Below, piece after piece: positions 1 through 64,000 of a stretch of DNA of 64,000 bases. The stretch is from Thiohalospira halophila DSM 15071 (GTDB lineage: Bacteria; Pseudomonadota; Gammaproteobacteria; Thiohalospirales; Thiohalospiraceae). Position numbers and translations under genes: made by a program. The stretch spans positions 148,577 to 212,576 of the forward strand of contig NZ_FOMJ01000001.1 of NCBI RefSeq assembly GCF_900112605.1. Direction: 5' to 3'. How positions within the stretch are numbered: position 1 is the first letter of the stretch; every line of letters begins with the position of its first letter. The notes under the pieces are model-generated. The model made no database searches. It was not told where the DNA came from and worked only from the letters and a program-made list of their open reading frames with translations.

Positions 1-165
1 CGATTGGGCTTTGATGGCCTGGGTCGGCCCGAGTGCGACGATACCTCCCTGTCGGACCCGGTCCGGATCCGGCTCCAGGCCGGCGGTTCGGGGCAGACCG
101 TCTGTCTCCATCCCGAGACCGGCTACACCGAGCGCCGGCCGGGCGATGCGAGCTGCGGGGCGTGA
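1..165 (+). CDS. mshC: MSHA pilin-like protein MshC, 3' end only
   Basis: This is the C-terminal 54 codons of a gene that begins before the window; the frame opens at base 1 and stops at TGA 163-165. The visible protein has the motif GFDGLGRP followed by a beta-rich tail (VRIRLQAGG, VCLHPETGYT). That is the C-terminal pattern of GspH/FimT-class minor pilins, including MshC. The next gene starts 2 bp later and is mshD-like, so order supports the name. The N-terminal prepilin signal is not visible. Family is likely; the exact name rests on context. Confidence 0.65.
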   Translation, partial: RLGFDGLGRPECDDTSLSDPVRIRLQAGGSGQTVCLHPETGYTERRPGDASCGA

Positions 166-167
166 GA

Positions 168-629
168 ATGCGGAAGCAGCGCGGCTTTACCCTCATCGAG
201 ATGGTCGTCTTCATCGTCGTCCTGGGGGTGGGGATCACCGGCACCCTGGCGGCCATCGTCCACGCCACCCGGGATGCCGCCGACCCCCTGATCCAACTGC
301 GCGCCGCCGAACTGGGCAAGAGTTATCTCGACGAGGTGATGGCCGTGCCCTATGCGAAGAAAGGTGAGCCCTGTGATAACCCCGATGTTCGCGCCGATTT
401 CGAGCACCTTGAGTGTTACAACGGCCTGAGTGATCAGCCGCCGCAACCCGCAACCGGAGACGAAGAGACCATGGATGAGGTCTATCGCGGTTGGACCGTG
501 GAGGTGGCCGTTGACAACGAGGATAAGTGGGAAGGAGCGGACGGGCGCCGGGTCATCGTCACGGTGACACCGCCGGGCAATGGGGCTGGCCCCATCGAAC
601 TGTCCGCCTTTCGGGGCAAGGAGAATTGA
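168..629 (+). CDS. mshD: MSHA minor pilin MshD
   Basis: Type IV pilin-like protein of 153 residues. The start ATG at 168 gives MRKQRGFTLIEM, a class III prepilin leader with short basic N-terminus, cleavage after Gly and Glu at mature +5. A hydrophobic helix follows (about residues 13-35). MshD-like proteins are minor pilins of the mannose-sensitive haemagglutinin pilus, processed by the prepilin peptidase and assembled in the inner membrane. The gene lies 2 bp after the mshC-like stop and 2 bp before mshO. A longer in-frame extension upstream is antisense-like noise and lacks the leader. Confidence 0.8.
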   Translation: MRKQRGFTLIEMVVFIVVLGVGITGTLAAIVHATRDAADPLIQLRAAELGKSYLDEVMAVPYAKKGEPCDNPDVRADFEHLECYNGLSDQPPQPATGDEETMDEVYRGWTVEVAVDNEDKWEGADGRRVIVTVTPPGNGAGPIELSAFRGKEN

Positions 630-631
630 GC

Positions 632-1513
632 GTGATCCGGCAGTCCGGCTTCACCCTGATCGAGGCAGTCCTGGTCCTGGTCCTGCTCGGCGTCCTGAGC
701 ATCGGCCTGGCCGCCTTTATCGACAACGCCACCGACCACTACGCCGATACCGCCGAGCGCACCCGGCTGCTGGGCGAGGCGCGGCTGGCCCTCACCCGGA
801 TGGGGCGGGAGATCGAGAGGGCGCTGCCCTACTCCCTGCGTACCGATTCCGACGGGGATGCCCGATGTCTGGAGTTCCTCCCGACCCGGGACGGGGGGCG
901 CTATCAGGCCGAGGGTGGCCCGTATCCGGGAGGTGCGGAACGGGAGCCGCTGCCTGTCGGGGAAACGGCGACTTCCTTCCACGTCCTGGGCTTCGAGGGA
1001 GTGAGTGGGGATGGGGATCTGACCCACCTTCGACAGGCCGGGGTCGAGTACATTGCAGTCTATCCCGCTCCGCCGGCCGATACCCATATCTACGGGGAAG
1101 GAGCTGACCCGGCCGCGGGCGATGATGTGGCCCTGCGCCGTTTTGCCAGTGCGGCTGCGACGAGTATCGGGGGTGTCGTGCAGGTGAACCTGGCGAATGA
1201 TACGCGCTTCCCGCGCCACGCTCCGCAGCCGCATCGCTTCTTCCTTGTCGGCTCACCGGTGAGCTTCTGTGTGGAGGGTGGCGACCTGCTCCGCTACGAA
1301 GGCTATGGCTTGCAGGTCGATCAGCCCCTGCCGCCTGGCGGGACCGGCCGCCCGCTGGCGCGGGGATTGGGCGCCGGTTCGACCTTCGAACTGGAGCCGG
1401 CGGGCCTGGAGCGGCGCGGCCTGGTCCGCGCCCGCCTGGAACTGGAGCCGCAGAGCGACGGCGGCGGACCTCTAACGGTGGAACATGCCTTCAGTACCCG
1501 CAACCATCCGTGA
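632..1513 (+). CDS. mshO: MSHA minor pilin MshO
   Basis: Protein of 293 residues starting at GTG 632. The leader is IRQSGFTLIEAV followed by a hydrophobic helix to about residue 28, then a large periplasmic beta domain, the GspJ-like plan of MshO. The segment ERTRLLGEARLALTRMGREI after the helix is typical of GspJ/MshO proteins. It is one of the minor pilins that prime MSHA pilus assembly. The start follows mshD by 2 bp and the end overlaps mshP by 29 bp, so translation is probably coupled. The GTG was chosen because it places the prepilin motif at the N-terminus. Confidence 0.82.
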   Translation: MIRQSGFTLIEAVLVLVLLGVLSIGLAAFIDNATDHYADTAERTRLLGEARLALTRMGREIERALPYSLRTDSDGDARCLEFLPTRDGGRYQAEGGPYPGGAEREPLPVGETATSFHVLGFEGVSGDGDLTHLRQAGVEYIAVYPAPPADTHIYGEGADPAAGDDVALRRFASAAATSIGGVVQVNLANDTRFPRHAPQPHRFFLVGSPVSFCVEGGDLLRYEGYGLQVDQPLPPGGTGRPLARGLGAGSTFELEPAGLERRGLVRARLELEPQSDGGGPLTVEHAFSTRNHP

Positions 1514-1889
1514 GCAGACGGGCCTGGGGCTGCCCCTGGCCATCTCCGTCCTACTGCTGCTGGCGGTGGTGGCCGCCGGCGTGACCCAATGGATGGGCGC
1601 CGCCCATGAGGAGGTGGCCGCCGAGGTCACCTCCCTGCGTGCCGAAGCCGCCGCTCGGAGCGGGCTGGAGTGGGCCCGGTACCGGATCGTAACGGACGAC
1701 AGTTGCCCGAACAGCACGACCCTGGATCTGGACAGGGGTTCGGGATGTACCGTCGAGCTGGAAGACGAGGGTTGCCAGGAGGTCTCCGTTGGAGGGGACT
1801 CGATCTACGCCGTGGAGATGGTAGGCCGGTGCCCCCTCTGGGGTGACCTGGAGAGCAAACGGACCCTGCGGATGCGAGTGAGACCGTGA
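1485..1889 (+). CDS. mshP: MSHA biogenesis protein MshP
   Basis: Small protein of 134 residues with one N-terminal transmembrane helix (about residues 13-33) preceded by TGLGLPLAI. The segment AEAAARSGLEWARY after it is the conserved region of MshP/PilX/GspK-type proteins. It probably acts in the pilus-tip or priming complex with MshO and MshQ. The four cysteines in the C-terminal half could form periplasmic disulfides. It overlaps mshO by 29 bp and mshQ by 4 bp. The classical Glu+5 leader is weak here, as is usual for MshP. Confidence 0.78.
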   Translation: MPSVPATIREQTGLGLPLAISVLLLLAVVAAGVTQWMGAAHEEVAAEVTSLRAEAAARSGLEWARYRIVTDDSCPNSTTLDLDRGSGCTVELEDEGCQEVSVGGDSIYAVEMVGRCPLWGDLESKRTLRMRVRP

Positions 1890-4357
1890 AGATGAGAGCG
1901 AAAAGAGGTCGTTTTACCAGCAGTTTCGCGGTCGTTCTCTGCTGGTTTTTTGGGGTTTTTCTCTTCGCTTTACCGGCGGTAGCCAGCGCCGAATGCTCAG
2001 ATCGTAGGGGGGAGGCAACAATCAATGAGGTGAGCCACTCCGGGAGCGAGTATTTTATTGAGGTTAAGATTCTCGATTCCAACTTGGAAGAAAGTACCTA
2101 CGAGAATTGGGAGGTTGTGTTTGAAGGCGGTAAAAATAAATGCGGGGAAGCAGCCAAGGTAGGCCTTTCTGAGTTTGATGATACAGGCGCCCCTTGGCTG
2201 GTTCACAAACCCTTGAGCAAAAGTGAACAGGACTGTGTCGAGTTCAAAAGTAGTCAGGGAGGGATGGATATAAGGCTCTCGGATGGGGAAGGGCGGACCA
2301 TTGATTATCTTTCTGTAGCCGGTCGTGAGGGTGTCGGGGCGGGGCAGGGATGTAGTGCACCAGGAGATTTCCCCCACGATACGGAAATGAGTGGCACAAA
2401 TAGCCATTCGATCATGCGTATTCCCGATGGGACCGGAGATTGGTCGGATGCCGATGCGCCTGGGAACAGTGGCGACACGACGCCCGGTGGAAGCAATGAT
2501 GGAAGTGGCGACGGTGGGGATGAAACTGGAGCGCAGGCAATCGAGGTAAGCAGCCCGCAGTACAAGGGCGACGGAGTGGCGCTCTATACCCGGGTGGTCG
2601 ACCAGGCCTTCGGGGTGACCGTGCGGTTCGATGCCGATGACTCGGAAATCGATAAGGTGGGACTGGATCTGGTTCGTAGTGATGGGGGTGACTGTGGTGA
2701 GGTTCTTCAGGAAGATTGGGGCAGTGCCAATGCTGAAGAATTCGAAGAGACTGATGATGGGTACGAGGTAACGCTGACTGATCTGGATTATGGCGAGGCG
2801 GTGGCTCGGGCGCGTCTGCGGGCACGTCTTGTGGTGGACGGCACTAGCCAGTGGTGTGAATGGTTCCCCTTCCTGCCTTGGTGTGGTGGCGGGGGGCAGG
2901 TAGAAAACGAGGGGTGCAGCAGCGATGCGTTCACCATCCGCCCGGCCAAACTCTCGCTGAGTGCCACGACCAATCCTGCCGAGGAAGATCTTACCGAGGA
3001 AGATCTGACTCGCTCTGACTGGTCCAATTACACCCCCAAGACGTGTAACAATGAGGTATGCCAGGCAGCCGGGGATAATTTCAACCTGGGAATCGAGGCG
3101 CTGCCCACGGGGCAGGGGTTCGATGCCGAAATCCTGTTGCAGCCCAGCGATCACCCCCAGGCGCCGGCGTGGATGGCGCTGGGTACTCTCTCACTGCCCA
3201 CCTCCCTTTCCTTCGAACGGGACGCCAATAAGGTAACGACGGATCAGGCCGCTTATACCGAGGCCGGGCTGGTGGCCGTCGATGCCCACGACGACGGGGC
3301 TTTTGCCGCCGTCGACCGTGATAAGGGCCACTGCGTAACCGGGGCGGCCGACAATACCGTCAATGCGGACGGCCTTGTGGGCTGCCGCACGGCCTTGCCG
3401 GAACCGGAGCCCCTGGGCCGTTTCATCCCGGACCACTTCGCGGTGGTCGATACCGACGACATCGATCCCGACTACATCACGAATCGCTCAGCGCTCAGTT
3501 GCGATGGAGAGGAGCGCGATGAGTTTACCTACCTTGGCGAGACTCTGGCCGCCGATGTGACCCTGGAGGCGCGGAATGTTGCCGAGGCGGCTACCGAGAA
3601 CTACCGGGGTGAATACGCGCCCCTGTCGGCCCTGGACTGGAGCGTGGTCGCACCGGAGGCGGAGGATGGCCATCTCGATGACCGTCTGGAACTCGTCCGC
3701 GACACCTCCGGATGGGAGCAGGGGCAGGCCAGCTTCACCCCCGAGGTGACGGTTGCTCGGGCCGATGAGCCGGATGGCCCCTTCACGGCCGATGTCGCCT
3801 TCGTGGCTACCGATGCCGACGGCGTGGCCCTGCGCGAGGCAACCCTCGATGTCGACAGGGACGGGGATGAGGACAATGACCATCGCTTGGCCGGTGAGAC
3901 GATCCTGCGTTACGGCCGCCTGGCCATCGAACGGCTGACGGCGGCGACCTTCAGCGAGGTGGATCTCCCGCTCCGGGCGGAGTACTGGGACGGGGACCGC
4001 TTCGTAGAGAACGAACTCGATGATTGCACGCCGGTGGAGCTACGCTATCGGAGCCTGGCCCGGGGCGGCGATCCCGAAGCAGCGGAATGGGAGGGCCAGC
4101 CAGCGTTGGGGGATCTCGCGCTTCGGGAGCCGCTCCCGCCCCGCCTGGAAGAGGGTGAAGTGGTGGTCCCTTTCGAGGCACCGGAAGAGCGAGGCGAGGT
4201 CGCCGTGTGCGCCGATCTGGAGAATCACGCCTACCTCCATCGAGGAGCGAATGAGGATCTCCCCGATGTATGCCAGGGCAGCCCTCGCGGTTCCGTCTGG
4301 TACGGGATCTCCTCAGGCAATGAGAACGTCCTCTATACTCGCGAGGTCTTCGATTAA
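1886..4357 (+). CDS. mshQ: MSHA biogenesis protein MshQ (DUF6701) with lamin-tail-like N-terminal part
   Basis: Large secreted protein of about 823 residues. GTG 1886 overlaps the mshP stop; ATG 1892 is the alternative. A signal peptide ends near AVASA/EC. Residues 35-200 carry INEVSHSGSEYFIEV and NSHSIMRIPDGTGDW, the plan of a lamin-tail domain. A Gly/Asp/Ser linker follows (about 195-213), then a beta domain and the C-terminal DUF6701 region with CSSDAFTIRPAKLSL and GRFIPDHFAV. MshQ proteins are thought to act at the pilus tip or in adhesion. The first 600 bp are visibly more AT-rich than the rest, as if the N-terminal module had a separate origin. It is the last msh gene; 54 bp without a clear terminator separate it from the Mrp operon. 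Confidence 0.8.
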   Translation: MKMRAKRGRFTSSFAVVLCWFFGVFLFALPAVASAECSDRRGEATINEVSHSGSEYFIEVKILDSNLEESTYENWEVVFEGGKNKCGEAAKVGLSEFDDTGAPWLVHKPLSKSEQDCVEFKSSQGGMDIRLSDGEGRTIDYLSVAGREGVGAGQGCSAPGDFPHDTEMSGTNSHSIMRIPDGTGDWSDADAPGNSGDTTPGGSNDGSGDGGDETGAQAIEVSSPQYKGDGVALYTRVVDQAFGVTVRFDADDSEIDKVGLDLVRSDGGDCGEVLQEDWGSANAEEFEETDDGYEVTLTDLDYGEAVARARLRARLVVDGTSQWCEWFPFLPWCGGGGQVENEGCSSDAFTIRPAKLSLSATTNPAEEDLTEEDLTRSDWSNYTPKTCNNEVCQAAGDNFNLGIEALPTGQGFDAEILLQPSDHPQAPAWMALGTLSLPTSLSFERDANKVTTDQAAYTEAGLVAVDAHDDGAFAAVDRDKGHCVTGAADNTVNADGLVGCRTALPEPEPLGRFIPDHFAVVDTDDIDPDYITNRSALSCDGEERDEFTYLGETLAADVTLEARNVAEAATENYRGEYAPLSALDWSVVAPEAEDGHLDDRLELVRDTSGWEQGQASFTPEVTVARADEPDGPFTADVAFVATDADGVALREATLDVDRDGDEDNDHRLAGETILRYGRLAIERLTAATFSEVDLPLRAEYWDGDRFVENELDDCTPVELRYRSLARGGDPEAAEWEGQPALGDLALREPLPPRLEEGEVVVPFEAPEERGEVAVCADLENHAYLHRGANEDLPDVCQGSPRGSVWYGISSGNENVLYTREVFD

Positions 4358-4411
4358 CTAGCGCCCGTATCGACGCGGCTCGCCGTACCCTGTCGACGCG
4401 TCCCGGCCGGT

Positions 4412-4888
4412 GTGGAGGTCTTTCGCGTGTTCCAGCTCCTGAGGAAGGCGGGTCTGCTGTTCGGCCTCTGGCTCCTGCTCACCGATGCCGAACCGGACGG
4501 GCTCCCCTTTGGCGCGGTGGCCGCCGTGGCCGGGGCGCTGGCGGTGCCCGGTGGCGGCGCCTGGCCCATCTCGCCCGCCGGCTGGTTGCGCTTCGTGCCC
4601 TGGTTCGTGGGGCGCTCCGTGGCCGGCGGGGTCGATGTCCTCCGCCGTGCCGTGAGCCCCGGCCGGCCTCTGGACCCTGACTGGGTCACCTTCGAGACCA
4701 CCCTGAATACCCCGCCGGCGCGCCATCTGCTGGCGGCGACGGTGAGCCTGCTGCCCGGCACCCTGGTAGCCAGGCTGGACGGTCAGCGGCTGACCATCCA
4801 TGTCCTCGATCGCAAGCTCCCCATCCGGAGGGACCTGCATGCCCTGGAGGCGCGTATCGCCGGGCTCTACGCCGGGGAGGGGCAATGA
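4412..4888 (+). CDS. mrpE: Mrp antiporter subunit E
   Basis: MrpE/PhaE-family membrane protein of about 158 residues. The N-terminal half is hydrophobic (LLFGLWLLL; VAAVAGALAV), followed by a cytoplasmic part with FETTLNTPPARHLLAATVSLLPGTL and HVLDRK, the conserved core of the family. It is a small structural subunit of the hetero-oligomeric Mrp cation/proton antiporter in the inner membrane. It is the first gene of an eight-gene operon whose members overlap by 4-13 bp. GTG 4412 is taken as the start; GTG 4427 is also possible. ATGA overlap couples it to mrpF. Confidence 0.85.
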   Translation: MEVFRVFQLLRKAGLLFGLWLLLTDAEPDGLPFGAVAAVAGALAVPGGGAWPISPAGWLRFVPWFVGRSVAGGVDVLRRAVSPGRPLDPDWVTFETTLNTPPARHLLAATVSLLPGTLVARLDGQRLTIHVLDRKLPIRRDLHALEARIAGLYAGEGQ

Positions 4889-5163
4889 TGGAGACCCTCT
4901 TCATGGCCATTGCGATTGCCATCCTGCTCAGCCTGATTCTGGGTCTGGTGCGGGTGGTGGGTGGTGACGAGCCGGTGGACCGGATGATGGCCGCCCAGCT
5001 CCTGGGCACGGCCGGCGTTGGCATTCTGGTGGCCCTGGCCGCGGCCACCGGCGAGGCGGTGCTGGTGGATGTGGCCCTGGTCTTCGCCGCCCTGGCGGCG
5101 GTGGCGGTGGTCGCCTTCGTCCACCGGATCGGGCGGGCCGGGGAGGGGCCCCGGGATGACTGA
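4885..5163 (+). CDS. mrpF: Mrp antiporter subunit F
   Basis: MrpF-family protein of 92 residues with three predicted membrane helices (about 5-22, 35-55 and 60-82). The helices and the loop motif GGDEPVDRMMAAQLLGTAGV are characteristic of MrpF/PhaF. It is a small subunit that stabilises the antiporter complex. The start ATG overlaps the mrpE stop in an ATGA arrangement, and its 3' end overlaps mrpG by 8 bp. Confidence 0.87.
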   Translation: MMETLFMAIAIAILLSLILGLVRVVGGDEPVDRMMAAQLLGTAGVGILVALAAATGEAVLVDVALVFAALAAVAVVAFVHRIGRAGEGPRDD

Positions 5164-5458
5164 GGTCGTGGACGGTCTGGCCGCCCTGCTCGCCGTCGCC
5201 GGGGCGGTCTTCTTCCTCGGCGGCAGTCTGGGGCTGCTGCGCTTCCCCGATGTCTACACCCGCCTGCACGCCCTGACCAAGGCGGACAATGTCGGCCTGG
5301 GTTTGCTGGCCCTGGGGGTTGCGCTCCATCTGGGCGATCCCTGGCTCGCCGGCCGTCTGGCCCTGGTCTGGGTGCTGGTCATGGCCGCCGGGACGGTGAG
5401 CTGCCACCTCCTGGCGCGCGAGGCGCATCGGGAGGGGAGGGCGCCGTGGCGGCGCTGA
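5156..5458 (+). CDS. mrpG: Mrp antiporter subunit G
   Basis: MrpG/PhaG-family protein of 100 residues with three membrane helices. The diagnostic motif LLRFPDVYTRLHALTKAD lies at about residues 30-47 and matches the family core. The start ATG at 5156 overlaps mrpF by 8 bp. The gene ends 13 bp inside the next gene. It is a small membrane subunit required for assembly of the Mrp complex. Confidence 0.88.
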   Translation: MTEVVDGLAALLAVAGAVFFLGGSLGLLRFPDVYTRLHALTKADNVGLGLLALGVALHLGDPWLAGRLALVWVLVMAAGTVSCHLLAREAHREGRAPWRR

Positions 5459-6369
5459 CGGCGGCCCTGGACGGCCTGCTTGCCCTGGCTCTGGCAGGCG
5501 TGGCGGTGGCCGCCCTGGGCGGAAAGCGGCGCTTCCGGTCAGTGATCCTCTTCGTGGTCTTCGGCCTCTTTCTGGCGCTGGCCTGGGCGCGGCTGGGGGC
5601 GGTGGATCTGGCCCTGGCGGAGGCGGCCATCGGCGCCGGGGTTACCGGGGCTCTGCTCATGGCGGCTCTGGATCGACTGCGCCGGACGGAGGTCGGGGCC
5701 GAGCCGCCGCCGCGCCCGCGGCTGTGGCCGGCGGTGGTCGTGAGCCTGCCGGTGGCCGCGGCCGGGACCTGGACGCTTCTCTCCATGGAGCCGGCCGTGC
5801 GGCCACCCGTGGCCGCTCACCTGGAAGCCAGCGGTGTCGACCATCCGGTGACCGCGGTACTCCTCGCCTTCCGCGCCTGGGATACCCTGCTGGAGGTGGC
5901 GGTGCTGGTGGCCGCCGGCCTGGCAGTGCGGGCAGCCGGGCCGGTGCCACGGCCCCCCACCACCGAGGCCGGTCCCCTGCAGCGCGGACTGCTGCGGCTG
6001 GTGGTCCCGGTGATGGTGGTCCTGGCGGTCTACCTCCTCTGGCGCGGCAGCCACGCCCCCGGCGGCGCCTTCCAGGCGGGGGCGCTACTGGCCGCTGCCG
6101 GGGTGCTCATTCAGCTTACCCATTTCCCCGGGCCGCTGGACCGCACCCGGGCCTGGCAACGTCCGGCCGGGATGGTGGGGCTGGCGGTCTTTACCGCGGC
6201 TGCCCTGGGCACCCTGGCCCTGACCGCGCCGCTGGCCTGGCCCGCCGCTTGGGCCAAGGTCTGGATCCTGACCATCGAGGCCGCGGCGGCGCTCTCCATC
6301 GGGGTGCTCCTGACCCGGCTCTTTACCGGTGGCGCGCCGGTGGCCGCATCCGGGGAGGAGCGGTCATGA
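5446..6369 (+). CDS. mrpB: Mrp antiporter subunit B with an N-terminal MbhD/DUF4040-like region
   Basis: Protein of 307 residues, about twice a classical MrpB. Residues 1-80 resemble DUF4040/MbhD (WARLGAVDLALAEAAIGAGVTG), a module that in canonical Mrp systems forms part of the C-terminal end of MrpA. Residues about 180-300 form an MnhB domain with GSHAPGGAFQAGALLAAAGV. The middle (about 85-160) contains a helix and a periplasmic loop. The fusion therefore supplies, as part of MrpB, a piece of the MrpA C-terminus; the operon has no separate mrpA. The GTG start lies in the mrpG 3' end, and the stop overlaps mrpC by 4 bp. Confidence 0.82.
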   Translation: MAALTAALDGLLALALAGVAVAALGGKRRFRSVILFVVFGLFLALAWARLGAVDLALAEAAIGAGVTGALLMAALDRLRRTEVGAEPPPRPRLWPAVVVSLPVAAAGTWTLLSMEPAVRPPVAAHLEASGVDHPVTAVLLAFRAWDTLLEVAVLVAAGLAVRAAGPVPRPPTTEAGPLQRGLLRLVVPVMVVLAVYLLWRGSHAPGGAFQAGALLAAAGVLIQLTHFPGPLDRTRAWQRPAGMVGLAVFTAAALGTLALTAPLAWPAAWAKVWILTIEAAAALSIGVLLTRLFTGGAPVAASGEERS

Positions 6370-6641
6370 TGGCGGCGATCTTCGTCTTCCTGGGGATCTT
6401 CCTGGCGGTGCTGGGCGGGGTCGCCGCCTTCCTCCACCGCGATGGTATCCACCGGATCATCGCCCTGAACATTGCCGGCAGCGGCGTCTTCCTCCTGCTC
6501 GTGGCCGTCCCGGATGGCGAGAGCGGTGTCGACCCGGTGGCCCAGGCCCTGGTCCTCACCGGGATCGTGGTGGCGGTGGCCATTACCGGCGTTGCGCTGG
6601 TCCTCCTGGCCCGACTGGCGGAACTCGGAGGGCGGCCGTGA
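6366..6641 (+). CDS. mrpC: Mrp antiporter subunit C (NuoK-like)
   Basis: MrpC protein of 91 residues with three membrane helices. It is homologous to NuoK of complex I, and the segment VDPVAQALVLTGIVVAVAIT is the family signature (PVAQALVLTAIVI-type). NuoK-like subunits contribute to the membrane ion channel. ATG 6366 overlaps the mrpB stop (ATGA); ATG 6369 is also possible. The 3' end overlaps the next gene by 4 bp. Confidence 0.88.
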   Translation: MMAAIFVFLGIFLAVLGGVAAFLHRDGIHRIIALNIAGSGVFLLLVAVPDGESGVDPVAQALVLTGIVVAVAITGVALVLLARLAELGGRP

Positions 6642-8029
6642 GCCCGCTACTGCCCGGCCTGCTGGCGGTGCTGCTGCCCCTGGCCGGGGCGGTGGTCGCC
6701 TGGCTCGCGCCCGCGGCGAGCCGAATCGTCGCCATGGTTACGGCGGCCGCGGTGCTGGCGGTGGTTCTGATGGCCGTCAACGGGGTGGCCATCGGGGGCC
6801 CGGCCGCCATGACCCTGGGCGGCTGGCCGGGGACGCTGGGGATCGGTATCGCGGTGGACGGCGTGGCGGTGCTCTTCCTGCTGGCCAGCGCCGCGGTGGG
6901 GCTGGCGGCCACGGCCCACGGCTACGGCTACTTCCCCGCGCACCACCCCTTCTGGGCGCTTTGGCTGCTGCTCTGGGCGGCGATCAACGCCGTCTTCATT
7001 ACTGCCGATATCTTCAATGCCTACGTCGCCCTGGAACTGGTGGGGCTTACTGCTGCCATACTGGTGACCCTGAGCGGGGAGCGGGATGCGCTGGCCGCCG
7101 GGCTGCGCTATCTGCTCGTCTCCCTGGTGGGGGCGACCCTCTATCTGGCCGGTGTGGCGTTGGTCTACACCGCCACCGGGACCCTCTCCCTCGCCGCCCT
7201 GGCATCGGGGCCAGTGCCCGCGGTGGCCGGCGTCCTGGCGCTGGCGGGGCTGGCGCTCAAGGCAGCCCTCTTTCCCCTGCACGGCTGGCTGCCGCCGGCC
7301 CACGCCCGCGCCCCGGGGCCGGTGAGCGCCATCCTCTCGGCGCTGGTGGTCAAGGCGGCCCTCTATCTCGCCTGGCGCTGGCTGGAGGTGGCGCCGGCGG
7401 CATCCGGGGCGTTCGCCCTGCTGGGGGTGGGTGCCGTGGTCTGGGGCTCCGTGCAGGCGCTACGGGTGGGCCGGCTCAAAGCCATCATCGCCTGGTCGAC
7501 GGTGGCCCAGATGGGGTATCTCGCGGTCGGTGTATCCCTGGCGGTGGAAGGGGCGGCGGGGGCCGCGATGGGCGTGGCCTGGCTGGCCCTGACCCATGCC
7601 CTGGCCAAGGGGGCCGCCTTCCTGGGGGCGGCCAGCGTGGTCCGCGCCGCCGGTCACGACCGCTGGCCCTCGGCCGCCGCCCACCTGCGCGGACGGCCGG
7701 TGCTCGTGCTCGCCTTCGGCCTGGCGGCGGCGAGCCTGGCGGGGCTGCCACCGTCCGGCGGTTTCGTCGCCAAGTGGTATCTGCTGCAGGCGGCGGCGGG
7801 GGCGGGGCAATGGCTGCTGATGGCGCTCATCGCCGGCGGTGGCCTGCTGGCGGCCGCCTACCTCTACCGGATCCTCCACCCGGCCCTGGATCCACGCCCG
7901 GGGGCTGAGCCGACCCGTCCCGTTCCGCCGGTGCTGGAGTGGTCGGCCCTGGGGCTGGCGCTGCTGGTGACCACCTTCGGTGTGGTGGTGCCCTGGGCCC
8001 ATGCCCTCGTCATCGGGGGGGCGGCATGA
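6638..8029 (+). CDS. mrpD: Mrp antiporter subunit D, first ND5-like paralogue
   Basis: Antiporter-like polytopic protein of 463 residues, about 13-14 helices, of the NuoL/M/N-MrpA/D superfamily. The helix-5 glutamate is present in FNAYVALELVGLTAA. The helix-7 lysine lies in LALKAALFPLHGWLPPAHA, and LSALVVKAALY follows. These residues form the ion-translocation path in characterised homologues. GTG 6638 was chosen because it overlaps the mrpC stop and starts directly before the first helix. It is the first of three tandem ND5-like genes. Confidence 0.85.
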   Translation: MSPLLPGLLAVLLPLAGAVVAWLAPAASRIVAMVTAAAVLAVVLMAVNGVAIGGPAAMTLGGWPGTLGIGIAVDGVAVLFLLASAAVGLAATAHGYGYFPAHHPFWALWLLLWAAINAVFITADIFNAYVALELVGLTAAILVTLSGERDALAAGLRYLLVSLVGATLYLAGVALVYTATGTLSLAALASGPVPAVAGVLALAGLALKAALFPLHGWLPPAHARAPGPVSAILSALVVKAALYLAWRWLEVAPAASGAFALLGVGAVVWGSVQALRVGRLKAIIAWSTVAQMGYLAVGVSLAVEGAAGAAMGVAWLALTHALAKGAAFLGAASVVRAAGHDRWPSAAAHLRGRPVLVLAFGLAAASLAGLPPSGGFVAKWYLLQAAAGAGQWLLMALIAGGGLLAAAYLYRILHPALDPRPGAEPTRPVPPVLEWSALGLALLVTTFGVVVPWAHALVIGGAA

Positions 8030-9519
8030 GCGTGTCGTTGCTACCGCTGGTAGCGGTGCTCATTCCGCTGCTGGCGGGCCTGATCATCTTTCACGTTCCC
8101 GAGGAGCGCCACGGCCTGCGGACCGCCATCAATCTGGGGGCGGCCCTGGCCAAGATCGCCCTGGTAGTGGTCATGCTTCGCGGGGTGGCCGGTGGGGCGA
8201 CCTACGAAGCCGCTCTGGCCTGGCTGCCGGGCCGCGACCTGGTCCTGCGAGTGGACGCCCTGGCGCTGCTCTTCCTGACGCTGTCATCACTGCTGTGGCT
8301 GCTGACCACCGTCTACGCCATCGCCTACCTGGAGGGTGGGCACCACCGCAGCCGCTTCTTCGGCTTCTTCAGCCTCTGCGTGGCGGCGACTGCCGGGATC
8401 GCCCTGGCGGGGAACCTGCTCACCTTCCTCTTCTTCTACGAGCTGCTGACCCTGGCCACCTGGCCGCTGGTCATCCACCGGGGCACCGCCGAGGCGCGCC
8501 GGGCCGGGGCGGTCTATCTGCGTTATACCCTGTCCGGCGGCGTGGTTCTGCTGGTGGGGATCGTCCTGCTGGAGTCGGTGACCGGGCCGGTGGACTTTGC
8601 TGTCGGGGCCGGGCTGCCGGCGGAGGCGGGGCCGGTGGTGGTGGCCGCCTTCGCCCTGATGCTGGCGGGGCTGGGGGTGAAGGCGGCGCTGGTGCCGCTG
8701 CACGGCTGGCTGCCGCGGGCCATGGTTGCCCCGGCGCCGGTGAGTGCACTGCTCCACGCCGTGGCGGTGGTCAAGGCCGGGGCCTTCGGGATCATCCGTC
8801 TGGTCCACGATGTGTTCCACCCCGGCTACCTGGCGGCCTTCGGGGGGCTGCAGGTGCTCATGGTGTTCGCCGTGGCCACCATCCTGTGGGGCTCCTGGCG
8901 GGCGCTGGCCCAGGACGATCTCAAGCGCCGGCTGGCCTACTCCACGGTGAGCCAGGTGGCCTATATCACCCTGGGGCTGGCGATGGCGGGGCCGGTGGCG
9001 CTGGTAGGCGGGCTGGTCCACCTGGTCCACCAGGGGCTGATGAAGATCACCCTCTTCTTCGCCGCCGGCAACCTGGCCGAGACCCTGGAGATCCACCGGA
9101 TCTCCCGGATGGACGGGGTGGGGCGGCGCATGCCGTTGACCATGGGTGCCTTCACCATCGGGGCCCTGGGAATGATCGGGATCCCCCCGGTGGCCGGCTT
9201 CGTGAGCAAGTGGTATCTGGGCGCCGGGGCGCTGGCGGTGGATCGACCGGAGGTCATCGGGGTCCTGGTACTCAGCAGCCTGCTGAATGCCGCCTATTTC
9301 CTGCCTATCCTCCAGCGCGCCTGGTTCCGTCCGGCGCGGGCGGGGCAGTGGCACGACCACGGGCGGGCGGGGCGACTGGAGACCCACTGGATGCTGTTGC
9401 TGCCGCCGGTGATGACCGCCGGCGCCGCCGTGGGCGCGGGCCTGCTCGCCGGCAGCGAAATGAGCCCATTGGCCTGGGCCGAGCGGGTCGCCGGGATCCT
9501 CGGGGGGCAGGATGGCTGA
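8026..9519 (+). CDS. Mrp antiporter, second ND5-like subunit
   Basis: Polytopic protein of 497 residues with the proton-conducting transporter fold. The helix-5 glutamate is in FLFFYELLTLATWPLV, the helix-7 lysine in GVKAALVPLHGWLPRAM, and a further buried lysine in AVAVVKAGAFGI. It resembles MrpD/NuoM-type subunits more than the 800-residue MrpA. ATG overlaps the preceding stop (ATGA). The 3' end overlaps the third paralogue by 8 bp. Which of the three corresponds functionally to MrpA is not decidable from sequence alone. Confidence 0.83.
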   Translation: MSVSLLPLVAVLIPLLAGLIIFHVPEERHGLRTAINLGAALAKIALVVVMLRGVAGGATYEAALAWLPGRDLVLRVDALALLFLTLSSLLWLLTTVYAIAYLEGGHHRSRFFGFFSLCVAATAGIALAGNLLTFLFFYELLTLATWPLVIHRGTAEARRAGAVYLRYTLSGGVVLLVGIVLLESVTGPVDFAVGAGLPAEAGPVVVAAFALMLAGLGVKAALVPLHGWLPRAMVAPAPVSALLHAVAVVKAGAFGIIRLVHDVFHPGYLAAFGGLQVLMVFAVATILWGSWRALAQDDLKRRLAYSTVSQVAYITLGLAMAGPVALVGGLVHLVHQGLMKITLFFAAGNLAETLEIHRISRMDGVGRRMPLTMGAFTIGALGMIGIPPVAGFVSKWYLGAGALAVDRPEVIGVLVLSSLLNAAYFLPILQRAWFRPARAGQWHDHGRAGRLETHWMLLLPPVMTAGAAVGAGLLAGSEMSPLAWAERVAGILGGQDG

Positions 9520-11152
9520 AGAGCTCCTCTTCGTCCTGATTCCGGCCCTGCCTCTGGCCTGGGGGCTCCTGGCCCTGTGGCCGCCGGTCCGCCGCCTGGT
9601 GGCCGCTGGCGGGGCGCTGCCCGCCTTCCCCGCCCTGGTGGCCGCCGCGGTCCTGCCGGCCGGTGCGGGGGCGGAGAGTCCCTGGCTGCTGCTGGGCACC
9701 GAATGGGGGCTGGAGCCGGGCATGCGTGCCCTCCTCGCCGTCTCGGCGCTGGTCTGGGCGGCAGCGGGGCTTTACGCCCGGGGGTATCTGGTGGGGCAGC
9801 CCGGGCGCTGGCGCTTCGATGCCTTCTTCCACCTCGCCATGGCGGGGAACCTCGGCCTCATCGTCGCCACCGATCCGGCCGCCTTCTATACCCTCTTCGC
9901 CCTCATGAGCCTGGCCAGTTACGGCCTGGTGGTCCATACCCGGACCGGGGCGGCGCGCCGGGCCGGTCGGATCTATCTGGTCATGGCCATGGTGGGGGAG
10001 GTGGCGCTACTGGCGGGGCTGGTGGGCGTGGCGACCAACCATCAAGGGCTCTGGCCGGCGCTGGCCCTGGGGCTGGCCATCAAGGCGGGAGTGATACCGC
10101 TGCACGTCTGGCTGCCCCTGGCCCATCCGGTGGCGCCGGTGCCGGCGAGCGCGGTCCTCAGTGCCGCCATGATCAAGGCGGGGCTGGTGGGGTGGCTGCG
10201 GTTCCCGCCGCCGGCCGATGAGACGGTCTTATGGGGAATGGTCCTCCTCACCCTGGGCATCGTCGGCGCCCTGGTGGCGGCCGCGGTCGGTCTGACCCAG
10301 CGCCGGCCCAAGGAGGTCCTGGCCTACTCCTCGGTGAGCCAGATGGGGGTGATGGTCGCCGCCCTGGGGACGGCGTGGGCCCATCCGGCGCTGGCCGGGC
10401 CGCTGCAGGCGGCGGTGATCGCCTATGCCGTCCACCATGCCCTGACCAAGGGCACGCTCTTCCTCGCTGTGGGCTGGCTGGACCGCGGTGGTGGCGGCGC
10501 GGCCCGGATCGCCCTGGCGGTCGCTGCCCTGGCCATGGCCGGGCTCCCGGCCACCGGCGGGGCGGCGGCCAAGGCGCTGCTCAAGGAGCCGCTGAAGGCC
10601 CTTCCGGAGGCGGCGGGGCTGGGGGCGACCCTGCTGGCCCTCAGCGCCCTGGCCACTGCGACGCTGATGGTCCGCCTCTGGGTGGTGACACGCCCCATGG
10701 CCGGCTCGGAGGTCGGTCCGGCACCGCGCCCGATGGCCGTGGCCACGACGGCGGTGGCCGCCGCGATGCTCGCCGTGCCCCTCTTGTGGGGGCCGTTGGC
10801 CGCGGGGCTGGCAGCCTCGGTGAACAAGGGCCTCTTCCAGACGCTCGCCCCCCTGTTGCTGGCGGGGGTCCTCGGGGCCTGGCTGCTCCGTTGGCGCGGC
10901 GATGCCCCCTGGGGCCCGGCGATTCCGGCGGGGGACCTGCTGGCGCTGGGGTCGCGCTGGCGGAGACGGGCCGGCCCCCGCCGGCACCGAGTCGGGCGAG
11001 GTGTAGAACCTCGACCCTGGTTGCCGCACGGGCTCGGGGCGGTCTCCAGCGGGCTTCGACGCGCCGAGGGGGGGCTGGCCGCGTGGGGTGGTCTGGGGCT
11101 CGCCCTGGGCGTCGTGCTCGGCCTGCTAGCGGTTACCCTTCTGGGTGGCTGA
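9512..11152 (+). CDS. Mrp antiporter, third ND5-like subunit lacking the TM5 glutamate
   Basis: Polytopic protein of 546 residues. The helix-7 region is conserved (AIKAGVIPLHVWLPLAHPV and SAAMIKAGLVG). In helix 5 the usual E-L-M-S-L-S/A-S-Y motif reads FALMSLASYGLV, so the glutamate is alanine (GCC). A basic cytoplasmic stretch (GSRWRRRAGPRRHRVGRG) precedes a last helix. It could be a NuoL/HyfB-like subunit or a structural paralogue without its own ion path. It is the last gene of the operon, and only 18 bp separate it from a convergent gene. Confidence 0.8.
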   Translation: MAEELLFVLIPALPLAWGLLALWPPVRRLVAAGGALPAFPALVAAAVLPAGAGAESPWLLLGTEWGLEPGMRALLAVSALVWAAAGLYARGYLVGQPGRWRFDAFFHLAMAGNLGLIVATDPAAFYTLFALMSLASYGLVVHTRTGAARRAGRIYLVMAMVGEVALLAGLVGVATNHQGLWPALALGLAIKAGVIPLHVWLPLAHPVAPVPASAVLSAAMIKAGLVGWLRFPPPADETVLWGMVLLTLGIVGALVAAAVGLTQRRPKEVLAYSSVSQMGVMVAALGTAWAHPALAGPLQAAVIAYAVHHALTKGTLFLAVGWLDRGGGGAARIALAVAALAMAGLPATGGAAAKALLKEPLKALPEAAGLGATLLALSALATATLMVRLWVVTRPMAGSEVGPAPRPMAVATTAVAAAMLAVPLLWGPLAAGLAASVNKGLFQTLAPLLLAGVLGAWLLRWRGDAPWGPAIPAGDLLALGSRWRRRAGPRRHRVGRGVEPRPWLPHGLGAVSSGLRRAEGGLAAWGGLGLALGVVLGLLAVTLLGG

Positions 11153-11170
11153 GGACGCCCGGAAACGGGG

Positions 11171-11470
11171 TCAGGGCAGGACGTGGAGGAAGGGTTCGAT
11201 CTCCACCCGGTCATAGACGCCGGCGGCTACGTAGGGGTCGGCGTCCGCCCAGGCGCGGGCCGCCTCCAGGGAGTCGAACTCCGCCACCACCAGGCTGCCG
11301 GTGAAACCGGCCGGACCCGGGTCGGGGCTGTCGATGGCTGGCAGGGGACCGGCCAGGACCAGGCGGCCCTCCTCCTTGAGCGCCTCCAGGCGGGCTAGGT
11401 GGTCGGTCCGGGCCGCCTTGCGCCCCTCCAGGCTGTCCTCGTTGTCGATGCCGCGGATGGCGTAGAGCAT
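11171..11470 (-). CDS. YciI-family protein
   Basis: Protein of 99 residues of the YciI/YCII (dimeric alpha/beta barrel) family. It starts [17 protein letters not shown] and has the [22 protein letters not shown] segment with the conserved His and Asp of this fold, then [22 protein letters not shown]. Characterised YciI-like proteins are small and often of unclear function, some of them dehydrochlorinase-like. It is the last gene of a minus-strand group running from the AmmeMemoRadiSam B gene, 10 bp after the DUF2237 gene. Convergent with the Mrp operon. Confidence 0.82.
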
Positions 11471-11480
11471 GGTCTCTCCC

Positions 11481-11870
11481 TCAGCGGTCGGTGGCATCGC
11501 CGGCAGTGGCGTGGGCCTGGAGGTCCTGCATCCGGACCACCTCCAGGGCGATGTCCTCAGTGGCCTCCAGGACCACCGGCGGTGCCACACCGGCCTCCAG
11601 CGCCTCCTGCCAGCGCGCCGCGCAGAGGCACCAGCGATCCCCCGCCGCCAGGCCGGGGAAGGCGAGCTGCGGCACCGGTGCCCGCAGCTCGTTGCCGCGG
11701 GAGGCGCTGAAGCGCAGGAATTCGTCGGTCATCTCTGCGCAGACGGAGTGGTTGCCGGGATCGCCATCCCGGGTCTCGCAGCGGCCGGTGCGGTAGAAGC
11801 CGGCCGACAGCGCCGGGTTGCACGGCTCCAGCGGCGTTCCCAGGACGTTGCGGAAGGGGTTCTCGGACAT
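11481..11870 (-). CDS. DUF2237 family protein
   Basis: Protein of 129 residues that matches DUF2237 in length and pattern: [10 protein letters not shown] near the N-terminus, [33 protein letters not shown] and [10 protein letters not shown]. The conserved cysteines (C17, C31, C44, CLC) are all present. The family is widespread and structurally known but has no assigned reaction. It lies 30 bp downstream of the AmmeMemoRadiSam A gene and upstream of the YciI gene, probably in one transcript. Confidence 0.85.
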
Positions 11871-11900
11871 GGGGGCTCCCCTTTTCGAATGGGTCGGGGT

Positions 11901-12509
11901 TCAGGCGCTGTCCGGGCGGACTTCGCCAGTCATGTCGCGGATGATACCGCCGAAGGCGTGGGTGGTATACCGCCACAGTCTTGTCTCCGTCAGGGGATAG
12001 TCCGACGGCAGGCCGGCCTTGCGCCGCAGCTCGGTCAGGAAGGTCCGCGGCTCCGGTAGGCTCTCCCATACCGCCGGCAGGAAGGTGCCCCGATGGCGGG
12101 CCCCTGCCTCCAGGATGAGGCCGTCCACCCCGGGCTGCAGTCGGTTCAGGAGGTCGGCCTCGTCGGTGAAGGGGAAGGGTTCCGGCGCCGTGAGAACCGA
12201 GACCTCCACGTGCAGCCCCGGCAGCTCGGGCGACTGCAGCGGCGGGAAGCGCGGATCGCGGAAGGCGGCCGCCCGGGCGTTGGCGATGACATCCTCGCCC
12301 AGGGGGTGATGGGCCTCCAGGGAGCCGATGCAGCCCCGGAGCTGCCCCTCGCGCTGCAGGGTGACGAAGGCCGCCCCGGGTGCGGTCAGGGCTGGCGGTT
12401 CCGAGGGCGCGGTCGGGAGCGCTTCACCGGCAGTGGCGGCGGCCAGCGTCCGGCCGGCCAGCTCCACCAGGGCCTGGCCGGTGGCGGCGTCGATGGTCTC
12501 TTCAGCCAT
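11901..12509 (-). CDS. amrA: AmmeMemoRadiSam system protein A (AMMECR1 domain)
   Basis: AMMECR1-domain protein of 202 residues. The segment GAAFVTLQREGQLRGCIGSLEAHHPL is the family hallmark, followed by NARAAAFRDPRFPPL and EVSVLTAPEPF. The ATG at 12509 overlaps the upstream gene by 8 bp, and a longer extension into that gene was rejected. In the AmmeMemoRadiSam system it is encoded with a MEMO1-like protein and a radical SAM enzyme. The substrate is not established, although a modification role is assumed. Confidence 0.88.
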   Translation of the reverse strand: MAEETIDAATGQALVELAGRTLAAATAGEALPTAPSEPPALTAPGAAFVTLQREGQLRGCIGSLEAHHPLGEDVIANARAAAFRDPRFPPLQSPELPGLHVEVSVLTAPEPFPFTDEADLLNRLQPGVDGLILEAGARHRGTFLPAVWESLPEPRTFLTELRRKAGLPSDYPLTETRLWRYTTHAFGGIIRDMTGEVRPDSA

Positions 12510-13329
12510 GGGCAGGCTCCGGTTCGTGGAAGGCGAAGGCGCCGTAGCCGACGACCTGGTCGCGCGGTCCAGCGGTGTCGCCGGAGTTGCGCCGGTCCAG
12601 GACCTCGCCGGTGAGGCCGTGGTTCCGGGCACTGGTGAGCAGGCCGCGCACCGGGTGGAAGCCGCAGGCCCCCTCGTGGTCCACCCGCTCCGGGTGGAGG
12701 GTGGCGATGGCCTGCGCCGTGGCCTCGTCGATGCGGTTGGCGGTGGCGTAGTCGTGGAAGTGGGAGAGGTCGGAGCTGATGACGATGAGCGTCTCCGGCC
12801 CGCCCCACAGCCGCTCCAGGACGGCGGCTACCGTGTCGGGGTCGGCATCACCCACCACCAGCGGCACGATCCGGAAGTCCCCCAGAACCTCCTGCAGGAA
12901 GGGGAGCTGGACCTCCAGGCTGTGCTCGGCGGCGTGGGCGGCGTCCAGCATGCCGACATCGGGCAGCTCGGCGATCTCGGCCAGGGCGTCGGTATCCACC
13001 GGGATGTCGCCCAGCGGGGTGCGCAATTGTTCGGCATCCGGCGCCGCCAGGCCGCGGAAGGGGACGCGGTGGGACGGCCCCAGCAGGACCACCCGACGGA
13101 CGGTCTCCTTGAGGGGCGCCACCGTGCGATAGGCGGTGGCGGCTACCGGCCCGGAGTAGGGGAGCCCGGCATGGGGGGCGATGATCGCCTTGGGGGGCTC
13201 GCCGGTGGGCGCTGAAGCCTCGGCCAGGTAGTCCCGGACCATCGAGCGCAGCGCGTCGGCATCGTCGGGGTAGAACATGCCGGCGACGGCCGGTTGCCGG
13301 ATCCGGGGTTCCGTACCCTTGTCCATCAT
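12502..13329 (-). CDS. amrB: AmmeMemoRadiSam system protein B (MEMO1-like)
   Basis: MEMO1-family protein of 275 residues, related to non-haem iron class III dioxygenases. It has RQPAVAGMFYPDDADALR at the N-terminus, IIAPHAGLPYSGPVAATAY, VVLLGPSHRVPFRGLA, EHSLEVQLPFLQ and VISSDLSHFH. The histidines in these motifs are the metal-site positions of the family. ATG 13329 was chosen over an in-frame upstream ATG because the conserved RQPAVAG region starts just after it. It heads the minus-strand group B-A-DUF2237-YciI and is divergent from the radical SAM gene. Confidence 0.9.
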   Translation of the reverse strand: MMDKGTEPRIRQPAVAGMFYPDDADALRSMVRDYLAEASAPTGEPPKAIIAPHAGLPYSGPVAATAYRTVAPLKETVRRVVLLGPSHRVPFRGLAAPDAEQLRTPLGDIPVDTDALAEIAELPDVGMLDAAHAAEHSLEVQLPFLQEVLGDFRIVPLVVGDADPDTVAAVLERLWGGPETLIVISSDLSHFHDYATANRIDEATAQAIATLHPERVDHEGACGFHPVRGLLTSARNHGLTGEVLDRRNSGDTAGPRDQVVGYGAFAFHEPEPAHG

Positions 13330-13349
13330 GGGTTGATCCTCCATATGTT

Positions 13350-13384
13350 CGGTAGCGGCGATCGAAGCGTCGATCGCGATACCG
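13350..13384. promoter_or_regulatory. Dyad in the amrB/amrS divergent intergenic region
   Basis: Between the two divergent starts (13330-13444) lies GCGATCGA-AGCG-TCGATCGC at 13358-13377, a perfect 8-bp inverted repeat. It is flanked by CGGTA (13350-13354) and TACCG (13380-13384), which extend the symmetry. The position suggests an operator serving both directions. The binding protein is unknown, and no clear -35/-10 pair was chosen. Confidence 0.45.
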
Positions 13385-13444
13385 GAAATATGGGATCGCC
13401 GACCGGCCCGGCCAAGGGGATCCCCGGAACCCGAGGAGAAAATC

Positions 13445-14548
13445 ATGACCGACGTGGGACTGGAAGGCGAGGAGACGGTACCGACCAAGTACTGGCATAC
13501 CCTGGACGACGGCCGGGTGCAGTGCGATCTCTGCCCCCGTTTCTGCAAGCTGCACGAGGGCCAGCGCGGGCTGTGCTTCGTGCGCGCCAATCAGGGCGGC
13601 GAGGTGGTGCTGACCACCTACGGCCGCTCCAGCGGCTTCTGCATCGATCCCATCGAGAAGAAGCCGCTCAACCACTTCCTGCCGGGGACCTCGGTGCTCT
13701 CCTTCGGCACCGCTGGCTGCAACCTGGCCTGCAAGTACTGCCAGAACTGGGACATCAGCAAGTCCCGGGAGATCGACACCCTGGCCGATCGCGCCGATCC
13801 GGAGACGGTGGCGCGCACGGCCGAGGCCTACGGCTGCCGCAGTATCGCCTACACGTACAACGACCCCATCATCTTCCACGAGTACGCCATCGACATCGCC
13901 GCCGCCTGCGCCGAGCGGGGGATCAAGTCGGTGGCCGTGACCTCGGGCTATGTCTCGCCCGAGCCGCGGGCGGAGTTCTACCGCTACATGGATGCGGCCA
14001 ACGTGGACCTGAAGTCCTTCTCCGAGGACTTCTACCGCAAGCTAACCGGCGGCCATCTGGAGCCGGTGCTCGACACCCTGCGCTATCTCTACCACGAGAC
14101 CGATGTCTGGCTGGAGCTGACCACCCTGGTCATCCCGGGCCACAACGACAGTGACGAGGAGATCGTGGCGATGTCGAACTGGATCCGGGATGAGCTGGGA
14201 CCGGAGGTGCCCCTGCATCTCACGGCCTTCCACCCCGACTGGAAGATGAGCGATGTCCCGCCAACGCCGCCGGAGACCCTGCGCCATGCCCGGCAGCTTG
14301 CACGGGATGCAGGCCTGCAGTACGTCTACATCGGCAATGTGATCGATGACGAGGGGGGCACCACCTGGTGTCCCGGCTGCGGGGCGGCGCTTATCGGCCG
14401 CCACGGCTACACCATCACCGCCTGGAACCTGGACGAGCACGGCCACTGCGCCCAGTGCGGCACTTCCATCCCCGGCGTCTTCGAGGCCGAGCCGGGCCAC
14501 TGGGGCTCCCGCCGCCAGCCGGTGCGGCTGCAGCGGATGGCCGTCTAG
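13445..14548 (+). CDS. amrS: AmmeMemoRadiSam system radical SAM enzyme
   Basis: Radical SAM protein of 367 residues. The cluster motif C92-x3-C96-x2-C99 (GCNLACKYCQNW) binds a 4Fe-4S cluster and SAM. An N-terminal cysteine group (CDLCPRFCKL) and the C-terminal pairs CPGC and CAQC give extra metal-binding potential. TYNDPIIFHEYAID and HLTAFHPDWKM are family features shared with PflA-like activases. ATG 13445 has AGGAG close upstream. It is transcribed divergently from the B and A genes and ends 6 bp from the convergent yciK. Confidence 0.9.
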   Translation: MTDVGLEGEETVPTKYWHTLDDGRVQCDLCPRFCKLHEGQRGLCFVRANQGGEVVLTTYGRSSGFCIDPIEKKPLNHFLPGTSVLSFGTAGCNLACKYCQNWDISKSREIDTLADRADPETVARTAEAYGCRSIAYTYNDPIIFHEYAIDIAAACAERGIKSVAVTSGYVSPEPRAEFYRYMDAANVDLKSFSEDFYRKLTGGHLEPVLDTLRYLYHETDVWLELTTLVIPGHNDSDEEIVAMSNWIRDELGPEVPLHLTAFHPDWKMSDVPPTPPETLRHARQLARDAGLQYVYIGNVIDDEGGTTWCPGCGAALIGRHGYTITAWNLDEHGHCAQCGTSIPGVFEAEPGHWGSRRQPVRLQRMAV

Positions 14549-14554
14549 CGGGGG

Positions 14555-15298
14555 TCAGTCGCCCTGGGCGCTGAAGGCCTGGCCGGTCTGGCCGCGGCTG
14601 TCGGGGCCCAGGAGGTAGAGGTGGGCCGGGGTGATGTCCGCCGGCTGCAGGAGTTCGGTGGGGTCCTCGCCGGGATAGGCGCGCTGGCGCAGGCCGGTGT
14701 TCACCGGGCCCGGGTCCAGGCTGTTGCAGCGGATCCCCTCGCCCTCCAGCTCCTCGGCGAAGATCTCCATGAGCCGTTCGGTACCGGCCAGGCTGACGGC
14801 GAATGGTCCCCAGTAGGCCTTGCCCTTGCGGGCGACATCGGCGGTGGTGAAGACCACGGAGGGGTCCTCGCTGGCCTGGAGCAGGGGCAGGCAGGCGCGG
14901 GTGAGCAGGTAGGGGGCGTTGAGGTTCACCTGCATCACCTTGGGCCACATCTCCATGCTGTAGAGGTGCAGCGGCGTCAGCGAGCCGAGGTTGGCGGCGT
15001 TGTGGAGCAGGCCATCCAGCCGGCCGAAGGCCTCGTCCACCTTGGTGGCGAGTTCGTCGTAGTCCTTGGCGGCGGCCCCCTCCAGGTTCATGGGGAAGAT
15101 GGCGGGTTGCGGCCCGCCGGCCTGCTCGATCCGGTCGTAGACCTCTTCCAGCTTGCGGATGGTGCGGCCCAGCAGGACCACGGTGGCGCCGTGGGCAGCC
15201 AGGGTCTCTGCGGCGGCGGCGCCGATGCCGTCACCGGCGCCGGTGACCAGGATTACGCGGTCCCGGAGCAGGTCGGGAGCGGCCTGATAGTCGAGCAT
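14555..15298 (-). CDS. yciK: YciK-like short-chain dehydrogenase fold with catalytic Tyr/Lys replaced
   Basis: SDR-fold protein of 247 residues. The cofactor motif TGAGDGIG is intact (about residues 19-26), as is the structural NAA motif (HNAANLGSL). The C-terminal half matches YciK (PADITPAHLYLLGPDSRGQTG). At the active site, where relatives have Y-A-x-S-K, this protein reads F166-A-V-S-L170, and the usual serine region reads TTADV. Both the catalytic tyrosine and lysine are therefore missing while the gene is otherwise intact. A strong AGGAGG precedes the ATG. It is the last gene after hpnD and hpnE, 24 bp downstream of hpnE. Confidence 0.8.
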   Translation of the reverse strand: MLDYQAAPDLLRDRVILVTGAGDGIGAAAAETLAAHGATVVLLGRTIRKLEEVYDRIEQAGGPQPAIFPMNLEGAAAKDYDELATKVDEAFGRLDGLLHNAANLGSLTPLHLYSMEMWPKVMQVNLNAPYLLTRACLPLLQASEDPSVVFTTADVARKGKAYWGPFAVSLAGTERLMEIFAEELEGEGIRCNSLDPGPVNTGLRQRAYPGEDPTELLQPADITPAHLYLLGPDSRGQTGQAFSAQGD

Positions 15299-15322
15299 GG
15301 AAGGGTTCCTCCTGAAATGGGG

Positions 15323-16612
15323 TTAGGCCGGAGCGGCCAGCAGGTTCCGGGCGCATTCTACGCCACTGCGAACCGCCCCTTCGAGGGTAGCCGGCAGACC
15401 GGTACTGGTGTAATCGCCGGCCAGCCACAGACCGGGGGGGCCGGCATCCACGGCGGGGCGGTGATCGTCCACACCCGGAGCCGGATGGAAGGTGGCGCGA
15501 CGCTCACGGATCACCCGGCTCTCCAGCGCCGGCGGCCAGTCCGGGCGCAGGGCGGCCAGGGTAGTGGCGGCCTCCCGCGCGCAGGCGGCCCGGTTTCGCC
15601 CGGAATCGTCGGCGCTGGTCACCACGGCCATCCAGCCCGGCTCACCGGCGGTGCGGCGATCCACGATCCAGGGGCTCGGTGTCTCGGCACTGGCCCACAG
15701 CGGTGGGTCCAGGTGGACGTGGCGCGGGTAGCGCAGATAGACGGTGGTGATGGCGCCGTGGCCGAGGCCGCGTAGCCGGTCGGCCAGCTCGTGGCCCCCG
15801 GGCACGGGCTCCAGCAGCCTGGCGGCGTGCCAGGGCGCGGTGGCCAGGAGGACGGGCCCGGTCCGCCGTTCCCCCCGGGTCGCGATGCCGGTGACGGCCC
15901 CCTCGCTTGTCGTCAGGGCGCGGACGCGCTCGCCGGTGTGGACCTCGCCACCCCGGTCGCGGATGAAGGCGGCCGCCGGCTCCGGGAGGAGGGCGCCCAG
16001 GCCGGTCCGCGGGAACCAGAGCTCGGCGTTCCGGCGGCCTCCGCCGAAGGCGTCGGCGAGGACCCGCAGGAAGAGCCGGGCCGAGGCGTGCTCGGGGCGG
16101 GCATTGAGGGTGGCCAGGCACAGCGGCGTCCAGAGCCGGCGCAGGGCGGTGGCCCCCTGCCGGTGGCGGGCGAGGAGTTCGGCCACGGTCCGGTCCCGGC
16201 GCAGGCGGAAGCCGCGCATCGCCATGGCCGCAGCGAAGGCCAGCGCCCGACGGCGCCCCCCCGGTCCCAGGCCGCGGGCTCCGGCCAGGGCGCCCACGGC
16301 GTGGAGCGGGCCCGGCAGGCGGCTCCCGGTCAGCGCCAGGGCCTCGTCGCCGTCGGCGACATGGAGGGCCAGGGGCTCGCGGTGGAAGGCGGTGTCGATG
16401 TCCACGCCGATCCGTCCGAGGAGCCGTTCCACCCCGGTGTAGGCCCCGATGAGCAGGTGCTGGCCGTTGTCGCGCCCCTCGGCCAGGCTCCGCGCACGGC
16501 CGCCGGGGCGGGGGGCCGCCTCCAGAACAACGGGGGCGCGGCCGGCGGCGGCCAGCTCCACGCCGGCGGCGAGCCCGGCCCAGCCGGCCCCGACGATAAG
16601 CGGTGCGGTCAT
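15323..16612 (-). CDS. hpnE: Hydroxysqualene/squalene-associated FAD-dependent desaturase HpnE
   Basis: FAD-binding oxidoreductase of 429 residues. The dinucleotide motif GAGWAGLAAGVELAAAG lies at the N-terminus (residues 8-24), followed by EAAPRPGGRARS. The C-terminal FAD motif is LWLAGDYTSTGLPATLEGAVRSG. HpnE reduces hydroxysqualene to squalene, the last step of the HpnC-HpnD-HpnE route from farnesyl diphosphate. Its start overlaps the hpnD stop by 4 bp. Squalene is the precursor of hopanoids; no squalene-hopene cyclase lies in this window. Confidence 0.88.
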   Translation of the reverse strand: MTAPLIVGAGWAGLAAGVELAAAGRAPVVLEAAPRPGGRARSLAEGRDNGQHLLIGAYTGVERLLGRIGVDIDTAFHREPLALHVADGDEALALTGSRLPGPLHAVGALAGARGLGPGGRRRALAFAAAMAMRGFRLRRDRTVAELLARHRQGATALRRLWTPLCLATLNARPEHASARLFLRVLADAFGGGRRNAELWFPRTGLGALLPEPAAAFIRDRGGEVHTGERVRALTTSEGAVTGIATRGERRTGPVLLATAPWHAARLLEPVPGGHELADRLRGLGHGAITTVYLRYPRHVHLDPPLWASAETPSPWIVDRRTAGEPGWMAVVTSADDSGRNRAACAREAATTLAALRPDWPPALESRVIRERRATFHPAPGVDDHRPAVDAGPPGLWLAGDYTSTGLPATLEGAVRSGVECARNLLAAPA

Positions 16613-17469
16613 TGCCCCGCCTTGCGCGCCCGCTTCGCCTCCCGCCGGGCCGTGCGCCAGGCCACCCAGAGCTTGCGCCAGGCCGGGAGGCGGTAGCGCC
16701 GGGTCATGGCGTGGTAGCCATCGGCGTCCATGCGGTCGAGGAGCCGTTGGTAGATGGCCGCCATGATGACCCCGCTGCGCTGGGCGTAGCGGTCCTCCTC
16801 GGGCAGCCCCTCCAGGGCGCGGCGGTAGTAGTCCCGGGCGCGGTCGGCCTCGAAGGCGAAGAGTGAACGCATATCCTCGGTCTCCCGCCCCATGAGCAGG
16901 TCCTGGCGGCTGACGCCATGGGCCTCGCGATCCTCGGCGGGGAGGTAGATCCGTCCGCGCTGGGCATCTTCGTGCACGTCCCGGAGGATGTTGGTGAGCT
17001 GGAAGGCCATGCCCAGGTCGTTGGCGTACTGCCGGGTCTGGCGGCTCTGATAGCCGAAGATCTCGGCGGCCATGAGGCCCACCACCGACGCCACGCGATA
17101 GCAGTAGAGGGAGAGGGTCCGGAAATCCGGGTAGTCGTGGATGTCCAGATCCATCTCCATGCCATCGATGACCTCATGGAAATGCTCGCGGGGGAGGTCG
17201 AAGCGCTCCAGCCACGGCGCCAGGGCCTGGGCCACCGGGTGCTGCGGCTGGCCGTCGAAGAGCCGCTCCACCTCCTGGCGCCACCACTCCAGCTTCATCC
17301 GGGCAACGCTGGGCTCACTGCACTCGTCCACGACGTCGTCCACCTCGCGGCAGAAGGCGTACAGCGCGGTGATGGCCCGGCGCCGGTCGGGATCGAGGAA
17401 GAGGAAGCTGTAGTAGAAGGAGGAGCCGCTGGCGGCCGTCTTCTCCTGGCAGTACTCGTCGGGGGTCAT
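16609..17469 (-). CDS. hpnD: Presqualene diphosphate synthase HpnD
   Basis: Trans-isoprenyl diphosphate synthase of 286 residues of the squalene/phytoene synthase family. The first aspartate-rich motif is FCREVDDVVDE (about residues 39-49), the second is NDLGMAFQLTNILRDVHED. The YLPAED motif follows. HpnD joins two farnesyl diphosphates to presqualene diphosphate. ATG 17469 (MTPDEYCQEK) was chosen over an upstream in-frame ATG because the conserved domain starts here and GAGGGATCC precedes it. First gene of the hpnD-hpnE-yciK group. Confidence 0.9.
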   Translation of the reverse strand: MTPDEYCQEKTAASGSSFYYSFLFLDPDRRRAITALYAFCREVDDVVDECSEPSVARMKLEWWRQEVERLFDGQPQHPVAQALAPWLERFDLPREHFHEVIDGMEMDLDIHDYPDFRTLSLYCYRVASVVGLMAAEIFGYQSRQTRQYANDLGMAFQLTNILRDVHEDAQRGRIYLPAEDREAHGVSRQDLLMGRETEDMRSLFAFEADRARDYYRRALEGLPEEDRYAQRSGVIMAAIYQRLLDRMDADGYHAMTRRYRLPAWRKLWVAWRTARREAKRARKAGQ

Positions 17470-17541
17470 GGATCCCTCAACTGGGGGTGGGAGCATGGGA
17501 TTGTGCCGTGTAAACACTTATCATACCAATGAACGAAAAAG

Positions 17542-17573
17542 CGGATTGTCACTTCGCGGTAACCGGATTGTCA
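17542..17573 (+). promoter_or_regulatory. Direct repeat CGGATTGTCA x2 upstream of the gsp operon
   Basis: CGGATTGTCA occurs at 17542-17551 and again at 17564-17573, start to start 22 bp, about two helical turns. It lies 39 bp before gspC, in the 142-bp divergent gap with hpnD. The first copy contains a TTGTCA that could be a -35, but no good -10 follows at 16-18 bp. Such spacing is typical of tandem activator sites. The regulator is unknown. Confidence 0.4.
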
Positions 17574-17611
17574 TAGAGTGCGGAGGCCTTGCGAGGGTCG
17601 GAAGGGGGTTC

Positions 17612-18475
17612 ATGAATCCACCCAATATTCTTGCCGGTGTCGACCCGGCCCGCCTGGTAGCGCTGTCCAGGGCGGTGGCCGAGGCGCTACTGGTGGTGGC
17701 CATCGCAGCGGCCGCGGCGGATATTGCCTGGCGCCTGATGCCCGCTGCCGGTCAAGGGCCGGCCCCGGCTGCCGCACCGCAGGCCGCCAGCGTGAGCGAC
17801 GAACGCGGGCCCGATGTCGCCCGCCACGCCCTCTTCGGGGAACCGGACGAGACGGCCGACGGCGAGGCCGGGATCACCGAGGCACCGGAGACCACCCTGC
17901 AGCTGGTCCTGCGCGGCGTTATCGCCACCGGCGATCCGGCGACCTCCCGGGCCATCATCGCCGGCCGGGAGGGGGAAGAGGGGTACAGCCCCGGTGACAA
18001 CCTCCCGGGCGGCGCGGTACTCGAGCGGGTCTTCGAGAACCGCGTGTTGCTGCGGCGTGACGGGCGTTTCGAGGAACTCCGCATGCCGCGCACCGACCTG
18101 GCCCGGCCGGCGCAGCGGGAGGATGATCTGGTCTCCACCGGCGATATTGAACCCGACCTCTCGGAGTCCGAGGTGCGGGACTTCCGGGACCGGTTGCGCA
18201 ACGACCCCGGCAGCCTGGCGGGGATCTTCCGCGCCAGCCCCGTCCGGGAGAACGGCGAGGTCCGCGGTTATCGCGTGCGTCCCGGCAGCGAGGGGGAGCT
18301 CTTCCGCCGTTTCGGCTTCGAGGCGGGGGACATCATCACCGAGGTCAACGGTACTCCTCTGGACAGCCCGCGGCGCGGGATGGAACTGATGAACCAACTG
18401 GGCGAGGCCGATACGCTGTCCGTAGTAGTGGAGCGGGATGGTCAGCGCCGGCGGATCGAGATGAGACTGCAATGA
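17612..18475 (+). CDS. gspC: Type II secretion protein GspC
   Basis: Inner-membrane protein of 287 residues. A single N-terminal helix (about residues 20-42: ALSRAVAEALLVVAIAAAAA) is followed by a Pro/Ala-rich linker. The homology region has LQLVLRGVIATGDPATSRAII at about 100-120. The C-terminus is a PDZ-like domain (YRVRPGSEGELFRRFGFEAG and DIITEVNGTPLDSPRRG). GspC links the inner-membrane platform to the GspD secretin and contributes to substrate choice. ATG 17612 has GAAGGGGG upstream. First gene of a complete gspC-N operon. Confidence 0.9.
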   Translation: MNPPNILAGVDPARLVALSRAVAEALLVVAIAAAAADIAWRLMPAAGQGPAPAAAPQAASVSDERGPDVARHALFGEPDETADGEAGITEAPETTLQLVLRGVIATGDPATSRAIIAGREGEEGYSPGDNLPGGAVLERVFENRVLLRRDGRFEELRMPRTDLARPAQREDDLVSTGDIEPDLSESEVRDFRDRLRNDPGSLAGIFRASPVRENGEVRGYRVRPGSEGELFRRFGFEAGDIITEVNGTPLDSPRRGMELMNQLGEADTLSVVVERDGQRRRIEMRLQ

Positions 18476-18485
18476 GGAGCACGGG

Positions 18486-20573
18486 ATGAGTCAGTCGAGG
18501 GGAAGGATTCGCCGGAGCCTGCTGGGGCTGGCCCTGTGGACGCTCCTCCCCGGCGGGGCCGCGGCGGAGCCGGTGACCCTGAATTTCCAGGAAGCCGATC
18601 TGCGGGCGGTGGTGGAAACCGTCTCCGAGGCGACAGGCAGGAACTTCGTCGTGGACCCCCGGGTGAAGGGGCAGGTGACCCTGGTCTCCTCTCAGCCACT
18701 GGAGGGGGAAGCGGTCTACGAGGCCTTCCTCTCCGTCCTCGACGTCCACGGCTTCACCGCCGTCCCCGACGGCGACACCACCCAGATCGTCCCCGCCTCC
18801 CGGGCCAAGCAGGGGGCCATCCCCACGAACGGCGCGGGGGCCGGGGGCGAATTCGTCACCCGGGTGGTCACCGTGGAACACGTCCCGGCTGCCCAGCTGG
18901 TGCCCATCCTGCGCCCCCTGGTGGCCCAGGAGGGTCACATGGCCGCCTACCAGCCCACCAATACCCTTATTCTCTCCGACCGCGCCCGCAATGCGGACCG
19001 TCTCGTCGGCATCGTGGACAGCCTGGATCGCCCGGATCAGGGCCGCTCCAAGGTCATCGAACTGGAGCAGGCGGCGGCCGAGGAGGTCGTCCGCATCGTG
19101 GAGCAGATGGAGCAGGCCGGCCAGGAGAATGACCAGGGCGCGCGCATCGTGGCGGACTCCCGCACCAACAGCGTCATTCTCCGCGGCGACCCGGCGGATC
19201 GCATGCGGATGGAGGCGCTGGTCCACCATCTGGATACGCCGGTCTCCACCGACGAGGGCAACACCCACGTCATCTACCTGCGCTATGCCCGGGCGGAGGA
19301 GATCATCAAGGTCCTTCAGGGGCTGCCCGAGGGCGAGACCGGTGATGACAATGAGGGCGAGGCCCGCGTTCGAAGCCCCTTTTCCGGCGTGCGGATGCAG
19401 GCCGACGAGGGGACGAACGCCCTGGTCATCACCGCGCCGCCGAACCGCATGCGTGCCATCCGCTCGGTGATCAACCGGCTGGACATCCGCCGCGCCCAGG
19501 TCATGGTGGAGGCCATCATCGCCGAGGTCTCCGCCGATACCAGCCGGGAGTTCGGGATCCAGTGGCTGGTGGACGGGACCAACGGCGGCGGCGTCAGCCC
19601 TGCCGGGGCGGTGAACTTCTCCACCGGCAACAGCGGCATCGTCCCCCTGGCCTCCAGCATCGCCCAGGGCGGGGGTGCCAACCTCGGTGACGGCATGTCC
19701 GCCGCCTTCGGGCAGATCGGGGCAGCGGAAACGGACTTCGCCGGCCTGGTTCGGGCGCTCTCCTCGGACAGCAACGTCAACGTCCTCTCCACGCCCAGCC
19801 TCGTCACCCTGGACAACGAGGAGGCGGAGATCGTGGTGGGGCAGAATCAGCCCTTCGTGACGGGCCAGTACACCAGCACCGGTAGCGGTAGCACGCCGAA
19901 CAACCCCTTCCAGACCATCCAGCGCGAGGATGTCGGTCTGACCCTGAAGGTCTCGCCGCAGATCAACGAGGGCAGTGCCGTGCGCCTGGCCATCGAGCAG
20001 GAGGTCTCCAGTGTGCTGGAGAACACCGACACCGGGCCGGTGACCAACAAGCGCGAGATCAAGACCAACGTCATCGTCGACGATGGTCGGATCCTGGTGC
20101 TCGGCGGCCTCATCGACGAGGAGGAGCAGGTCAACGAGCAGCGCGTGCCGCTGCTCGGCGACATCCCGGTCCTCGGCTGGCTGTTTCGCTACAACAAGAC
20201 CAGTACCGTCAAGCGCAACCTCATGATCTTCCTGCGGCCCACCATCCTCCGGGACGGCCAGGATGCCCAGCGGGTCTCCAGCGCCAAGTACTCGGCCCTG
20301 CGCCAGCGCCAGCTGGACACGCGGGACAGCCTCCGCCGCCTGGGAGACAGCGATGCCAGCCCGGTGATGGAGGACCTGGATGAGTTCCTGGAGCTGCCCG
20401 CGCCCTATCCGGGGAACCGCCCCGGCGATGACGGGAACGGGGCGGACGAGGTGTCGACGGAGGAGGTCCCTCGTTCGACCGGGGAGCCCCGAGCCCGCAA
20501 TCCCGACATCGATCCGGCGCCGGTCGCGCCGCCGCCGTCCGCTGCCCGGAGCGCCGGGAGGTTGCCGCGGTGA
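18486..20573 (+). CDS. gspD: Type II secretion outer-membrane secretin GspD
   Basis: Secretin of 695 residues with an N-terminal signal peptide ending near GGAAA/EP. The N0 domain starts at [19 protein letters not shown]; the N1-N3 repeats follow ([58 protein letters not shown]). The secretin domain ends with [17 protein letters not shown] and MIFLRPTIL. The C-terminal 100 residues are an acidic/Pro-rich tail and may contain the pilotin-binding S domain. The protein forms the multimeric outer-membrane channel. Ends in a GTGA overlap with gspE. Confidence 0.93.
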
Positions 20574-22108
20574 GCATCGCGGAGTTCGAGGCCGCCGCGG
20601 AGGCGGCCCCGGCCCCGCTGGTGGACGCCGAGGCGTCCATCCACCAGGTGCCCTTTGCCTGGGCGCGGCGCCACGGCCTTCTGGTACGCGGGGTGGAGGA
20701 GGACGGCCGCGTGCGCCTGGCCTGTCGGCGCGGCGCCGATGCCGGGGCGCTGGCCGAGCTGCGCCGCTGGATGGGTCGCCCCCTCGTTCCCGAGATGGTG
20801 GAGGCCGAGGCCTTCGAGCAGGAGCTCCAGGCGGCCTACGAGGGCAGCAGTGCCGACGCCATGCAGGAGATGGGGGCGCTGGGGGAGGACCTGGACCTGG
20901 CCAGCGTCGCCGAGGAGCTGGCCGAGCCCCAGGACCTGCTGGACAGCGAGGATGATGCCCCCATCATCCGGCTGATCAACGCCCTGTTCACCGAGGCGGT
21001 GAAGATCGGCGCCTCGGATATCCACATCGAGCCCTACGAGGCGCGGCTGCGGGTGCGCTTCCGCGTGGATGGCGTCCTGCGCGAGGTCCTCCAGCCCAAT
21101 CGCGCCCTGGCGCCGCTACTGGTCTCGCGTATCAAGGTCATGGCGCAGATGGATATCGCCGAGAAGCGGGTCCCGCAAGATGGCCGGATCTCCCTGCGTA
21201 TCGCCGGCCGGGCGGTGGACGTCCGCGTCTCCACGCTCCCCGGCGGCGCCGGGGAGCGGGTGGTCATGCGCCTGCTGGACAAGCAGGCCGGCAAGCTCGA
21301 CCTGGAGCACCTGGGCATGCCGGAGGATACCCGGGACCGGGTGGATCGCCTCATCCACCACCCCCACGGGATCCTGCTGGTCACCGGCCCCACCGGCTCC
21401 GGCAAGACCACCACCCTCTACGCCGCGCTGACCCGGCTCAACGAGTCCAGCCGTAATATCCTCACGGTGGAGGACCCCATCGAGTACTACCTGGACGGCA
21501 TCGGCCAGACCCAGGTGAACGCCAAGGTGGAGATGACCTTCGCCCGGGGGCTGCGCGCCATCCTCCGGCAGGACCCGGATGTCGTCATGGTCGGCGAGGT
21601 CCGGGACCTGGAGACGGCGCAGATCGCCGTGCAGGCGTCGCTCACCGGCCACATGGTGCTCTCCACCCTGCATACCAATACCGCCGTGGGGGCGGTGACC
21701 CGGTTGCGGGACATGGGAGTGGAGCGCTTCCTGCTCGCCTCCAGCCTCATCGGGGTGCTGGCCCAGCGCCTGGTGCGCCGCCTCTGCCACGAGTGCCGCC
21801 GGCCCTATACCGCCGATGAGGCCGAGTGCCGGGCGCTGGGGCTGGACCCCGCCGACCCGCCCACCCTCTATCACCCCGGCGGCTGCGAGGCGTGCAACGG
21901 CCAGGGGTACAACGGCCGCAAGGGGCTCTACGAGCTGGTGACCATCGATGACGCCATGCTCGGCCTCATCCACGAGGGCGCCGGCGAGCAGGCCCTGGAG
22001 GCCGAAGCCCGGCGGAACTCCCGCAGTATCCGGCAGGAGGGGATCCACGCCGTCCTGGCCGGGGAGACCAGCATGGAAGAGGTCATTCGCGTGACCCAGG
22101 AGGACTAG
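20570..22108 (+). CDS. gspE: Type II secretion ATPase GspE
   Basis: AAA+ secretion ATPase of 512 residues. The Walker A motif [15 protein letters not shown] lies at about residues 272-286. The Asp box ([16 protein letters not shown]), Walker B ([16 protein letters not shown]) and His box ([13 protein letters not shown]) follow. A zinc tetracysteine is formed by CHEC (about 407) and CEAC (about 439). The N-terminal domain (1-110) would bind GspL. It powers pseudopilus assembly from the cytoplasm. The GTG start overlaps the gspD stop. Confidence 0.93.
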
Positions 22109-22111
22109 GTC

Positions 22112-23332
22112 GTGGCGGCCTTCGAGTACACCGCCCTGGACCCCCGCGGTCGCGAGAAGAAGGGCGTTCTGGAGGGGGATACCGCCCGCCAGATCCGGGG
22201 TCGTCTGCGGGATCAGGGCTGGTCGCCGGTGACCGTGGAGGCCGTCGAGGAGAGCCGGAGCAGCTCGAGCCGCCGGCCGCGTCTGCAGTTCCAGCGCGGC
22301 TTGAGCGGCAACGACCTGGCGGTGATTACCCGGCAGCTGGCCACCCTGGTCTCTTCCGGCATGCCGGTGGAGTCGGCCCTGGCCACGGTGGGCGAGCAGA
22401 GCGAACGCATGCGGGTACGCCGGGTGGTGCTGGGGGTCCGTTCGCGGATCCTGGAGGGATACGGGCTGGCCGAGGCGTTGGCCGCCTTCCCCCGGGTCTT
22501 CCCCGACCTCTACCGCGCCACCGTGGCCGCCGGCGAGCATGCCGGCCACCTGGACGCCATCCTGGAGCGGCTGGCCGACTACACCGAGAACAGCCAGGCC
22601 GTGGGCCAGAAGCTCATGGTGGCCCTCATCTACCCGGTGCTGGTCTCCCTGGTCGCCGTGGGAGTGGTCGTGGTGCTGCTGGCCTACGTGGTGCCGGAGG
22701 TGGTCCGCGTCTTCGAGGGCATGGACCAGCAGCTGCCGCTTCTGACCCGGCTGCTCATCGGCCTCTCCGACGGGGTGCGCGCCTGGGGGCCGCTGGCCGG
22801 CCTGCTGCTGGCCGTGGGCGCCGCTGGCGCCGCCTGGGCCCTGCGCCGGGAGGGGCCGCGCATGCGCTTCGACCGGAGCCTCCTGCGGCTGCCGCTGGCC
22901 GGTCGGATCATCCGTGCGCTCAATGCCGCCCGTTTCGCCCGGACCCTGGCCATCCTCGCCGGGGCCGGCGTGCCGGTGCTGGACGGCCTGCGCATCGCCG
23001 CCGAGGTGGTGCGCAACCGGGCCATGCGCGCCGCCGTCGAGGAGGCGGCGCGCCGGGTGCGGGAGGGGAGCGCCATCAACAAGGCCCTGGCGGCCAGCGG
23101 CTTCTTCCCGCCGCTGACCATCCACCTGGTGGCCAGCGGCGAGGCCAGTGGCCGGCTGGAAGCCATGCTCGAGCGCGCCGCCGATGCCCAGGAGAAGGAG
23201 CTGGAGGGCTTCACGGCGGCGCTCATGGGGCTCCTGGAGCCCATCCTCATCCTGGTGATGGGCGGGGTGGTGCTGGTCATCGTCCTCGCCATCCTGCTGC
23301 CCATCTTCGACATGAACCAGCTGGTGGGATAG
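22112..23332 (+). CDS. gspF: Type II secretion platform protein GspF
   Basis: Inner-membrane platform protein of 406 residues, the usual length. It starts AAFEYTALDPRGREKKGVLEG and contains two GspF cytoplasmic domains (about 70-195 and 275-395). Three membrane segments lie near 170-190, 225-245 and 378-400. The motif FPRVFPDLYRATVAAGEHAG is a strong family signature. It couples GspE to pseudopilin assembly. GTG start 3 bp after gspE. Confidence 0.92.
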   Translation: MAAFEYTALDPRGREKKGVLEGDTARQIRGRLRDQGWSPVTVEAVEESRSSSSRRPRLQFQRGLSGNDLAVITRQLATLVSSGMPVESALATVGEQSERMRVRRVVLGVRSRILEGYGLAEALAAFPRVFPDLYRATVAAGEHAGHLDAILERLADYTENSQAVGQKLMVALIYPVLVSLVAVGVVVVLLAYVVPEVVRVFEGMDQQLPLLTRLLIGLSDGVRAWGPLAGLLLAVGAAGAAWALRREGPRMRFDRSLLRLPLAGRIIRALNAARFARTLAILAGAGVPVLDGLRIAAEVVRNRAMRAAVEEAARRVREGSAINKALAASGFFPPLTIHLVASGEASGRLEAMLERAADAQEKELEGFTAALMGLLEPILILVMGGVVLVIVLAILLPIFDMNQLVG

Positions 23333-23366
23333 CCCCATCGGCCCTTTGCAACGAGGCGACGACGAC

Positions 23367-23816
23367 ATGCAGCGAATCAACCGCACTAACCGCCGGCAGG
23401 GCGGCTTCACCCTCATCGAGGTCATGGTGGTGGTGGTGATCCTCGGGATCCTCGCCGCCTTCGTGGTCCCCAACATCATGGGTGAGCCGGACAAGGCCCG
23501 GATCCTCAAGGCCAAGAGCGATATCCGCTCCCTCGAGAACGCCCTGGACATGTACCGGCTGGACAACCACCGCTATCCCACCACCGACCAGGGGCTGGAG
23601 GCGCTGGCGGAGCGCCCGGATACCGGGCCGGAACCGGCGGACTACAAGCAGGGGGGCTACATGGACCGGATCCCCGAGGACCCGTGGGGCAACGAGTATC
23701 GCTACCTCCAGCCCGGCGAGCACGGCGAGGTGGATATCTGGACCCTGGGAGCCGACGGCGAATCCGGCGGCGAGGACGTGAATGCCGACATCGGCAACTG
23801 GAACCTGGAGAACTAG
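23367..23816 (+). CDS. gspG: Type II secretion major pseudopilin GspG
   Basis: Major pseudopilin of 149 residues. The leader QGGFTLIEVMVVVVILGILAA has Gly-1, Phe+1 and Glu+5. The calcium-loop region typical of GspG is present (YPTTDQGLEAL; DPWGNEYRYLQPG; DIWTLGADGESGGEDVNADI), with acidic ligands. ATG 23367 was chosen over a TTG 21 bp upstream because GAGG precedes it at workable distance. It overlaps gspH by 35 bp. Confidence 0.94.
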   Translation: MQRINRTNRRQGGFTLIEVMVVVVILGILAAFVVPNIMGEPDKARILKAKSDIRSLENALDMYRLDNHRYPTTDQGLEALAERPDTGPEPADYKQGGYMDRIPEDPWGNEYRYLQPGEHGEVDIWTLGADGESGGEDVNADIGNWNLEN

Positions 23817-24333
23817 CGGGGGCTTCACCCTGATCGAACTGCTCGTGGTCATGGCGATCATGGGCATCGTTCTGGGCATGAGCACCCTCTCCATCGACCT
23901 GGCCGGGGCGGACCGCCACGCCCGGGAAGAGGCCCAGCGGCTGGTGGTCCTGGGCCGGCTGGCACGCCAGGAGGCGATCCTGGACAGCGCCAGCCGGCGC
24001 CTGTTGCCGGCCGAGGACGGCTACCGCTTCGAGGCCCGGGGGCCGGGTCGATGGAATGCCCTGGAGGGCCCCTTCCGTCCCCGGGAACTCCCGGGCGGCC
24101 TCCGGCTGGAGCTGGCCCGGCTGGACCAGGGTCTTTCCGGGACTTCGGCCGAGCGAGAGGCGGATCGTGAGGAGGCGGGCCCGACGGCGATCCACTTCCT
24201 GGCCAGCGGGGAGGTCACCCCCTTCGAGCTGCGCCTGGTAAGCGCCGAGGGCGAGCCCCTGCGCCGGATCACCGGTGACCGGGCGGGGCGGCTGGAGCAC
24301 GGCGCCATCCAGGCGGAGGCGGCGGCATGGTAG
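23782..24333 (+). CDS. gspH: Type II secretion minor pseudopilin GspH
   Basis: Minor pseudopilin of 183 residues with the leader GGFTLIELLVVMAIMGIVLG. The following ARLARQEAILDSASRRLL region and the C-terminal beta domain fit GspH. The ATG at 23782 lies inside gspG, so translation may be coupled; the leader before GGF is 14 residues long. The stop overlaps gspI by 7 bp. Confidence 0.88.
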   Translation: MPTSATGTWRTSGGFTLIELLVVMAIMGIVLGMSTLSIDLAGADRHAREEAQRLVVLGRLARQEAILDSASRRLLPAEDGYRFEARGPGRWNALEGPFRPRELPGGLRLELARLDQGLSGTSAEREADREEAGPTAIHFLASGEVTPFELRLVSAEGEPLRRITGDRAGRLEHGAIQAEAAAW

Positions 24334-24695
24334 GCGGCCAGCGCGGCTTTACCCTGCTGGAGGTGCTGGTGGCCACCGCCATCCTCGGCATCGCCCTGGG
24401 GGCGCTGGTCTCCAGCGCCGGCAGCACCATTCGCGGGACGGCGGAGCTGCGGGACCGGACCGAGGCCGGCTGGGTGGCCATGAACGTCCTCGCCGAGCAG
24501 CGGCTGGAGGAGCCCTGGCCGGAGCCGGATACCTGGCGCGGAGAGAGTACCAACGGGGGGCGGACCTGGTTCTGGGAGGCCCAGGTCCGCACCACCGAGA
24601 TGGCCGCCATGCGCCGGCTGGAGGTGCGCGTGCACGCCAGCAGCGACCGGGACGATGCCATTGTCGAGCGCGTCGGCTTCCTGGAGGAGCCATGA
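24327..24695 (+). CDS. gspI: Type II secretion minor pseudopilin GspI
   Basis: Minor pseudopilin of 122 residues. MVGGQRGFTLLEVLVATAIL carries the class III leader, and the AMNVLAEQRLEEPWP segment is typical of GspI. It belongs to the GspI-J-K tip complex that starts the pseudopilus. It overlaps both neighbours by 4-7 bp. Confidence 0.9.
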   Translation: MVGGQRGFTLLEVLVATAILGIALGALVSSAGSTIRGTAELRDRTEAGWVAMNVLAEQRLEEPWPEPDTWRGESTNGGRTWFWEAQVRTTEMAAMRRLEVRVHASSDRDDAIVERVGFLEEP

Positions 24696-25309
24696 CGGGG
24701 CGGGGCGAGGGCGGCTTCACCCTGGTGGAGCTGCTGGTGGCGCTGGCCATCTTCGCCATCCTCTCGGCCCTGGCCTACGGCGGCCTGCGCGGGGTCCTGG
24801 CCAACCACGAGGCGGTCCGGGAGGAGGCCGAGGAGCTGGAGCAGCTGCAGACCGCCTTCCTCCTCATGGAGCGGGATATCCAGCAGGCGGTGCCGCGGCC
24901 GGTGCGTGACGAGCTGGGGGATCCGGTGACGGCCTTTCGCACGCCGCCGGAACGCCAGCGCGCCGTGGCCTTCACGCGCACGGGGTACGCCAACCCGGCG
25001 GGGGAGCGCCGCAGCCACCTGCAGCGGGTGGGCTACGGGGTGCGCGACGGGGAACTGGTCCGCTACGCCTGGCCGCAGCTCGACCGGGTGCAGGGGATGG
25101 AGCCGGTGGTCATGCCGCTGCTGGGCGAGGTGGAGGGGATCACCTTCCGCTTCATGGACGAGCAGGGGGAGTGGCGGCCCCAGTGGCCGCCGCCGGGGCA
25201 AGGAGCGGAGGCCGCGGCCCTGCCGCGCGGCGTGGAGCTGGAACTCCGCCGTCGCGGGGAGGAAGGGACCGTCTGGCGGCGCGTCTGGGAGGTTCCCGCG
25301 GATGGCTGA
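24692..25309 (+). CDS. gspJ: Type II secretion minor pseudopilin GspJ
   Basis: Minor pseudopilin of 205 residues starting at ATG 24692 (MTGRGEGGFTLVELLVALAI). The mature part has the GspJ pattern LLMERDIQQAVPRPVRDELG and VLYRF-type strand equivalents (VEGITFRFMDEQGEW). It is a tip-complex subunit. The start overlaps the gspI stop (ATGA) and the end overlaps gspK by 8 bp. Confidence 0.9.
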   Translation: MTGRGEGGFTLVELLVALAIFAILSALAYGGLRGVLANHEAVREEAEELEQLQTAFLLMERDIQQAVPRPVRDELGDPVTAFRTPPERQRAVAFTRTGYANPAGERRSHLQRVGYGVRDGELVRYAWPQLDRVQGMEPVVMPLLGEVEGITFRFMDEQGEWRPQWPPPGQGAEAAALPRGVELELRRRGEEGTVWRRVWEVPADG

Positions 25310-26273
25310 GGGGCGCAGGGCGGAACGAATGGCCGGACAGCGCGGCGTGGCGCTCATCACGGCCTTGCTGATCACCGCCGTGGTGGCGATCCTGGCGACC
25401 AGCATGAGCAGCCGGTTCAGCATCGACCTGCGGCGCACCGGCAACGTCCTGGAGCGCCAGCAGGCCGGGCTGCTGGCCGACGGGGCGGCCCGCTTCGCCG
25501 GTCGGGTGCTCCGGCAGGATGCCCGGCAGTCCGAGGTGGACCATGCCGGGGAGGGCTGGGCGCGGCCGCTGCCGCCCATGGAGGTCGCCGGCGGAACGGT
25601 GAGCGGCCGGATCCGGGATGCCCAGGGGCGGTTCAACCTGAACAACCTGACGGCCCCGAATGGGGCCCCCTCGGACGGCGATATCGCCTATTTTCGCCGC
25701 CTGCTCGACTATCTGGAGCTGGATCCCGCCATCGCCGGGGCCGCGGTGGACTGGGTGGATACCGACGATCGGCCGCAGCCGCGGGGCGGGGCCGAGGACA
25801 GCTACTACACCGGCCTCACCCAGCCGTACCGCACAGCCGGGCGGCCCTTTTTCAGCGCCAGTGAACTACGGCTGGTGCGGGGTGTGGACGATGCTACCTG
25901 GCGGGTGCTGGAGCCCCTGGTCATCGCCCTGCCCCGGCGCACCAGGGTGAACATCAATACGGCGGAACCGGCGCTGCTGGCCGCCATCGCCCCGACGGTG
26001 GGCGAGACCGGGGCGCAGGAGCTGGTGGCCGCCCGGGAGGAGAGCGGCTTCGCCGAACTCGAGGCAGCCGCGGCGGAGCCGGCGCTGGCCACCGCGCTGG
26101 ATCGCGATCCGGACCTGGAGGAGTGGTTCCTCCAGGGCTTCGGTGTCACCAGCGACCATTTCCTCGTCGAGGCGCGCGGCGATGTGGGGCGACGGCGCGT
26201 CACCCTGTTCAGCCTGCTCCAACGCACCGGCAACGGGATACGGACCATCCAGCAGGCCCAGGGGGCCTTCTAG
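25302..26273 (+). CDS. gspK: Type II secretion minor pseudopilin GspK
   Basis: Large minor pseudopilin of 323 residues. The hydrophobic segment RGVALITALLITAVVAILAT replaces the Glu+5 leader, as is typical of GspK. The motifs GRFNLNNL, AAVDWVDTDDRPQPRGGAED and VNINTAEPALLAAI are the family signature, the first two near the metal site and the helical insertion. It caps the pseudopilus tip. Confidence 0.92.
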   Translation: MAEGRRAERMAGQRGVALITALLITAVVAILATSMSSRFSIDLRRTGNVLERQQAGLLADGAARFAGRVLRQDARQSEVDHAGEGWARPLPPMEVAGGTVSGRIRDAQGRFNLNNLTAPNGAPSDGDIAYFRRLLDYLELDPAIAGAAVDWVDTDDRPQPRGGAEDSYYTGLTQPYRTAGRPFFSASELRLVRGVDDATWRVLEPLVIALPRRTRVNINTAEPALLAAIAPTVGETGAQELVAAREESGFAELEAAAAEPALATALDRDPDLEEWFLQGFGVTSDHFLVEARGDVGRRRVTLFSLLQRTGNGIRTIQQAQGAF

Positions 26274-26286
26274 GGGACATGCAGAC

Positions 26287-27480
26287 GTGAGCGAGATCTT
26301 CATCCTCCGACTCCGCGAAGACGGCCAGGCCGAGGGCGTGGCCGTGGCCGCCGATGGCTCCCCGGGCGGTCGGATCCACACCGGCGACCTGGAGGCCGTG
26401 GCCCGCCGACTCGAGGGGCGGCCGGTCCGTGTCCTGGTGCCCACCGACGATGTCTGGCTGGCCCGGGCGGAGCTGCCGGCCGTGAGCCGCATCCGCCTGG
26501 CTCGGGCCGTCCCCTACGCCCTGGAGGACTGGCTGGTGGACGAGGTGGAGGATCTCCACTTCGCCCTGGGGGAGCGCAGCGATGCCGGCGTGGCCTGCGC
26601 CGTGGTCACCCGGGAACGCATGGATGGCTGGCTGGAGAGCCTCGTCGGAGCCGGGATCCGGCCCCGGGCGCTGATCCCGGATGCCCTGGCCCTGCCGGAA
26701 CCGGGGCCCGGTGAGTGGACCGCACTGGCGGCGGGTGCGCAGGGCCCGGTGGTGGTGCGCACCGGTCCCGAGGACGGCTTCACCCTGGAGGCGGAAGCGC
26801 TGGCGGCCGTCCTGTCGGGGGCGCTGGCTCCTCCGGGGGGGAACGAGCTGCCCCGGCGACTTCGCCTCTGGACCGACGGTGAGACCGCCCCTTCCCTGGG
26901 CGAAGACGTGGAGGTGGAAGTGGAGGCGGCCCGGGAAGGGGCCATGGGCCTCCTGGCGCGACGGGCGACCAGCGGCCTCAACCTCCTCCAGGGGGATTAC
27001 AGCCCCCGCGAGGACTGGATGCGGCGACTGCGGCGCTGGCGTCTGCCGGCGGCCCTGGCCGGGGTCGCGCTCCTCCTCCACGGCGGCCTGCTGATCTGGG
27101 ACTACCTGGCCCTGCAGGCGGAGAGCCGGGCCCTGAAGGCGGAGGCGGAGACCCTCATCGAGGAGGAATTCCCGGAGATCGGTCGCGTGGTGGACCCGCG
27201 CGTCCAGGTGCGGCGGGTGCTGGAGAACCTGCGCGGCAGCGGCGAGATCAGCCCCTTCCGGAGGCTGGTGTCCACCTGGGGCGAGGTCGCCGCCAAACGC
27301 GAGGGGATCGAGCTGCAACGGCTGGATTACGGCGACGGTGTTCTGGAGCTGCGGGCGACCCTCGCGGACGGGGCGCAGCTGGAGGAGTTGCGCCGCGATC
27401 TCCGGGAGGCCGGCGTCGAGACGCAGGTCGCCGGCGAACGGGCGGACGAGATCCAGCTGCGGCTGCGGGAGGCGACATGA
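26287..27480 (+). CDS. gspL: Type II secretion protein GspL
   Basis: GspL of 397 residues. The N-terminal actin-like cytoplasmic domain (1-240) contains ARAVPYALEDWLVDEVEDLHFALG, the usual PY-ALED motif. NLLQGDYSPREDW precedes a single membrane helix (about 258-278). The C-terminal periplasmic ferredoxin-like domain follows. GspL recruits GspE to the inner membrane and pairs with GspM. GTG 26287 was chosen because upstream in-frame sequence belongs to gspK. Confidence 0.88.
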   Translation: MSEIFILRLREDGQAEGVAVAADGSPGGRIHTGDLEAVARRLEGRPVRVLVPTDDVWLARAELPAVSRIRLARAVPYALEDWLVDEVEDLHFALGERSDAGVACAVVTRERMDGWLESLVGAGIRPRALIPDALALPEPGPGEWTALAAGAQGPVVVRTGPEDGFTLEAEALAAVLSGALAPPGGNELPRRLRLWTDGETAPSLGEDVEVEVEAAREGAMGLLARRATSGLNLLQGDYSPREDWMRRLRRWRLPAALAGVALLLHGGLLIWDYLALQAESRALKAEAETLIEEEFPEIGRVVDPRVQVRRVLENLRGSGEISPFRRLVSTWGEVAAKREGIELQRLDYGDGVLELRATLADGAQLEELRRDLREAGVETQVAGERADEIQLRLREAT

Positions 27481-27980
27481 ACACCACGGCGATCCGGGAC
27501 GGAGTCAACGAATTCTGGATGGCGCGGGAGCCGCGGGAGCAGTGGATCCTCGGCATCGGTGGCCTGGTGCTTCTGGTGACCCTGCTCTACGCGGGCCTTT
27601 GGCAGCCGACGGCGAAGGCGCTGGCGGAACTGGAAACGGAGGTGGAATCGCGGCAGGAGCTGGTGACCTGGCTGCGCAGCTCCGCCGCCGAGGCCGAGGC
27701 ACTGAGGGAGTCCCGGGGAGGGGAAGTCCCCTCGGGTCCGCTACAGGACCGGGTGGAGGCGGCGGCGAAGGAGTCCGGCGTCAGTGACGGCCTGGTCCGC
27801 CTGACCGGCGAGGGGGAGGGCCGACTCCGCGCCGACCTGGAAGGGGCCGACTTCCGCCGCGCCATGATCTGGCTCCAGGGCCTGGAGCGTCGGCAGATGA
27901 TCCGGCCGGTGCGGGTCCGCCTGGACCGCACCGACCAGCCCGGCCGCGTGAACGGCAGCCTGATCCTGGAGGAGCGCTGA
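27477..27980 (+). CDS. gspM: Type II secretion protein GspM
   Basis: Protein of 167 residues with a short cytoplasmic N-terminus (FWMAREPREQWIL), a single helix (about 26-43) and a periplasmic ferredoxin-like domain. The length and the W-x-R-x-P-R-E-Q pattern match GspM. It binds GspL in the inner-membrane platform. The start overlaps the gspL stop (ATGA). Confidence 0.85.
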   Translation: MNTTAIRDGVNEFWMAREPREQWILGIGGLVLLVTLLYAGLWQPTAKALAELETEVESRQELVTWLRSSAAEAEALRESRGGEVPSGPLQDRVEAAAKESGVSDGLVRLTGEGEGRLRADLEGADFRRAMIWLQGLERRQMIRPVRVRLDRTDQPGRVNGSLILEER

Positions 27981-27981
27981 G

Positions 27982-28782
27982 ATGGAGAAGGAGGCAGGCC
28001 GCCGGGGCGGCAAGTGGCGCGTGGCGGGGCTGGTCCTGCTGGGGCTGGTCGCCTTTCTCGCCTTCCTCCTGGCCCGGGCGCCGGCGGACCGGATCTACGG
28101 CCTGGCGGAACCCTACCTCCCCGGTGATGTGGGCCTGTACGGGCTCAGTGGCAGCCTCTGGGAGGGCCGGGCCACCGCCGTGGAGGCGGGGGGAGTTCGA
28201 CTCCACGGCCTCTCCTGGGAGCTCCACGCGGCGGCACTGCTCACCGGGGGCGTGAGCCTGGACCTTGCCGTGGAGGATCGCCACCTGGAGATGCAGGCGC
28301 TCGTCGAGCGCGAGTTCGATGGCACTCTGCACCTCACGGTGCCCCGGGGGCGGCTGGCCATCCCGCCCCTGCAGGGCCAGACCCGCTGGCGCCATCCGGC
28401 CGTCGAGGGCGAGGTCTTCCTCCGCGAGCTGGAGGCGACCCTCGCCGATGGCGGCCTCCAGCGGGCCGATGGCGGGATCACCTGGCGGGGTGCGGCCGTC
28501 ACCGTCGCCCAGCGCGCCGAGCTCGGGGACCTGGAGGTCACCCTGGAGACGCCGGAGGGGGGCGGGACCCGGGGGCAGGTCACCGAACTCGGCGAGGGCC
28601 CCCTGGAGGCGGACGGTACCGTGAGCCTCTCCCCGGCGGGGCGCTGGCAGGTGGACGCCCGGGTCGCCGCACGCGACCCCGAGGGGGTGCTGGGCCGCAG
28701 CCTGGCCATGATGGCCGAGGAGTCCGGGCAAGGGGGCTACCGTCTGCGCTACAGCGGGCGGATCACCCTGCCGTCCTTCTAG
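27982..28782 (+). CDS. gspN: Type II secretion protein GspN
   Basis: Protein of 266 residues with one N-terminal helix (about 13-33) and a long beta-rich periplasmic part. YGLSGSLWEGRATAVEAGGVRLHGLSW-type sequence is characteristic of GspN. The protein is dispensable in several type II systems and its role is unclear. It is the last gene of the operon; the prepilin peptidase gspO is not in this window. 15 bp separate it from the convergent yoeB. Confidence 0.83.
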   Translation: MEKEAGRRGGKWRVAGLVLLGLVAFLAFLLARAPADRIYGLAEPYLPGDVGLYGLSGSLWEGRATAVEAGGVRLHGLSWELHAAALLTGGVSLDLAVEDRHLEMQALVEREFDGTLHLTVPRGRLAIPPLQGQTRWRHPAVEGEVFLRELEATLADGGLQRADGGITWRGAAVTVAQRAELGDLEVTLETPEGGGTRGQVTELGEGPLEADGTVSLSPAGRWQVDARVAARDPEGVLGRSLAMMAEESGQGGYRLRYSGRITLPSF

Positions 28783-28797
28783 AGGTGAGAGAGGGGA

Positions 28798-29058
28798 CTA
28801 TCGGTAGTGGAAGCGGCAGGAGAGAACCCGCAGGATATCTTCGCCGACCTCGTATACCAGGCGGTGTTCAAGGTTGATACGTCGGGACCAGCAGCCGGAT
28901 AGCTCGAATTTCAGGGCCTCGGGACGGCCTCGTCCCTGAAAGGGATCACGGGCTGCTTCCTCGATCAGGCCCAGGATCTTGGTGGCAGTGCGGCGGTCCT
29001 TCTGGAGCCACCACTGCAGGTCTTCCAGTGCAGCCGGGTCCAGGAGGACCTGCCTCAT
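28798..29058 (-). CDS. yoeB: YoeB-family toxin (RelE superfamily)
   Basis: Toxin of 86 residues of the Txe/YoeB family. It has ALEDLQWWLQKDRRTATKIL, RDPFQGRGRPEALKFEL, SGCWSRRINLEHRLVYEV and the C-terminal RVLSCRFHYR with the catalytic-type His-Tyr. YoeB cleaves mRNA in the ribosomal A site. The start overlaps the stop of the antitoxin gene by 4 bp, the usual antitoxin-first order. Confidence 0.92.
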   Translation of the reverse strand: MRQVLLDPAALEDLQWWLQKDRRTATKILGLIEEAARDPFQGRGRPEALKFELSGCWSRRINLEHRLVYEVGEDILRVLSCRFHYR

Positions 29059-29318
29059 TGGGTCAGCTTTTCTCGAGCTTCTTCCAGCGAGAGCGCATCA
29101 TCCTCGCCCCGAGCACGAGCCTGGAGCAGGCGTTCTGCATTCGCCGGATTCCCGAGCAGGTAGAGAGTCTCCTGCAGGCCATTGAAGTCTTCCTCGGCCA
29201 TGATGACCGCGGCGCTTCCGCCCCGGCGTTCGATTCGCACCGGGGCATGGTCGGTTTCGACTCTGTCGAGGAGTTCCTTCAGGCGGTTGCGCGCCTCGGT
29301 ATAGCTAATGGTATCCAT
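29055..29318 (-). CDS. yefM: YefM/Phd-family antitoxin
   Basis: Antitoxin of 87 residues. The Phd/YefM N-terminal DNA-binding fold is seen in ISYTEARNRLKELLDRVETD and ERRGGSAAVIMAEEDFNGLQETLYLL; the acidic C-terminal tail would wrap YoeB. ATG 29318 was chosen because MDTISYTEAR is the usual YefM start. It is expected to repress its own promoter; two overlapping dyads lie just upstream. Confidence 0.92.
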   Translation of the reverse strand: MDTISYTEARNRLKELLDRVETDHAPVRIERRGGSAAVIMAEEDFNGLQETLYLLGNPANAERLLQARARGEDDALSLEEAREKLTQ

Positions 29319-29325
29319 GGCTTCT

Positions 29326-29350
29326 TGTCTCAGTGACAGGTTTCCTGTCA
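29326..29350. promoter_or_regulatory. Overlapping dyads upstream of yefM-yoeB (candidate operator)
   Basis: TGACAGG-TTT-CCTGTCA at 29334-29350 is a perfect 7-bp inverted repeat. TGTC-N5-GACA at 29326-29338 overlaps it. The pair starts 8 bp upstream of the yefM start codon, where YefM-type operators lie. The half-site TGACA/TGTCA differs from the E. coli TGTACA core. Confidence 0.55.
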
Positions 29351-29427
29351 GGTTAGGGCGCAGGCAACTCGACGTCAATCCGGACCCCTTGAAGGCGCGT
29401 TGGGCGTTGCCGTGATTCGAGCGCCGG

Positions 29428-30279
29428 TCAGCGGGGCCGCAGGGCGCGCCAGAAGACCCAGGCCTTGTCCCGGAGTCGCAGCCGGGGACGGCTGAAGAGG
29501 TCGTCCTTCTGATCATGCAGGCGGCCCAGGGTCCGCACGCCGCCGTAGAGGATGAGTCGCGCCTCGAAGCCGGCCCGGCCGGGCAGGCGCTTGCCCAGCT
29601 GGGCCCCGCCCCGGAGCAGCCGCCGGGCGCGCTCGATCTGCTCCCGCAACAGGCCACGCATGGCCGGGTCGCTTATTCCCTCGCGCAGGTGGCGCTCGGT
29701 GACGCCGTGGCGCTCCATATCGGCGGCCGGCAGGTAGATCCGGTCGCTCTCGTCGATGTCCTGGCGGATATCCTGGAGGAAGTTCACCAGCTGCAGTCCG
29801 CTGCACAGGGCGTCGGAGTGGGCGATGGTCCGCTCGTCCTCCACACCGTAGAGCGCCAGTAACAGCCGCCCCACCGGATTGGCCGAGCGCCGGCAGTAGT
29901 CCATGACCTCGCCGAAGTCGGCGTAGCGGCTCTTGGTCACGTCCTGGCGAAAGGCGGAGAGCAGGTCGCGGAAGGGCTGGACCGGGAGCCGGTAGCGCGG
30001 GATGGCATCGGCCAGCGCCACCTGGACCGGGTCCTCCGGGTCCGGGGTGCCGGCCACCGCCGCTTCCAGACGCCGCTCCCGCTCGTCCAGCGCGGCCAGG
30101 CGCTCCTCGGCGGCCATCTCCCCCTCGTCGGCCAGGTCGTCCGCCTCCCGGGCGAAGGCGTAGATGGCGGCCACCGGATCCCGCAGCCGCCGGGGCAGGG
30201 CCAGGCTCGCCACGGGGAAGTTCTCGTAGTGCCGCCGTGCTCGTCGGCGGCATTCGCGGTAGGCGGTGCGCGGGTTCAA
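29428..30279 (-). CDS. hpnC: Hydroxysqualene synthase HpnC
   Basis: Squalene/phytoene synthase-family protein of 283 residues. It has HYENFPVASLALPRRLR, the first aspartate motif AFAREADDLADEGE and the second motif LVNFLQDIRQDIDESDRIYLP. HpnC converts presqualene diphosphate to hydroxysqualene. TTG 30279 is preferred as start: GGAGG lies 7 bp upstream and the product begins NPRTAYRECRRRARRHYENF. ATG 30306 is the alternative. It is separated from hpnD-hpnE by the whole gsp operon. Confidence 0.87.
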   Translation of the reverse strand: MNPRTAYRECRRRARRHYENFPVASLALPRRLRDPVAAIYAFAREADDLADEGEMAAEERLAALDERERRLEAAVAGTPDPEDPVQVALADAIPRYRLPVQPFRDLLSAFRQDVTKSRYADFGEVMDYCRRSANPVGRLLLALYGVEDERTIAHSDALCSGLQLVNFLQDIRQDIDESDRIYLPAADMERHGVTERHLREGISDPAMRGLLREQIERARRLLRGGAQLGKRLPGRAGFEARLILYGGVRTLGRLHDQKDDLFSRPRLRLRDKAWVFWRALRPR

Positions 30280-30338
30280 GCTCGTTCCTCCGTTGCCGGG
30301 GGCCATTGTACCAGTCCCCGAAGCGGGATCCGGCGACT

Positions 30339-32834
30339 CTAGCCGCTGGAACGGCGACGCTTCGGCCGCTCGTCGAAGACCACCCGGAAGACGTCCTGGT
30401 AGCGCTCGGCGAAGTGGACGGTGATCCCCTTGCGGACGTGGTCCGGGAGTTCGTCGAAGTCCCGCCGATTGCCCTCCGGGAGGATGACCTCGGTGACTCG
30501 TGCCCGCTTGGCGGCGATGACCTTCTCCCGGATCCCGCCCACCGGGTAGACGTGGCCGGAGAGGGTCAGCTCGCCGGTCATCGCTAGGGGGCGGGCCGGG
30601 GCCTGGTCGCGGGCCAGGGAGAGCAGGGCGGTGGCCATGGTGACCCCGGCGCTGGGGCCGTCCTTGGGCGTCGCCCCCTCCGGCACGTGGAGGTGGATGA
30701 AGGACTCGTCGAAGAAGCTCGGGTCACCGCGGTACTCGTCCAGGTGGGACGAGATGTAGCTGTGGGCGATGCTGGCCGACTCCTGCATCACCTCGCCGAG
30801 CTGGCCGGTGAGCTTGAAGCCGCGCTGCTGGGTGTGGACCCGAGTGGCCTCCACCGAGAGGGTGGTCCCGCCCATGGCGGTCCAGGCCAGGCCGGTGACC
30901 ACGCCGATACCGGCCAGCGGCTTCTCACGCTGGAAGGGGGGCTTGCCCAGGTAGTCCTCCACCTGTTTCTGGTTCAGGCGAATGGGCGCCTCGTGCCCCT
31001 CCAGGAGGTCCACGGCGGCCTTGCGCACCAGGCGGCCCAGCTGTTTCTCCAGGTTGCGGACCCCGGACTCCCGGGCGTAGCCGTCGATGACGTGGCGCAG
31101 GGCGGCGTCGGTAAGCGGGAGCTGGCCGCGCTTGAGGCCGGCCCGCTCCACCTGCCGGGGCCAGAGGTGGTGCTTGGCGATGGCGACCTTCTCCTCGGTG
31201 ATGTAGCCGGCGAGGTGGATGACCTCCATGCGGTCGAGCAGTGCGGACGGGATGGTGTCCAGCTGATTCGCGGTGCAGATGAACAGGCTCCGGGAGAGGT
31301 CGAAGCGCACGTCCAGGTAGTGGTCGAGGAAGTCGCTGTTCTGCTCCGGATCCAGGACCTCCAGCAGGGCGGAGGCGGGGTCGCCCTGGAAGGACATGCC
31401 GATCTTGTCCACCTCGTCGAGCATGATCACCGGGTTGGCGGTACCCACGTCCTTCACCGCCTGGATGAACTTGCCGGGCATGGCGCCGACGTAGGTGCGC
31501 CGATGGCCCTTGATCTCGGCCTCGTCGCGCATGCCGCCCACGGAGAAGCGGTAGAACTCCCGGCCCACCGCCTCGGCCACGGAGCGGCCGATGGAGGTCT
31601 TGCCCACCCCGGGCGGGCCCACCAGGAGCAGGATGGAGCCGCCGATATCGCCGCGGGTCGCCCCCACCGCCAGGAACTCGATGATCCGGCGCTTCACGTC
31701 CTCCAGGCCGTCGTGGTCGCGGTCGAGGATCCTGCGCGCCCGGGGGATGTCCAGCTGGTCCTCGGAGTGGACGCCCCAGGGGAGGCTGGTGATCCAGTCC
31801 AGGTAGTTGCGGGTCACCGAGTACTCCGGCGAGCCCGACTCCAGGACCTGCATCTTCTGGATCTCCTCGTCGATGCGGGTCTGCGCCTCCTCCGGCACCG
31901 TGAGCCCCTCGAGCCGGGACTGGAAGCGCTCGATGTCGGCGGTGCGATCGTCCTTGGCGATCCCCAGCTCCTTCTGGATCTCCTTGAGCTGCTCCTTGAG
32001 GAAGAACTGGCGCTGCTGCTCCGACATGCGCTCCTCCACCTGCTGGTGGATCTGCGCCTGGAGCTGGGCCACCTCCACCTCCTTCTTCACCAGGACCAGG
32101 ACCTTCTCCATGCGCTGGCGCAGGTCCACGGTGGCCAGGATGTCCTGCAGGGACTCCCGATCGGCGGTGGTCAGCGCCGCGGCGAAGTCCGAGAGCGGGG
32201 AGGGCTCGTTGGGGCTGAAGCGGTTGAGGAAGAACTTCAGCTCCTCGTTGTAGAGGGGATTCAGCGGCATCAGCTCCTTGAGGGAGTTGATGATGGCCAC
32301 CGCGTAGGCCTTGATCTCGTCGGCCTGGTCCAGGGCCGGGGTGTCCGACGGATAGCTCACCTCCACCTCGTAGGGCGGCTCCCGCGTGATCCAGCGCTTG
32401 ATGTGGAAGCGCTGCACCCCCTCGGCGATGAACTGGATCTTCTCCTGGCTCCGGGTGGGGTGGTGGATGCGGGCTACCGAGCCGGTCTCGAAGAAGTCCT
32501 CCGGGTCCGCCGACGTGGAGTCGTCGGTATCGGCCATGAGCAGGCCCACCAGATGGTGGGGGGACTGGCCCACGCGGTGGACGGTCTCCAGCCACGGACC
32601 CTCGTCCATGACCACCGGCATGGTCTGGGCCGGGAAGAAGGGCCGATCGGTGACCGGCAGCAGCAGGATCCGGGTGGGCAACATGCGCGAGGCGACCTCC
32701 AGGCCGCTGCCGGTCCCCGCATCCAGGCTCTCCTCTCCGGTCTCGATCTCCTCAACGCCGGAGGTATCCGGCTCGGGATGTTCCGCTTCGGCCAATGCTC
32801 TCTCCTCACAGGTGGAATCCGGTGTAGGATCCAT
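30339..32834 (-). CDS. lon: ATP-dependent protease Lon
   Basis: Lon protease of about 831 residues. The N-terminal substrate domain starts near [20 protein letters not shown] and is somewhat divergent. AAA+ Walker [18 protein letters not shown] lies near residue 405. The proteolytic domain has [17 protein letters not shown] with the catalytic Ser near 728 and the partner Lys in [13 protein letters not shown] near 771. It degrades misfolded and regulatory proteins and, commonly, TA antitoxins. ATG 32834 is favoured because the upstream ATG at 32870 overlaps the divergent nudF start codon. Confidence 0.92.
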
Positions 32835-32868
32835 GGGGTCGATAACCGCCGCCTGCAAGGCCCGAGAC

Positions 32869-33510
32869 ATGGATGAATCCTCCGCACCCGCCGATGCCCG
32901 CCCCACCCTGGGTCCTGACGACGTGGAGATCCTCGACCAGGAGGTGACCCACGAGGGCTTTTTCCGCCTGACGCGCTACCACGTCCGCCACCGCCTCTTC
33001 GCCGGCGGTTGGACCCCGACGCTCAAGCGCGAGCGCTTCGAACGGGGCCACGCCGTGGTCCTCATCCCCTGGGATCCGGTGAACGACCGGGTGGTCCTCA
33101 TCGAACAGTTCCGCGTGGGGGCGCTGGAGGATCCCTCCGGCCCGTGGCTCCTGGAGTTCGTCGCCGGCATGGTCGAGACCGGGGAGGCGCCGGAGGAGGT
33201 GGCCCGCCGGGAGGCGATGGAGGAGGCGGGCCTCTCCGTGGGGCGCATGGCCTTCGTGCGGGACTACTACGTCAGCCCCGGCGGCAATTCCGAGACCATC
33301 CACGTCTACTGCGGCGAGGTGGACAGCAGCGGCGCCGGCGGCATCCACGGCCTGGATGCCGAGGACGAGGACATCCGCGTCTTCAGCTGCTCCTTCGACG
33401 AGGCCTGGGCCCTGCTGGAGGCCGGCCGCATCGACTCCGCCGCCCCCATCATCGGCCTCCAGTGGCTGGCCCTGAACCGGGAGCGCCTGAAGCGGGAATG
33501 GGCGGGGTAG
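32869..33510 (+). CDS. nudF: ADP-ribose pyrophosphatase (NUDIX)
   Basis: NUDIX hydrolase of 213 residues. The box GMVETGEAPEEVARREAMEE followed by AGL fits the G-x5-E-x7-REUxEExGU motif. The preceding VVLIEQFRVGALE and the following VSPGGNSETIHVYCGEVD are typical of NudF/ADP-ribose diphosphatase, which cleaves ADP-ribose to AMP and ribose 5-phosphate. The ATG overlaps the alternative lon start on the other strand; promoters for both must lie inside or very close to the coding ends. Confidence 0.9.
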   Translation: MDESSAPADARPTLGPDDVEILDQEVTHEGFFRLTRYHVRHRLFAGGWTPTLKRERFERGHAVVLIPWDPVNDRVVLIEQFRVGALEDPSGPWLLEFVAGMVETGEAPEEVARREAMEEAGLSVGRMAFVRDYYVSPGGNSETIHVYCGEVDSSGAGGIHGLDAEDEDIRVFSCSFDEAWALLEAGRIDSAAPIIGLQWLALNRERLKREWAG

Positions 33511-33532
33511 CGGACTGCTACCCCTGAGGGGG

Positions 33533-33823
33533 TCAGTTCCGCCCGGCCTCGTCGGCGGAGTGCTCGGTCAGCCAGTCATTGAGGGCCGCATCGAGACGGG
33601 ATTGCCAACCCTTGCCAGTGGCGCGGAAGGCCGAGACCACCTCGGGGGAGAGCCGGATGGTCACCCGTTCCTTGGTCGGGCGACGCTGAGGGCCCCGCAC
33701 GCCGAGCTTGCGCTGGAGCGAGGAGGGTAGCGCCTCTTCGGCCGGACGAAGTTCGCTGGCCTCCTCCTCGGTCAGCTCCCGGAGCTCGCCATCTTCATCG
33801 ATCAAGGGTTTGCGGTCTGCCAT
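33533..33823 (-). CDS. brnA: BrnA-family antitoxin
   Basis: Antitoxin of 96 residues. The C-terminal ribbon-helix-helix is KERVTIRLSPEVVSAFRATGKGWQSRLDAALNDW-type; key parts are VTIRLSPEVV and GWQSRLDAAL. The acidic N-terminal half would bind the toxin. Its start lies inside brnT, overlapping by 29 bp, in the toxin-first order typical of BrnTA. Confidence 0.9.
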   Translation of the reverse strand: MADRKPLIDEDGELRELTEEEASELRPAEEALPSSLQRKLGVRGPQRRPTKERVTIRLSPEVVSAFRATGKGWQSRLDAALNDWLTEHSADEAGRN

Positions 33824-34076
33824 AGCGTCGCGCCTCTCTGCGGTTGGCCTTCCGGAAGCTGATCACCCGGATGCCGCTGGTTGTCTCGGAAAAACAGAGG
33901 ATGTGGAGCCGTCGTTCCAGGTAGCAGACGGCGATATAGCGAGTCTCCCCGTAATCCGCCCGGTCATCGACGTAGAACAGGGCATCATTGAAGTCGACCT
34001 CGGCGGCCCGGCGGAAGCTCAGGCCGCGCTCCCGGATGTTCCGCTCGTCCTTGGCGGGGTCGAAGGTAACCTCCAT
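33795..34076 (-). CDS. brnT: BrnT-family toxin
   Basis: BrnT toxin of 93 residues, RelE-like fold. It has FDPAKDERNIRERGLSFRRA (the K-x-x-x-N-x-x-K/R-H/R-G region), DRADYGETRYIAV and RVISFRKANRREARRYG. BrnT is an mRNA-cleaving ribonuclease neutralised by BrnA. The Asn-Arg-Arg-Glu catalytic-face residues are visible. A 14-bp dyad lies 6 bp upstream of the start. Confidence 0.92.
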   Translation of the reverse strand: MEVTFDPAKDERNIRERGLSFRRAAEVDFNDALFYVDDRADYGETRYIAVCYLERRLHILCFSETTSGIRVISFRKANRREARRYGRPQTLDR

Positions 34077-34082
34077 CTCCTG

Positions 34083-34096
34083 ATTGTATGCACAAT
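34083..34096. promoter_or_regulatory. Dyad upstream of brnT (candidate BrnA operator)
   Basis: ATTGT-ATGC-ACAAT is an inverted repeat in an AT-rich island between brnT and the end of pfkB (34077-34154). On the minus strand it contains TACAAT, which would be a good -10, but it lies only 6 bp from the start codon. BrnA is known to autorepress, so this is the likeliest operator. Confidence 0.45.
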
Positions 34097-34154
34097 TCGC
34101 CGAGAGCTGAAGGGTATGTGCCCGCCGTCCCGCTTCCGGAACAATCGACCCGGA

Positions 34155-35018
34155 TCAATGAACAGGGGGTAGCTCGAACCCCTCGACCCCGCACTTGAGC
34201 CCGGCGATCCGGTTGCCCGACCGGGCGGCGGCGTGGATGTCGCCGCCCCCGGCCAGGGCGTGGAGGGCGCCGGCGTTGAAGGCGTCCCCCGCACCGATGG
34301 TGTCCACCACCGATTCCGGCGGGGCCGCCGGGTGGTGGTGCGGGGCCTCCTCCGGGCCGGCGGCGTGGGCACCCTCGGCGCCCCAGGTCACCGTCCGCGC
34401 CCGGTGGGGCAGGGTGGCCGCCAGGAAGGCCGCCGGGTCGGTATAACCGGCGGCCTCCGCCCAGGGGCGGCTGAAGAAGACCACGTCCCCCCGTTCCAGC
34501 ACCGCCTCCAGCCCCGGCCGCGGCTTCTCCGCCTCGATGGAGAGGGGCAGTCCCGGCCGCTGCTGGCGGGCGTGGTCGATCATGGCGGTCAGTGCCTCGA
34601 CGTTGCGCCCCTCGAAGTGGAGCCAGTCCAGGTCGGCGAGGTCCAGGCGGGCGAAGTGGGCGGCATCCAGCTCCGGCAGGTCGCGGTGGTGGACGATGGT
34701 CCGCGAGCCGGTGGCGCGGCTGGCGGTGATATACGAAGTGGGGACGCGGCCGCCGGGTACGGTCCGGGCACCGGCGATATCCACGCCGGCGGCCCGGAAG
34801 CTCGCGCGGATCCGCTCGCTGTCGGCGTCGTCGCCCAGGGTGCCGGCCCAGCGGGTGGTGTGGCCCAGCCGCGCCAGCACCTCGGCGGTATTCGCCGCGT
34901 TGCCCCCGCGGGCGATGCGCTGATCCGTGGCGCGGACCTCGTCATCCTCCGCCGGGTAGTGCTCCACGGTGTTGATGATGTCCAGGGCGGCGATGCCCAC
35001 GGTGAGGATGGTCGCCAT
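34155..35018 (-). CDS. PfkB-family carbohydrate kinase (ketohexokinase-like)
   Basis: Ribokinase/PfkB-fold kinase of 287 residues. MATILTVGIAALDIINTVEHYP opens the protein, GGNAANTAEVLARLG is the N-terminal PfkB signature, and DTIGAGDAFNAGALHAL carries the anion hole and catalytic Asp. The N-terminus is most like ketohexokinase-type kinases. The sugar substrate is not predictable. It lies 17 bp downstream of queG on the same strand. Confidence 0.82.
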   Translation of the reverse strand: MATILTVGIAALDIINTVEHYPAEDDEVRATDQRIARGGNAANTAEVLARLGHTTRWAGTLGDDADSERIRASFRAAGVDIAGARTVPGGRVPTSYITASRATGSRTIVHHRDLPELDAAHFARLDLADLDWLHFEGRNVEALTAMIDHARQQRPGLPLSIEAEKPRPGLEAVLERGDVVFFSRPWAEAAGYTDPAAFLAATLPHRARTVTWGAEGAHAAGPEEAPHHHPAAPPESVVDTIGAGDAFNAGALHALAGGGDIHAAARSGNRIAGLKCGVEGFELPPVH

Positions 35019-35035
35019 GCTCGCTCCTTGCCGGT

Positions 35036-36121
35036 TCAGCCGGGGTCGTGGCGGGCCAGGGCCCAGGCCACGTGCTCGCGGACCAGGGGCTCGGGGTGGT
35101 CGGCCCGGGCGCGCAGGGCCGCCACGACCTCGCCGGTGGTGGGCGCGTTGCCCAGGGCCACGGCGAGGTTGCGCAGCCAGCGCGCGTGGCCGATGCGCCG
35201 GATGGCGCTGCCCTCGGTGCGCGCCAGGAACTCGTCCTCGTCCCAGGCGAACAGCTCCACCAGCCGCGGCGCGTCCAGCCCCTGGCGGGGGTGGAAGTCC
35301 GCCTCGGCGGTGGCATTCGCCTCGCGGTTGAAGGGGCAGACCAGCTGGCAGTCGTCGCAGCCGTAGATCCGGTTGCCCATGAGGGCCCGTAATTCCTCGG
35401 GGATGGGGCCGGGGTGCTCGATGGTCAGGTAGCTGATGCACAGCCGGGCATCCAGCTCCCCCTCGGCGGTGATGGCGCCGGTGGGGCAGGCGTCGATGCA
35501 GGCGCGGCAGCTGCCGCAATGGGCGGTGGCCGGCTCGTCCACGGGCAAAGGCAGGTCGGTGTAGATCTCCCCCAGGAAGAACCAGGAGCCCCCCTCCCGG
35601 GAGAGGAGATTGGTGTGCTTGCCGATCCAGCCCAGGCCCGCCTTCTCCGCCAGGGGCTTCTCCATCACCGGTGCCGAATCGGTGAAGACGCGATAGCCCA
35701 GGGGGCCGGCCTCCGCCTCCAGCCAGCGCGCCAGGTGCTGCAGCCGCCTGCGCATGAGGCGGTGGTAGTCCCGGCCCAGGGCGTAGCGGGAGACGTAGCC
35801 CAGCGCGCCGTCGGCCAGGACCGACCAGGGCTCCGCCGCCGGCTCGGGGAGGTAGTCCATGCGGGCGCTGATCACCCGGACCGTCCCCGGCTCCAGCTCC
35901 GCCGGCCGGGAGCGCAGCGTCCCGTGGCGGGCCATCCACTCCATCTCGCCGTGGCGGCCGTCGGCCAGCCAGTCGAAGAGGTAGGTCTCGGCGGCGGTGA
36001 GGTCGGTGTCGGTCACCCCCACGGCGGCGAAGCCCAGCTCCCGGGCCCGGGCGCGCAGGCGGTGCAGCAGGGCGTCGGTGTCCGCGGTCGTCGCGTCGGG
36101 ATGATTCTGTCGGGCCGCCAT
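35036..36121 (-). CDS. queG: Epoxyqueuosine reductase QueG
   Basis: Iron-sulfur, cobalamin-dependent reductase of 361 residues. The two 4Fe-4S clusters are marked by CGSCRACIDACPTGAI and CDDCQLVCPFN. DYHRLMRRRLQHLARWLE and SAPVMEKPLAEKAGLGWIGKHTN form the QueG domain; a short HEAT-like C-terminus has HPEPLVREHVAWAL. It catalyses the last step to queuosine in tRNA. Its position divergent from nnr-tsaE-amiC-mutL is conserved in enterobacteria. Confidence 0.93.
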   Translation of the reverse strand: MAARQNHPDATTADTDALLHRLRARARELGFAAVGVTDTDLTAAETYLFDWLADGRHGEMEWMARHGTLRSRPAELEPGTVRVISARMDYLPEPAAEPWSVLADGALGYVSRYALGRDYHRLMRRRLQHLARWLEAEAGPLGYRVFTDSAPVMEKPLAEKAGLGWIGKHTNLLSREGGSWFFLGEIYTDLPLPVDEPATAHCGSCRACIDACPTGAITAEGELDARLCISYLTIEHPGPIPEELRALMGNRIYGCDDCQLVCPFNREANATAEADFHPRQGLDAPRLVELFAWDEDEFLARTEGSAIRRIGHARWLRNLAVALGNAPTTGEVVAALRARADHPEPLVREHVAWALARHDPG

Positions 36122-36163
36122 GGGGCCTATCATACAGGGGTGATGTCGGAGGACGGGAGCACC

Positions 36164-37666
36164 ATGACCGAATTGCCAGCCGAGCTCTGGCGGGCCGAGC
36201 AGGTCCGCGAGTTCGATCGCATCGCCATCGAGGAGGAGGGGATCCCCGGCTTCCGGCTCATGAGCTGGGCCGGCCGCGCCACCTGGGCCGCGGCGGCGGC
36301 GCGCTGGCCCCGCGCCCGGCGCGTGGCGGTGATCTGCGGCGGCGGTAACAACGGCGGTGATGGCTACGTCGTGGCCCGCCTGGCCCAGGAGGCCGGCCTG
36401 GAGGTGACCCTCTTCCACGTCGGCGATCCGACCCGCTTGACCGGCGATGCCTTCACAGCGGCCCAGGCGGCGCGCAAGGCGGGGCTGGAGCCGCGTCCCT
36501 ACGAGGGGGACGACCTTGGCGAGTTCGACCTCCTGGTGGATGCCCTGCTCGGCACGGGCCTCAATGGGGAGGTCCACGGCTCGGCGCGGGCGGCCATCGA
36601 GGCCATGAACAAGGCCGGGCGGCCCGTGGTAGCGGTGGATATCCCCTCCGGCCTCCACGCCGACACCGGGGCGGTGCTCGGGGTGGCCGTGGGATCGTCG
36701 GTGACGGTGACCTTCATCGGGCTGAAGGTAGGGCTCTTCACGGGCGAGGGACCGGATCGCGCCGGCGAGGTGGTCTTCCACGACCTGGAGGTTCCCGCGC
36801 GGGTCCACGCGATGGCCCGGCCCGCGGCCACGCGGCTGTCGGCCGACCGGGAACTCCCGGAACGGCTACCACCCCGAGCGCGAACGCTGCACAAGGGCGG
36901 CGCCGGCCATGTCCTGGTCATCGGCGGGGATACCGGCCTGCTGGGAGCGGTCCGCATGGCCGGGGAGGCGGCGGCCCGCACCGGTGCGGGCCTGGTCAGT
37001 CTGGCCACGCGGCACACCCATGCCCCCCTCATCGCCGCTGCCTGTCCCTTCCTCATGGCCCATGGGGTGGAGCGGGGCGAAGACCTGGCCGAACTGGTGG
37101 AGCGGGCCGACGTGGTCGCGGTGGGGCCGGGCCTGGGGCAGGAGCTCTGGGGGCGGGCCCTGCTGGAGGTGGTGATGACGGCCGGGCGCCCCCTGGTAGT
37201 GGATGCCGACGCCCTGAATCTCCTCGCCGAGGCGCCGAGGCAGCGCGCCGACTGGGTCCTTACCCCCCACCCGGGGGAGGCGGCGCGGCTGCTGGATACC
37301 GAGGTGGGCGTGATCCAGTCGGACCGCACCGCGGCCGCCGCCGGGATCCAGGAACGCTACCAGGGGGTCTGCGTCCTCAAGGGGGCCGGGACCGTGGTCC
37401 AGGGGGCGGCCGAGGAGCCTCCCGCCATCGCGGTGGACGGCAATCCCGGCATGGCGGTGGGCGGCATGGGGGATCTGCTCACCGGGATCATCGCCGCCCT
37501 CATGGCCCAGGGGCTGTCGCCGGAGGCTGCGGCACGCACCGGCGTGGCGCTCCACGCGGCGGCTGGCGACGCGGCGGCTGGCGAGGGGGGCGAGCGCGGC
37601 CTGGTCCCCACGGATCTGCTGCCGTGGCTGCGACGGCTCGCCAATCCGGAAGGGGGTGCCCCATGA
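36164..37666 (+). CDS. nnr: Bifunctional NAD(P)HX epimerase/dehydratase
   Basis: Two-domain repair enzyme of 500 residues. The NnrE epimerase (1-220) has VICGGGNNGGDGYVVARLAQ and VDIPSGLHADTGAV. The NnrD dehydratase (about 225-490) has HKGGAGHVLVIGGDTGLLGA, VGPGLGQ, VVDADALNLL, LTPHPGEAARLL and NPGMAVGGMGDLLTGIIAAL. It repairs hydrated NADH and NADPH. ATG 36164 follows GGGAG by 5 bp; ATG 36143 is also in frame. ATGA overlap with tsaE. Confidence 0.92.
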   Translation: MTELPAELWRAEQVREFDRIAIEEEGIPGFRLMSWAGRATWAAAAARWPRARRVAVICGGGNNGGDGYVVARLAQEAGLEVTLFHVGDPTRLTGDAFTAAQAARKAGLEPRPYEGDDLGEFDLLVDALLGTGLNGEVHGSARAAIEAMNKAGRPVVAVDIPSGLHADTGAVLGVAVGSSVTVTFIGLKVGLFTGEGPDRAGEVVFHDLEVPARVHAMARPAATRLSADRELPERLPPRARTLHKGGAGHVLVIGGDTGLLGAVRMAGEAAARTGAGLVSLATRHTHAPLIAAACPFLMAHGVERGEDLAELVERADVVAVGPGLGQELWGRALLEVVMTAGRPLVVDADALNLLAEAPRQRADWVLTPHPGEAARLLDTEVGVIQSDRTAAAAGIQERYQGVCVLKGAGTVVQGAAEEPPAIAVDGNPGMAVGGMGDLLTGIIAALMAQGLSPEAAARTGVALHAAAGDAAAGEGGERGLVPTDLLPWLRRLANPEGGAP

Positions 37667-38151
37667 GCGCGACGACGGAGCGGCTGGACCGGGAGCTGGC
37701 CGACGAGGCGGCGACTCTGGCACTGGGGGCCGAGCTGGCAGCGGCAGCGCCGTCGGCCGCCGTGGTGGCGCTGCACGGTGAACTGGGGGCCGGCAAGACC
37801 ACCCTGGTGCGCGGTCTGCTACGCGGGCTGGGTTACGCCGGCGCGGTGACCAGCCCCACCTATACCCTCATGGAGCCCTATGAGGCCGGCGACCGCCGGG
37901 TGGTCCACTTCGATCTCTACCGCCTCGGCGACCCGGAGGAGCTGGAGATGCTGGGGGCGCGGGAGGAGCTGGATGGCGGCGCCCTGGCCCTGGTGGAGTG
38001 GCCGGAGCGCGGCGAGGGCGTTCTGCCGTCGCCGGACCTGGTGCTGGAGCTGGTGCACCACGGTGCGGGGCGATATGCCCACCTGGTCGCCGGGACTCAT
38101 GCTGGCCACCAGTGGCTGGCGAGACTTGATCGCGGAGCAGTTACGGCCTAA
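37663..38151 (+). CDS. tsaE: tRNA t6A37 synthesis ATPase TsaE
   Basis: P-loop protein of 162 residues. Walker A is HGELGAGKTTLVRGLLRGLG, followed by VTSPTYTLMEPYE, VVHFDLYRL and LALVEWPERGEGVLP, all diagnostic. TsaE supports the TsaBD complex that makes threonylcarbamoyladenosine in tRNA. The start overlaps nnr (ATGA). The gene order nnr-tsaE-ami-mutL is conserved widely. Confidence 0.94.
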   Translation: MSATTERLDRELADEAATLALGAELAAAAPSAAVVALHGELGAGKTTLVRGLLRGLGYAGAVTSPTYTLMEPYEAGDRRVVHFDLYRLGDPEELEMLGAREELDGGALALVEWPERGEGVLPSPDLVLELVHHGAGRYAHLVAGTHAGHQWLARLDRGAVTA

Positions 38152-38236
38152 TAATTACAACAAGCTCTAACTCGTGGCCGTATCTCGTTCATTTTTCGGT
38201 CGTATCGTAAATCAACATCTAGGGGTCGAGCGGTCC

Positions 38237-39562
38237 GTGAGACGCTGGCTGGCACTAATGCTGCTACTTCTCGCCTCCACCGGGCAGGCGATGGCGGCCA
38301 ATGTCGAGGGGCTCCGGCTCTGGCAGGCGCCGGACAGCCTGCGCCTGGTCTTCGACCTCAGCGGTCCGGTGGAGCACAAGCTCTTCCAGCTCGACGACCC
38401 CGAGCGCGTGGTCATCGACCTCCACGGCGCCGAACTCGAACAGGCGCTGGAGGCGGGGACCGGAGATACCTGGGTGCGCAAGGTCCGTAGCGGTCGTCAC
38501 AGTGACGGCAAGCTGCGTGTGGTGCTCGATATGCAGCGCTCGGTCTCCAGCAACACCTTCCTGCTTGAACCCAACGAGAAGTACGGCCACCGACTGGTGG
38601 TGGACCTCACCAGCGAATCGGCGCGGCAGGCGGAGCAGGACTCCCTCATGGAGGTGGTCCGCGAGGCCGAGCGCAACCAGAAGGGCGAGCTGCGCGACCT
38701 CATTATCGCCATCGACGCCGGCCACGGCGGGGAAGATCCGGGGGCCCTGGGGGCCTCCGGGACCCAGGAGAAGGATGTGGTCCTCGAAGTCGCCCGCCGC
38801 CTGGAGCGCCGGGTCGCCGAGGCGGAGGGGATGACGCCGCTGATGATCCGGGACGGGGACTACTACGTGGCCCTGCGCGACCGGATCCGCAAGGCGCGCG
38901 AGGGCGAGGCCGATCTCTTCGTCTCCATCCACGCCGACGCCTTCCACGATGCCCGCGCCCACGGTTCCTCGGTCTACGCCCTCTCCCAGAACGGCGCTAC
39001 CTCCGAGGCGGCGCGCCGCCTCGCGCGCTCCGAGAACGAGGCCGACCTGGTGGGCGGAGTCCGGCTGGGCGACAAGAATGACACCCTGGCCTCGGTCCTC
39101 CTGGACCTCTCCCAGACCGGCGCCATCGAGGCGAGCCTGGCCGTGGGGCGGGAGGTCCTCCAGCGCATGGGGCGGGTGAACGACCTGCACAAGTCCCATG
39201 TGGAGCAGGCGGCCTTCGTCGTGCTCAAGTCCCCGGACATCCCCTCCATCCTGGTGGAGACCGCCTTCATCTCCAATCCCTCCGAGGAGCGGCGACTGAA
39301 CAGCGCCGGCCATCAGCGGCGGCTGGCCGACTCCATGATGGCGGGGATCCGCAGCTACTTCCGGGAGAACGCCCCGCCCGGCACGGTCTGGGCCGAGCGC
39401 GATTTCGGACCGGACGAGCACGTGGTCAGCCGCGGGGAGACCCTCTCCTCCATTGCCCGGGAGTACCGGGTGAGCCCCCAGCGCCTGCGCACCGCCAACG
39501 GCCTCAACGGCGACATGGTCCGTGCCGGCGTTACCCTGGATATCCCCGCCGGCGGCTCCTGA
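38237..39562 (+). CDS. amiC: N-acetylmuramoyl-L-alanine amidase with AMIN and LysM domains
   Basis: Periplasmic amidase of about 441 residues. A signal peptide (RRWLALMLLLLASTGQAMA) is followed by an AMIN domain (about 25-125) that targets septal peptidoglycan. The Amidase_3 domain has IAIDAGHGGEDPGA (Zn His), a Glu downstream in TQEKDVVLEVARRL, SIHADAF and VETAFISNPSEE. A C-terminal LysM (HVVSRGETLSSIAREYRVS) ends the protein. GTG 38237 is preferred because the 84 bp before it are AT-rich and noncoding in look; GTG 38174 would add 21 residues. Cell-separation amidase. Confidence 0.88.
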   Translation: MRRWLALMLLLLASTGQAMAANVEGLRLWQAPDSLRLVFDLSGPVEHKLFQLDDPERVVIDLHGAELEQALEAGTGDTWVRKVRSGRHSDGKLRVVLDMQRSVSSNTFLLEPNEKYGHRLVVDLTSESARQAEQDSLMEVVREAERNQKGELRDLIIAIDAGHGGEDPGALGASGTQEKDVVLEVARRLERRVAEAEGMTPLMIRDGDYYVALRDRIRKAREGEADLFVSIHADAFHDARAHGSSVYALSQNGATSEAARRLARSENEADLVGGVRLGDKNDTLASVLLDLSQTGAIEASLAVGREVLQRMGRVNDLHKSHVEQAAFVVLKSPDIPSILVETAFISNPSEERRLNSAGHQRRLADSMMAGIRSYFRENAPPGTVWAERDFGPDEHVVSRGETLSSIAREYRVSPQRLRTANGLNGDMVRAGVTLDIPAGGS

Positions 39563-39589
39563 GCCAGCGTACGTACGGGTATGACGTGG

Positions 39590-39604
39590 GCCCCGCGTCG
39601 GGGC
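39590..39604 (+). promoter_or_regulatory. Short hairpin before mutL with adjacent TACAAT
   Basis: GCCCCG-CGT-CGGGGC is a perfect stem in the 55-bp amiC-mutL gap. TACAAT at 39606-39611 looks like a -10 but is only 6 bp from the mutL ATG. The hairpin lacks a T-tract, so it is not a classical terminator. It may stabilise RNA ends or attenuate. Confidence 0.3.
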
Positions 39605-39617
39605 GTACAATGGCCCC

Positions 39618-41216
39618 ATGAGTGAATCCCCCCGGATCCGGCCCCTGTCGGAAGCCCTGGCCAACCAGATTGCCGCCGGCGAGGTGGTCGAGCGCCCGGC
39701 CTCCGTGGCCAAGGAACTACTGGAGAATGCCCTGGACGCGGGTGCTCGCCGGGTGGATATCGCCTGCGAGGAGGGCGGGGTCCGCTCCATCCGGATCACC
39801 GATGACGGGGTCGGGGTCCATCCGGAAGACCTGGCCCTCGCCCTGCAGCGCCACGCCACCAGCAAGGTCGCTACCCTGGCCGAGCTGGAGACCGTGGCCA
39901 GTCTCGGTTTCCGGGGCGAGGCCCTGGCGAGCATCGCCTCGGTGGCCCGGGTCCGGCTGATCTCGCGCCGTGCCGGGGCCGAGGAGGCGTGGAGCGTGGC
40001 CGCCGAGGGGGGCGAGCCGGGGGCACCGGAGCCTGCCGGCCACCCCGTTGGGACCACCGTCGAGGTCCGTGACCTCTTCTTCAATACGCCGGGCCGGCGC
40101 AAGTTCCTCCGTGCCGAACGGACCGAACTGGCCCACCTGGAGACCGTGGTCCGGCGACTGGCCATGGCGCGGCCCGATCTCACCCTGAGTCTGCGCCACA
40201 ATGGCCGTCAGCGTCTGCACTTCCCGGCTACGGAGGACCGCGCCCGGCGGCTTCGGGATGTCCTCGGTCGCGACTTCGGCGAGGCAGCCCACCCGGTGGC
40301 ACTGGAGGCCGAGGGGCTGGCGATCCACGGCTGGACCCGGGCCGAGGCCGGGGAGCTGCATACCTTCGTCAACGGCCGCGCCGTGCGCGACCGGCTGCTC
40401 CAGACCGCCCTGCGCCGGGCCGGGGAGGACCTCGGCCTGGAGGGGGCGCCGGCGGCGGTCCTCCACCTGAGCCTTCCGCCCGACGAGGTGGACTGCAACG
40501 TCCACCCCGCCAAGGCGGAGGTCCGCTTCCGCCGGGGGCGGGACGTCCACGATGCCCTGGTCCACGCCGTGGGCGAGGCGCTGTCCGGCGCTTTTGTAGC
40601 CGATTCCGGTGGTTCCGCCGCCGCGGTGGCCGAGTCGGTGCCCGAGTGGCGCCCGGAGCCGGCGGCCTCCGGTGCCATGGCCGGCACGCCTTCCCCCGAG
40701 GGCGGGGGAGCCAGGGTCCTGGCCGTCTGGCCCGAGGGCTACGCCCTCCTGGCCGGCGAGCCGCCCCGTATCCTGGATCTCCACGCCGCGCGGACCGCCC
40801 TCTACCGGCGCCGGCTGGGCGCTCCCGGCAAGGTGGCGGCCCGGCGCCTGCTGGTCCCCCTGGACCTCACTGACCACCGCGTACCGCACCTCTGGCCACG
40901 CCAGGGGGATGCCCTGGCGACCCTGGGCCTGGTGGCCATGGCCGAGGGGGAGCGGCTACGGGTGGAACGGCTGCCCGATGTCATCGCCGATACGGAGCCG
41001 GCCGGCTGGATCCCCGAACTCCTGGCCCGCCTGGAGGCCGGAGAGGACTCGGGAGAGGCGCTGGTGGCCGCGGCGGCCAACCACCCCGCCGCCCCGCCGA
41101 CGGCCCAGGGGGTGGCCGAACTGGTCCGGGTACTGGAGGCGGGCGAGGGGATGCCGGAAGACGCCACCCGGGCGCTGGAGGCGGCCACCCTGCGGGGGCT
41201 AATGGATCGGAAATAG
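39618..41216 (+). CDS. mutL: DNA mismatch repair protein MutL
   Basis: GHKL ATPase of 532 residues. The N-terminal motifs are AGEVVERPASVAKELLENALDAGA (Glu and Asn for ATP/Mg), ITDDGVGV, RHATSKV, LGFRGEALASIASV and GTTVEVRDLFFNTPGR. The C-terminal dimerisation domain has ILDLHAARTALYRRRL in place of the DQHAxHERI endonuclease motif, so it is the MutH-dependent, non-endonuclease type as in E. coli. It is shorter than E. coli MutL because the linker is short. Followed by a TA pair rather than miaA-hfq. Confidence 0.94.
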   Translation: MSESPRIRPLSEALANQIAAGEVVERPASVAKELLENALDAGARRVDIACEEGGVRSIRITDDGVGVHPEDLALALQRHATSKVATLAELETVASLGFRGEALASIASVARVRLISRRAGAEEAWSVAAEGGEPGAPEPAGHPVGTTVEVRDLFFNTPGRRKFLRAERTELAHLETVVRRLAMARPDLTLSLRHNGRQRLHFPATEDRARRLRDVLGRDFGEAAHPVALEAEGLAIHGWTRAEAGELHTFVNGRAVRDRLLQTALRRAGEDLGLEGAPAAVLHLSLPPDEVDCNVHPAKAEVRFRRGRDVHDALVHAVGEALSGAFVADSGGSAAAVAESVPEWRPEPAASGAMAGTPSPEGGGARVLAVWPEGYALLAGEPPRILDLHAARTALYRRRLGAPGKVAARRLLVPLDLTDHRVPHLWPRQGDALATLGLVAMAEGERLRVERLPDVIADTEPAGWIPELLARLEAGEDSGEALVAAAANHPAAPPTAQGVAELVRVLEAGEGMPEDATRALEAATLRGLMDRK

Positions 41217-41232
41217 CGGTCCACGGCGGCGC

Positions 41233-41280
41233 TTCCCCGACTGGCACGTATTGGGTGCTCGTGCCATGCTCTCTGGGGAA
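41233..41280. promoter_or_regulatory. Nested inverted repeats upstream of vapB
   Basis: TTCCCC (41233-41238) pairs with GGGGAA (41275-41280), and inside it TGGCACG (41242-41248) pairs with CGTGCCA (41260-41266). The nested dyad lies 20 bp before the vapB-like start in the 83-bp gap after mutL. It could be the old VapBC operator. It is not a sigma-54 promoter, since TGGCAC lacks a GC at the required spacing. Confidence 0.45.
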
Positions 41281-41299
41281 GTGGCACAGGAGAGGGGTG

Positions 41300-41488
41300 A
41301 TGGCCGATCAACATTCGGGTAATCATTCGGGTAATGAGGTTCAGCTAGGCGCGCAGGGGCGTGTGATGAGTCCCGCCGAGCAGCGCCTCCAGGACCGCTT
41401 CCGCTCTATCCCCGAAGACGTGAACCTCGTTCAGGAACTCCTTGATGAGCGCGATGAGGAGGCTGGCCGTGAGGCAGCGGAGGACTGA
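41300..41488 (+). CDS. vapB: Truncated AbrB/VapB-type antitoxin
   Basis: Short protein of 62 residues. The start of an AbrB swapped-hairpin domain is visible (VQLGAQGRV), and the C-terminal toxin-binding tail IPEDVNLVQELLDERDEEA is nearly intact. The stretch between them, normally the P-A-x-L-R-x-x-L-G-x-x-x-G-D core of about 30 residues, is missing. A perfect 12-bp tandem duplication (41312-41335, encoding HSGNHSGN) precedes the remnant. DNA binding is probably lost while toxin binding may persist. It overlaps the PIN-domain frame. Confidence 0.6.
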   Translation: MADQHSGNHSGNEVQLGAQGRVMSPAEQRLQDRFRSIPEDVNLVQELLDERDEEAGREAAED

Positions 41489-41865
41489 TAGCAGTCCTGG
41501 ATGCCTCGGCGCTGCTCGCCTTCCTGCATGATGAGCCCGGCGCCGCGAGAGTTCGCGAGGCGCTGGAAGGGGCGATGGTCTCGGCCGTGAACTGGGCCGA
41601 AGTCGTCCAGAAGGCCTCTCGTCACGGCGTCGACGTGACTGGGATGCGTGAGGAGTTCGAGGACATCGGCGTGGCCTTTGAACCCTTTTCCCCCGAGCAG
41701 GCCGAAGTCGCTGCCCGGCTCTGGCACCGGACTCGACCCGGGGGACTCTCCCTGGCCGATCGGGCCTGCCTGGCACTGGGCATGGAGTCCCGGGCGGCAG
41801 TCCTTACTGCGGACCGGGACTGGGCCCGATTCGAACTCGGTATCCGGATCGTCCTGGTGCGGTAG
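41485..41865 (+). CDS. vapC: VapC-like PIN-domain toxin with non-canonical start
   Basis: PIN-domain protein of about 126 residues. It opens VLDASALLAFLHDEPG with the first catalytic Asp, then SAVNWAEVVQK (Glu), LSLADRACLALG (Asp) and VLTADRDWA (Asp), so the nuclease set is complete. No ATG, GTG or TTG precedes the first Asp in frame: the codons after the upstream stop are GGC AGC GGA GGA CTG ATA GCA GTC. CTG 41485, overlapping the vapB stop, is taken here. The first normal start (ATG 41575) would remove the first Asp. Either CTG initiation or a decayed toxin. Confidence 0.6.
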   Translation: MIAVLDASALLAFLHDEPGAARVREALEGAMVSAVNWAEVVQKASRHGVDVTGMREEFEDIGVAFEPFSPEQAEVAARLWHRTRPGGLSLADRACLALGMESRAAVLTADRDWARFELGIRIVLVR

Positions 41866-42032
41866 GGAGCGGGGACCTCGATGGGAAGTTTGAAGCTGTG
41901 ATGCGGGATGCGGATCCTGGATCGCACGATTCCCGTACATCCAGAATTAACTTAACAAGACCTGACCCCTAATGGAGGCGATGAGTAGGCCGGCCCGCAG
42001 GCCGGCCCGAGCCCGAGCGTGTCCGGCGGCGG
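41866..42032. other. Intergenic region between vapC and acs with a GC hairpin
   Basis: 167 bp without a gene. The stretch 41930-41975 is unusually AT-rich for this window (GAATTAACTTAACAAGACC). GGCCGGCC-CGCA-GGCCGGCC at 41988-42007 forms an 8-bp stem 25 bp past the acs stop. It is the likeliest 3' end of the acetate operon transcript, though no T-tract follows on the minus strand. No terminal repeats of an insertion sequence were recognised. Confidence 0.4.
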
Positions 42033-43973
42033 TTAGCCGGTGACGCGGTTGTTGATGAGCTCGTCCACCACGGCCGGGTCGGCGAGGGTGGAGGTGTCGC
42101 CCAGGCTGTCCAGCTCGTTGGCGGCGATCTTGCGCAGGATCCGGCGCATGATCTTGCCCGAGCGGGTCTTGGGCAGGCCCGGGGCCCACTGGATGGCATC
42201 CGGGCTGGCGATGGGGCCGATCTCCGAGCGGACCAGGTTCACCAGCTCCTTGCGCAGGGCGTCGGAGGGCTCGGCGTCCTTGACCAGGATGACGTAGGCG
42301 TAGATCCCCTGACCCTTCACGTCATGGGGATAGCCCACCACGGCGGCCTCGGCCACGGCGTCGTGGAGCACCAGCGCCGACTCGATCTCGGCGGTACCCA
42401 TGCGGTGGCCGGAGACGTTGAGGACGTCGTCCATGCGGCCGGTGATCCAGTAGTCCCCGTTGCCGTCCCGCCGGGCGCCGTCGCCGGAGAAGTAGCAGCC
42501 CTTGAAGGCGCTGAAGTAGGTCTCCACGAAGCGCTGGTGGTTGCCGTAGATGGTCCGCATCTGGCCGGGCCAGGGGCGGGTGATGACCAGCGCCCCTTCG
42601 CCCTCGCCCTCGACCACGTGGCCGTCGGTATCCATGAGCGCCGGCACGATGCCGAAGAAGGGGCGGGTGGCGGAGCCGGGCTTGAGCTCCGTGGCGCCCG
42701 GCAGCGGGGTGATCAGGTGACCACCGGTCTCGGTCTGCCACCAGGTGTCCACGATGGGGCACTGCTCCTTGCCCACCACGTGGTAGTACCACTCCCACGC
42801 CTCGGGATTGATGGGCTCGCCCACCGTGCCGAGGATGCGCAGGCTGGAGCGGTCGGTCTTCGTGACCGGCTCGTCGCCCTCGCGCATGAGGGCGCGGATG
42901 GCGGTGGGGGCGGTGTAGAAGACGCTGACCTGGTGCTTATCCACCACCTCCCAGAAGCGCGAGGCGTCGGGGTAGCTGGGAACGCCCTCGAAGACCACGC
43001 TGGTGGTGGCGTTGGCCAGCGGACCGTAGACCAGGTAGCTGTGGCCGGTGATCCAGCCGACGTCGGCGGTGCACCAGTAGACGTCGTCGGGCTGGAGGTC
43101 GAAGGTGTACCAGGTGGTGATGGCGGCGTAGAGGAGGTAGCCGCCGGTGGTATGGAGCACGCCCTTGGGCTTGCCGGTGGAGCCGGAGGTATAGAGGATG
43201 AACAGCGGGTCCTCGGCATCCATGGGCTCGGCGGGGCAGTCGGCGCTGGCCGCCTCCACCGCCTCGTGGTACCAGACGTCGCGGCTGTCGTTCCAGCCGA
43301 TGTCACCGCCGGTGCGCCGCACGGTGAGCACGGTGTGGACGGAGGGGCACTGGTCCACGGCCTTGTCGGTATTGGCCTTGAGGCCCACCTTGCGGCCGCC
43401 GCGCACGCCCTCGTCGGCGGTGATGACCACGCTGGCCTCGGCGTCCTGGATCCGGTCCTTGAGCGCCTCCGGGGAGAAGCCGCCGAAGACCACGGAGTGG
43501 ACGGCGCCGATCCGGGCGCAGGCGAGCATGGCGTAGACCGCCTCGGGGATCATGGGCATGTAGAGGCAGACCCGGTCCCCCTTGGAGACGCCGCGCTCCT
43601 TGAGGACGTTGCCCAGCCGACTCACCTGCTCGTGGAGTTCGCGGAAGGTGATGTGCTGGTCCTGGTCGGGCTCGTCGCCCTCCCAGATCAGGGCGGTCTT
43701 CTCGGCATGCTCGGCCAGGTGGCGGTCGATGCAGTTATGGGCGACATTGAGCTTGCCCCCCTTGAACCACTCCACGTGGACGTCGCCCTCGAAACTCCAG
43801 TCCAGGGTGGTATCCCACTTCTCGAACCAGTCCAGGAAGCGGTCGGCCTGCTCGGCCCAGAAGCCCTCGGGATCATCCACCGAGCGGCGGTACATCGCCT
43901 CGTACTCGGCCTGGGTGACGTGCGCCCGGGCGGCCACGGATTCCGGAACCGGATAGACCTTGTGCTCCGACAT
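42033..43973 (-). CDS. acs: Acetyl-CoA synthetase
   Basis: AMP-forming acetate:CoA ligase of 646 residues, the usual length. Motifs in order: [48 protein letters not shown] (P-loop), [35 protein letters not shown], and the C-terminal [15 protein letters not shown] with the lysine that is acetylated in homologues. It activates acetate taken up by the symporter encoded upstream. It is the last gene of the minus-strand acetate group; a hairpin lies in its 73-bp leader. Confidence 0.95.
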
Positions 43974-44012
43974 GCCTCTACTCTCCCGCTTGGGTTGCCT
44001 GATTGGGGTTTT

Positions 44013-44038
44013 GCGGCCCGGGGATCATCCCGGGTCGC
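44013..44038 (-). promoter_or_regulatory. Hairpin in the acs leader
   Basis: GCGGCCCGGG-GATCAT-CCCGGGTCGC forms a 10-bp stem with one G-T pair, 40-65 bp upstream of the acs ATG and just after the exonuclease stop. On the minus strand it is followed by AAAACCCC, so it is not an intrinsic terminator. It may set the relative level of acs mRNA by blocking degradation or by attenuation. Confidence 0.35.
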
Positions 44039-44046
44039 CCTGTTTG

Positions 44047-44745
44047 TCAGCGTCGGGCCGCTCGGGCGGGCGACAGGACCGCCTTCAGCGGCAGCCGGCC
44101 GCCACCGGCCCGGTCGGCCCACTGGGCCAGGAAGAGCTCGCCGGCGGCGACGGCGTCCGCCAGGGCGTCGTGGGCGCGATGGGGCGGGAGGCCCCAGGCC
44201 CCGCGCACCGCGTCCAGTCGCAGGTCGGCGGCGCGCACGGGCTGTCCCCGGCGCTGCCGGTGGCGGTGCTCCAGCCACTGGGTATCCACCACCGCCGCCG
44301 CAAAGCGGCCACCGTACACCGCCCGGCAGGCCCGATCCAGAAAGGCCAGCTCGAAGGGGGCGTAGTGGGCCAGCAGGACCCGACCGGCCAGCCGCTCCAG
44401 GAGCTCTCCCATCGCCGAGGCCAGGGATTCCCCCCCGGCCACGGCGGTGTCGGTGAGGCCGTGGATGGCGACGCTGTCCGCCCCCACGGCCCCTTCGGGC
44501 CGTACCGGCAGGCCGAGCCCCTGGCCCAGCTCCAGCCGTCCGCCCCGCAAGGGTACCAGCCCCATGCTGATGATCTCATCCCGGGCCGGATCGAGCCCGG
44601 TGGTCTCCAGATCCAGGGCCAGGAATTCCACCTCGCGGCAGTCGCTTCCCGGCGCCGGAAAGGGAATGGCCAGGTAGTCGGCCAGCGGCCCCGGCGGCGC
44701 CCGCCGGGCCAGCCAGCGCCGCCGCCACTGACCGCCGGCCATCAT
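44047..44745 (-). CDS. DnaQ-like 3'-5' exonuclease
   Basis: DEDDh exonuclease of 232 residues. Exo I is FLALDLETTGLDPARDEI, Exo II is LLAHYAPFELAFLDRA, and Exo III is RAHDALADAVAAG with His and Asp. It resembles DNA polymerase III epsilon-like proteins. It sits between a DUF294 protein and acs, overlapping the DUF294 gene by 4 bp (ATGA). A role in acetate metabolism is unknown; this linkage may reflect nucleotide or RNA turnover. Confidence 0.85.
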   Translation of the reverse strand: MMAGGQWRRRWLARRAPPGPLADYLAIPFPAPGSDCREVEFLALDLETTGLDPARDEIISMGLVPLRGGRLELGQGLGLPVRPEGAVGADSVAIHGLTDTAVAGGESLASAMGELLERLAGRVLLAHYAPFELAFLDRACRAVYGGRFAAAVVDTQWLEHRHRQRRGQPVRAADLRLDAVRGAWGLPPHRAHDALADAVAAGELFLAQWADRAGGGRLPLKAVLSPARAARR

Positions 44746-46607
44746 CCGAAGCGCCCCGCCTCGTAGCGCTGGGCCAGCGCGGATTGATGGGTCTGGATGA
44801 TCCGGAAGGCGTCCTTGAGGTGGTGGCGCTGCAGCCTTGAGAGGGAGGCCGGATCCAGGTGGTTGTCCGGGCGCTCGCCGGCGCGCAGCGCCTCGGTCTG
44901 GTGGCGGATGCGCAGGTCGCCGAGCAGGGCGAAGGCATCCGCGAGTTCGGCGGCATCCCCGGCGTTCATTGAGTCCGTGCCCAGGGCCCGAAGCCGGTCC
45001 AGCGTGGCATTCTCCCGGAGGCCCGCGCCCAGGGCGTGGATCCGGGCGAGATCCACGATGGGGATGAGGCCGTCGCGCTTCAGGTCCAGGGTATGGGCAT
45101 GGTCCCCGCTGCGGTCGACCACGAACTGGCGGAAGAAGCCCAGGGGCGGCCGGCGGCTGAGGGCATTGCCGGCCAGCGCCGCCCGGAAGGCGGAGTGGTC
45201 GGCGGTCCAGGCCAGGAACTCCGTGCGCAGTTCCTCCACCGCCTCCCGCGCGGCAGGGGTGCCGGCGGTGACCGAGAGGTCGAAGAAGATGCTGGCATGC
45301 ATCAGCGCCTGCGGCTCCGGCTCGTGGGTCCAGCGCCGGAAGTATTCCCGCCACGTGGCCAGCGGCTGGCACCAGTCCGGGTTGGTGGCCATGACGTTGC
45401 CGGGGCAGTAGGGGAAGCCGGCGGCATCCAGGCCGTCGGAGACCCGCCGGGCGAACTCGGCGAACCAATCCCACCCCTCGGCATCCGGCTCTTCCAGGAG
45501 GACCAGGCCGTTGTCCTGATCCGAACCCGCCGTGGCCTCCCCCCGGGCCACGGAGCCGCAGGTGATCCAGGCCCAGCCCACCGGGGGCGGGCCCCGCTCG
45601 GCGGTCAGCTCCGTCTCGGCCAGCTCGGTGAGCCGCCGGGTCACGGCCTCGGCCACGGCGGTCACCGCGCGGGTAACGTGGCTGGCATCGGCGCCGGCGG
45701 CGACCATCTGGGGCTGGAGTTCCCGCAGGCGCTCTCCCACGCCCGCCAGCGCGGTTCGATCTTCGGCGCGGCGGATGTCGCCCACCAGGTAGAGGGCATC
45801 CCCGGCGCGCAGGCGCAGCAGATCGCCGCTGGAGATGACCCCGGCCGGGTGCCGGTTACGGACCACCGGCAGGTGGTGGACACCCAGCCGGGTCATGGCC
45901 ATCAGCGCCTCCAGGGCGCTCTCCGTCGCCTCCACGGTGGCCGGCTCGGGGGTGGCGATGGTCCCCACCGGCTCACCCGGATCGCGGCCGGCTGCCAGGC
46001 AGCGGTTGCGCAGGTCGCGGTCGGTGACGATGCCGGTCAGGGCCCCGTCGGCGTCGGTAACTAGCAGGGAGGAGACGCCGGCGCGCGCCATGGCGGCGGC
46101 GGCCTCCCGGATGGGGGCGTCGGCGGCAATGGTCGCCGCCGGACGCTTGAGCAGATCCCCCACGGCCAGGCCGGCGAGGTCGCCGCCCGGGCCGGGGGTC
46201 TGGTGGGCCGCGCTCAGCGCGGCCCGGAGTCGATCACGCTCGCCGGCGGCCAGGGCGCCGGCGAGTTCGGTATGGTCCGTGGCGAGGTGTTGGACCTCCA
46301 CGCACGGCAGGCCGTAGATGAGGGCATCCTCGACCACGCGACCCTGGAGCGCGGCGCCGTCGCAGGCGCCGGCCAGGGCCCCCTCATCCAGGCGGTCGAG
46401 GAGGTGGCCGTGGTTGTCCGTGAGTTCCACCGCCCCGGTCCGGAGGAGGTAGAGCGTCTCCCCCTCCGGCTCGGCCGGCGGGAAGGCCGCCCCGGCCCGC
46501 AGGTAGCGGGCGTGGAGTCGGCCGGCCACCGCCGCCAGGGTCGCCTCGGGGAGGTCGGCCAGGGCGGGGATGGTGGCCAGGAAGGCACGGACGTCGGCCG
46601 GTTCCAT
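44742..46607 (-). CDS. CBS/DUF294 nucleotidyltransferase-like signalling protein (downstream copy)
   Basis: Protein of 621 residues. The domain order is a cyclic-nucleotide-binding-like N-terminus (1-140, TLYLLRTGAVELTD), two CBS repeats (about 150-270), a DUF294 GlnD-like nucleotidyltransferase with ITCGSVARGEATAGSDQDNG (GS-x10-DxD-like) and a C-terminal substrate-binding domain. Members are commonly linked to SSS symporters and acs. They may sense nucleotides and modify a partner. It is a diverged paralogue of the protein at 48801-50672. It follows the symporter by 20 bp. Confidence 0.85.
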   Translation of the reverse strand: MEPADVRAFLATIPALADLPEATLAAVAGRLHARYLRAGAAFPPAEPEGETLYLLRTGAVELTDNHGHLLDRLDEGALAGACDGAALQGRVVEDALIYGLPCVEVQHLATDHTELAGALAAGERDRLRAALSAAHQTPGPGGDLAGLAVGDLLKRPAATIAADAPIREAAAAMARAGVSSLLVTDADGALTGIVTDRDLRNRCLAAGRDPGEPVGTIATPEPATVEATESALEALMAMTRLGVHHLPVVRNRHPAGVISSGDLLRLRAGDALYLVGDIRRAEDRTALAGVGERLRELQPQMVAAGADASHVTRAVTAVAEAVTRRLTELAETELTAERGPPPVGWAWITCGSVARGEATAGSDQDNGLVLLEEPDAEGWDWFAEFARRVSDGLDAAGFPYCPGNVMATNPDWCQPLATWREYFRRWTHEPEPQALMHASIFFDLSVTAGTPAAREAVEELRTEFLAWTADHSAFRAALAGNALSRRPPLGFFRQFVVDRSGDHAHTLDLKRDGLIPIVDLARIHALGAGLRENATLDRLRALGTDSMNAGDAAELADAFALLGDLRIRHQTEALRAGERPDNHLDPASLSRLQRHHLKDAFRIIQTHQSALAQRYEAGRFG

Positions 46608-46626
46608 GGGGCTACCCGGTCCCCGC

Positions 46627-48441
46627 CTAGTGGCCGGTGGCCCCGCCGGCGCCGCGGGGCACCCGGATGCTGGCGACCAGCTCCTGGATGGACTGCGGCG
46701 GGGCGGCGGTCACCTTGGAGACGGTCCAGGCCACGGCGAAGTTCAGCAGCATGGCCAGGCCGCCGATCCCCTCGGGGGAGATCCCGAACAGCCAGTTCTC
46801 CGGCACGTCCGCGGCGAAGGGCTCCACGAAGACGCCCTTGAAGTAGATGATGTAGGCCAGCGTGAAGACCAGGCCCACCACCATGCCGGCGATGGCCCCC
46901 TCGCGGTTCATGCGCTTGTTGAAGATGCCCATGATGATCACCGGGAAGAGGCTGGCCGCCGCCAGGCCGAAGGCGAAGGCCACCACCTGGGCCACGAAGG
47001 CGGGTGGGTTGGCCCCCAGGTAACCGGCGATGAGGATGGCCGTGGCGGCTGCGATCCGGCCGGCGGCCAGCTCGCCCCGCTCGCTGATCTGCGGCCGGAA
47101 GGTCCGCTTGAGAAGGTCGTGGGAGATGGCCGAGGAGATCACCAGCAGCAGGCCGGCCGCGGTGGACAGCGCCGCGGCCACGCCGCCGGCGGCCACCAGG
47201 GCGATCACCCAGTTGGGCAGGTCGGCGATCTCGGGGTTGGCCAGGACCATGATGTCGCGGTCCACGTAGACCTCGTTGGCGAAGGGCGCCCCCTCCACCG
47301 GCTCGCCGTCGCCGGGGTTGGCGACCAGTCGCTGGCCGTGCTCGCCGGTCTGGTCGGTGAACTGCGGCTTGCCGTCCAGGGCGGAGCCGGCGGCGTACTG
47401 CAGCTTGCCGTCGCCGTTGTGGTCGTGCCAGGCGATGAGGCCGGAGTGCTCCCAGGTGGAGAACCACTCGGGCATGGCCTCGTACTCGGTGCCCTGCTCC
47501 TCGGGACCGTTCACGGTGTTGATGAAGTTCCAGTGGGAGAGGGCGCCCACCGCCGGGGCGGTGGTGTAGAGAAGGGCGATGAACAGCAGCGCCCAGCCGG
47601 CGGAGCGGCGGGCATCGCGGACCTTGGGCACGGTGAAGAAGCGCACGATGACGTGGGGCAGGCCGGCGGTGCCGACCATCAGCGCCAGGGTGATGAAGAA
47701 GACGTCCACCGTCGGCTTGCTGCCCTCGGTGTAGGGCCCGAAGCCCAGGTCCACCAGGGTCTGGTCCAGCTTGGCCAGCAGGTCGGTGCTGGTGCCGGCC
47801 AGGTCGGCGCCCAGGGCCACCTGCGGGATGGGGTTGCCGGTCACCTGCAGAGCGATGAAGACTGCCGGGACGGTGTAGGCGAAGATCATCACCACGTACT
47901 GGGCGACCTGGGTGTAGGTGATGCCCTTCATGCCGCCGAGGACGGCGTAGACGAAGACCACGCCCATGCCGATGATGAGGCCGGTGAGCAGCTCCACCTC
48001 CAGGAAGCGGGAGAAGACGATGCCGACACCGCGCATCTGCCCCGCCACGTAGGTGAAGGAGATGAAGATCAGGCAGATCACCGCCACCACGCGGGCGGTA
48101 TCGGAGTAGTACCGGTCGCCGATGAACTCCGGCACCGTGAACTTCCCGAACTTGCGCAGGTAGGGCGCCAGCAGCAGGGCGAGCAGCACGTAGCCGCCGG
48201 TCCAGCCCATGAGGTAGACCGAGCCGTCATACCCCAGGAAGGCGATGAGGCCGGCCATGGAGATGAAGGAGGCGGCGGACATCCAGTCGGCGGCGGTAGC
48301 GGCGCCGTTGGCCACCGGATGAACGCCCCCACCGGCGATATAGAATTCGCCGGTGCTGCCGGCCTTCGCCCAGAAGGCGATGCCGAGGTAGAGGGCGAAG
48401 GTCGCGCCCACCACCAGATAGATCAGTGTCTGCAGTTCCAT
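46627..48441 (-). CDS. SSS-family acetate/solute symporter (VC_2705 type)
   Basis: Sodium:solute symporter of 604 residues with about 13 helices. It opens LIYLVVGATFALYLGIAFWA and has ATAADWMSAASFISMAGLIAF, GQMRGVGIVFSRFLEV and VYAVLGGMKGITYTQVAQY, typical of the ActP/VC_2705 branch. An unusually long hydrophilic loop (about residues 325-400) contains a DHNGDGKLQY calcium-loop-like motif. It probably takes up acetate or a related carboxylate with Na+. It works with the DUF4212 small subunit encoded upstream and feeds Acs. Confidence 0.87.
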   Translation of the reverse strand: MELQTLIYLVVGATFALYLGIAFWAKAGSTGEFYIAGGGVHPVANGAATAADWMSAASFISMAGLIAFLGYDGSVYLMGWTGGYVLLALLLAPYLRKFGKFTVPEFIGDRYYSDTARVVAVICLIFISFTYVAGQMRGVGIVFSRFLEVELLTGLIIGMGVVFVYAVLGGMKGITYTQVAQYVVMIFAYTVPAVFIALQVTGNPIPQVALGADLAGTSTDLLAKLDQTLVDLGFGPYTEGSKPTVDVFFITLALMVGTAGLPHVIVRFFTVPKVRDARRSAGWALLFIALLYTTAPAVGALSHWNFINTVNGPEEQGTEYEAMPEWFSTWEHSGLIAWHDHNGDGKLQYAAGSALDGKPQFTDQTGEHGQRLVANPGDGEPVEGAPFANEVYVDRDIMVLANPEIADLPNWVIALVAAGGVAAALSTAAGLLLVISSAISHDLLKRTFRPQISERGELAAGRIAAATAILIAGYLGANPPAFVAQVVAFAFGLAAASLFPVIIMGIFNKRMNREGAIAGMVVGLVFTLAYIIYFKGVFVEPFAADVPENWLFGISPEGIGGLAMLLNFAVAWTVSKVTAAPPQSIQELVASIRVPRGAGGATGH

Positions 48442-48505
48442 GAGGTCGATTCCCCGTTATCGTTGTCGTCGGTCGAATGGGCGGTGATTCCGCGTTCGGA
48501 CGGCG

Positions 48506-48766
48506 CTACTCCTCGTGGAAGTCGTGCTCCCGGTCCAGCCGGTTCATGCGCCAGGCGTAGTAGAAGATGATGAGCAGGAAGGTGTAGATGGAGCCCTGCT
48601 GGGCGAACCAGAAGCCCAGCTTGTAGCCGCCGAGCTGGATCTGGTTGAGCGGCTCCACCAGCAGGATCCCGAAGCCGAAGGAGACGATGAACCAGACCGC
48701 CAGGCAGCCGGCCAGGATCCGTAGATTCGCCTTCCAGTAGTTATCTGCACGTTGCTCGTCGTTCAT
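48506..48766 (-). CDS. DUF4212 small subunit of the SSS symporter
   Basis: Membrane protein of 86 residues with two helices (about 18-40 and 53-73). NYWKANLRILAGCLAVWFIVSFG and LGFWFAQQGSIYTFLLIIFYYAWRMNRLD are family hallmarks. ATG 48766 was chosen because MNDEQRADNYWK fits the family; GGAAG precedes it. It pairs with the VC_2705-type symporter encoded 64 bp downstream. Confidence 0.9.
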   Translation of the reverse strand: MNDEQRADNYWKANLRILAGCLAVWFIVSFGFGILLVEPLNQIQLGGYKLGFWFAQQGSIYTFLLIIFYYAWRMNRLDREHDFHEE

Positions 48767-48800
48767 GCTTCCTCCCCGGTTGGTTGTCACACCTTGGTTG

Positions 48801-50672
48801 TTACAGCTGATAGTCCAGCGCCAGGCGCGCCTGGAGCTTGCGGGCCTGGCGGAAGGCCTCCTTGAGGATCCGGCGGTGGAGCTCGTTGAGCCCGTCCGGA
48901 TCCACGCGGTTGTCCAGTGGCTCGCCGGCGGCCGCCTGCCGCCGGTGCTGCTCCATGCGCAGCCACTGGATGAATTCGTAGGCGTCGCGCCAGGCGGAGG
49001 CGTCGTCGGGATCCAGGCCGCCGGCGGTCACCACGGCTTCCAGCCGGTCCAGGGTGTGGGTGGCCGCCACGCCGTGGGCCAGGGCCAGCAGCCGGGCGGC
49101 ATCCACGAAGGGGGCGAGCCCCTGGACCTTGAGGTCGACGCCGGGGCGGCCGTCGTCGCCGGCGGAGCGCTTGATCTCGCCGAACAGCCCCAGGGGCGGA
49201 CGGTTGCGCAGGGCGTTCTCGGCCATCTGGCGGCGGAAGCGCGAATTGGCCGCCACCGCCTCGCCCAGCCAGCCGCGCAGGGCCGCCGCCGGCTCCGGAT
49301 CCCCCCAGAGGGGACGGAAGTCGAAGAAGACGGTGGCGTTCAGCAGGTGCTGGGGCGTGCCCTGGTCGATCCAGCGGGCGAAGCGCTCGCGCCACTCTCC
49401 GGCGGTGAGGCAGCAGTCGGGGTTGCTGGCCATGATGTTGCCGGGGCACAGCGGGAATCCCACCCGGGCCAGCCCGTCGTTGATGGTCCCGGCCAGGGAG
49501 AGCAGTTCGGCGCGGGCGGCCTCCACATCGCCGTCGGCCGGCTCGAAGAGGATGCCGTTGTCCTGGTCGGTCTTGAGGGTCTGCTCCCCGCGGCCCTCGC
49601 TGCCGAAGGCGAGCCAGGTGAAGGCGGTCCGCGGCCGGCCGTGCTCGGCGAGGATGTGATGGATCACGGCCCGGGTCAGGCGGTCGTTGAGGGTCGCCAC
49701 CACGCGGGTGATGGCGTCGGCCCCGGCCCCCTGGGCCAGGAGGCGACCGATAAAGGCGTGGACGTCGGCCTGCAGGGCGGCCAGGGCGGCGATATCCGGC
49801 GCGTCGGCGATGGCGCGGGCCAGGGCGACCAGGCCGGCGTCGCCACCCACCACGGCGGCCTCGCTTACTACCCCGGCCACCGCCCCGTCGCGGGTAAGGA
49901 GAAGATGGCGGCGGCCGGACTCGGCCAGGGCGCGGGCCGCCGCCCAGGCGGGGGCGGTGATGTCCAGGGCGGGGGCTTCGGCGTCGGCCAGCTCGCCCAC
50001 GGGGGTGGCCAGGTCCCGGCCGGCGAGGGTGACCCGGGTGGCGATGTCCCGCAGGGTGATGATCCCTGCCGGGTGACCGGCGGCGTCGGTGACCGCGATG
50101 GCCTCGCCCTCGTCGCGCTCCAGCTCGGTGAGGGCATCGCGCAGCGCCGTACTGGCCGGGGCGATGACGGCCGGGGTCGGGGTCAGCTCGCCCAGGGGGG
50201 TGCCCAGGGGCGAGGAGGCCGGGGTCCCGGAGGCGGGGGCGCCGCGGCGCAGGGCCTGATCCAGCAGGCTGGCCAGGCGGCGGGCGCAGAAGTCGCCGAA
50301 GACCGGGCTCGCCTCGCGCAGTCGGTCGAACTCCGAGCGCGGCAGCTCGAAGCAGAAGGTGTCCTCCACCGCCCGGTGGCGGGTGCGTACCGGCCGGTGG
50401 CCCAGCAGGGCGCCGATGGGGAAGCTCTCGCCGGTGACCAGCTCCCACGCCTCGCCGTCACCGCCGGTCTCCCCGCGTACCCGGCCCTGTTTGATGATGT
50501 AGAAGTACTCCGCTGGTCCCTGCTCCGGGGCGGTGATCACCTCGCCCCGGGCGAAGAAGGCCAGCTTGGCCCGCGCCGCCAGGCTCTGCAGCTCCGCCGT
50601 CCCCATCTGGGCAAAGGGGGCGTGGCGGCGCAGGAAGTCGACGGTGGGCTGGAGGGCGTCGGTGTCACTCAT
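48801..50672 (-). CDS. CBS/DUF294 nucleotidyltransferase-like signalling protein (upstream copy)
   Basis: Protein of 623 residues with the same domain plan as 44742-46607. A cyclic-nucleotide-binding-like domain (about 20-120, YFYIKQGRVRGETG, RTRHRAVEDTFCFELPRSEF) is followed by two CBS repeats, DUF294 with LAFGSEGRGEQTLKTDQDNG and a C-terminal DUF294_C region. The N-terminus is closer to a true effector-binding fold than in the paralogue. It is the first gene of the acetate operon and lies directly downstream of the sigma-54 promoter; start codon 62 bp from the -12 element. Confidence 0.85.
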   Translation of the reverse strand: MSDTDALQPTVDFLRRHAPFAQMGTAELQSLAARAKLAFFARGEVITAPEQGPAEYFYIIKQGRVRGETGGDGEAWELVTGESFPIGALLGHRPVRTRHRAVEDTFCFELPRSEFDRLREASPVFGDFCARRLASLLDQALRRGAPASGTPASSPLGTPLGELTPTPAVIAPASTALRDALTELERDEGEAIAVTDAAGHPAGIITLRDIATRVTLAGRDLATPVGELADAEAPALDITAPAWAAARALAESGRRHLLLTRDGAVAGVVSEAAVVGGDAGLVALARAIADAPDIAALAALQADVHAFIGRLLAQGAGADAITRVVATLNDRLTRAVIHHILAEHGRPRTAFTWLAFGSEGRGEQTLKTDQDNGILFEPADGDVEAARAELLSLAGTINDGLARVGFPLCPGNIMASNPDCCLTAGEWRERFARWIDQGTPQHLLNATVFFDFRPLWGDPEPAAALRGWLGEAVAANSRFRRQMAENALRNRPPLGLFGEIKRSAGDDGRPGVDLKVQGLAPFVDAARLLALAHGVAATHTLDRLEAVVTAGGLDPDDASAWRDAYEFIQWLRMEQHRRQAAAGEPLDNRVDPDGLNELHRRILKEAFRQARKLQARLALDYQL

Positions 50673-50733
50673 GGGGGTCCGGTCGGCATTGCCCGTGGGA
50701 CGGCCTGCGGCCGCTGTATTCCCTGGAGGGAAA

Positions 50734-50748
50734 GCAGATGTCGTGCCA
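50734..50748 (-). promoter_or_regulatory. Sigma-54 promoter of the acetate operon
   Basis: On the minus strand the bases read TGGCACG-ACAT-CTGC, which matches the -24/-12 consensus TGGCACG-N4-TTGC except one base, with GG and GC 10 bp apart. It faces the DUF294-DUF4212-symporter genes. The expected start is near 50722, giving a leader of about 50 nt. Confidence 0.8.
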
Positions 50749-50795
50749 GCGCCGGGAGGGCGCCATGGCGGGGAGAGGAGGGAGGTTGGTCGTGG

Positions 50796-50818
50796 GCCCG
50801 TTACCGGCCGTAACGGGC
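50796..50818. promoter_or_regulatory. Activator dyad 1, GTTAC-N5-GTAAC
   Basis: GCCC-GTTAC-CGGCC-GTAAC-GGGC has 9-bp perfect arms; the core is 50800-50814. Its centre is about 85 bp upstream of the expected sigma-54 start. It shares its core with the sites at 50822 and 56228 and is a likely CbrB binding site. Confidence 0.7.
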
Positions 50819-50821
50819 AGT

Positions 50822-50836
50822 GTTACGCAAGGTAAC
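50822..50836. promoter_or_regulatory. Activator dyad 2, GTTAC-N5-GTAAC
   Basis: GTTAC-GCAAG-GTAAC starts 22 bp after the first core, two helical turns away, centred about 107 bp upstream of the expected start. The same-face pairing is typical of NtrC-family enhancer sites. Confidence 0.7.
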
Positions 50837-50853
50837 GTCGAGGCGGGGCGGTC

Positions 50854-51639
50854 TCAGGAGCGGGCCTCGGTCTCCAGCCGATGGATGAAGCGCTGGAGGG
50901 TGGCCTCGGTGGCGTTATTGAGCCGGGTAAAGCGGCAGCCGATGCGACGGACCTCGCGTCCGTTCATCAGGGTGGTGTCGAAGGAGTTTCGCACCTCCAG
51001 CTCCAGGGTCACCTCGCCCATTTCCTGGAGGTGCAGGGTGGCCTCCGGGATGGTGGTATGAGGCTCCACCTCGATCTCGCACTGATCATCCAGCATGCCC
51101 AGGCCGCCGATGGAGATGTCCTGGACCGGCAGGGTCTGGATGTCCCCGTGGCGGTCGGTGAAGGAGCAGGTGACCGGGTCTTCCGAGGCGCGCGGGACCG
51201 GGGCGCGGAAGGCCTGGCGTCGCTGCAGTCGCAACAGCTCCCTGGGCATGGGGATGAGAAAGACCGGCTCCCCCTGCATCCGGGCCGGCTGGATGGAATC
51301 GGCGGTGAACTGGAGGGTGACGTTGTTGTGCTTGGTATCGAACAGGACCTCCGAGGCGTCGAGCATGCGGTCATCGGCGGATCCGTTCTCGCGGCGCTCC
51401 AGGAGCACCATGTTCTTCTTGGGGTCGACGTGGACGATGGTGGTGGCCAGGAAGCCGCTGGGGGAGTCGTCGAAATAAGCGCTGATCTGCCGCGCGCCCT
51501 TCTGCAGGCTGCGCAGGACCGAGGTGATCTCCACCGGCGATTTCACCAGGTAGTCGGCGTAGGCGTTGAGGCCGATGAGACGGACGGCCTGACGCCCCAT
51601 GGCTTTCTCCTGCGCGGATTCGGACGAGGAATCGGTCAT
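50854..51639 (-). CDS. ycgR: YcgR-family PilZ protein
   Basis: Protein of 261 residues with an N-terminal YcgR domain (about 30-135) and a C-terminal PilZ domain. The c-di-GMP-binding motif RRQAFRAPVP supplies the RxxxR arginines and DISIGGLG the D/N-x-S-x-x-G motif. YcgR brakes flagellar motility when it binds c-di-GMP; no flagellar gene is in this window, and PilZ proteins can also act on pili or secretion. It lies 75 bp after cbrB with its own dyad upstream. Confidence 0.88.
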   Translation of the reverse strand: MTDSSSESAQEKAMGRQAVRLIGLNAYADYLVKSPVEITSVLRSLQKGARQISAYFDDSPSGFLATTIVHVDPKKNMVLLERRENGSADDRMLDASEVLFDTKHNNVTLQFTADSIQPARMQGEPVFLIPMPRELLRLQRRQAFRAPVPRASEDPVTCSFTDRHGDIQTLPVQDISIGGLGMLDDQCEIEVEPHTTIPEATLHLQEMGEVTLELEVRNSFDTTLMNGREVRRIGCRFTRLNNATEATLQRFIHRLETEARS

Positions 51640-51674
51640 AGCGGGCCTTAGCCACCACCCTGGGAGTATTCAAC

Positions 51675-51689
51675 TCGATAATTTATCGA
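51675..51689. promoter_or_regulatory. Palindrome TCGATAA-T-TTATCGA upstream of ycgR
   Basis: A perfect 7-bp inverted repeat with a 1-bp centre sits 36 bp upstream of the ycgR start, in an AT-rich island between cbrB and ycgR. It is a candidate operator or promoter element. It is too AT-rich to be a terminator for cbrB. Confidence 0.4.
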
Positions 51690-51714
51690 AAATGGTTCCC
51701 GCTGGATAGAGCCG

Positions 51715-53036
<1,322 letters not shown>

Positions 53037-53040
<4 letters not shown>

Positions 53041-55988
53041 ATCGGTTCCTCGTGACGGGTTTCGGGGGCCGGCGCGGCGGGCAGGCGCAGGTTGACCCGG
53101 GTGCCTTCCCCGGCGCGGCTCTCGATATCGATGCGGCCGTAGTGGGCCTGGACGATGTGGTAGACCACGGCGAGCCCCAGGCCGGTCCCCTCACCGGGGG
53201 CCTTGGTGGTGAAGAAGGGCTCGAAGAGCCGCTCCAGGTGATCGGGTTCGATCCCGCCCCCCTCGTCGATGAGGTCGAGGACGATGGCATCCCCCTCGGC
53301 CTCGGCGGAGATCTCCACCGTCCCCCCGGCGGGGGAGGCATCGGCGGCATTGCCCAGCAGGTTGACCAGGACCTGGAGCAGGCGCGGCTCGTCACCGAGG
53401 ACGGCGAGGTCCGTGGCGATGTGGCGCTCGAAGGCGGCTCGTTTGCCGCTGCCGGAGACGGCCACCAGGCGGATGGCCTCCTCCACCAGCGGCGCCACCG
53501 CCACCGGCTCGCTGGCGCGGGTATCGGCATCCCCGCCGTGGCTGAAGCGCATGAGCGCCTGGAGGATGTCGCTGATCCGCCGGGTCTGGGTGCGGATCTG
53601 GCCCAGGCCGGTGGTCACCGCCTGCGGGTCGGCCGGGTCCAGGGCCTGGGCCAGGCCGTCGATGTTGGTGACCGGGTTGCCGATCTCGTGGGCGACGCCG
53701 GCGGCCAGCCGGCCCACCGAGGCGAGCCGCTCGCTGTGGGCCAGCTCGGCCTCCAGCCGCTGGAGGTCGGTGAGGTCCTCCACCAGGACGACGGTGCCGG
53801 CGGCGTCGCGATCCGCCTCGATGGCGGCCTTGTGGAGGTTGAGCCAGCGGGTGGCTTCGCCCTGGCCCACCTGGACCTTGCGCAGCCGGCGGTCGTCGGT
53901 GCGCAGGAAGCCGGCCAGCAGCCCACCCCACGGGGCCGGCAGCTCGGCCACCGGTCGCCCGGTGGCCGCCTCCTCGTCGATCCCGGTGAGGGTGACCAGG
54001 GACTGGTTCCAGTGGATGACCTCGCCGTCCAGCGCCACCGTGGCCGCCCCCAGCGGGAGGTCGTGGAGGACCTGGCGGTGATAGCGGCGCAGGGAGTCGA
54101 GCTCCCGGGAGAGGCCGTGGAGCTCGATGGTGGAATCGGCCAGGCGTGCCTCCACGTGGCGGACCGTGTCGGCCAGCGCCTGGCGGGTGTGAGGCTCCAG
54201 CCGCAGTCGCTCGTCCACGATCATCCGGGCCAGCAGGGGGCCCATGAGACCGGAGAGATTGCGCTCGATCTGCTCCCGCAGCCGGGTGAGCTCGCCGGGG
54301 CGGTCCTCGTCCGGGGCCAGGTCCAGGTCCTTGAGGGCGCGGCGGACCTCCCGCCGGGCCACCTCCGGCCCCACGGCCTCGGCCAGCCGCTCGCTGAACT
54401 GTTCCGCCGAGCCGGCCGCCACCACCCCGGTGGCCGGCGGGGTCGCCTGCACGCAGGCCCGGGCCGCCCGGGCCTCCGCCTCGGTGGGGCGGGTGGCCAG
54501 GCTGACGGCCAGGAAGAGCGCCCCGTTCACCGCCAGGGAGGCGGTGGTGGCGGTGAACCAGGGGGACTCCGTGGCCACCGTGCCGAGGAGGGCCGCGGGA
54601 TCGAGGCCGAACGCCAGGAAGCCGGCGCGCTCCAGCAGGGGAAGCAGCAGCAGTCCGGCCCAGACGGTGCCGCCGCCCAGCAGGCCGGCGACGAAGCCCT
54701 GGCGGGTGGCCCGCGGCCAGAGGAGCAGCCCCACGATCCCGGGCAGAAACTGGGCCACGGCGACGAAGGAGATGAGCCCCATCTCCACCAGCCCGGCGCG
54801 CTGCTGAAGGAGCAGGTGGAAGGCATAGCCGGCGAGGATGATGAGCGCCACCAGCCCCCGCCGGCTCCACAGCAGCCAGCGATAGAGGTTGCCACCCTCC
54901 GGCGGGCGTCGGGTGAGGCTCGCCGGTAGCAGCAGGTGGTTCATGGCCATGGCGGCCAGGGCCAGGGTGGTGACGATGACCATGGCGCTGGCGGCGGAGA
55001 CGCCCCCCAGGAAGGCGGCGATGGTCAGCAGGGCGTTCCCCTCTGCCTGGGGCAGGGCGAGGACGAAGTAGTCCGGCGCCCCGGCCAGCCCGCGCTCCTG
55101 GCCGGCCCAGAGGATGGGCGGGATGGCCAGGTTGAGCAGCAGCAGGAAGAGGGGGAAGCCCCAGGCGGCGATCCGTAGCCCCCGCGCATCCGTGGCCTCG
55201 GTAAAGGCCATGTGGAACTGCCGCGGCAGCAGGAAGGCGGCGGCGAAGGCGAGCAGCAGCAGGGTCGTCCAGGAGCCGGAGTGGACCGGCTCGTACATCC
55301 GCTCCAGGGCCGCCGGGTTCGCGGCCAGCCACTCGTTCAATCCGCCCGGCCCGCCGAAGACGCCGAACAGGGCCAGGGCGCCCACGGCCAGCAGGGCGGC
55401 GAGCTTCACCAGGGACTCGAACGCCACCGCCGCCACCAGCCCCTCGTGGCGCTCCCCCGGGGCGGCGTGGCGGGCGCCGAAGAGGGTGGCGAAGAGGATG
55501 AGCAGGGCGCAGAAGGCCAGGGCCAGCAGGTGGGGCGGCGTCTGGCGGGTGAGGACCTGGGCCGATTCGGTCACCGCCCGGATCTGGAGGGCGATGTAGG
55601 GGAGGCTGCCCACCAGCATGAAGAGCGTCACCGCCACCCCCGCCGCCTGGCTGCGGTAGCGGAAGGTGAACAGGTCCGCCAGGGAGGTGAGCTGGTGCTC
55701 CCGCGCCAGGCGCAGGATGGGGGCGAGCAGCACCGGCGCCAGGAGGAAGGCCAGGGTCGGCCCCAGGTAGATGGTCAGGAACTGGTAGCCATCGCTGGCG
55801 GCGAAGCCGACGCTGCCGTAGAAGCTCCAGGAGGTGGCAAAGACCCCCAGGGAGAGGACGTAGACCGCCGGGTGGCGCAGGAGCCGGTCGGGTAGCCAGC
55901 CGCGCTCCGCCGCCAGGGCGATGAGGAAGAGCAGGGAGAGGTAGCCCGTGGCCGCTGCCAGGAGCCAGCCGGCCTCAAGCGTCATCAT
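53037..55988 (-). CDS. cbrA: SSS transporter-like sensor histidine kinase CbrA
   Basis: Sensor of 983 residues. The N-terminal 500 residues form a sodium:solute symporter-like domain with about 13 helices (AVYVLSLGVFATSWSFYGSVG, RQFHMAFTEATD). A STAC/linker region with a conserved acidic stretch follows, then PAS (about 640-740), and the histidine kinase with ASVGRLAAGVAHEIGNPVTN, His near 767. The ATPase has NLLGNAADASPAGG, DEGGGI and TGLGLAVVYHIV. CbrA signals carbon availability to CbrB. The transporter domain may bind or move a substrate (histidine in Pseudomonas). It overlaps cbrX by 14 bp. Confidence 0.88.
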
Positions 55989-56193
55989 CCCCCCCGGCGC
56001 GATCCCCCAGGTGGAGGAGGGCGGCGGCGATGGCCAGGACCGCCGCCCAGACGGCGTAAGGGGCCAGCCAGCCCCAGGCCGGTCGCGCCCAGACGGCCAG
56101 CAGCGGCGAGGCCAGGAGGGCGACGGCGATGACGGCGGCGATGATGGGTCGATCTCCCCCGCTACCCCGCTCGCTGCTAGTGCCGTTGGCCAT
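55975..56193 (-). CDS. cbrX: CbrX-like small membrane protein
   Basis: Protein of 72 residues with two predicted helices (PIIAAVIAVALLASPLLAVWA and PYAVWAAVLAIAAALLHLG). It is positioned between gluQ and cbrA, like the small cbrX gene of Pseudomonas, and overlaps the cbrA start by 14 bp. Sequence similarity to CbrX cannot be judged by eye; the name rests on position, size and hydrophobicity. It may aid translation or function of CbrA. Confidence 0.6.
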   Translation of the reverse strand: MANGTSSERGSGGDRPIIAAVIAVALLASPLLAVWARPAWGWLAPYAVWAAVLAIAAALLHLGDRAGGDDDA

Positions 56194-56227
56194 GGACTCC
56201 CCCGCCCCCCGGAAACCTTCTGGAAAC

Positions 56228-56242
56228 GTTACGTAGCGTAAC
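56228..56242. promoter_or_regulatory. Activator-type dyad 3, GTTAC-N5-GTAAC upstream of cbrX
   Basis: GTTAC-GTAGC-GTAAC has the same core as the two dyads at the acetate promoter. It overlaps the end of gluQ, 35 bp before the cbrX start. No sigma-54 promoter was found between it and cbrX, so it would suit autoregulation, perhaps repression. Confidence 0.6.
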
Positions 56243-57164
56243 ATCCAGGATCGGTGCCGGGTACGGTGGGGGCGGGGCTCGCGAGGGTCGTGGGGATCCC
56301 GGCCGGATCCCAGTGGGCCTCGGCCCAGGCCAGTAGTTCCGGGCCCGGGGCGCCGAAGAGTTCCGCTGGTGGTGTCTGGCCCAGGAAGGCCAGCGCCTGC
56401 CACAGGGCCCGCGGCCCGGACTCGCCGCCGACAGGGGTGGCCCCGGTCTGTTTGCTGAGTTTGTCGCCAGCCGCGGTAACGGCGATGGGGAGGTGGTACC
56501 AGGCCGGCGCCGGCAGGCCGAGCTGGCGGAAGAGGTGGATCTGGCGGGGCGTGGAGTCCAGCAGGTCGCTACCGCGGACCACCTCGGTGATCCCGGCGGC
56601 GGCGTCGTCCACCACCACGGCGAGCTGGTAGGCGAACAGCCCGTCGGCGCGGCGGATCACGAAATCCCCGACTTCCGCCGCCACATCCTGCTCCCGGGCC
56701 CCCAGTAGACCGTCGGTGAAGGCGATCCGGGCGCTGCGGGTGTCCAGGCGGACCGAGCGTTCCGGCCGGCCCCCGGTGCCGTTGCGGCAGGTGCCCGGGT
56801 AGACGCCGGCGGGCAGGCCGGTGGCCGTGGCGGCGGCGCGGACCTCGGCCCGGGAGCAGGCGCAGGGGTAGGCGAGCCCGTCCGAGCGCAGCCCGGCCAG
56901 CGCGTCGGCGTAGGCCTCCAGGCAGTCGCTCTGGTGGACCACCGGCCCGTCCCATTCGAAGCCCAGATTCTCGAGGTCGCGCAGGATCCCGTCCGCGGCA
57001 CCGGGGACGTTGCGCGGGGTGTCGATGTCGTCCATGCGCAGCAGCCACTCGCCCCCGGCGGCGCGGGCGCGCAGGTAGCTCCCGGCGGCCGCCACCAGGG
57101 AGCCGAAGTGGAGCGGGCCGGTGGGGGAGGGGGCGAAGCGGCCGCGGTACTGGTCCTCCGGCAT
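56229..57164 (-). CDS. gluQ: Glutamyl-Q tRNA(Asp) synthetase
   Basis: Class I synthetase-like protein of 311 residues without an anticodon-binding domain. The HIGH equivalent is H19-F-G-S (APSPTGPLHFGS), and the KMSKS equivalent is KLSKQTGA. A zinc site is suggested by CACSRAE and YPGTCRNG. It adds glutamate to the queuosine of tRNA(Asp). It links functionally with queG in this window. Its promoter region is shared with the divergent dksA. Confidence 0.92.
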   Translation of the reverse strand: MPEDQYRGRFAPSPTGPLHFGSLVAAAGSYLRARAAGGEWLLRMDDIDTPRNVPGAADGILRDLENLGFEWDGPVVHQSDCLEAYADALAGLRSDGLAYPCACSRAEVRAAATATGLPAGVYPGTCRNGTGGRPERSVRLDTRSARIAFTDGLLGAREQDVAAEVGDFVIRRADGLFAYQLAVVVDDAAAGITEVVRGSDLLDSTPRQIHLFRQLGLPAPAWYHLPIAVTAAGDKLSKQTGATPVGGESGPRALWQALAFLGQTPPAELFGAPGPELLAWAEAHWDPAGIPTTLASPAPTVPGTDPGCYAT

Positions 57165-57218
57165 GCCACTATTCTAGCGCTTCGGTTCCCGTTGGTGGTG
57201 ACGCCGTGAATATTTCGG

Positions 57219-57249
57219 TTGCGCCTGTAATGTCGGTTCTGGTATTACA
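57219..57249 (+). promoter_or_regulatory. dksA promoter with inverted repeat
   Basis: TTGCGC (57219-57224) and TATTAC (57243-57248) with 18-bp spacing are a reasonable sigma-70 pair 40 bp before the dksA ATG. TGTAAT (57226-57231) and ATTACA (57244-57249) form a 6-bp inverted repeat that covers the spacer and -10. An AGGGAGGGG ribosome-binding site precedes the ATG. Confidence 0.5.
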
Positions 57250-57289
57250 TGCCGGCTTTGCAAACTGCGTCCCATCAGGGAGGGGACTC

Positions 57290-57730
57290 ATGCCGGAAAC
57301 CGAGAAGAAGACCACCGTCGCCGACCACCAGGGGATCGAGCCCTATCAGCCGGAGGAAGGCGAGGAGTACATGAATCCGGAGCAGGAAGAGCACTTCCGC
57401 CGGATTCTGCGCGCCTGGCGCCAGGAGCTCATGGAGGAGGTGGACCGGACCGTCCACCACATGCAGGACGAGGCGGCCAATTTCCCCGACCCCAACGACC
57501 GCGCCAGTCAGGAGTCGGAGTTCACCATGGAGCTGCGCACCCGGGACCGGGAGCGCAAGCTGCTCAAGAAGATCGACGAGGCGCTCAACGCCATCGACGA
57601 GGGCGAGTACGGCTTCTGCGAGGCCTGCGGTGTCGAGATCGGGATCCGGCGCCTGGAGGCGCGGCCCACCGCGACGCTGTGCATCGACTGCAAGACCCTG
57701 GACGAGATCCGGGAGCGCCAGCGCGGCTGA
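57290..57730 (+). CDS. dksA: RNA polymerase-binding transcription factor DksA
   Basis: DksA of 146 residues. The coiled-coil tip has the acidic pair in FPDPNDRASQESEF (D-x-x-D-x-A). The zinc finger is CEAC (about 110) and CIDC (about 131). The N-terminal helix has MNPEQEEHFRRILRAWRQEL. ATG 57290 was selected for the strong upstream AGGGAGGGG and family start. DksA with ppGpp reprograms transcription at rRNA and amino-acid promoters. In E. coli dksA and gluQ are co-directional; here they diverge. Confidence 0.94.
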   Translation: MPETEKKTTVADHQGIEPYQPEEGEEYMNPEQEEHFRRILRAWRQELMEEVDRTVHHMQDEAANFPDPNDRASQESEFTMELRTRDRERKLLKKIDEALNAIDEGEYGFCEACGVEIGIRRLEARPTATLCIDCKTLDEIRERQRG

Positions 57731-57798
57731 GATTCCGCCCGCCGGGTGACACAGTCGTAAAAGAATTGTCCAGAGGGGTGCCGTCCACGGTATGCTTT

Positions 57799-57820
57799 TG
57801 CCTCCTGCACCAAGGAGGCA
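57799..57820 (+). promoter_or_regulatory. Hairpin sequestering the cbbY ribosome-binding site
   Basis: TGCCTCC (57799-57805) pairs perfectly with GGAGGCA (57814-57820), loop TGCACCAA. The right arm contains the GGAGG ribosome-binding site of the gene starting at 57824. A TTGTCC/TATGCT pair (57766-57771, 57791-57796, spacing 19) could start RNA near 57803, inside the left arm. Transcripts from dksA would fold the hairpin, those from the local promoter would not. Confidence 0.5.
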
Positions 57821-57823
57821 TTG

Positions 57824-58597
57824 ATGGCGGAACTCAAGGCACTACTCTTCGACGTGGACGGCACCCTGGCCGATACCGAACGGGACGGCCACCGGGTTGC
57901 CTTCAATCGGGCCTTTGCGGATGCGGGGCTCGACTGGCACTGGGATGAACCCCTCTACGGCGAACTCCTGGCCATCACCGGCGGCAAGGAGCGGATCCGC
58001 CACTACCTGGCGCAGCACCGGCCGGATGAGGACCTCCCGGCGGATCTCGACGGCCTCATCGCCGACCTCCACGCCGCCAAGACCCGCCACTACACCGAAC
58101 TGCTGGCCACCGGCGCCATCCCCCTGCGCCCCGGAGTCGAGCGGCTCCTGCGCGAGGCCCGGGAGGCCGGCCTGCGCCTGGGAGTTGCGACCACCACCAC
58201 CCCGGCCAATGTCACGGCCCTGCTGGAATCCACCCTGGGGCCGGAGTCGGTGGAGTGGTTCGAGGTCATCGCCGCCGGCGACATCGTCCCGGCCAAGAAG
58301 CCGGCCCCCGACATCTACCACTACGCCCTGGAGCACATGGGGCTCGGCCCCGGTGAGGCGCTGGCCTTCGAGGACTCGGCCAACGGCGTCCGCTCCAGCG
58401 TGGCGGCGAGCCTGCCCACCGTGGTCACCGTCAACGACTACACCCGGGATCACGACTTCACCGGTGCCGTGACCGTGCTGGACAGCCTGGGCGAGCCGGG
58501 CGCGCCGGCCTTCACCCTGGCCGGTGCCGCCCTGGAGGAGGGAGTCCTGGATCGGGCCGCGGCCGCCGCCCTCCATCGCGCCGGAACCGAGGACTAG
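57824..58597 (+). CDS. HAD-family phosphatase, CbbY-like
   Basis: HAD hydrolase of 257 residues. The nucleophile motif is LLFDVDGTLADTERDGH, motif II is GVATTTTPANV, the lysine is in AKKPAPDIYHYAL, and the last motif is EDSANGVRSSVAA. The segment GGKERIRHYL and the DGHRVAFN pattern are those of CbbY, which removes the Rubisco inhibitor xylulose bisphosphate. It is a hint of autotrophy but no cbb gene is nearby. Other sugar-phosphate HAD roles are possible. Confidence 0.82.
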   Translation: MAELKALLFDVDGTLADTERDGHRVAFNRAFADAGLDWHWDEPLYGELLAITGGKERIRHYLAQHRPDEDLPADLDGLIADLHAAKTRHYTELLATGAIPLRPGVERLLREAREAGLRLGVATTTTPANVTALLESTLGPESVEWFEVIAAGDIVPAKKPAPDIYHYALEHMGLGPGEALAFEDSANGVRSSVAASLPTVVTVNDYTRDHDFTGAVTVLDSLGEPGAPAFTLAGAALEEGVLDRAAAAALHRAGTED

Positions 58598-58601
58598 GAC
58601 C

Positions 58602-59777
58602 ATGGCGGCCCAGAGCATTGGCAGCCTCGCCGGCGAGGACGAACGCTATATCAAGGTGCGCCAGGGAGAGGTGCGCGTGGGCGAGCCCCTGCCCTGGGAC
58701 GTCTTCGATCCCAACGACAATCTCCTCTTGAGCGAGGGGACCGTGGTCTCCACGGAAAAGCAGTTGGAACGCCTGCTGGCGGAGGGGCTCTACCGGCGGC
58801 TGCGGCGAACCAATCGCGAGAGCGTCGCCAGCGCCGGCCGGGATCCCATTACCGGCAACGCCACCAACCCCTTCGGCCGGGTTTCGGAACTCATGCAGCG
58901 GTTGCACGGCTTTCTGAACCGGCTGGCCAGCGGCGAGGTGGACGACGCCGAGGTCCGCGGCCTGCGGCTGGCGGGGGCCCTGCGCAATCTGGTGGAGCGG
59001 GATGCCGATGCGACCCTGGGGGCGAGCCACCTGGATCGCGACTACCACTACGTCTACAGCCACGCCCTCTACTCGGCACTGCTCACCGACCTGGTCGGCC
59101 GTCGTCTGGGGTTGGACGAGGAGCGGCGGGATACCATGCTGGCGGCCGCGATCACCGCCAACATCGGCATGCATCGGCTCCAGCAGGAGCTGGTGAGCCA
59201 GTCGGCGCCGCTGACCCAGGAGCAGCGCAAGGCCATCCAGGGCCATCCGCTGGTGAGTACCGAGATCCTGCGCCGTTCCGGCGTGACCAGTGACCCGTGG
59301 CTGGAGATCGTCCTCCAGCACCACGAGCGCCTGGACGGTGAGGGCTATCCGCGCGGGATCGCCGGCGACGACTTCCTGGTGGAGGCGCGGATCGTCGCCA
59401 TCGCCGACCGCTACCACGCCATGGTCTCCGGGCGGGAATATCGGCAGGGGCTGGTGCCGCGCTCGGCGCTGAAGAAGCTCTTCATGGAGGATGGCGGCGC
59501 CATCGACAACGAACTCGCCCAGATCTTCATCAAGGAGCTGGGCTTCTTCCCGCCGGGCTCCTTCGTCACCCTGGCCAGCGGCGAGTGCGGCCTGGTGGTC
59601 CGCCGGACCGGCGACGTCTCCGCCCCGGAGGTCGCCGTGATCCGGGGTGCTGACGGCCAGCCCTACATGGAGCCCCTGCTGCGACCCACCAATACCGAGC
59701 GCCACGCCATCAAGGGGCTGCAGAGTACGCCCACCAAGCTGCCGTTCCACCTGGGGCACATCTGGGGCTACGACTAG
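58602..59777 (+). CDS. HD-GYP-like protein with the HD dyad replaced
   Basis: Protein of 391 residues. The N-terminal domain (1-120) resembles the DUF3391-type region of HD-GYP proteins. The HD-GYP domain begins YHYVYSHALYSALL. At the metal site, where relatives have L-H-D-I-G-K/M, this protein has ITANIGMH, so both H and D are replaced (residues 186-187). HHERLDGEGYPRG is intact (from about 240). A PilZ-like beta tail may follow. It may bind but not cleave c-di-GMP. It begins 5 bp after the CbbY-like gene. Confidence 0.82.
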   Translation: MAAQSIGSLAGEDERYIKVRQGEVRVGEPLPWDVFDPNDNLLLSEGTVVSTEKQLERLLAEGLYRRLRRTNRESVASAGRDPITGNATNPFGRVSELMQRLHGFLNRLASGEVDDAEVRGLRLAGALRNLVERDADATLGASHLDRDYHYVYSHALYSALLTDLVGRRLGLDEERRDTMLAAAITANIGMHRLQQELVSQSAPLTQEQRKAIQGHPLVSTEILRRSGVTSDPWLEIVLQHHERLDGEGYPRGIAGDDFLVEARIVAIADRYHAMVSGREYRQGLVPRSALKKLFMEDGGAIDNELAQIFIKELGFFPPGSFVTLASGECGLVVRRTGDVSAPEVAVIRGADGQPYMEPLLRPTNTERHAIKGLQSTPTKLPFHLGHIWGYD

Positions 59778-59810
59778 GGCGGGCCCTGGTGCGGGGTGCA
59801 TGCTATTCCG

Positions 59811-59839
59811 TTGTCCGGACAAGGTCCGGACGCTAGACT
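59811..59839 (+). promoter_or_regulatory. Promoter and double operator of tacAT
   Basis: TTGTCC (59811-59816) and TAGACT (59834-59839) are 17 bp apart, a good sigma-70 pair. The spacer holds GTCCGGAC twice (59813-59820 and 59824-59831), 11 bp apart, one turn of DNA. A ribbon-helix-helix antitoxin binding both boxes would block the promoter. Confidence 0.65.
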
Positions 59840-59871
59840 GGAAGGGGTTGGAAAGATAGCCAGAGGTGGGT

Positions 59872-60150
59872 ATGGCGACCGCTGAAAAGGGCAAGAGCGA
59901 ACGGATCGACGTCCGGACCAGCGCCGAGGTCAAGGAGCTCCTCCGCGAGGCGGCGCGAGGGGGGCACAAGAGTGTCAGCGAGTTCCTCCTGGATGCCGGC
60001 ATCGCGGCGGCCAATCAGGCGCTGGCCGAGCGCCGACACTTCCAGCTATCCGAGGAACAATGGGAGGCCTTCGAGCAGGCGCTGGACCGGCCCGTTTCGG
60101 AGAAACCCGGCCTGCGCCGACTCCTGACTGAGTCCGGGGTGCTCGACTAG
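59872..60150 (+). CDS. tacA: TacA-type antitoxin (DUF1778)
   Basis: Antitoxin of 92 residues. The ribbon-helix-helix is KSERIDVRTSAEVKELLREAA with KSVSEFLLDAGIAAANQAL, the DUF1778 signature. The C-terminal tail (FQLSEEQWEAFEQALDRP) neutralises the toxin. ATG 59872 is chosen, with AGAGG upstream. The order antitoxin-toxin, 11 bp apart, is standard. Confidence 0.9.
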   Translation: MATAEKGKSERIDVRTSAEVKELLREAARGGHKSVSEFLLDAGIAAANQALAERRHFQLSEEQWEAFEQALDRPVSEKPGLRRLLTESGVLD

Positions 60151-60161
60151 GGCCCTGCGGG

Positions 60162-60665
60162 ATGGAGCTGGATGGGGCGGCCCGGCGACTGGCGCGCGAT
60201 GACAAGGTCGAGGACTTTGATTGTGGCGAGGCAGCGCTGAATGACTATCTACATCGCTTCGCCTGGCAGAATCAGCAGGCCCATGCTGCTACCAGCTATG
60301 TGGTGACTCGGGAGAGCAGGGTGGTGGGCTACTACAGCCTGGCTGTCGGTAGCGTAAACCCCGAAGAGGCAACGCCTCGAAGTCGGCAAGGGATGGCCCG
60401 CCACCCCGTTCCACTCATGATCCTGGCCCGGCTGGCGGTGGACCGGTCCTGCCAGGGACAGGGTCTGGGTCGCGCCCTGCTGAAGGATGCGCTCCTGCGC
60501 ACCCGCCAGGCAGCGGATATCGCCGGGATCCGCTGCCTGGTCGTCCATGCCAGGGGGCATTCGGCCCGAGGATGGTACGAACAGTTCGATTTCGAGCCCT
60601 CCCCGACGGACCCCTACCACCTTTTCCTGTTGATGAAGGACATCGATGCCGCGCTCCGGGGCTGA
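60162..60665 (+). CDS. tacT: TacT-type GNAT acetyltransferase toxin
   Basis: GNAT toxin of 167 residues. It has FDCGEAALNDYLHRFA, VTRESRVVGYYSLAVGSV and the acetyl-CoA motif LAVDRSCQGQGLGRALLKDAL, then ARGWYEQFDFEPSPTDP with the catalytic-type Tyr. TacT toxins acetylate the amino acid on charged tRNAs and stop translation. The gene ends 12 bp from a convergent gene. Confidence 0.91.
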   Translation: MELDGAARRLARDDKVEDFDCGEAALNDYLHRFAWQNQQAHAATSYVVTRESRVVGYYSLAVGSVNPEEATPRSRQGMARHPVPLMILARLAVDRSCQGQGLGRALLKDALLRTRQAADIAGIRCLVVHARGHSARGWYEQFDFEPSPTDPYHLFLLMKDIDAALRG

Positions 60666-60677
60666 GCCGGGGACGCG

Positions 60678-62342
60678 TCATCGAACAACGGCCAGGCCGC
60701 GCAGGCGGGAGAGGGCGGCAGCCACTTCCTGCAGGCGCGGGCGGGCCAGGTCGCCGTCGGGGCGCTCCGTGATCGCCTCCCAGTCCGCCTCCAGCCACTT
60801 GGCGATGGCCGCCGGGGCGGCCTCGAGGGTCCCGCCCTGCTGGCCCAGGCGCGCCAGGACCTGGCCGATGGCGCGCAGCTGGGCCCGGTCCGCCAGGGGC
60901 TCCACCGCCGAGAGATCCAGGGTGTGCTCTCCCACGCTCAGGGTGTCGTCGTCCCGGACCTTGATCCGGACCCGGCCCTTGCGCTCCCGGGGATCCAGGG
61001 AGTCGGCCCGGATCCGGCGCGGCGTGGGCCGGGTCAGCGGGCGGTCGGGCAGGGCGCGCTCCCCGGCCGGGTGGTCCGCCGTGACCTGCCGGGCGCGCGC
61101 CGTGGCGTCCAGGGGCCGGTAGGCCTGCATCTGGATCACCGTGTCGGCGTGGTCCAGGTAGTCCCCGGAGCCGCCCATGACCAGCACGGTGGAGACGCCG
61201 TGGACGTCGCGCAGCTCCCGGATCCGGTCGAGGAAGGGGGTGATGGGCTCATCGGCCGGGGCCACCAGCGCCTGCATGCGCCGGTCCCGGATCATGAAGT
61301 TGGTGGCGGAGGTGTCCTCGTCCACCAGGAGCGTGGAGGTGCCCGCCTCCAGCGCCTCCATGACCGCCGCCGCCTGGCTGGTGGAGCCGGAGGCCAGGTC
61401 GGTGGAGAAGTCCTCGGTGGGCTTGTCCAGCGGCAGGTCGTGGATGAAGGGGGAGAGGTCGACGCCGGTGACCGCGCGACCGTCCTCGGCGCGGATGCAG
61501 GCGGCATCGGGGTTGGTGACCACTTGTTCCCGGCCATCGCCGGGACGGTGGTCGAAGACCCCGACCTTCAGGGCGTTGAGCAGGGTCGACTTGCCGTGGA
61601 AGCCGCCGCCCACCAGCAGGGTGATCCCCTTCGCGATCCCGAGGCCGCGCACCGGCCCGGCGTTCGGTGCCGCCAGGGTGACCGCCAGGCTCTCCGGCGG
61701 TTCGAAGGGGATGGCCCCCTGCAGCGGCCGGTCATCGATCCCGGAGGCGCGCGGCAGCACCGCGCCCTCGGCCACGAAGGCCACCAGGCCGCGCTCGGCC
61801 AGGGCCGCGCGCAGGGCCACCTGGTCCTCCACCGCGTCGCAGTGGGCCCGAAGGGCCGCCTCGTCCCGCTGGCCCGGCTCCACGGCGGTGGCCACCCGCT
61901 CCGGGAGCTTCTCGGTGAGCAGGGTCGCCGCCTGGCGGCCCAGGATCTTGCGCCCCGCCGCCGGCAGGTGGACGGTGAAGCGCAGCTCCACCCCGGCCTC
62001 CGTAAAAAGGCAGGCCGTGCGGTCCAGCACCGTCTGTGCCCCGGCATCGATGGCGAGATCGCGCTCGTCCCTCACCGCCCGGCGGAAGTTGCGCGCCAGC
62101 CAGTCCCGCGCGGCGCGCGCACGGACCGGGGTTGCCGTGGCGTGTTCCGGCAACCCGGCGACCGCCCACGGTACGACGACCCGCGCCCGGGAAGGGGCGG
62201 CAAAGGGATCCGCCTGGACGTGGTCGATGGACAGGGTGAAGCGGTCGAAGGCGTGGCGGCCGGCGATGTCCTTGTAGGCCTTGTAGCCCTTGCCGTCGAT
62301 GCGGTGGAGCGTGTTCTCGAGTTCGTGCGGATTGTTTCCCAT
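60678..62342 (-). CDS. ABC-class P-loop ATPase (ABC_ATPase family)
   Basis: ATPase of 554 residues. The N-terminal half (1-230) is the conserved extension of the predicted ATPase-of-the-ABC-class family, with IDGKGYKAYKDIAGRH and GIDDRPLQGAIPFEPP. Walker A is LVGGGFHGKSTLLNAL, the signature-like motif is FSTDLASGSTSQAAAVMEAL, and Walker B is STLLVDEDTSATNFMIRD. Homologues such as trypanosome MRB1590 bind RNA. It is not a transporter subunit: no membrane partner is nearby. Confidence 0.85.
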   Translation of the reverse strand: MGNNPHELENTLHRIDGKGYKAYKDIAGRHAFDRFTLSIDHVQADPFAAPSRARVVVPWAVAGLPEHATATPVRARAARDWLARNFRRAVRDERDLAIDAGAQTVLDRTACLFTEAGVELRFTVHLPAAGRKILGRQAATLLTEKLPERVATAVEPGQRDEAALRAHCDAVEDQVALRAALAERGLVAFVAEGAVLPRASGIDDRPLQGAIPFEPPESLAVTLAAPNAGPVRGLGIAKGITLLVGGGFHGKSTLLNALKVGVFDHRPGDGREQVVTNPDAACIRAEDGRAVTGVDLSPFIHDLPLDKPTEDFSTDLASGSTSQAAAVMEALEAGTSTLLVDEDTSATNFMIRDRRMQALVAPADEPITPFLDRIRELRDVHGVSTVLVMGGSGDYLDHADTVIQMQAYRPLDATARARQVTADHPAGERALPDRPLTRPTPRRIRADSLDPRERKGRVRIKVRDDDTLSVGEHTLDLSAVEPLADRAQLRAIGQVLARLGQQGGTLEAAPAAIAKWLEADWEAITERPDGDLARPRLQEVAAALSRLRGLAVVR

Positions 62343-62459
62343 GGGATCACCGTAACCTTCAGGGATATCAGCCGGAAAGCACTCGCTGTTCCAGCCGCTG
62401 ATGCCCCTCTATACTGGCGGAGTTCGGATGAGTCTTACCGTGCCCGGAGAGAGAGCGGA
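62343..62459 (+). promoter_or_regulatory. Divergent intergenic region with TATACT promoter element
   Basis: 117 bp between the ABC-class ATPase and hicB. TATACT at 62410-62415 is a good -10 for hicB, with only a weak -35 (TTCCAG at 62389, spacing 15, or TGTTCC at 62387, spacing 17). AGAGAGCGGA precedes hicB. No strong dyad was seen. Confidence 0.4.
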
Positions 62460-62687
62460 ATGAGTACTAACAGGCAGCTAACCGCAGTGATCGAGAAAGA
62501 AGATGACGTCTACGTGGCATTCTGTCCCGAAGTCGATATCGTCAGCCAGGGGGAGAGCATCGAGTCTGCCCGAGCCAATCTGCGAGAGGCGCTGGAGCTG
62601 TTTTTCGAGGGGGCTCCCGAAGAAGAGGTCCGGGGGCGGTTTCACGAGGATATCTTCGTGACCAGCGTAGGCGTGGCTGTTGGGTAA
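62460..62687 (+). CDS. hicB: HicB-family antitoxin, short form
   Basis: Antitoxin of 75 residues with the partially degraded RNase H fold: LTAVIEKEDDVYVAFCPEVD, VSQGESIESARANLREALELFFE. This is the short HicB form lacking a C-terminal helix-turn-helix or ribbon-helix-helix, so self-repression must be weak or depend on another protein. It precedes hicA and overlaps it by 8 bp. Confidence 0.9.
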   Translation: MSTNRQLTAVIEKEDDVYVAFCPEVDIVSQGESIESARANLREALELFFEGAPEEEVRGRFHEDIFVTSVGVAVG

Positions 62688-62904
62688 GCTCAGGCCGCTG
62701 TCGGGGAAACAGGTCATGGCGATCCTGGCCAAGCACGGGTTCGAGGAGGTGCGTCGGCGAGGAAGCCATGTACTCATGCAGAAACAGGACGAAGGAGGGA
62801 CGACAACCATCCCCGTGCCGGACCACAAGGAACTCAAGATCGGGACGATGCAGTCCATCGTGCGACAGTCCGGGCTGCCCCGAGCCGAGTTCGAGCAGGA
62901 TTGA
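62680..62904 (+). CDS. hicA: HicA-family mRNA interferase toxin
   Basis: Toxin of 74 residues with the double-stranded RNA-binding-like fold: LRPLSGKQVMAILAKHGF, VRRRGSHVLMQ with the catalytic H30, and TTTIPVPDHKELKIGTM. It begins at TTG 62680, inside hicB. It cleaves mRNA. Antitoxin-first order is the minority but known arrangement for short HicB. Confidence 0.9.
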   Translation: MGKLRPLSGKQVMAILAKHGFEEVRRRGSHVLMQKQDEGGTTTIPVPDHKELKIGTMQSIVRQSGLPRAEFEQD

Positions 62905-62919
62905 TAGCAAGAACTCTGT

Positions 62920-62936
62920 TGTTCACGCCGTGAACA
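62920..62936. promoter_or_regulatory. Palindrome TGTTCACG-C-CGTGAACA
   Basis: A perfect 8-bp inverted repeat with a one-base centre, 15 bp after the hicA stop and 73 bp before the MarR-Sat start. It looks like an operator for a homodimeric repressor. No gene for one is in this stretch except the MarR domain itself. Confidence 0.5.
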
Positions 62937-62957
62937 TATGCTCCAATACCCCCTCGA

Positions 62958-62980
62958 CGGCCCCGGTACAGCCGGGGCCG
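62958..62980 (+). terminator. GC-rich hairpin before the MarR-Sat frame
   Basis: CGGCCCCGG-TACAG-CCGGGGCCG is a perfect 9-bp stem with a 5-base loop, followed by GTTGCTTGG. It may end hicBA transcription or act as an attenuator in the leader of the next gene, whose TTG lies 28 bp downstream. The T-run is poor. Confidence 0.45.
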
Positions 62981-62985
62981 GTTGC

Positions 62986-62996
62986 TTGGTAACCAA
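62986..62996. promoter_or_regulatory. Small dyad TTGGT-A-ACCAA
   Basis: A 5-bp inverted repeat 12 bp before the TTG start of the MarR-Sat frame. Its position, overlapping the ribosome-binding region, would suit autorepression by the MarR-type domain. It is short and may be chance. Confidence 0.3.
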
Positions 62997-63008
62997 CGGG
63001 AATCGGCC

Positions 63009-64000
63009 TTGGCGCTGGACGAGATCGCCTACAAGCTCCTGGTGCGGCTGGCCGAGCGGCCGGCGCTGACCCAGCGGCAGCTGGCGGGAGAGGTGGGGCT
63101 GTCGGTGGGCAAGACCCACAACGTCCTGCGCGAACTGGTGGCTGCGGGGCTGGTGGAGGCCGGCGACGCGCGCCGGCGCACCGGCACCGCCGGCTACCGC
63201 CTGACCCCGCAGGGGCGGCAGGAGAAGAGCCGGCAGACGCTGGGCTTCCTCCGCCGCAAGCGCGCCGAGTTCGAGGCCCTGCGCGCCGAGATCCACGACC
63301 TCTGGTCCCAGGCACCCGATTCCCCCGACCCATTCACCGGATTACCCACACGGACGGCAAGCACCATGGCACATTCCCTCATCGCTCCCCACGGCGGCTC
63401 CCTGGTGGACCGCATGCTCGACGACGCGGCGGCCGAGACCGAGCGGCGCGGCTCCCAGGACTACCCGGGCTGGACGCTGACCCACCGGCAGGCCTGCGAC
63501 CTGGAGCTGCTCATCACCGGCGCCTTCTCGCCGCTCATCGGCTTCATGACCCGCGCCGACTACGAGACGGTGCGCGATGACATGCGCCTGGCCGACGGCA
63601 CCCTGTGGCCCATGCCCATCACCCTGGACGTGTCCGAGGCTTTCGCCGAGAAGCTGAGCGAGGGCGACCGCATCGCCCTGCGGGACGAGGAGGGCGCCCC
63701 GGTGGCGGTGATGGATGTCCACGACATCTACCGCCCCCGCAAGGACCGCGAGGCGGAGGCCATCTTCGGCGCCGACGACCGCGCCCACCCGGCGGTGGCC
63801 TACCTCCACGACGAGGCCGGCCCGGTCTATCTCGGTGGCCCGGTCTACGGGGTGGAGCCGCCGGTCCACTACGACTTCAAGCACCTGCGCTACACCCCGG
63901 CGGAGATGCGCGCCCACTTCCAGAAGCTGGGCTGGTCCCGCGTGGTCGCCTTCCAGACCCGCAACCCCATGCACCGCGCCCACCAGGAGCTCACCTACCG
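63009..64000 (+). CDS. sat: MarR-type winged-helix domain fused in frame to ATP sulfurylase (5' part, runs off the window)
   Basis: One open frame, without a stop, runs from TTG 63009 to the window end (330 codons). Residues 1-100 are a MarR/EPS-associated winged helix: LDEIAYKLLVRLAERPALTQ, QLAGEVGLSVGKTHNVLREL and LGFLRRKRAEFEALRAEIHD. A Pro/Ser/Thr linker (about 101-119) leads to M120, where ATP sulfurylase starts: HSLIAPHGGSLVDRML, LLITGAFSPLIGFMTRADYE and FQTRNPMHRAHQEL (ATP motif). ATP sulfurylase makes APS from ATP and sulfate. A free Sat could start at ATG 63366, but no good ribosome-binding site precedes it. The C-terminus, and possibly an APS kinase domain, is cut off. Confidence 0.75.
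   Translation, partial: MALDEIAYKLLVRLAERPALTQRQLAGEVGLSVGKTHNVLRELVAAGLVEAGDARRRTGTAGYRLTPQGRQEKSRQTLGFLRRKRAEFEALRAEIHDLWSQAPDSPDPFTGLPTRTASTMAHSLIAPHGGSLVDRMLDDAAAETERRGSQDYPGWTLTHRQACDLELLITGAFSPLIGFMTRADYETVRDDMRLADGTLWPMPITLDVSEAFAEKLSEGDRIALRDEEGAPVAVMDVHDIYRPRKDREAEAIFGADDRAHPAVAYLHDEAGPVYLGGPVYGVEPPVHYDFKHLRYTPAEMRAHFQKLGWSRVVAFQTRNPMHRAHQELTY

Follow-up and report, generated by a model that had tools for sequence, protein, structure and literature searches.

The yciK gene of Thiohalospira halophila DSM 15071 stands directly behind two squalene genes and codes for a protein of the SDR fold in which the catalytic serine, tyrosine and lysine are all replaced. This raises the question whether the substitutions reflect an error, the decay of the gene, or a function that does without the classical SDR reaction. 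The window is the whole analysed stretch of 64,000 nucleotides, and all coordinates are given in it. The gene and its immediate upstream neighbours are:

14555..15298, (-) strand: yciK, a 247-aa SDR-fold protein without catalytic Ser, Tyr and Lys (NF006509, AlphaFold2, Foldseek)

15299..15314, (-) strand: ribosome-binding site region, CAGGAGG with a 9-base spacer, in the upstream sequence of yciK

15323..16612, (-) strand: hpnE, hydroxysqualene dehydroxylase (TIGR03467, 372.5 bits, cut-off 283.05)

16609..17517, (-) strand: hpnD, presqualene diphosphate synthase (TIGR03465, 380.9 bits, cut-off 278.6)

The open reading frame matched the NCBIfam YciK profile NF006509 with 317.6 bits (cut-off 269) over profile positions 1-245 of 248. 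It starts with ATG, CAGGAGG lies 9 bases upstream, and its GC3 of 0.93 is like that of hpnE (0.89) and hpnD (0.90), in agreement with the first-pass annotation, which had described a clean gene with a strong ribosome-binding site. The AlphaFold2 model, based on 44 aligned sequences, predicted an intact fold (mean pLDDT 96.6, pTM 0.93). The best Foldseek entry was chain A of 3i1j, an SDR from P. syringae (TM 0.97, rmsd 1.0, 56% identity), and the 17 best rows were SDRs of P. syringae, E. coli, Shigella and Salmonella with 43-56% identity, several of them titled yciK, while at row 18 the identity fell to 33%. On the tree described below the protein was nested among other YciKs, which places it inside the family. 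A profile search of this genome, which is 99.99% complete and 0.09% contaminated, showed no second YciK. The Rfam search gave no match at gathering scores, and in a plasmid search with window positions 12000-18500, which gave 25 records, the five listed rows matched only the AmmeMemoRadiSam stretch; this trio of AmmeMemoRadiSam A, AmmeMemoRadiSam B and a radical SAM protein (TIGR04335, TIGR04336, TIGR04337) occupies window positions 11901-14548, beside the squalene operon. The window gene is a genuine YciK ortholog, real and retained.

Three short segments of the protein define its putative active site and cofactor site:

14789..14803, (-) strand: F166-A-V-S-L170, degenerate Y-x-x-x-K site, with codons TTC (F166) and CTG (L170)

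14834..14848, (-) strand: T151-T-A153-D154-V155, with A153 at the Ser position by column comparison with YciK rows

15221..15244, (-) strand: TGAGDGIG cofactor glycine motif, residues 19-26, intact

In full, the active-site segment is F150-T-T-A153-D154-V-A-R-K-G-K-A-Y-W-G-P-F166-A-V-S-L170. We take the classical SDR spacing to put the serine 13 residues before the tyrosine, and in the S-Y-K relatives of the window protein, which keep all three residues, the serine is indeed found at this distance. Because of this spacing the Ser position corresponds to A153, and D154 is the next residue. The codons and the alignment confirm the assignment of F166 and L170 to the Y-x-x-x-K pair made in the first-pass annotation; its serine region TTADV was right in that Ser is replaced, and is here narrowed to A153, while its description of the cofactor motif and the rest of the fold as intact agrees with the unchanged motif and with the confidence of the predicted model. 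The TGxxxGxG motif is present, as is N125, which we take to be the Asn of the SDR catalytic tetrad, while Ser, Tyr and Lys are absent. The three substitutions (Ser to A153, Tyr to F166, Lys to L170) are in frame and require a minimum of four base changes, spread over three sites. Judged from these residues, the window YciK cannot carry out the classical Ser-Tyr-Lys reaction. Cofactor binding may be impaired as well, since the lysine of SDRs normally also holds the nicotinamide ribose.

The same pattern emerged from comparison with solved structures. The window YciK resembles the entries titled yciK (3f1k and 3f1l from E. coli, 3iah from Salmonella) in full-length homology, fold, cofactor motif and N125, and close SDRs without this title are 3i1j from P. 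syringae and 3gy0 from Shigella; however, 3i1j, 3f5q and 3f1k, when aligned residue by residue, keep Ser, Tyr and Lys where the window protein has A, F and L. Similarly, it has the Rossmann fold, TGxxxGxG and the catalytic Asn in common with classical SDR reductases such as FabG, but retains none of the three residues that were present in 30 of 30 FabG proteins of relatives, a control made of the best-scoring matches and thus leaning towards canonical proteins.

Ten relatives from the same family have a YciK, of which eight keep Y and K and two have Y with N in place of K. Genus g3 had S-Y-K in 8 of 8 proteins and genus g2 had S-Y-N in both genomes with YciK, while a third g2 genome, 73% complete, shows neither a YciK nor a squalene synthase family gene. 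The F/L pair occurred in none of the ten, nor in any other of the 227 YciK-like proteins surveyed below. The window's genus was represented by one genome, and the search of the order gave the same 12 genomes as that of the family; a contig-database scan (best 80 of 575 loci) contained nothing nearer to the window YciK than 65%. The nearest protein on the tree was L017, an A-Y-H protein from a single-contig genome, followed by the S-Y-K proteins L013 and L046; given the weak branch support of 63, a Lys loss common to the window protein and L017 is no more than possible. The F/L pair itself is a feature of the window's lineage and is so far unique.

To place this case in the wider family, the relatives were combined with a class-wide sample (NF006509 search of 274 genomes) and 80 contig-database loci, the best 80 of 575 chosen by similarity to the window's family, into a set of 227 distinct YciK-like sequences. 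The class-wide search comprises the matches listed, with places G167, G210, G200, G169, G122 and G267 left out. At the stage of 176 loci, L008 and L173, which did not match the YciK profile at E 1e-20, were excluded, as were L001-L006, which scored at most 108 bits against at least 282 bits for the remaining loci. Among the 274 genomes of the class sample, the best match exceeded the curated cut-off in 81; at E 1e-30 there was a match in 201, some of these being other SDRs, and none in 73.

The survey showed that the catalytic residues of YciK vary widely. The Lys column held K in 203 sequences and was replaced in 24 (N5 L3 C3 G3 Q3 Y3 H2 M2; here called K-less), the Tyr column held Y in 215 and F in 12, and the Ser column held D in 97, S in 92, A in 15, H in 12, T, Q and C in 3 each, and E in 2. 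The complete S-Y-K site was present in 86 of 227 proteins; D-Y-K, with 90 proteins, was the most frequent site type of the set, and Asp at the Ser column outnumbered Ser. The 75 contig-database rows are mostly S-Y-K (53) with 2 K-less, and the other 152 rows include 22 K-less and 33 S-Y-K. Tyr and Lys were both lost only in the window protein and in L092 (S-F-G). All 24 K-less rows retain N125, and 22 of them retain Tyr. Column 154 was acidic (D/E) in 17 of the 24 K-less rows, compared with 2 of 86 S-Y-K rows and 33 of 203 K-bearing rows. These raw counts are strong, and an acid at this position as compensation for the loss of Lys is suggestive, but the enrichment is inseparable from shared descent, because the tree holds only three supported independent pairs. 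Ten proteins (L036, L100, L101, L107, L136, L114, L123, L147, L139 and L141) combine Phe at the Tyr position with a retained Lys, carry His, Gln or Asp in place of Ser and have a loop 3 residues shorter; this type is a possible alternative active site. In the two D-Y-M proteins L083 and L086 the glycine motif is altered too (SGAETDIG, SGADTDIG), and cofactor binding may have been lost as well.

The number of Lys losses was examined on a tree of 184 rows, from which the active-site columns 150-172 were removed; 43 of the 227 rows were left off, being shorter than 200 aa or being Tyr- and Lys-bearing rows more than 80% identical to a kept row. On the best tree the K/not-K state changed at least nine times, with nine clades made wholly of K-less rows, and the Tyr state likewise changed at least nine times. 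Branch support was mostly weak, and the well-supported branches carried just three independent pairs with a K change. A single origin of the K-less rows was rejected (p-AU 0.012) on a 54-row subset consisting of all 24 K-less and the 30 nearest K-bearing rows, in which the K change count was 13; this test used a simpler model and a group named before the tree was made, and the subset contains long branches. A binomial calculation on 15 K-less lineages split by hand was set aside, the tree showing nine clades. We read the changes as losses rather than gains because Lys is the SDR norm, as parsimony counts cannot tell the direction. The tree analysis thus supports the view that Lys was lost more than once, while an exact number is unsupported.

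The question whether the window gene is decaying can be judged from the rest of its sequence. Among 55 columns conserved at more than 85% in the 227 proteins, the window YciK departs at three, A165P, Y166F and K170L. The median YciK also departs at three, and some K-less proteins at up to 15. In a weighted draw of three departures from the 54 columns so conserved when the window protein is left out of the count, the probability that both Tyr and Lys were included was about 0.0025, a post hoc value in that the site had been singled out beforehand. The terminal branch of the window protein (0.40) was close to the median (0.43), and K-less rows were not clearly longer in root-to-tip distance (median 1.15 vs 1.10). 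The K-less state was common to two or three related genomes in seven groups. The dN/dS ratios of K-less sister pairs were 0.219, 0.107, 0.068, 0.099, 0.175, 0.285 and 0.320, with an eighth pair (L121/L132) saturated, compared with 0.062-0.177 for nine K-bearing pairs, dS being near saturation in several pairs. These ratios suggest purifying selection on the K-less pairs, perhaps slightly weaker than on the K-bearing ones. Lys was lost with little other damage in the window protein, L015, L017, L058 and L062, while some of the K-less proteins that depart at many conserved columns may be decaying. Neither an error nor overall decay of the gene accounts for the window YciK; it is an extreme member of a family in which the catalytic residues are often altered.

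The first-pass annotation had also pointed to the position next to the squalene genes, and this gene order is real: yciK follows hpnE after a 24-base gap, and hpnE overlaps hpnD by 4 bases. A probable further gene of this pathway lies outside the hpnD-hpnE-yciK operon, on the same strand as yciK:

29428..30306, (-) strand: squalene/phytoene synthase family gene, probably hpnC, a name that is inferred (PF00494 match G000:C1:178049-178813)

The end of the ORF at 29055-29657, just past the probable hpnC, appears by eye to resemble a Phd/YefM-type antitoxin. Squalene-hopene cyclase (PF13249) was not found in the window's genome, while it was present in 4 of 56 genomes searched; since there was no cyclase match and two synthase genes and hpnE are present, squalene itself may be the end product. 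Squalene is reported as a membrane lipid in Thioalkalivibrio versutus ALJ 15 (PMC4158274), while T. nitratis ALJ2 is reported to contain it at less than 1% of its lipids (PMC8092127).

In 74 of 75 YciK loci a squalene synthase family gene preceded yciK on its strand, as did an hpnE-like gene in 55 of the 55 where it was found. Besides the squalene synthase family gene and the amine-oxidase/hpnE-like gene, the recurrent neighbours of yciK were rmuC, a methyltransferase and a HAD hydrolase; the last two are presumably ubiG and mupP, judged by Pfam domains and known gene order. Genes like ubiG and mupP occurred together with squalene genes in one flank in 11 of 227 rows, four of them with rmuC; flank lengths vary between loci, which makes linkage counts lower bounds. 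The full string of ubiG-like, mupP-like, rmuC and squalene genes followed by yciK was seen in L169 and L175, the string without squalene genes in L176, L224, L245, L153 and L154, and the window's genome has a ubiG-like gene elsewhere (C1:758676). K-less and K-bearing YciKs were found in the same kinds of gene position.

These neighbours could mean that, where yciK stands in a squalene operon, its product is devoted to squalene synthesis, a new role that would have freed the classical site. Among the 87 rows whose flanks carry squalene synthase- or hpnE-like genes only 7 keep S-Y-K, compared with 79 of the 140 others, so that the site was non-canonical in 80 of 87 and 61 of 140, respectively (p 1.6e-14 over 227 rows, ignoring the tree). 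In addition, none of the 8 genomes of the S-Y-K genus in the window's family has a squalene synthase family gene, whereas the window's genome and two of the three genomes of the K-less genus g2 have one. However, the association vanishes on the tree, where the trait differs in about 0.4 on average across 11 supported pairs; loss of Lys taken alone is not significant (13/87 vs 11/140, p 0.12); 7 of 24 K-less YciKs stand beside ubiG/mupP-like genes with no squalene genes in the flank; and D-Y-K, a site that still has Tyr and Lys, accounts for 52 of the 87 squalene-linked rows. Such a dedicated role is thus very unlikely, and the idea that linkage to squalene genes caused the loss of the active site was rejected: the raw counts are strong, but the functional tie fails the phylogenetic test.

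The reading that we favour, with a probability of about 0.5, is that the window YciK, which lacks the classical relay, serves as an accessory or scaffold protein that binds NADP(H). It has lost the SDR proton-relay site (Ser, Tyr, Lys) while otherwise remaining constrained like its relatives, and the selected function of YciK would be independent of classical carbonyl/alcohol redox chemistry. SDRs are usually oligomeric, and the window YciK would act as an oligomer on a co-made partner, for which HpnE and HpnD from the same operon are candidates, although we know of no partner of YciK. Because Lys was lost more than once, and in several cases with little other damage, a role independent of the classical reaction is probable. 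On the other hand, the retention of Tyr in most K-less rows is odd if the chemistry is simply gone, and the absence of the F/L pair from every relative examined, together with the Y and K kept by eight of ten same-family relatives, speaks against an accessory role. A model for the proposed role is MAT2B, an SDR-fold, NADP-binding accessory subunit of methionine adenosyltransferase, which, unlike the window YciK, keeps YxxxK (PMC3793261).

Alternatively, the protein could still be an enzyme, which would pass hydride from NADPH to a flavin or quinoid acceptor, such as the FAD of HpnE, without a Tyr/Lys relay and with D154 or water as the proton source if one is needed. The retained cofactor motif and N125, and the acidic residue enriched at column 154 of K-less rows, are consistent with such a reaction; however, this enrichment has the limit of descent noted above, and to our knowledge no substrate of any YciK is known. 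HpnE is described as FAD-dependent (PMC8092127), and an SDR-fold, NADP-binding reductase without the catalytic Tyr does exist in eugenol synthase, but this enzyme, unlike the window YciK, keeps Lys and needs it, its K132A and K132Q variants being completely inactive (PMC1991597). YciK itself is called uncharacterised in PMC11841063. Hydride transfer is a somewhat unlikely explanation, though second in likelihood to the accessory role. Relaxed selection, with YciK becoming unnecessary in the window's lineage and the active site the first part to go, is less likely still. It could explain the dN/dS ratios of K-less pairs somewhat above controls, the K-less relatives that depart at many conserved columns and the 73 of 274 class genomes without a match at E 1e-30. 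The E. coli yciK, which is described as sharing an operon with btuR whereas the window gene stands behind hpnD-hpnE, also gave no growth advantage when overexpressed in one cobamide assay (PMC11841063). Nevertheless, the changes of the window protein at conserved columns are all at the active site, its ribosome-binding site, GC3, reading frame and branch length are those of an ordinary gene, and in each of seven groups the related genomes have the K-less state in common. A sequencing or assembly error is effectively refuted: the exact substitution is present in one genome only, but the base changes at three sites cause no frameshift, the genome is nearly complete and hardly contaminated, and equivalent Lys losses occur in other assemblies.

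The first-pass annotation had suggested a conserved non-catalytic role. The part of this claim that concerns a role without the classical SDR reaction is supported by the replacement of Lys in 24 of 227 proteins with more than one origin, by the ordinary branch and the purifying selection on K-less pairs, and by the constraint on the window protein everywhere except at the active site; the F/L pair as a mark of a conserved subfamily is not, as none of the same-family YciKs carries it. Most of the close homologues do keep Y and K, yet the single-strain mutation or base-calling error that the annotation would have read from this does not follow, because Lys loss recurs. Among the literature matches listed, in which subscription journals are thinly covered, none had the loss of the YciK active site as its subject. 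It is tentatively suggested that the main function of the whole YciK family does without the classical SDR reaction, so that the Ser/Tyr/Lys relay was repeatedly discarded, often with an acid beside the Ser position; the family would then form a natural series of non-classical or pseudo-SDRs with one conserved role near ubiG-, mupP- and hpnDE-like genes.

YciK is widespread in Gammaproteobacteria, has several solved structures and is called uncharacterised in PMC11841063. If its catalytic residues are dispensable, its annotation as an oxidoreductase would be misleading and activity screens would fail. The window YciK is a useful pointer that the chemistry of this family should be questioned, and its naturally occurring K-less variants make it possible to ask directly whether chemistry matters.

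Follow-up and report, generated by a model that had tools for sequence, protein, structure and literature searches.

Sequence comparison makes it very probable that, in Thiohalospira halophila DSM 15071, the sigma-54 activator CbrB directly activates the genes for acetate uptake and activation by way of two tandem dyads upstream of a -24/-12 promoter. In the window (the whole 64,000-nt stretch of contig NZ_FOMJ01000001.1 that was analysed), the enhancer, the promoter and the predicted target genes are arranged as follows.

50822..50836, no strand: distal enhancer dyad GTTACGCAAGGTAAC, centre at -107; the pair is kept upstream of orthologous operons
50800..50814, no strand: proximal enhancer dyad GTTACCGGCCGTAAC, centre at -85
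50733..50748, minus strand: predicted sigma-54 -24/-12 promoter TGGCACGACATCTGCT, GG-N10-GC spacing, predicted +1 at 50722
48801..50672, minus strand: DUFa, a cNMP-binding, CBS, DUF294 nucleotidyltransferase protein, first gene of the predicted operon
46627..48441, minus strand: VC_2705-family sodium/solute symporter (SSF; TIGR03648, 861 bits, cut-off 321)
44742..46607, minus strand: DUFb, a second CBS-DUF294 protein
44047..44745 (start approximate), minus strand: DnaQ-like 3'-5' exonuclease ORF between DUFb and acs, FLALDLETTGLDP motif in its translation
42033..43973, minus strand: acs, acetate--CoA ligase (TIGR02188, 1027 bits, cut-off 725)

The promoter reads TGGCACG-ACAT-CTGCT from 50748 to 50733 on the minus strand and faces the DUF294-symporter-DUF294-exonuclease-acs genes. 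A TGGCACG-N4-CTGC element in this orientation had been proposed in the first-pass annotation and was confirmed; none of 500 shuffles of the intervening DNA reached its score. The C of the -12 element is at 50734, which places the predicted +1 50 nt ahead of the first DUF294 ATG (50672). RpoN is encoded in the genome. The two GTTAC-N5-GTAAC dyads are spaced 22 bp centre to centre, their centres lie 85 and 107 bp upstream of the expected start exactly as first annotated, and the proximal dyad is 51 bp from the -24/-12 element. NtrC enhancers consist of palindromes in tandem, placed on one helix face some 100 bp ahead of a -24/-12 promoter. The enhancer described here resembles them in having tandem palindromes upstream of a -24/-12 element and differs in half-site sequence and in signal. 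IHF-assisted looping of the P. putida kind was considered and rejected, as no IHF-like site was found in the DNA between enhancer and promoter, whereas the P. putida CbrB promoters studied require IHF.

The unit had been described as DUF294-symporter-acs. Those genes are present, but a second DUF294 gene and the exonuclease ORF, the latter named from its translation, precede acs. The symporter matches the VC_2705 family and not the ActP equivalog, and its probable role is uptake of acetate or another monocarboxylate. Because the unit is interrupted between DUFa and the symporter gene (about 360 bp) and between the exonuclease ORF and acs (about 70 bp), a single transcript extending to acs is a prediction. 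The symporter gene is flanked on both sides by genes for DUF294 nucleotidyltransferase-type proteins.

Exact dyads were rare. The window contains three, and none occurred in 100 dinucleotide shuffles. A pattern search of the 2.69-Mb genome (23 contigs) returned four exact GTTAC-N5-GTAAC sites, against about 0.05 expected by chance under a first-order model of the window and none for a reversed control pattern, so the motif does not occur at random genome-wide; random occurrence would have counted against the original proposal. Two of the four sites are at the acetate promoter, one is before cbrX-cbrA, and one is before a porin gene. One-mismatch dyads were at background genome-wide (15 vs 21 for the reversed control) and are uninformative alone; the claims made here are therefore based on exact sites, pairing, and context. 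With its flanks, the operator motif across genomes is YGTTAC-N5-GTAACR.

The porin site is an exact dyad at C1:286242 that has a one-mismatch partner at a distance of 22 bp, and the Porin_O_P promoter carries its own TGGCACG -24 element.

L005:10221-10257 (C1:286220-286256): second paired-dyad/sigma-54 module, upstream of the Porin_O_P gene

This second copy of the module would drive expression of an outer-membrane porin. A further element common to the acetate and porin promoters (CCGCCAYGGC...GCCCTCCC) was considered and discarded as not significant (p 0.06).

The predicted activator and its kinase are encoded next to the acetate genes, in the following locus.

50854..51639, minus strand: PilZ/YcgR-like gene between cbrB and the enhancer
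51715..53040, minus strand: CbrB, a REC-AAA+-HTH sigma-54 activator with a short linker (14 aa in the alignment stretch) and recognition helix SRKTLWERRQRLGIPR
53037..55988, minus strand: CbrA, a transporter-like sensor histidine kinase whose PAS and HK domains were assigned by Pfam
55979..56193, minus strand: small hydrophobic ORF that overlaps the start of cbrA and is placed like cbrX in Pseudomonas
56228..56242, no strand: single dyad GTTACGTAGCGTAAC before cbrX-cbrA, 35 bp ahead of the small ORF

The earlier statement that a CbrB-type activator is encoded next door holds: cbrB lies about 0.9 kb upstream of the acetate promoter and adjoins cbrA, and its product has the receiver Asp at 51, the GESGTGKE and GGTLFLDE sequences, and a recognition helix that differs from that of Pseudomonas CbrB at 1 of 16 residues. 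CbrA is 48% identical to Pseudomonas CbrA over residues 2-970, and its SLC5 part gave no match to the Pfam SSF model. The gene order gluQ-small ORF-cbrA-cbrB is that of Pseudomonas, in which cbrX has been described (PMC8871633), and in both cases a CbrB-dependent unit (predicted here) lies downstream of cbrB. The PilZ/YcgR-like gene is probably a bystander. A YcgR-like PilZ gene is also found between cbrB and the enhancer in G009-G011 and G135 (L119-L121, L084).

The half-sites agree with those of the characterised regulator. In P. putida, the CbrB subsites TGTTAC and GTAACA were defined by mutagenesis and EMSA (PMC6296734), and the Pseudomonas site has been given as TGTTAC-N12-14-GTAACA-N15-19-GTAACA (PMC8871633). 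The GTTAC/GTAAC half-sites, as given for Pseudomonas CbrB in the first-pass annotation, were thus correct, and the outer T and A of the Pseudomonas half-sites are reproduced by YGTTAC...GTAACR. The control of crcZ/crcY by CbrAB in Pseudomonas is likewise exerted by a REC-AAA+-HTH activator with a near-identical recognition helix at a sigma-54 promoter (PMC6296734, PMC8871633). The operators differ in geometry: those described here are tandem true palindromes with 10 bp between half-sites, whereas the Pseudomonas half-sites are non-palindromic and about 20 bp apart, and the sites in the window do not follow the Pseudomonas geometry. The linker before the DNA-binding domain of CbrB is shorter than in Pseudomonas. 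Downstream of cbrB lies the acetate operon, whereas in Pseudomonas the sRNA gene crcZ does; CrcZ was rejected as the product of this position, since no match to it was found in the genome with strict filters.

The distribution of the dyads was compared with that of cbrB in a class sample of 369 gammaproteobacterial genomes, with CbrB orthologs called at E <= 1e-125. An ortholog was found in 36 of the 369. The tandem pair of exact dyads occurred in six genomes, all of them among those 36 (hypergeometric p ~6e-7, kinship ignored). Dyads were present at the DUF294 promoters of 10 of 13 cbrB-positive genomes vs 0 of 12 such promoters in cbrB-negative genomes (p ~9e-5, kinship ignored). Three cbrB-positive genomes thus have no dyads before DUF294; in one (G212), pairs precede acs and the symporter instead, and another (G172) was represented by only 180 bp of upstream DNA. 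The pair is present although cbrB is distant in G045 (~27 kb), G232 (~58 kb), and G090 (on another contig), so mere neighbourhood does not explain the association. In 39 fetched loci, dyads or pairs were often ahead of DUF294-symporter-acs or straight after cbrB.

The distance to the promoter was also kept. A set of 20 promoters was selected for having dyads, and 260 bp of each was scored for the best sigma-54 match. In every one of the 20, this match lay at 50-76 bp from the proximal dyad, against 2.2 expected. The dyads of L110 and L085, outside this set, had no sigma-54 element in that range; with them the count is 20 of 22. Distances from the proximal dyad to the -24 element group near 51, 63, and 75 bp, in steps of 12 rather than 10.5.

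When 398 genomes from across the phylum were scanned, a single additional tandem pair turned up, in G377, which belongs to another class.

L242 1501-1538; L251 9517-9554: tandem dyads before the acetate cluster of G377

This pair fronts a porin gene, followed by genes for a symporter, a DUF294 protein, and acs, and a TGGCACAGCTCTTGAA element lies 54 bp away. The porin, encoded by the first gene of the cluster, is homologous to the Thiohalospira porin predicted as the second target (29%, E 3e-42). No close CbrB was found among the matches in G377, and the best match has a different HTH. The arrangement supports the link between enhancer and target, and the lack of a recognisable close cbrB means that another regulator may use the operator there.

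The same genome, with the same enhancer and no recognisable CbrB, lends some weight to the explanation that the dyads in Thiohalospira serve another of its dozen or so sigma-54 activators (12 strong activator domains were found in the genome) and that CbrB is only a neighbour. This is unlikely, as cbrB is present in all genomes of the class sample that have a tandem pair, dyads also occur at cbrA promoters, and both the half-sites and the recognition helix match those of the experimentally characterised Pseudomonas CbrB. Chance, or a structural role such as a terminator stem, would account for each palindrome being a perfect inverted repeat in intergenic DNA. Such an origin is the least probable of the explanations considered, since conservation between genomes is confined to the half-sites and the five bases at the centre vary, the spacing and the distance to -24 are constrained, and the palindromes are missing before DUF294 in cbrB-negative genomes.

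Control of the acetate genes by CrbS/CrbR (MxtR/ErdR) was also weighed, as in that system too a transporter-like sensor kinase acts over acs, a symporter, and a DUF294-type protein (PMC5715377, PMC5436829). In P. fluorescens, acs, actP, and the DUF294-type gene PFLU5625, whose product has the same domains as DUFa, are CrbR targets (PMC5715377). CrbR is a LuxR-type regulator acting at an ACTU motif next to a sigma-70 promoter, whereas the regulator predicted here is NtrC-like and the acetate promoter has a -24/-12 element with conserved phased enhancers. No ACTU-like TA..AC.....GTC was found in 50661-50860 with this simple pattern, and a search of the genome with the transporter part of CbrA gave no second protein. 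Control by CrbR is therefore disfavoured and considered very unlikely.

Direct activation by CbrB remains the preferred reading, and the following mechanism is proposed for it. Under the presumed inducing condition, CbrB would be phosphorylated, the kinase CbrA being encoded alongside, and CbrB dimers would bind the two tandem palindromes. The bound protein would oligomerise and reach sigma-54 RNA polymerase at 50748-50733 by DNA looping, and the promoter would open for the DUF294-symporter-DUF294-exonuclease-acs genes. Sensing of the carbon state would in this way be wired straight to acetate uptake and activation.

The dyad at 56228-56242 is a probable autoregulatory site. Of the 30 short-linker loci in which the region ahead of cbrA was available, 23 have a single dyad there. 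No phased sigma-54 element was seen at the cbrX-cbrA dyad, and an extended -10-like TGnTA lies 3-7 bp past the dyad in 11 of 25 loci (null 3%). Together, these observations suggest that CbrB represses its own sigma-70 promoter there.

A link between CbrAB and acetate is already known physiologically. Both growth on acetate and expression of acsA depend on CbrB in P. aeruginosa, where it acts by way of CrcZ and Crc (PMC3480352), and the fitness of Azotobacter mutants in cbrA and cbrB suffers most on acetate (PMC12811062). The control of acsA in P. aeruginosa is post-transcriptional, via CrcZ/Crc, whereas direct transcriptional control is predicted here. Direct sigma-54 control of acetate genes and a palindromic CbrB operator were not found in the literature searched. 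CbrAB was called unique to Pseudomonadaceae in a 2022 review (PMC8871633), which is contradicted by its presence in this host and in other genomes outside that family. The new elements are the palindromic operator geometry and the distribution of CbrAB beyond Pseudomonadaceae. In reviews, CbrAB is pictured as confined to Pseudomonadaceae, with unusual monomeric binding to non-palindromic sites and with control of acetate through an sRNA; here about 10% of the gammaproteobacterial species sampled carry CbrAB, and the enhancers are palindromic and NtrC-like, with predicted direct acetate targets. This provides a predicted regulon and an operator that can be searched for, together with a hypothesis tying a protein linker to operator spacing.

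For that hypothesis, the linker before the DNA-binding domain of CbrB was compared with the spacing of the half-sites. The linker has 31-43 residues in Pseudomonadaceae, Cellvibrionaceae, and Halomonadaceae vs 12-25 residues elsewhere. In the long-linker loci, inverted half-sites 19-21 bp apart were found downstream of cbrB in 6 of 9, and no dyads upstream of cbrA; in the short-linker loci, the half-sites are 10 bp apart. In the tree, the long-linker proteins come out as a single group (99/95), so the correlation of linker and geometry represents a single evolutionary change, and the dependence of operator spacing on linker length is offered as a hypothesis. The Pseudomonas geometry is a mark of the Pseudomonas branch and not of the regulator family.

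A broader scenario is put forward tentatively, at somewhat less than even likelihood. CbrAB would be widespread in gammaproteobacteria, with direct sigma-54 activation of acetate genes from tandem palindromes as its conserved, possibly ancestral job. In the Pseudomonas/Cellvibrio/Halomonas branch, the linker would have lengthened and the operator would have changed to non-palindromic half-sites through a shift of about one helical turn; in Pseudomonas, crcZ would have taken the slot downstream of cbrB, and the acetate genes would have passed to CrbR and Crc. The comparison suggests that CrbR and CbrB exchanged one acetate gene set in evolution. In G072, a second CbrA-like match (transporter plus kinase) lies past acs, near cbrAB (L091:4550-7168).
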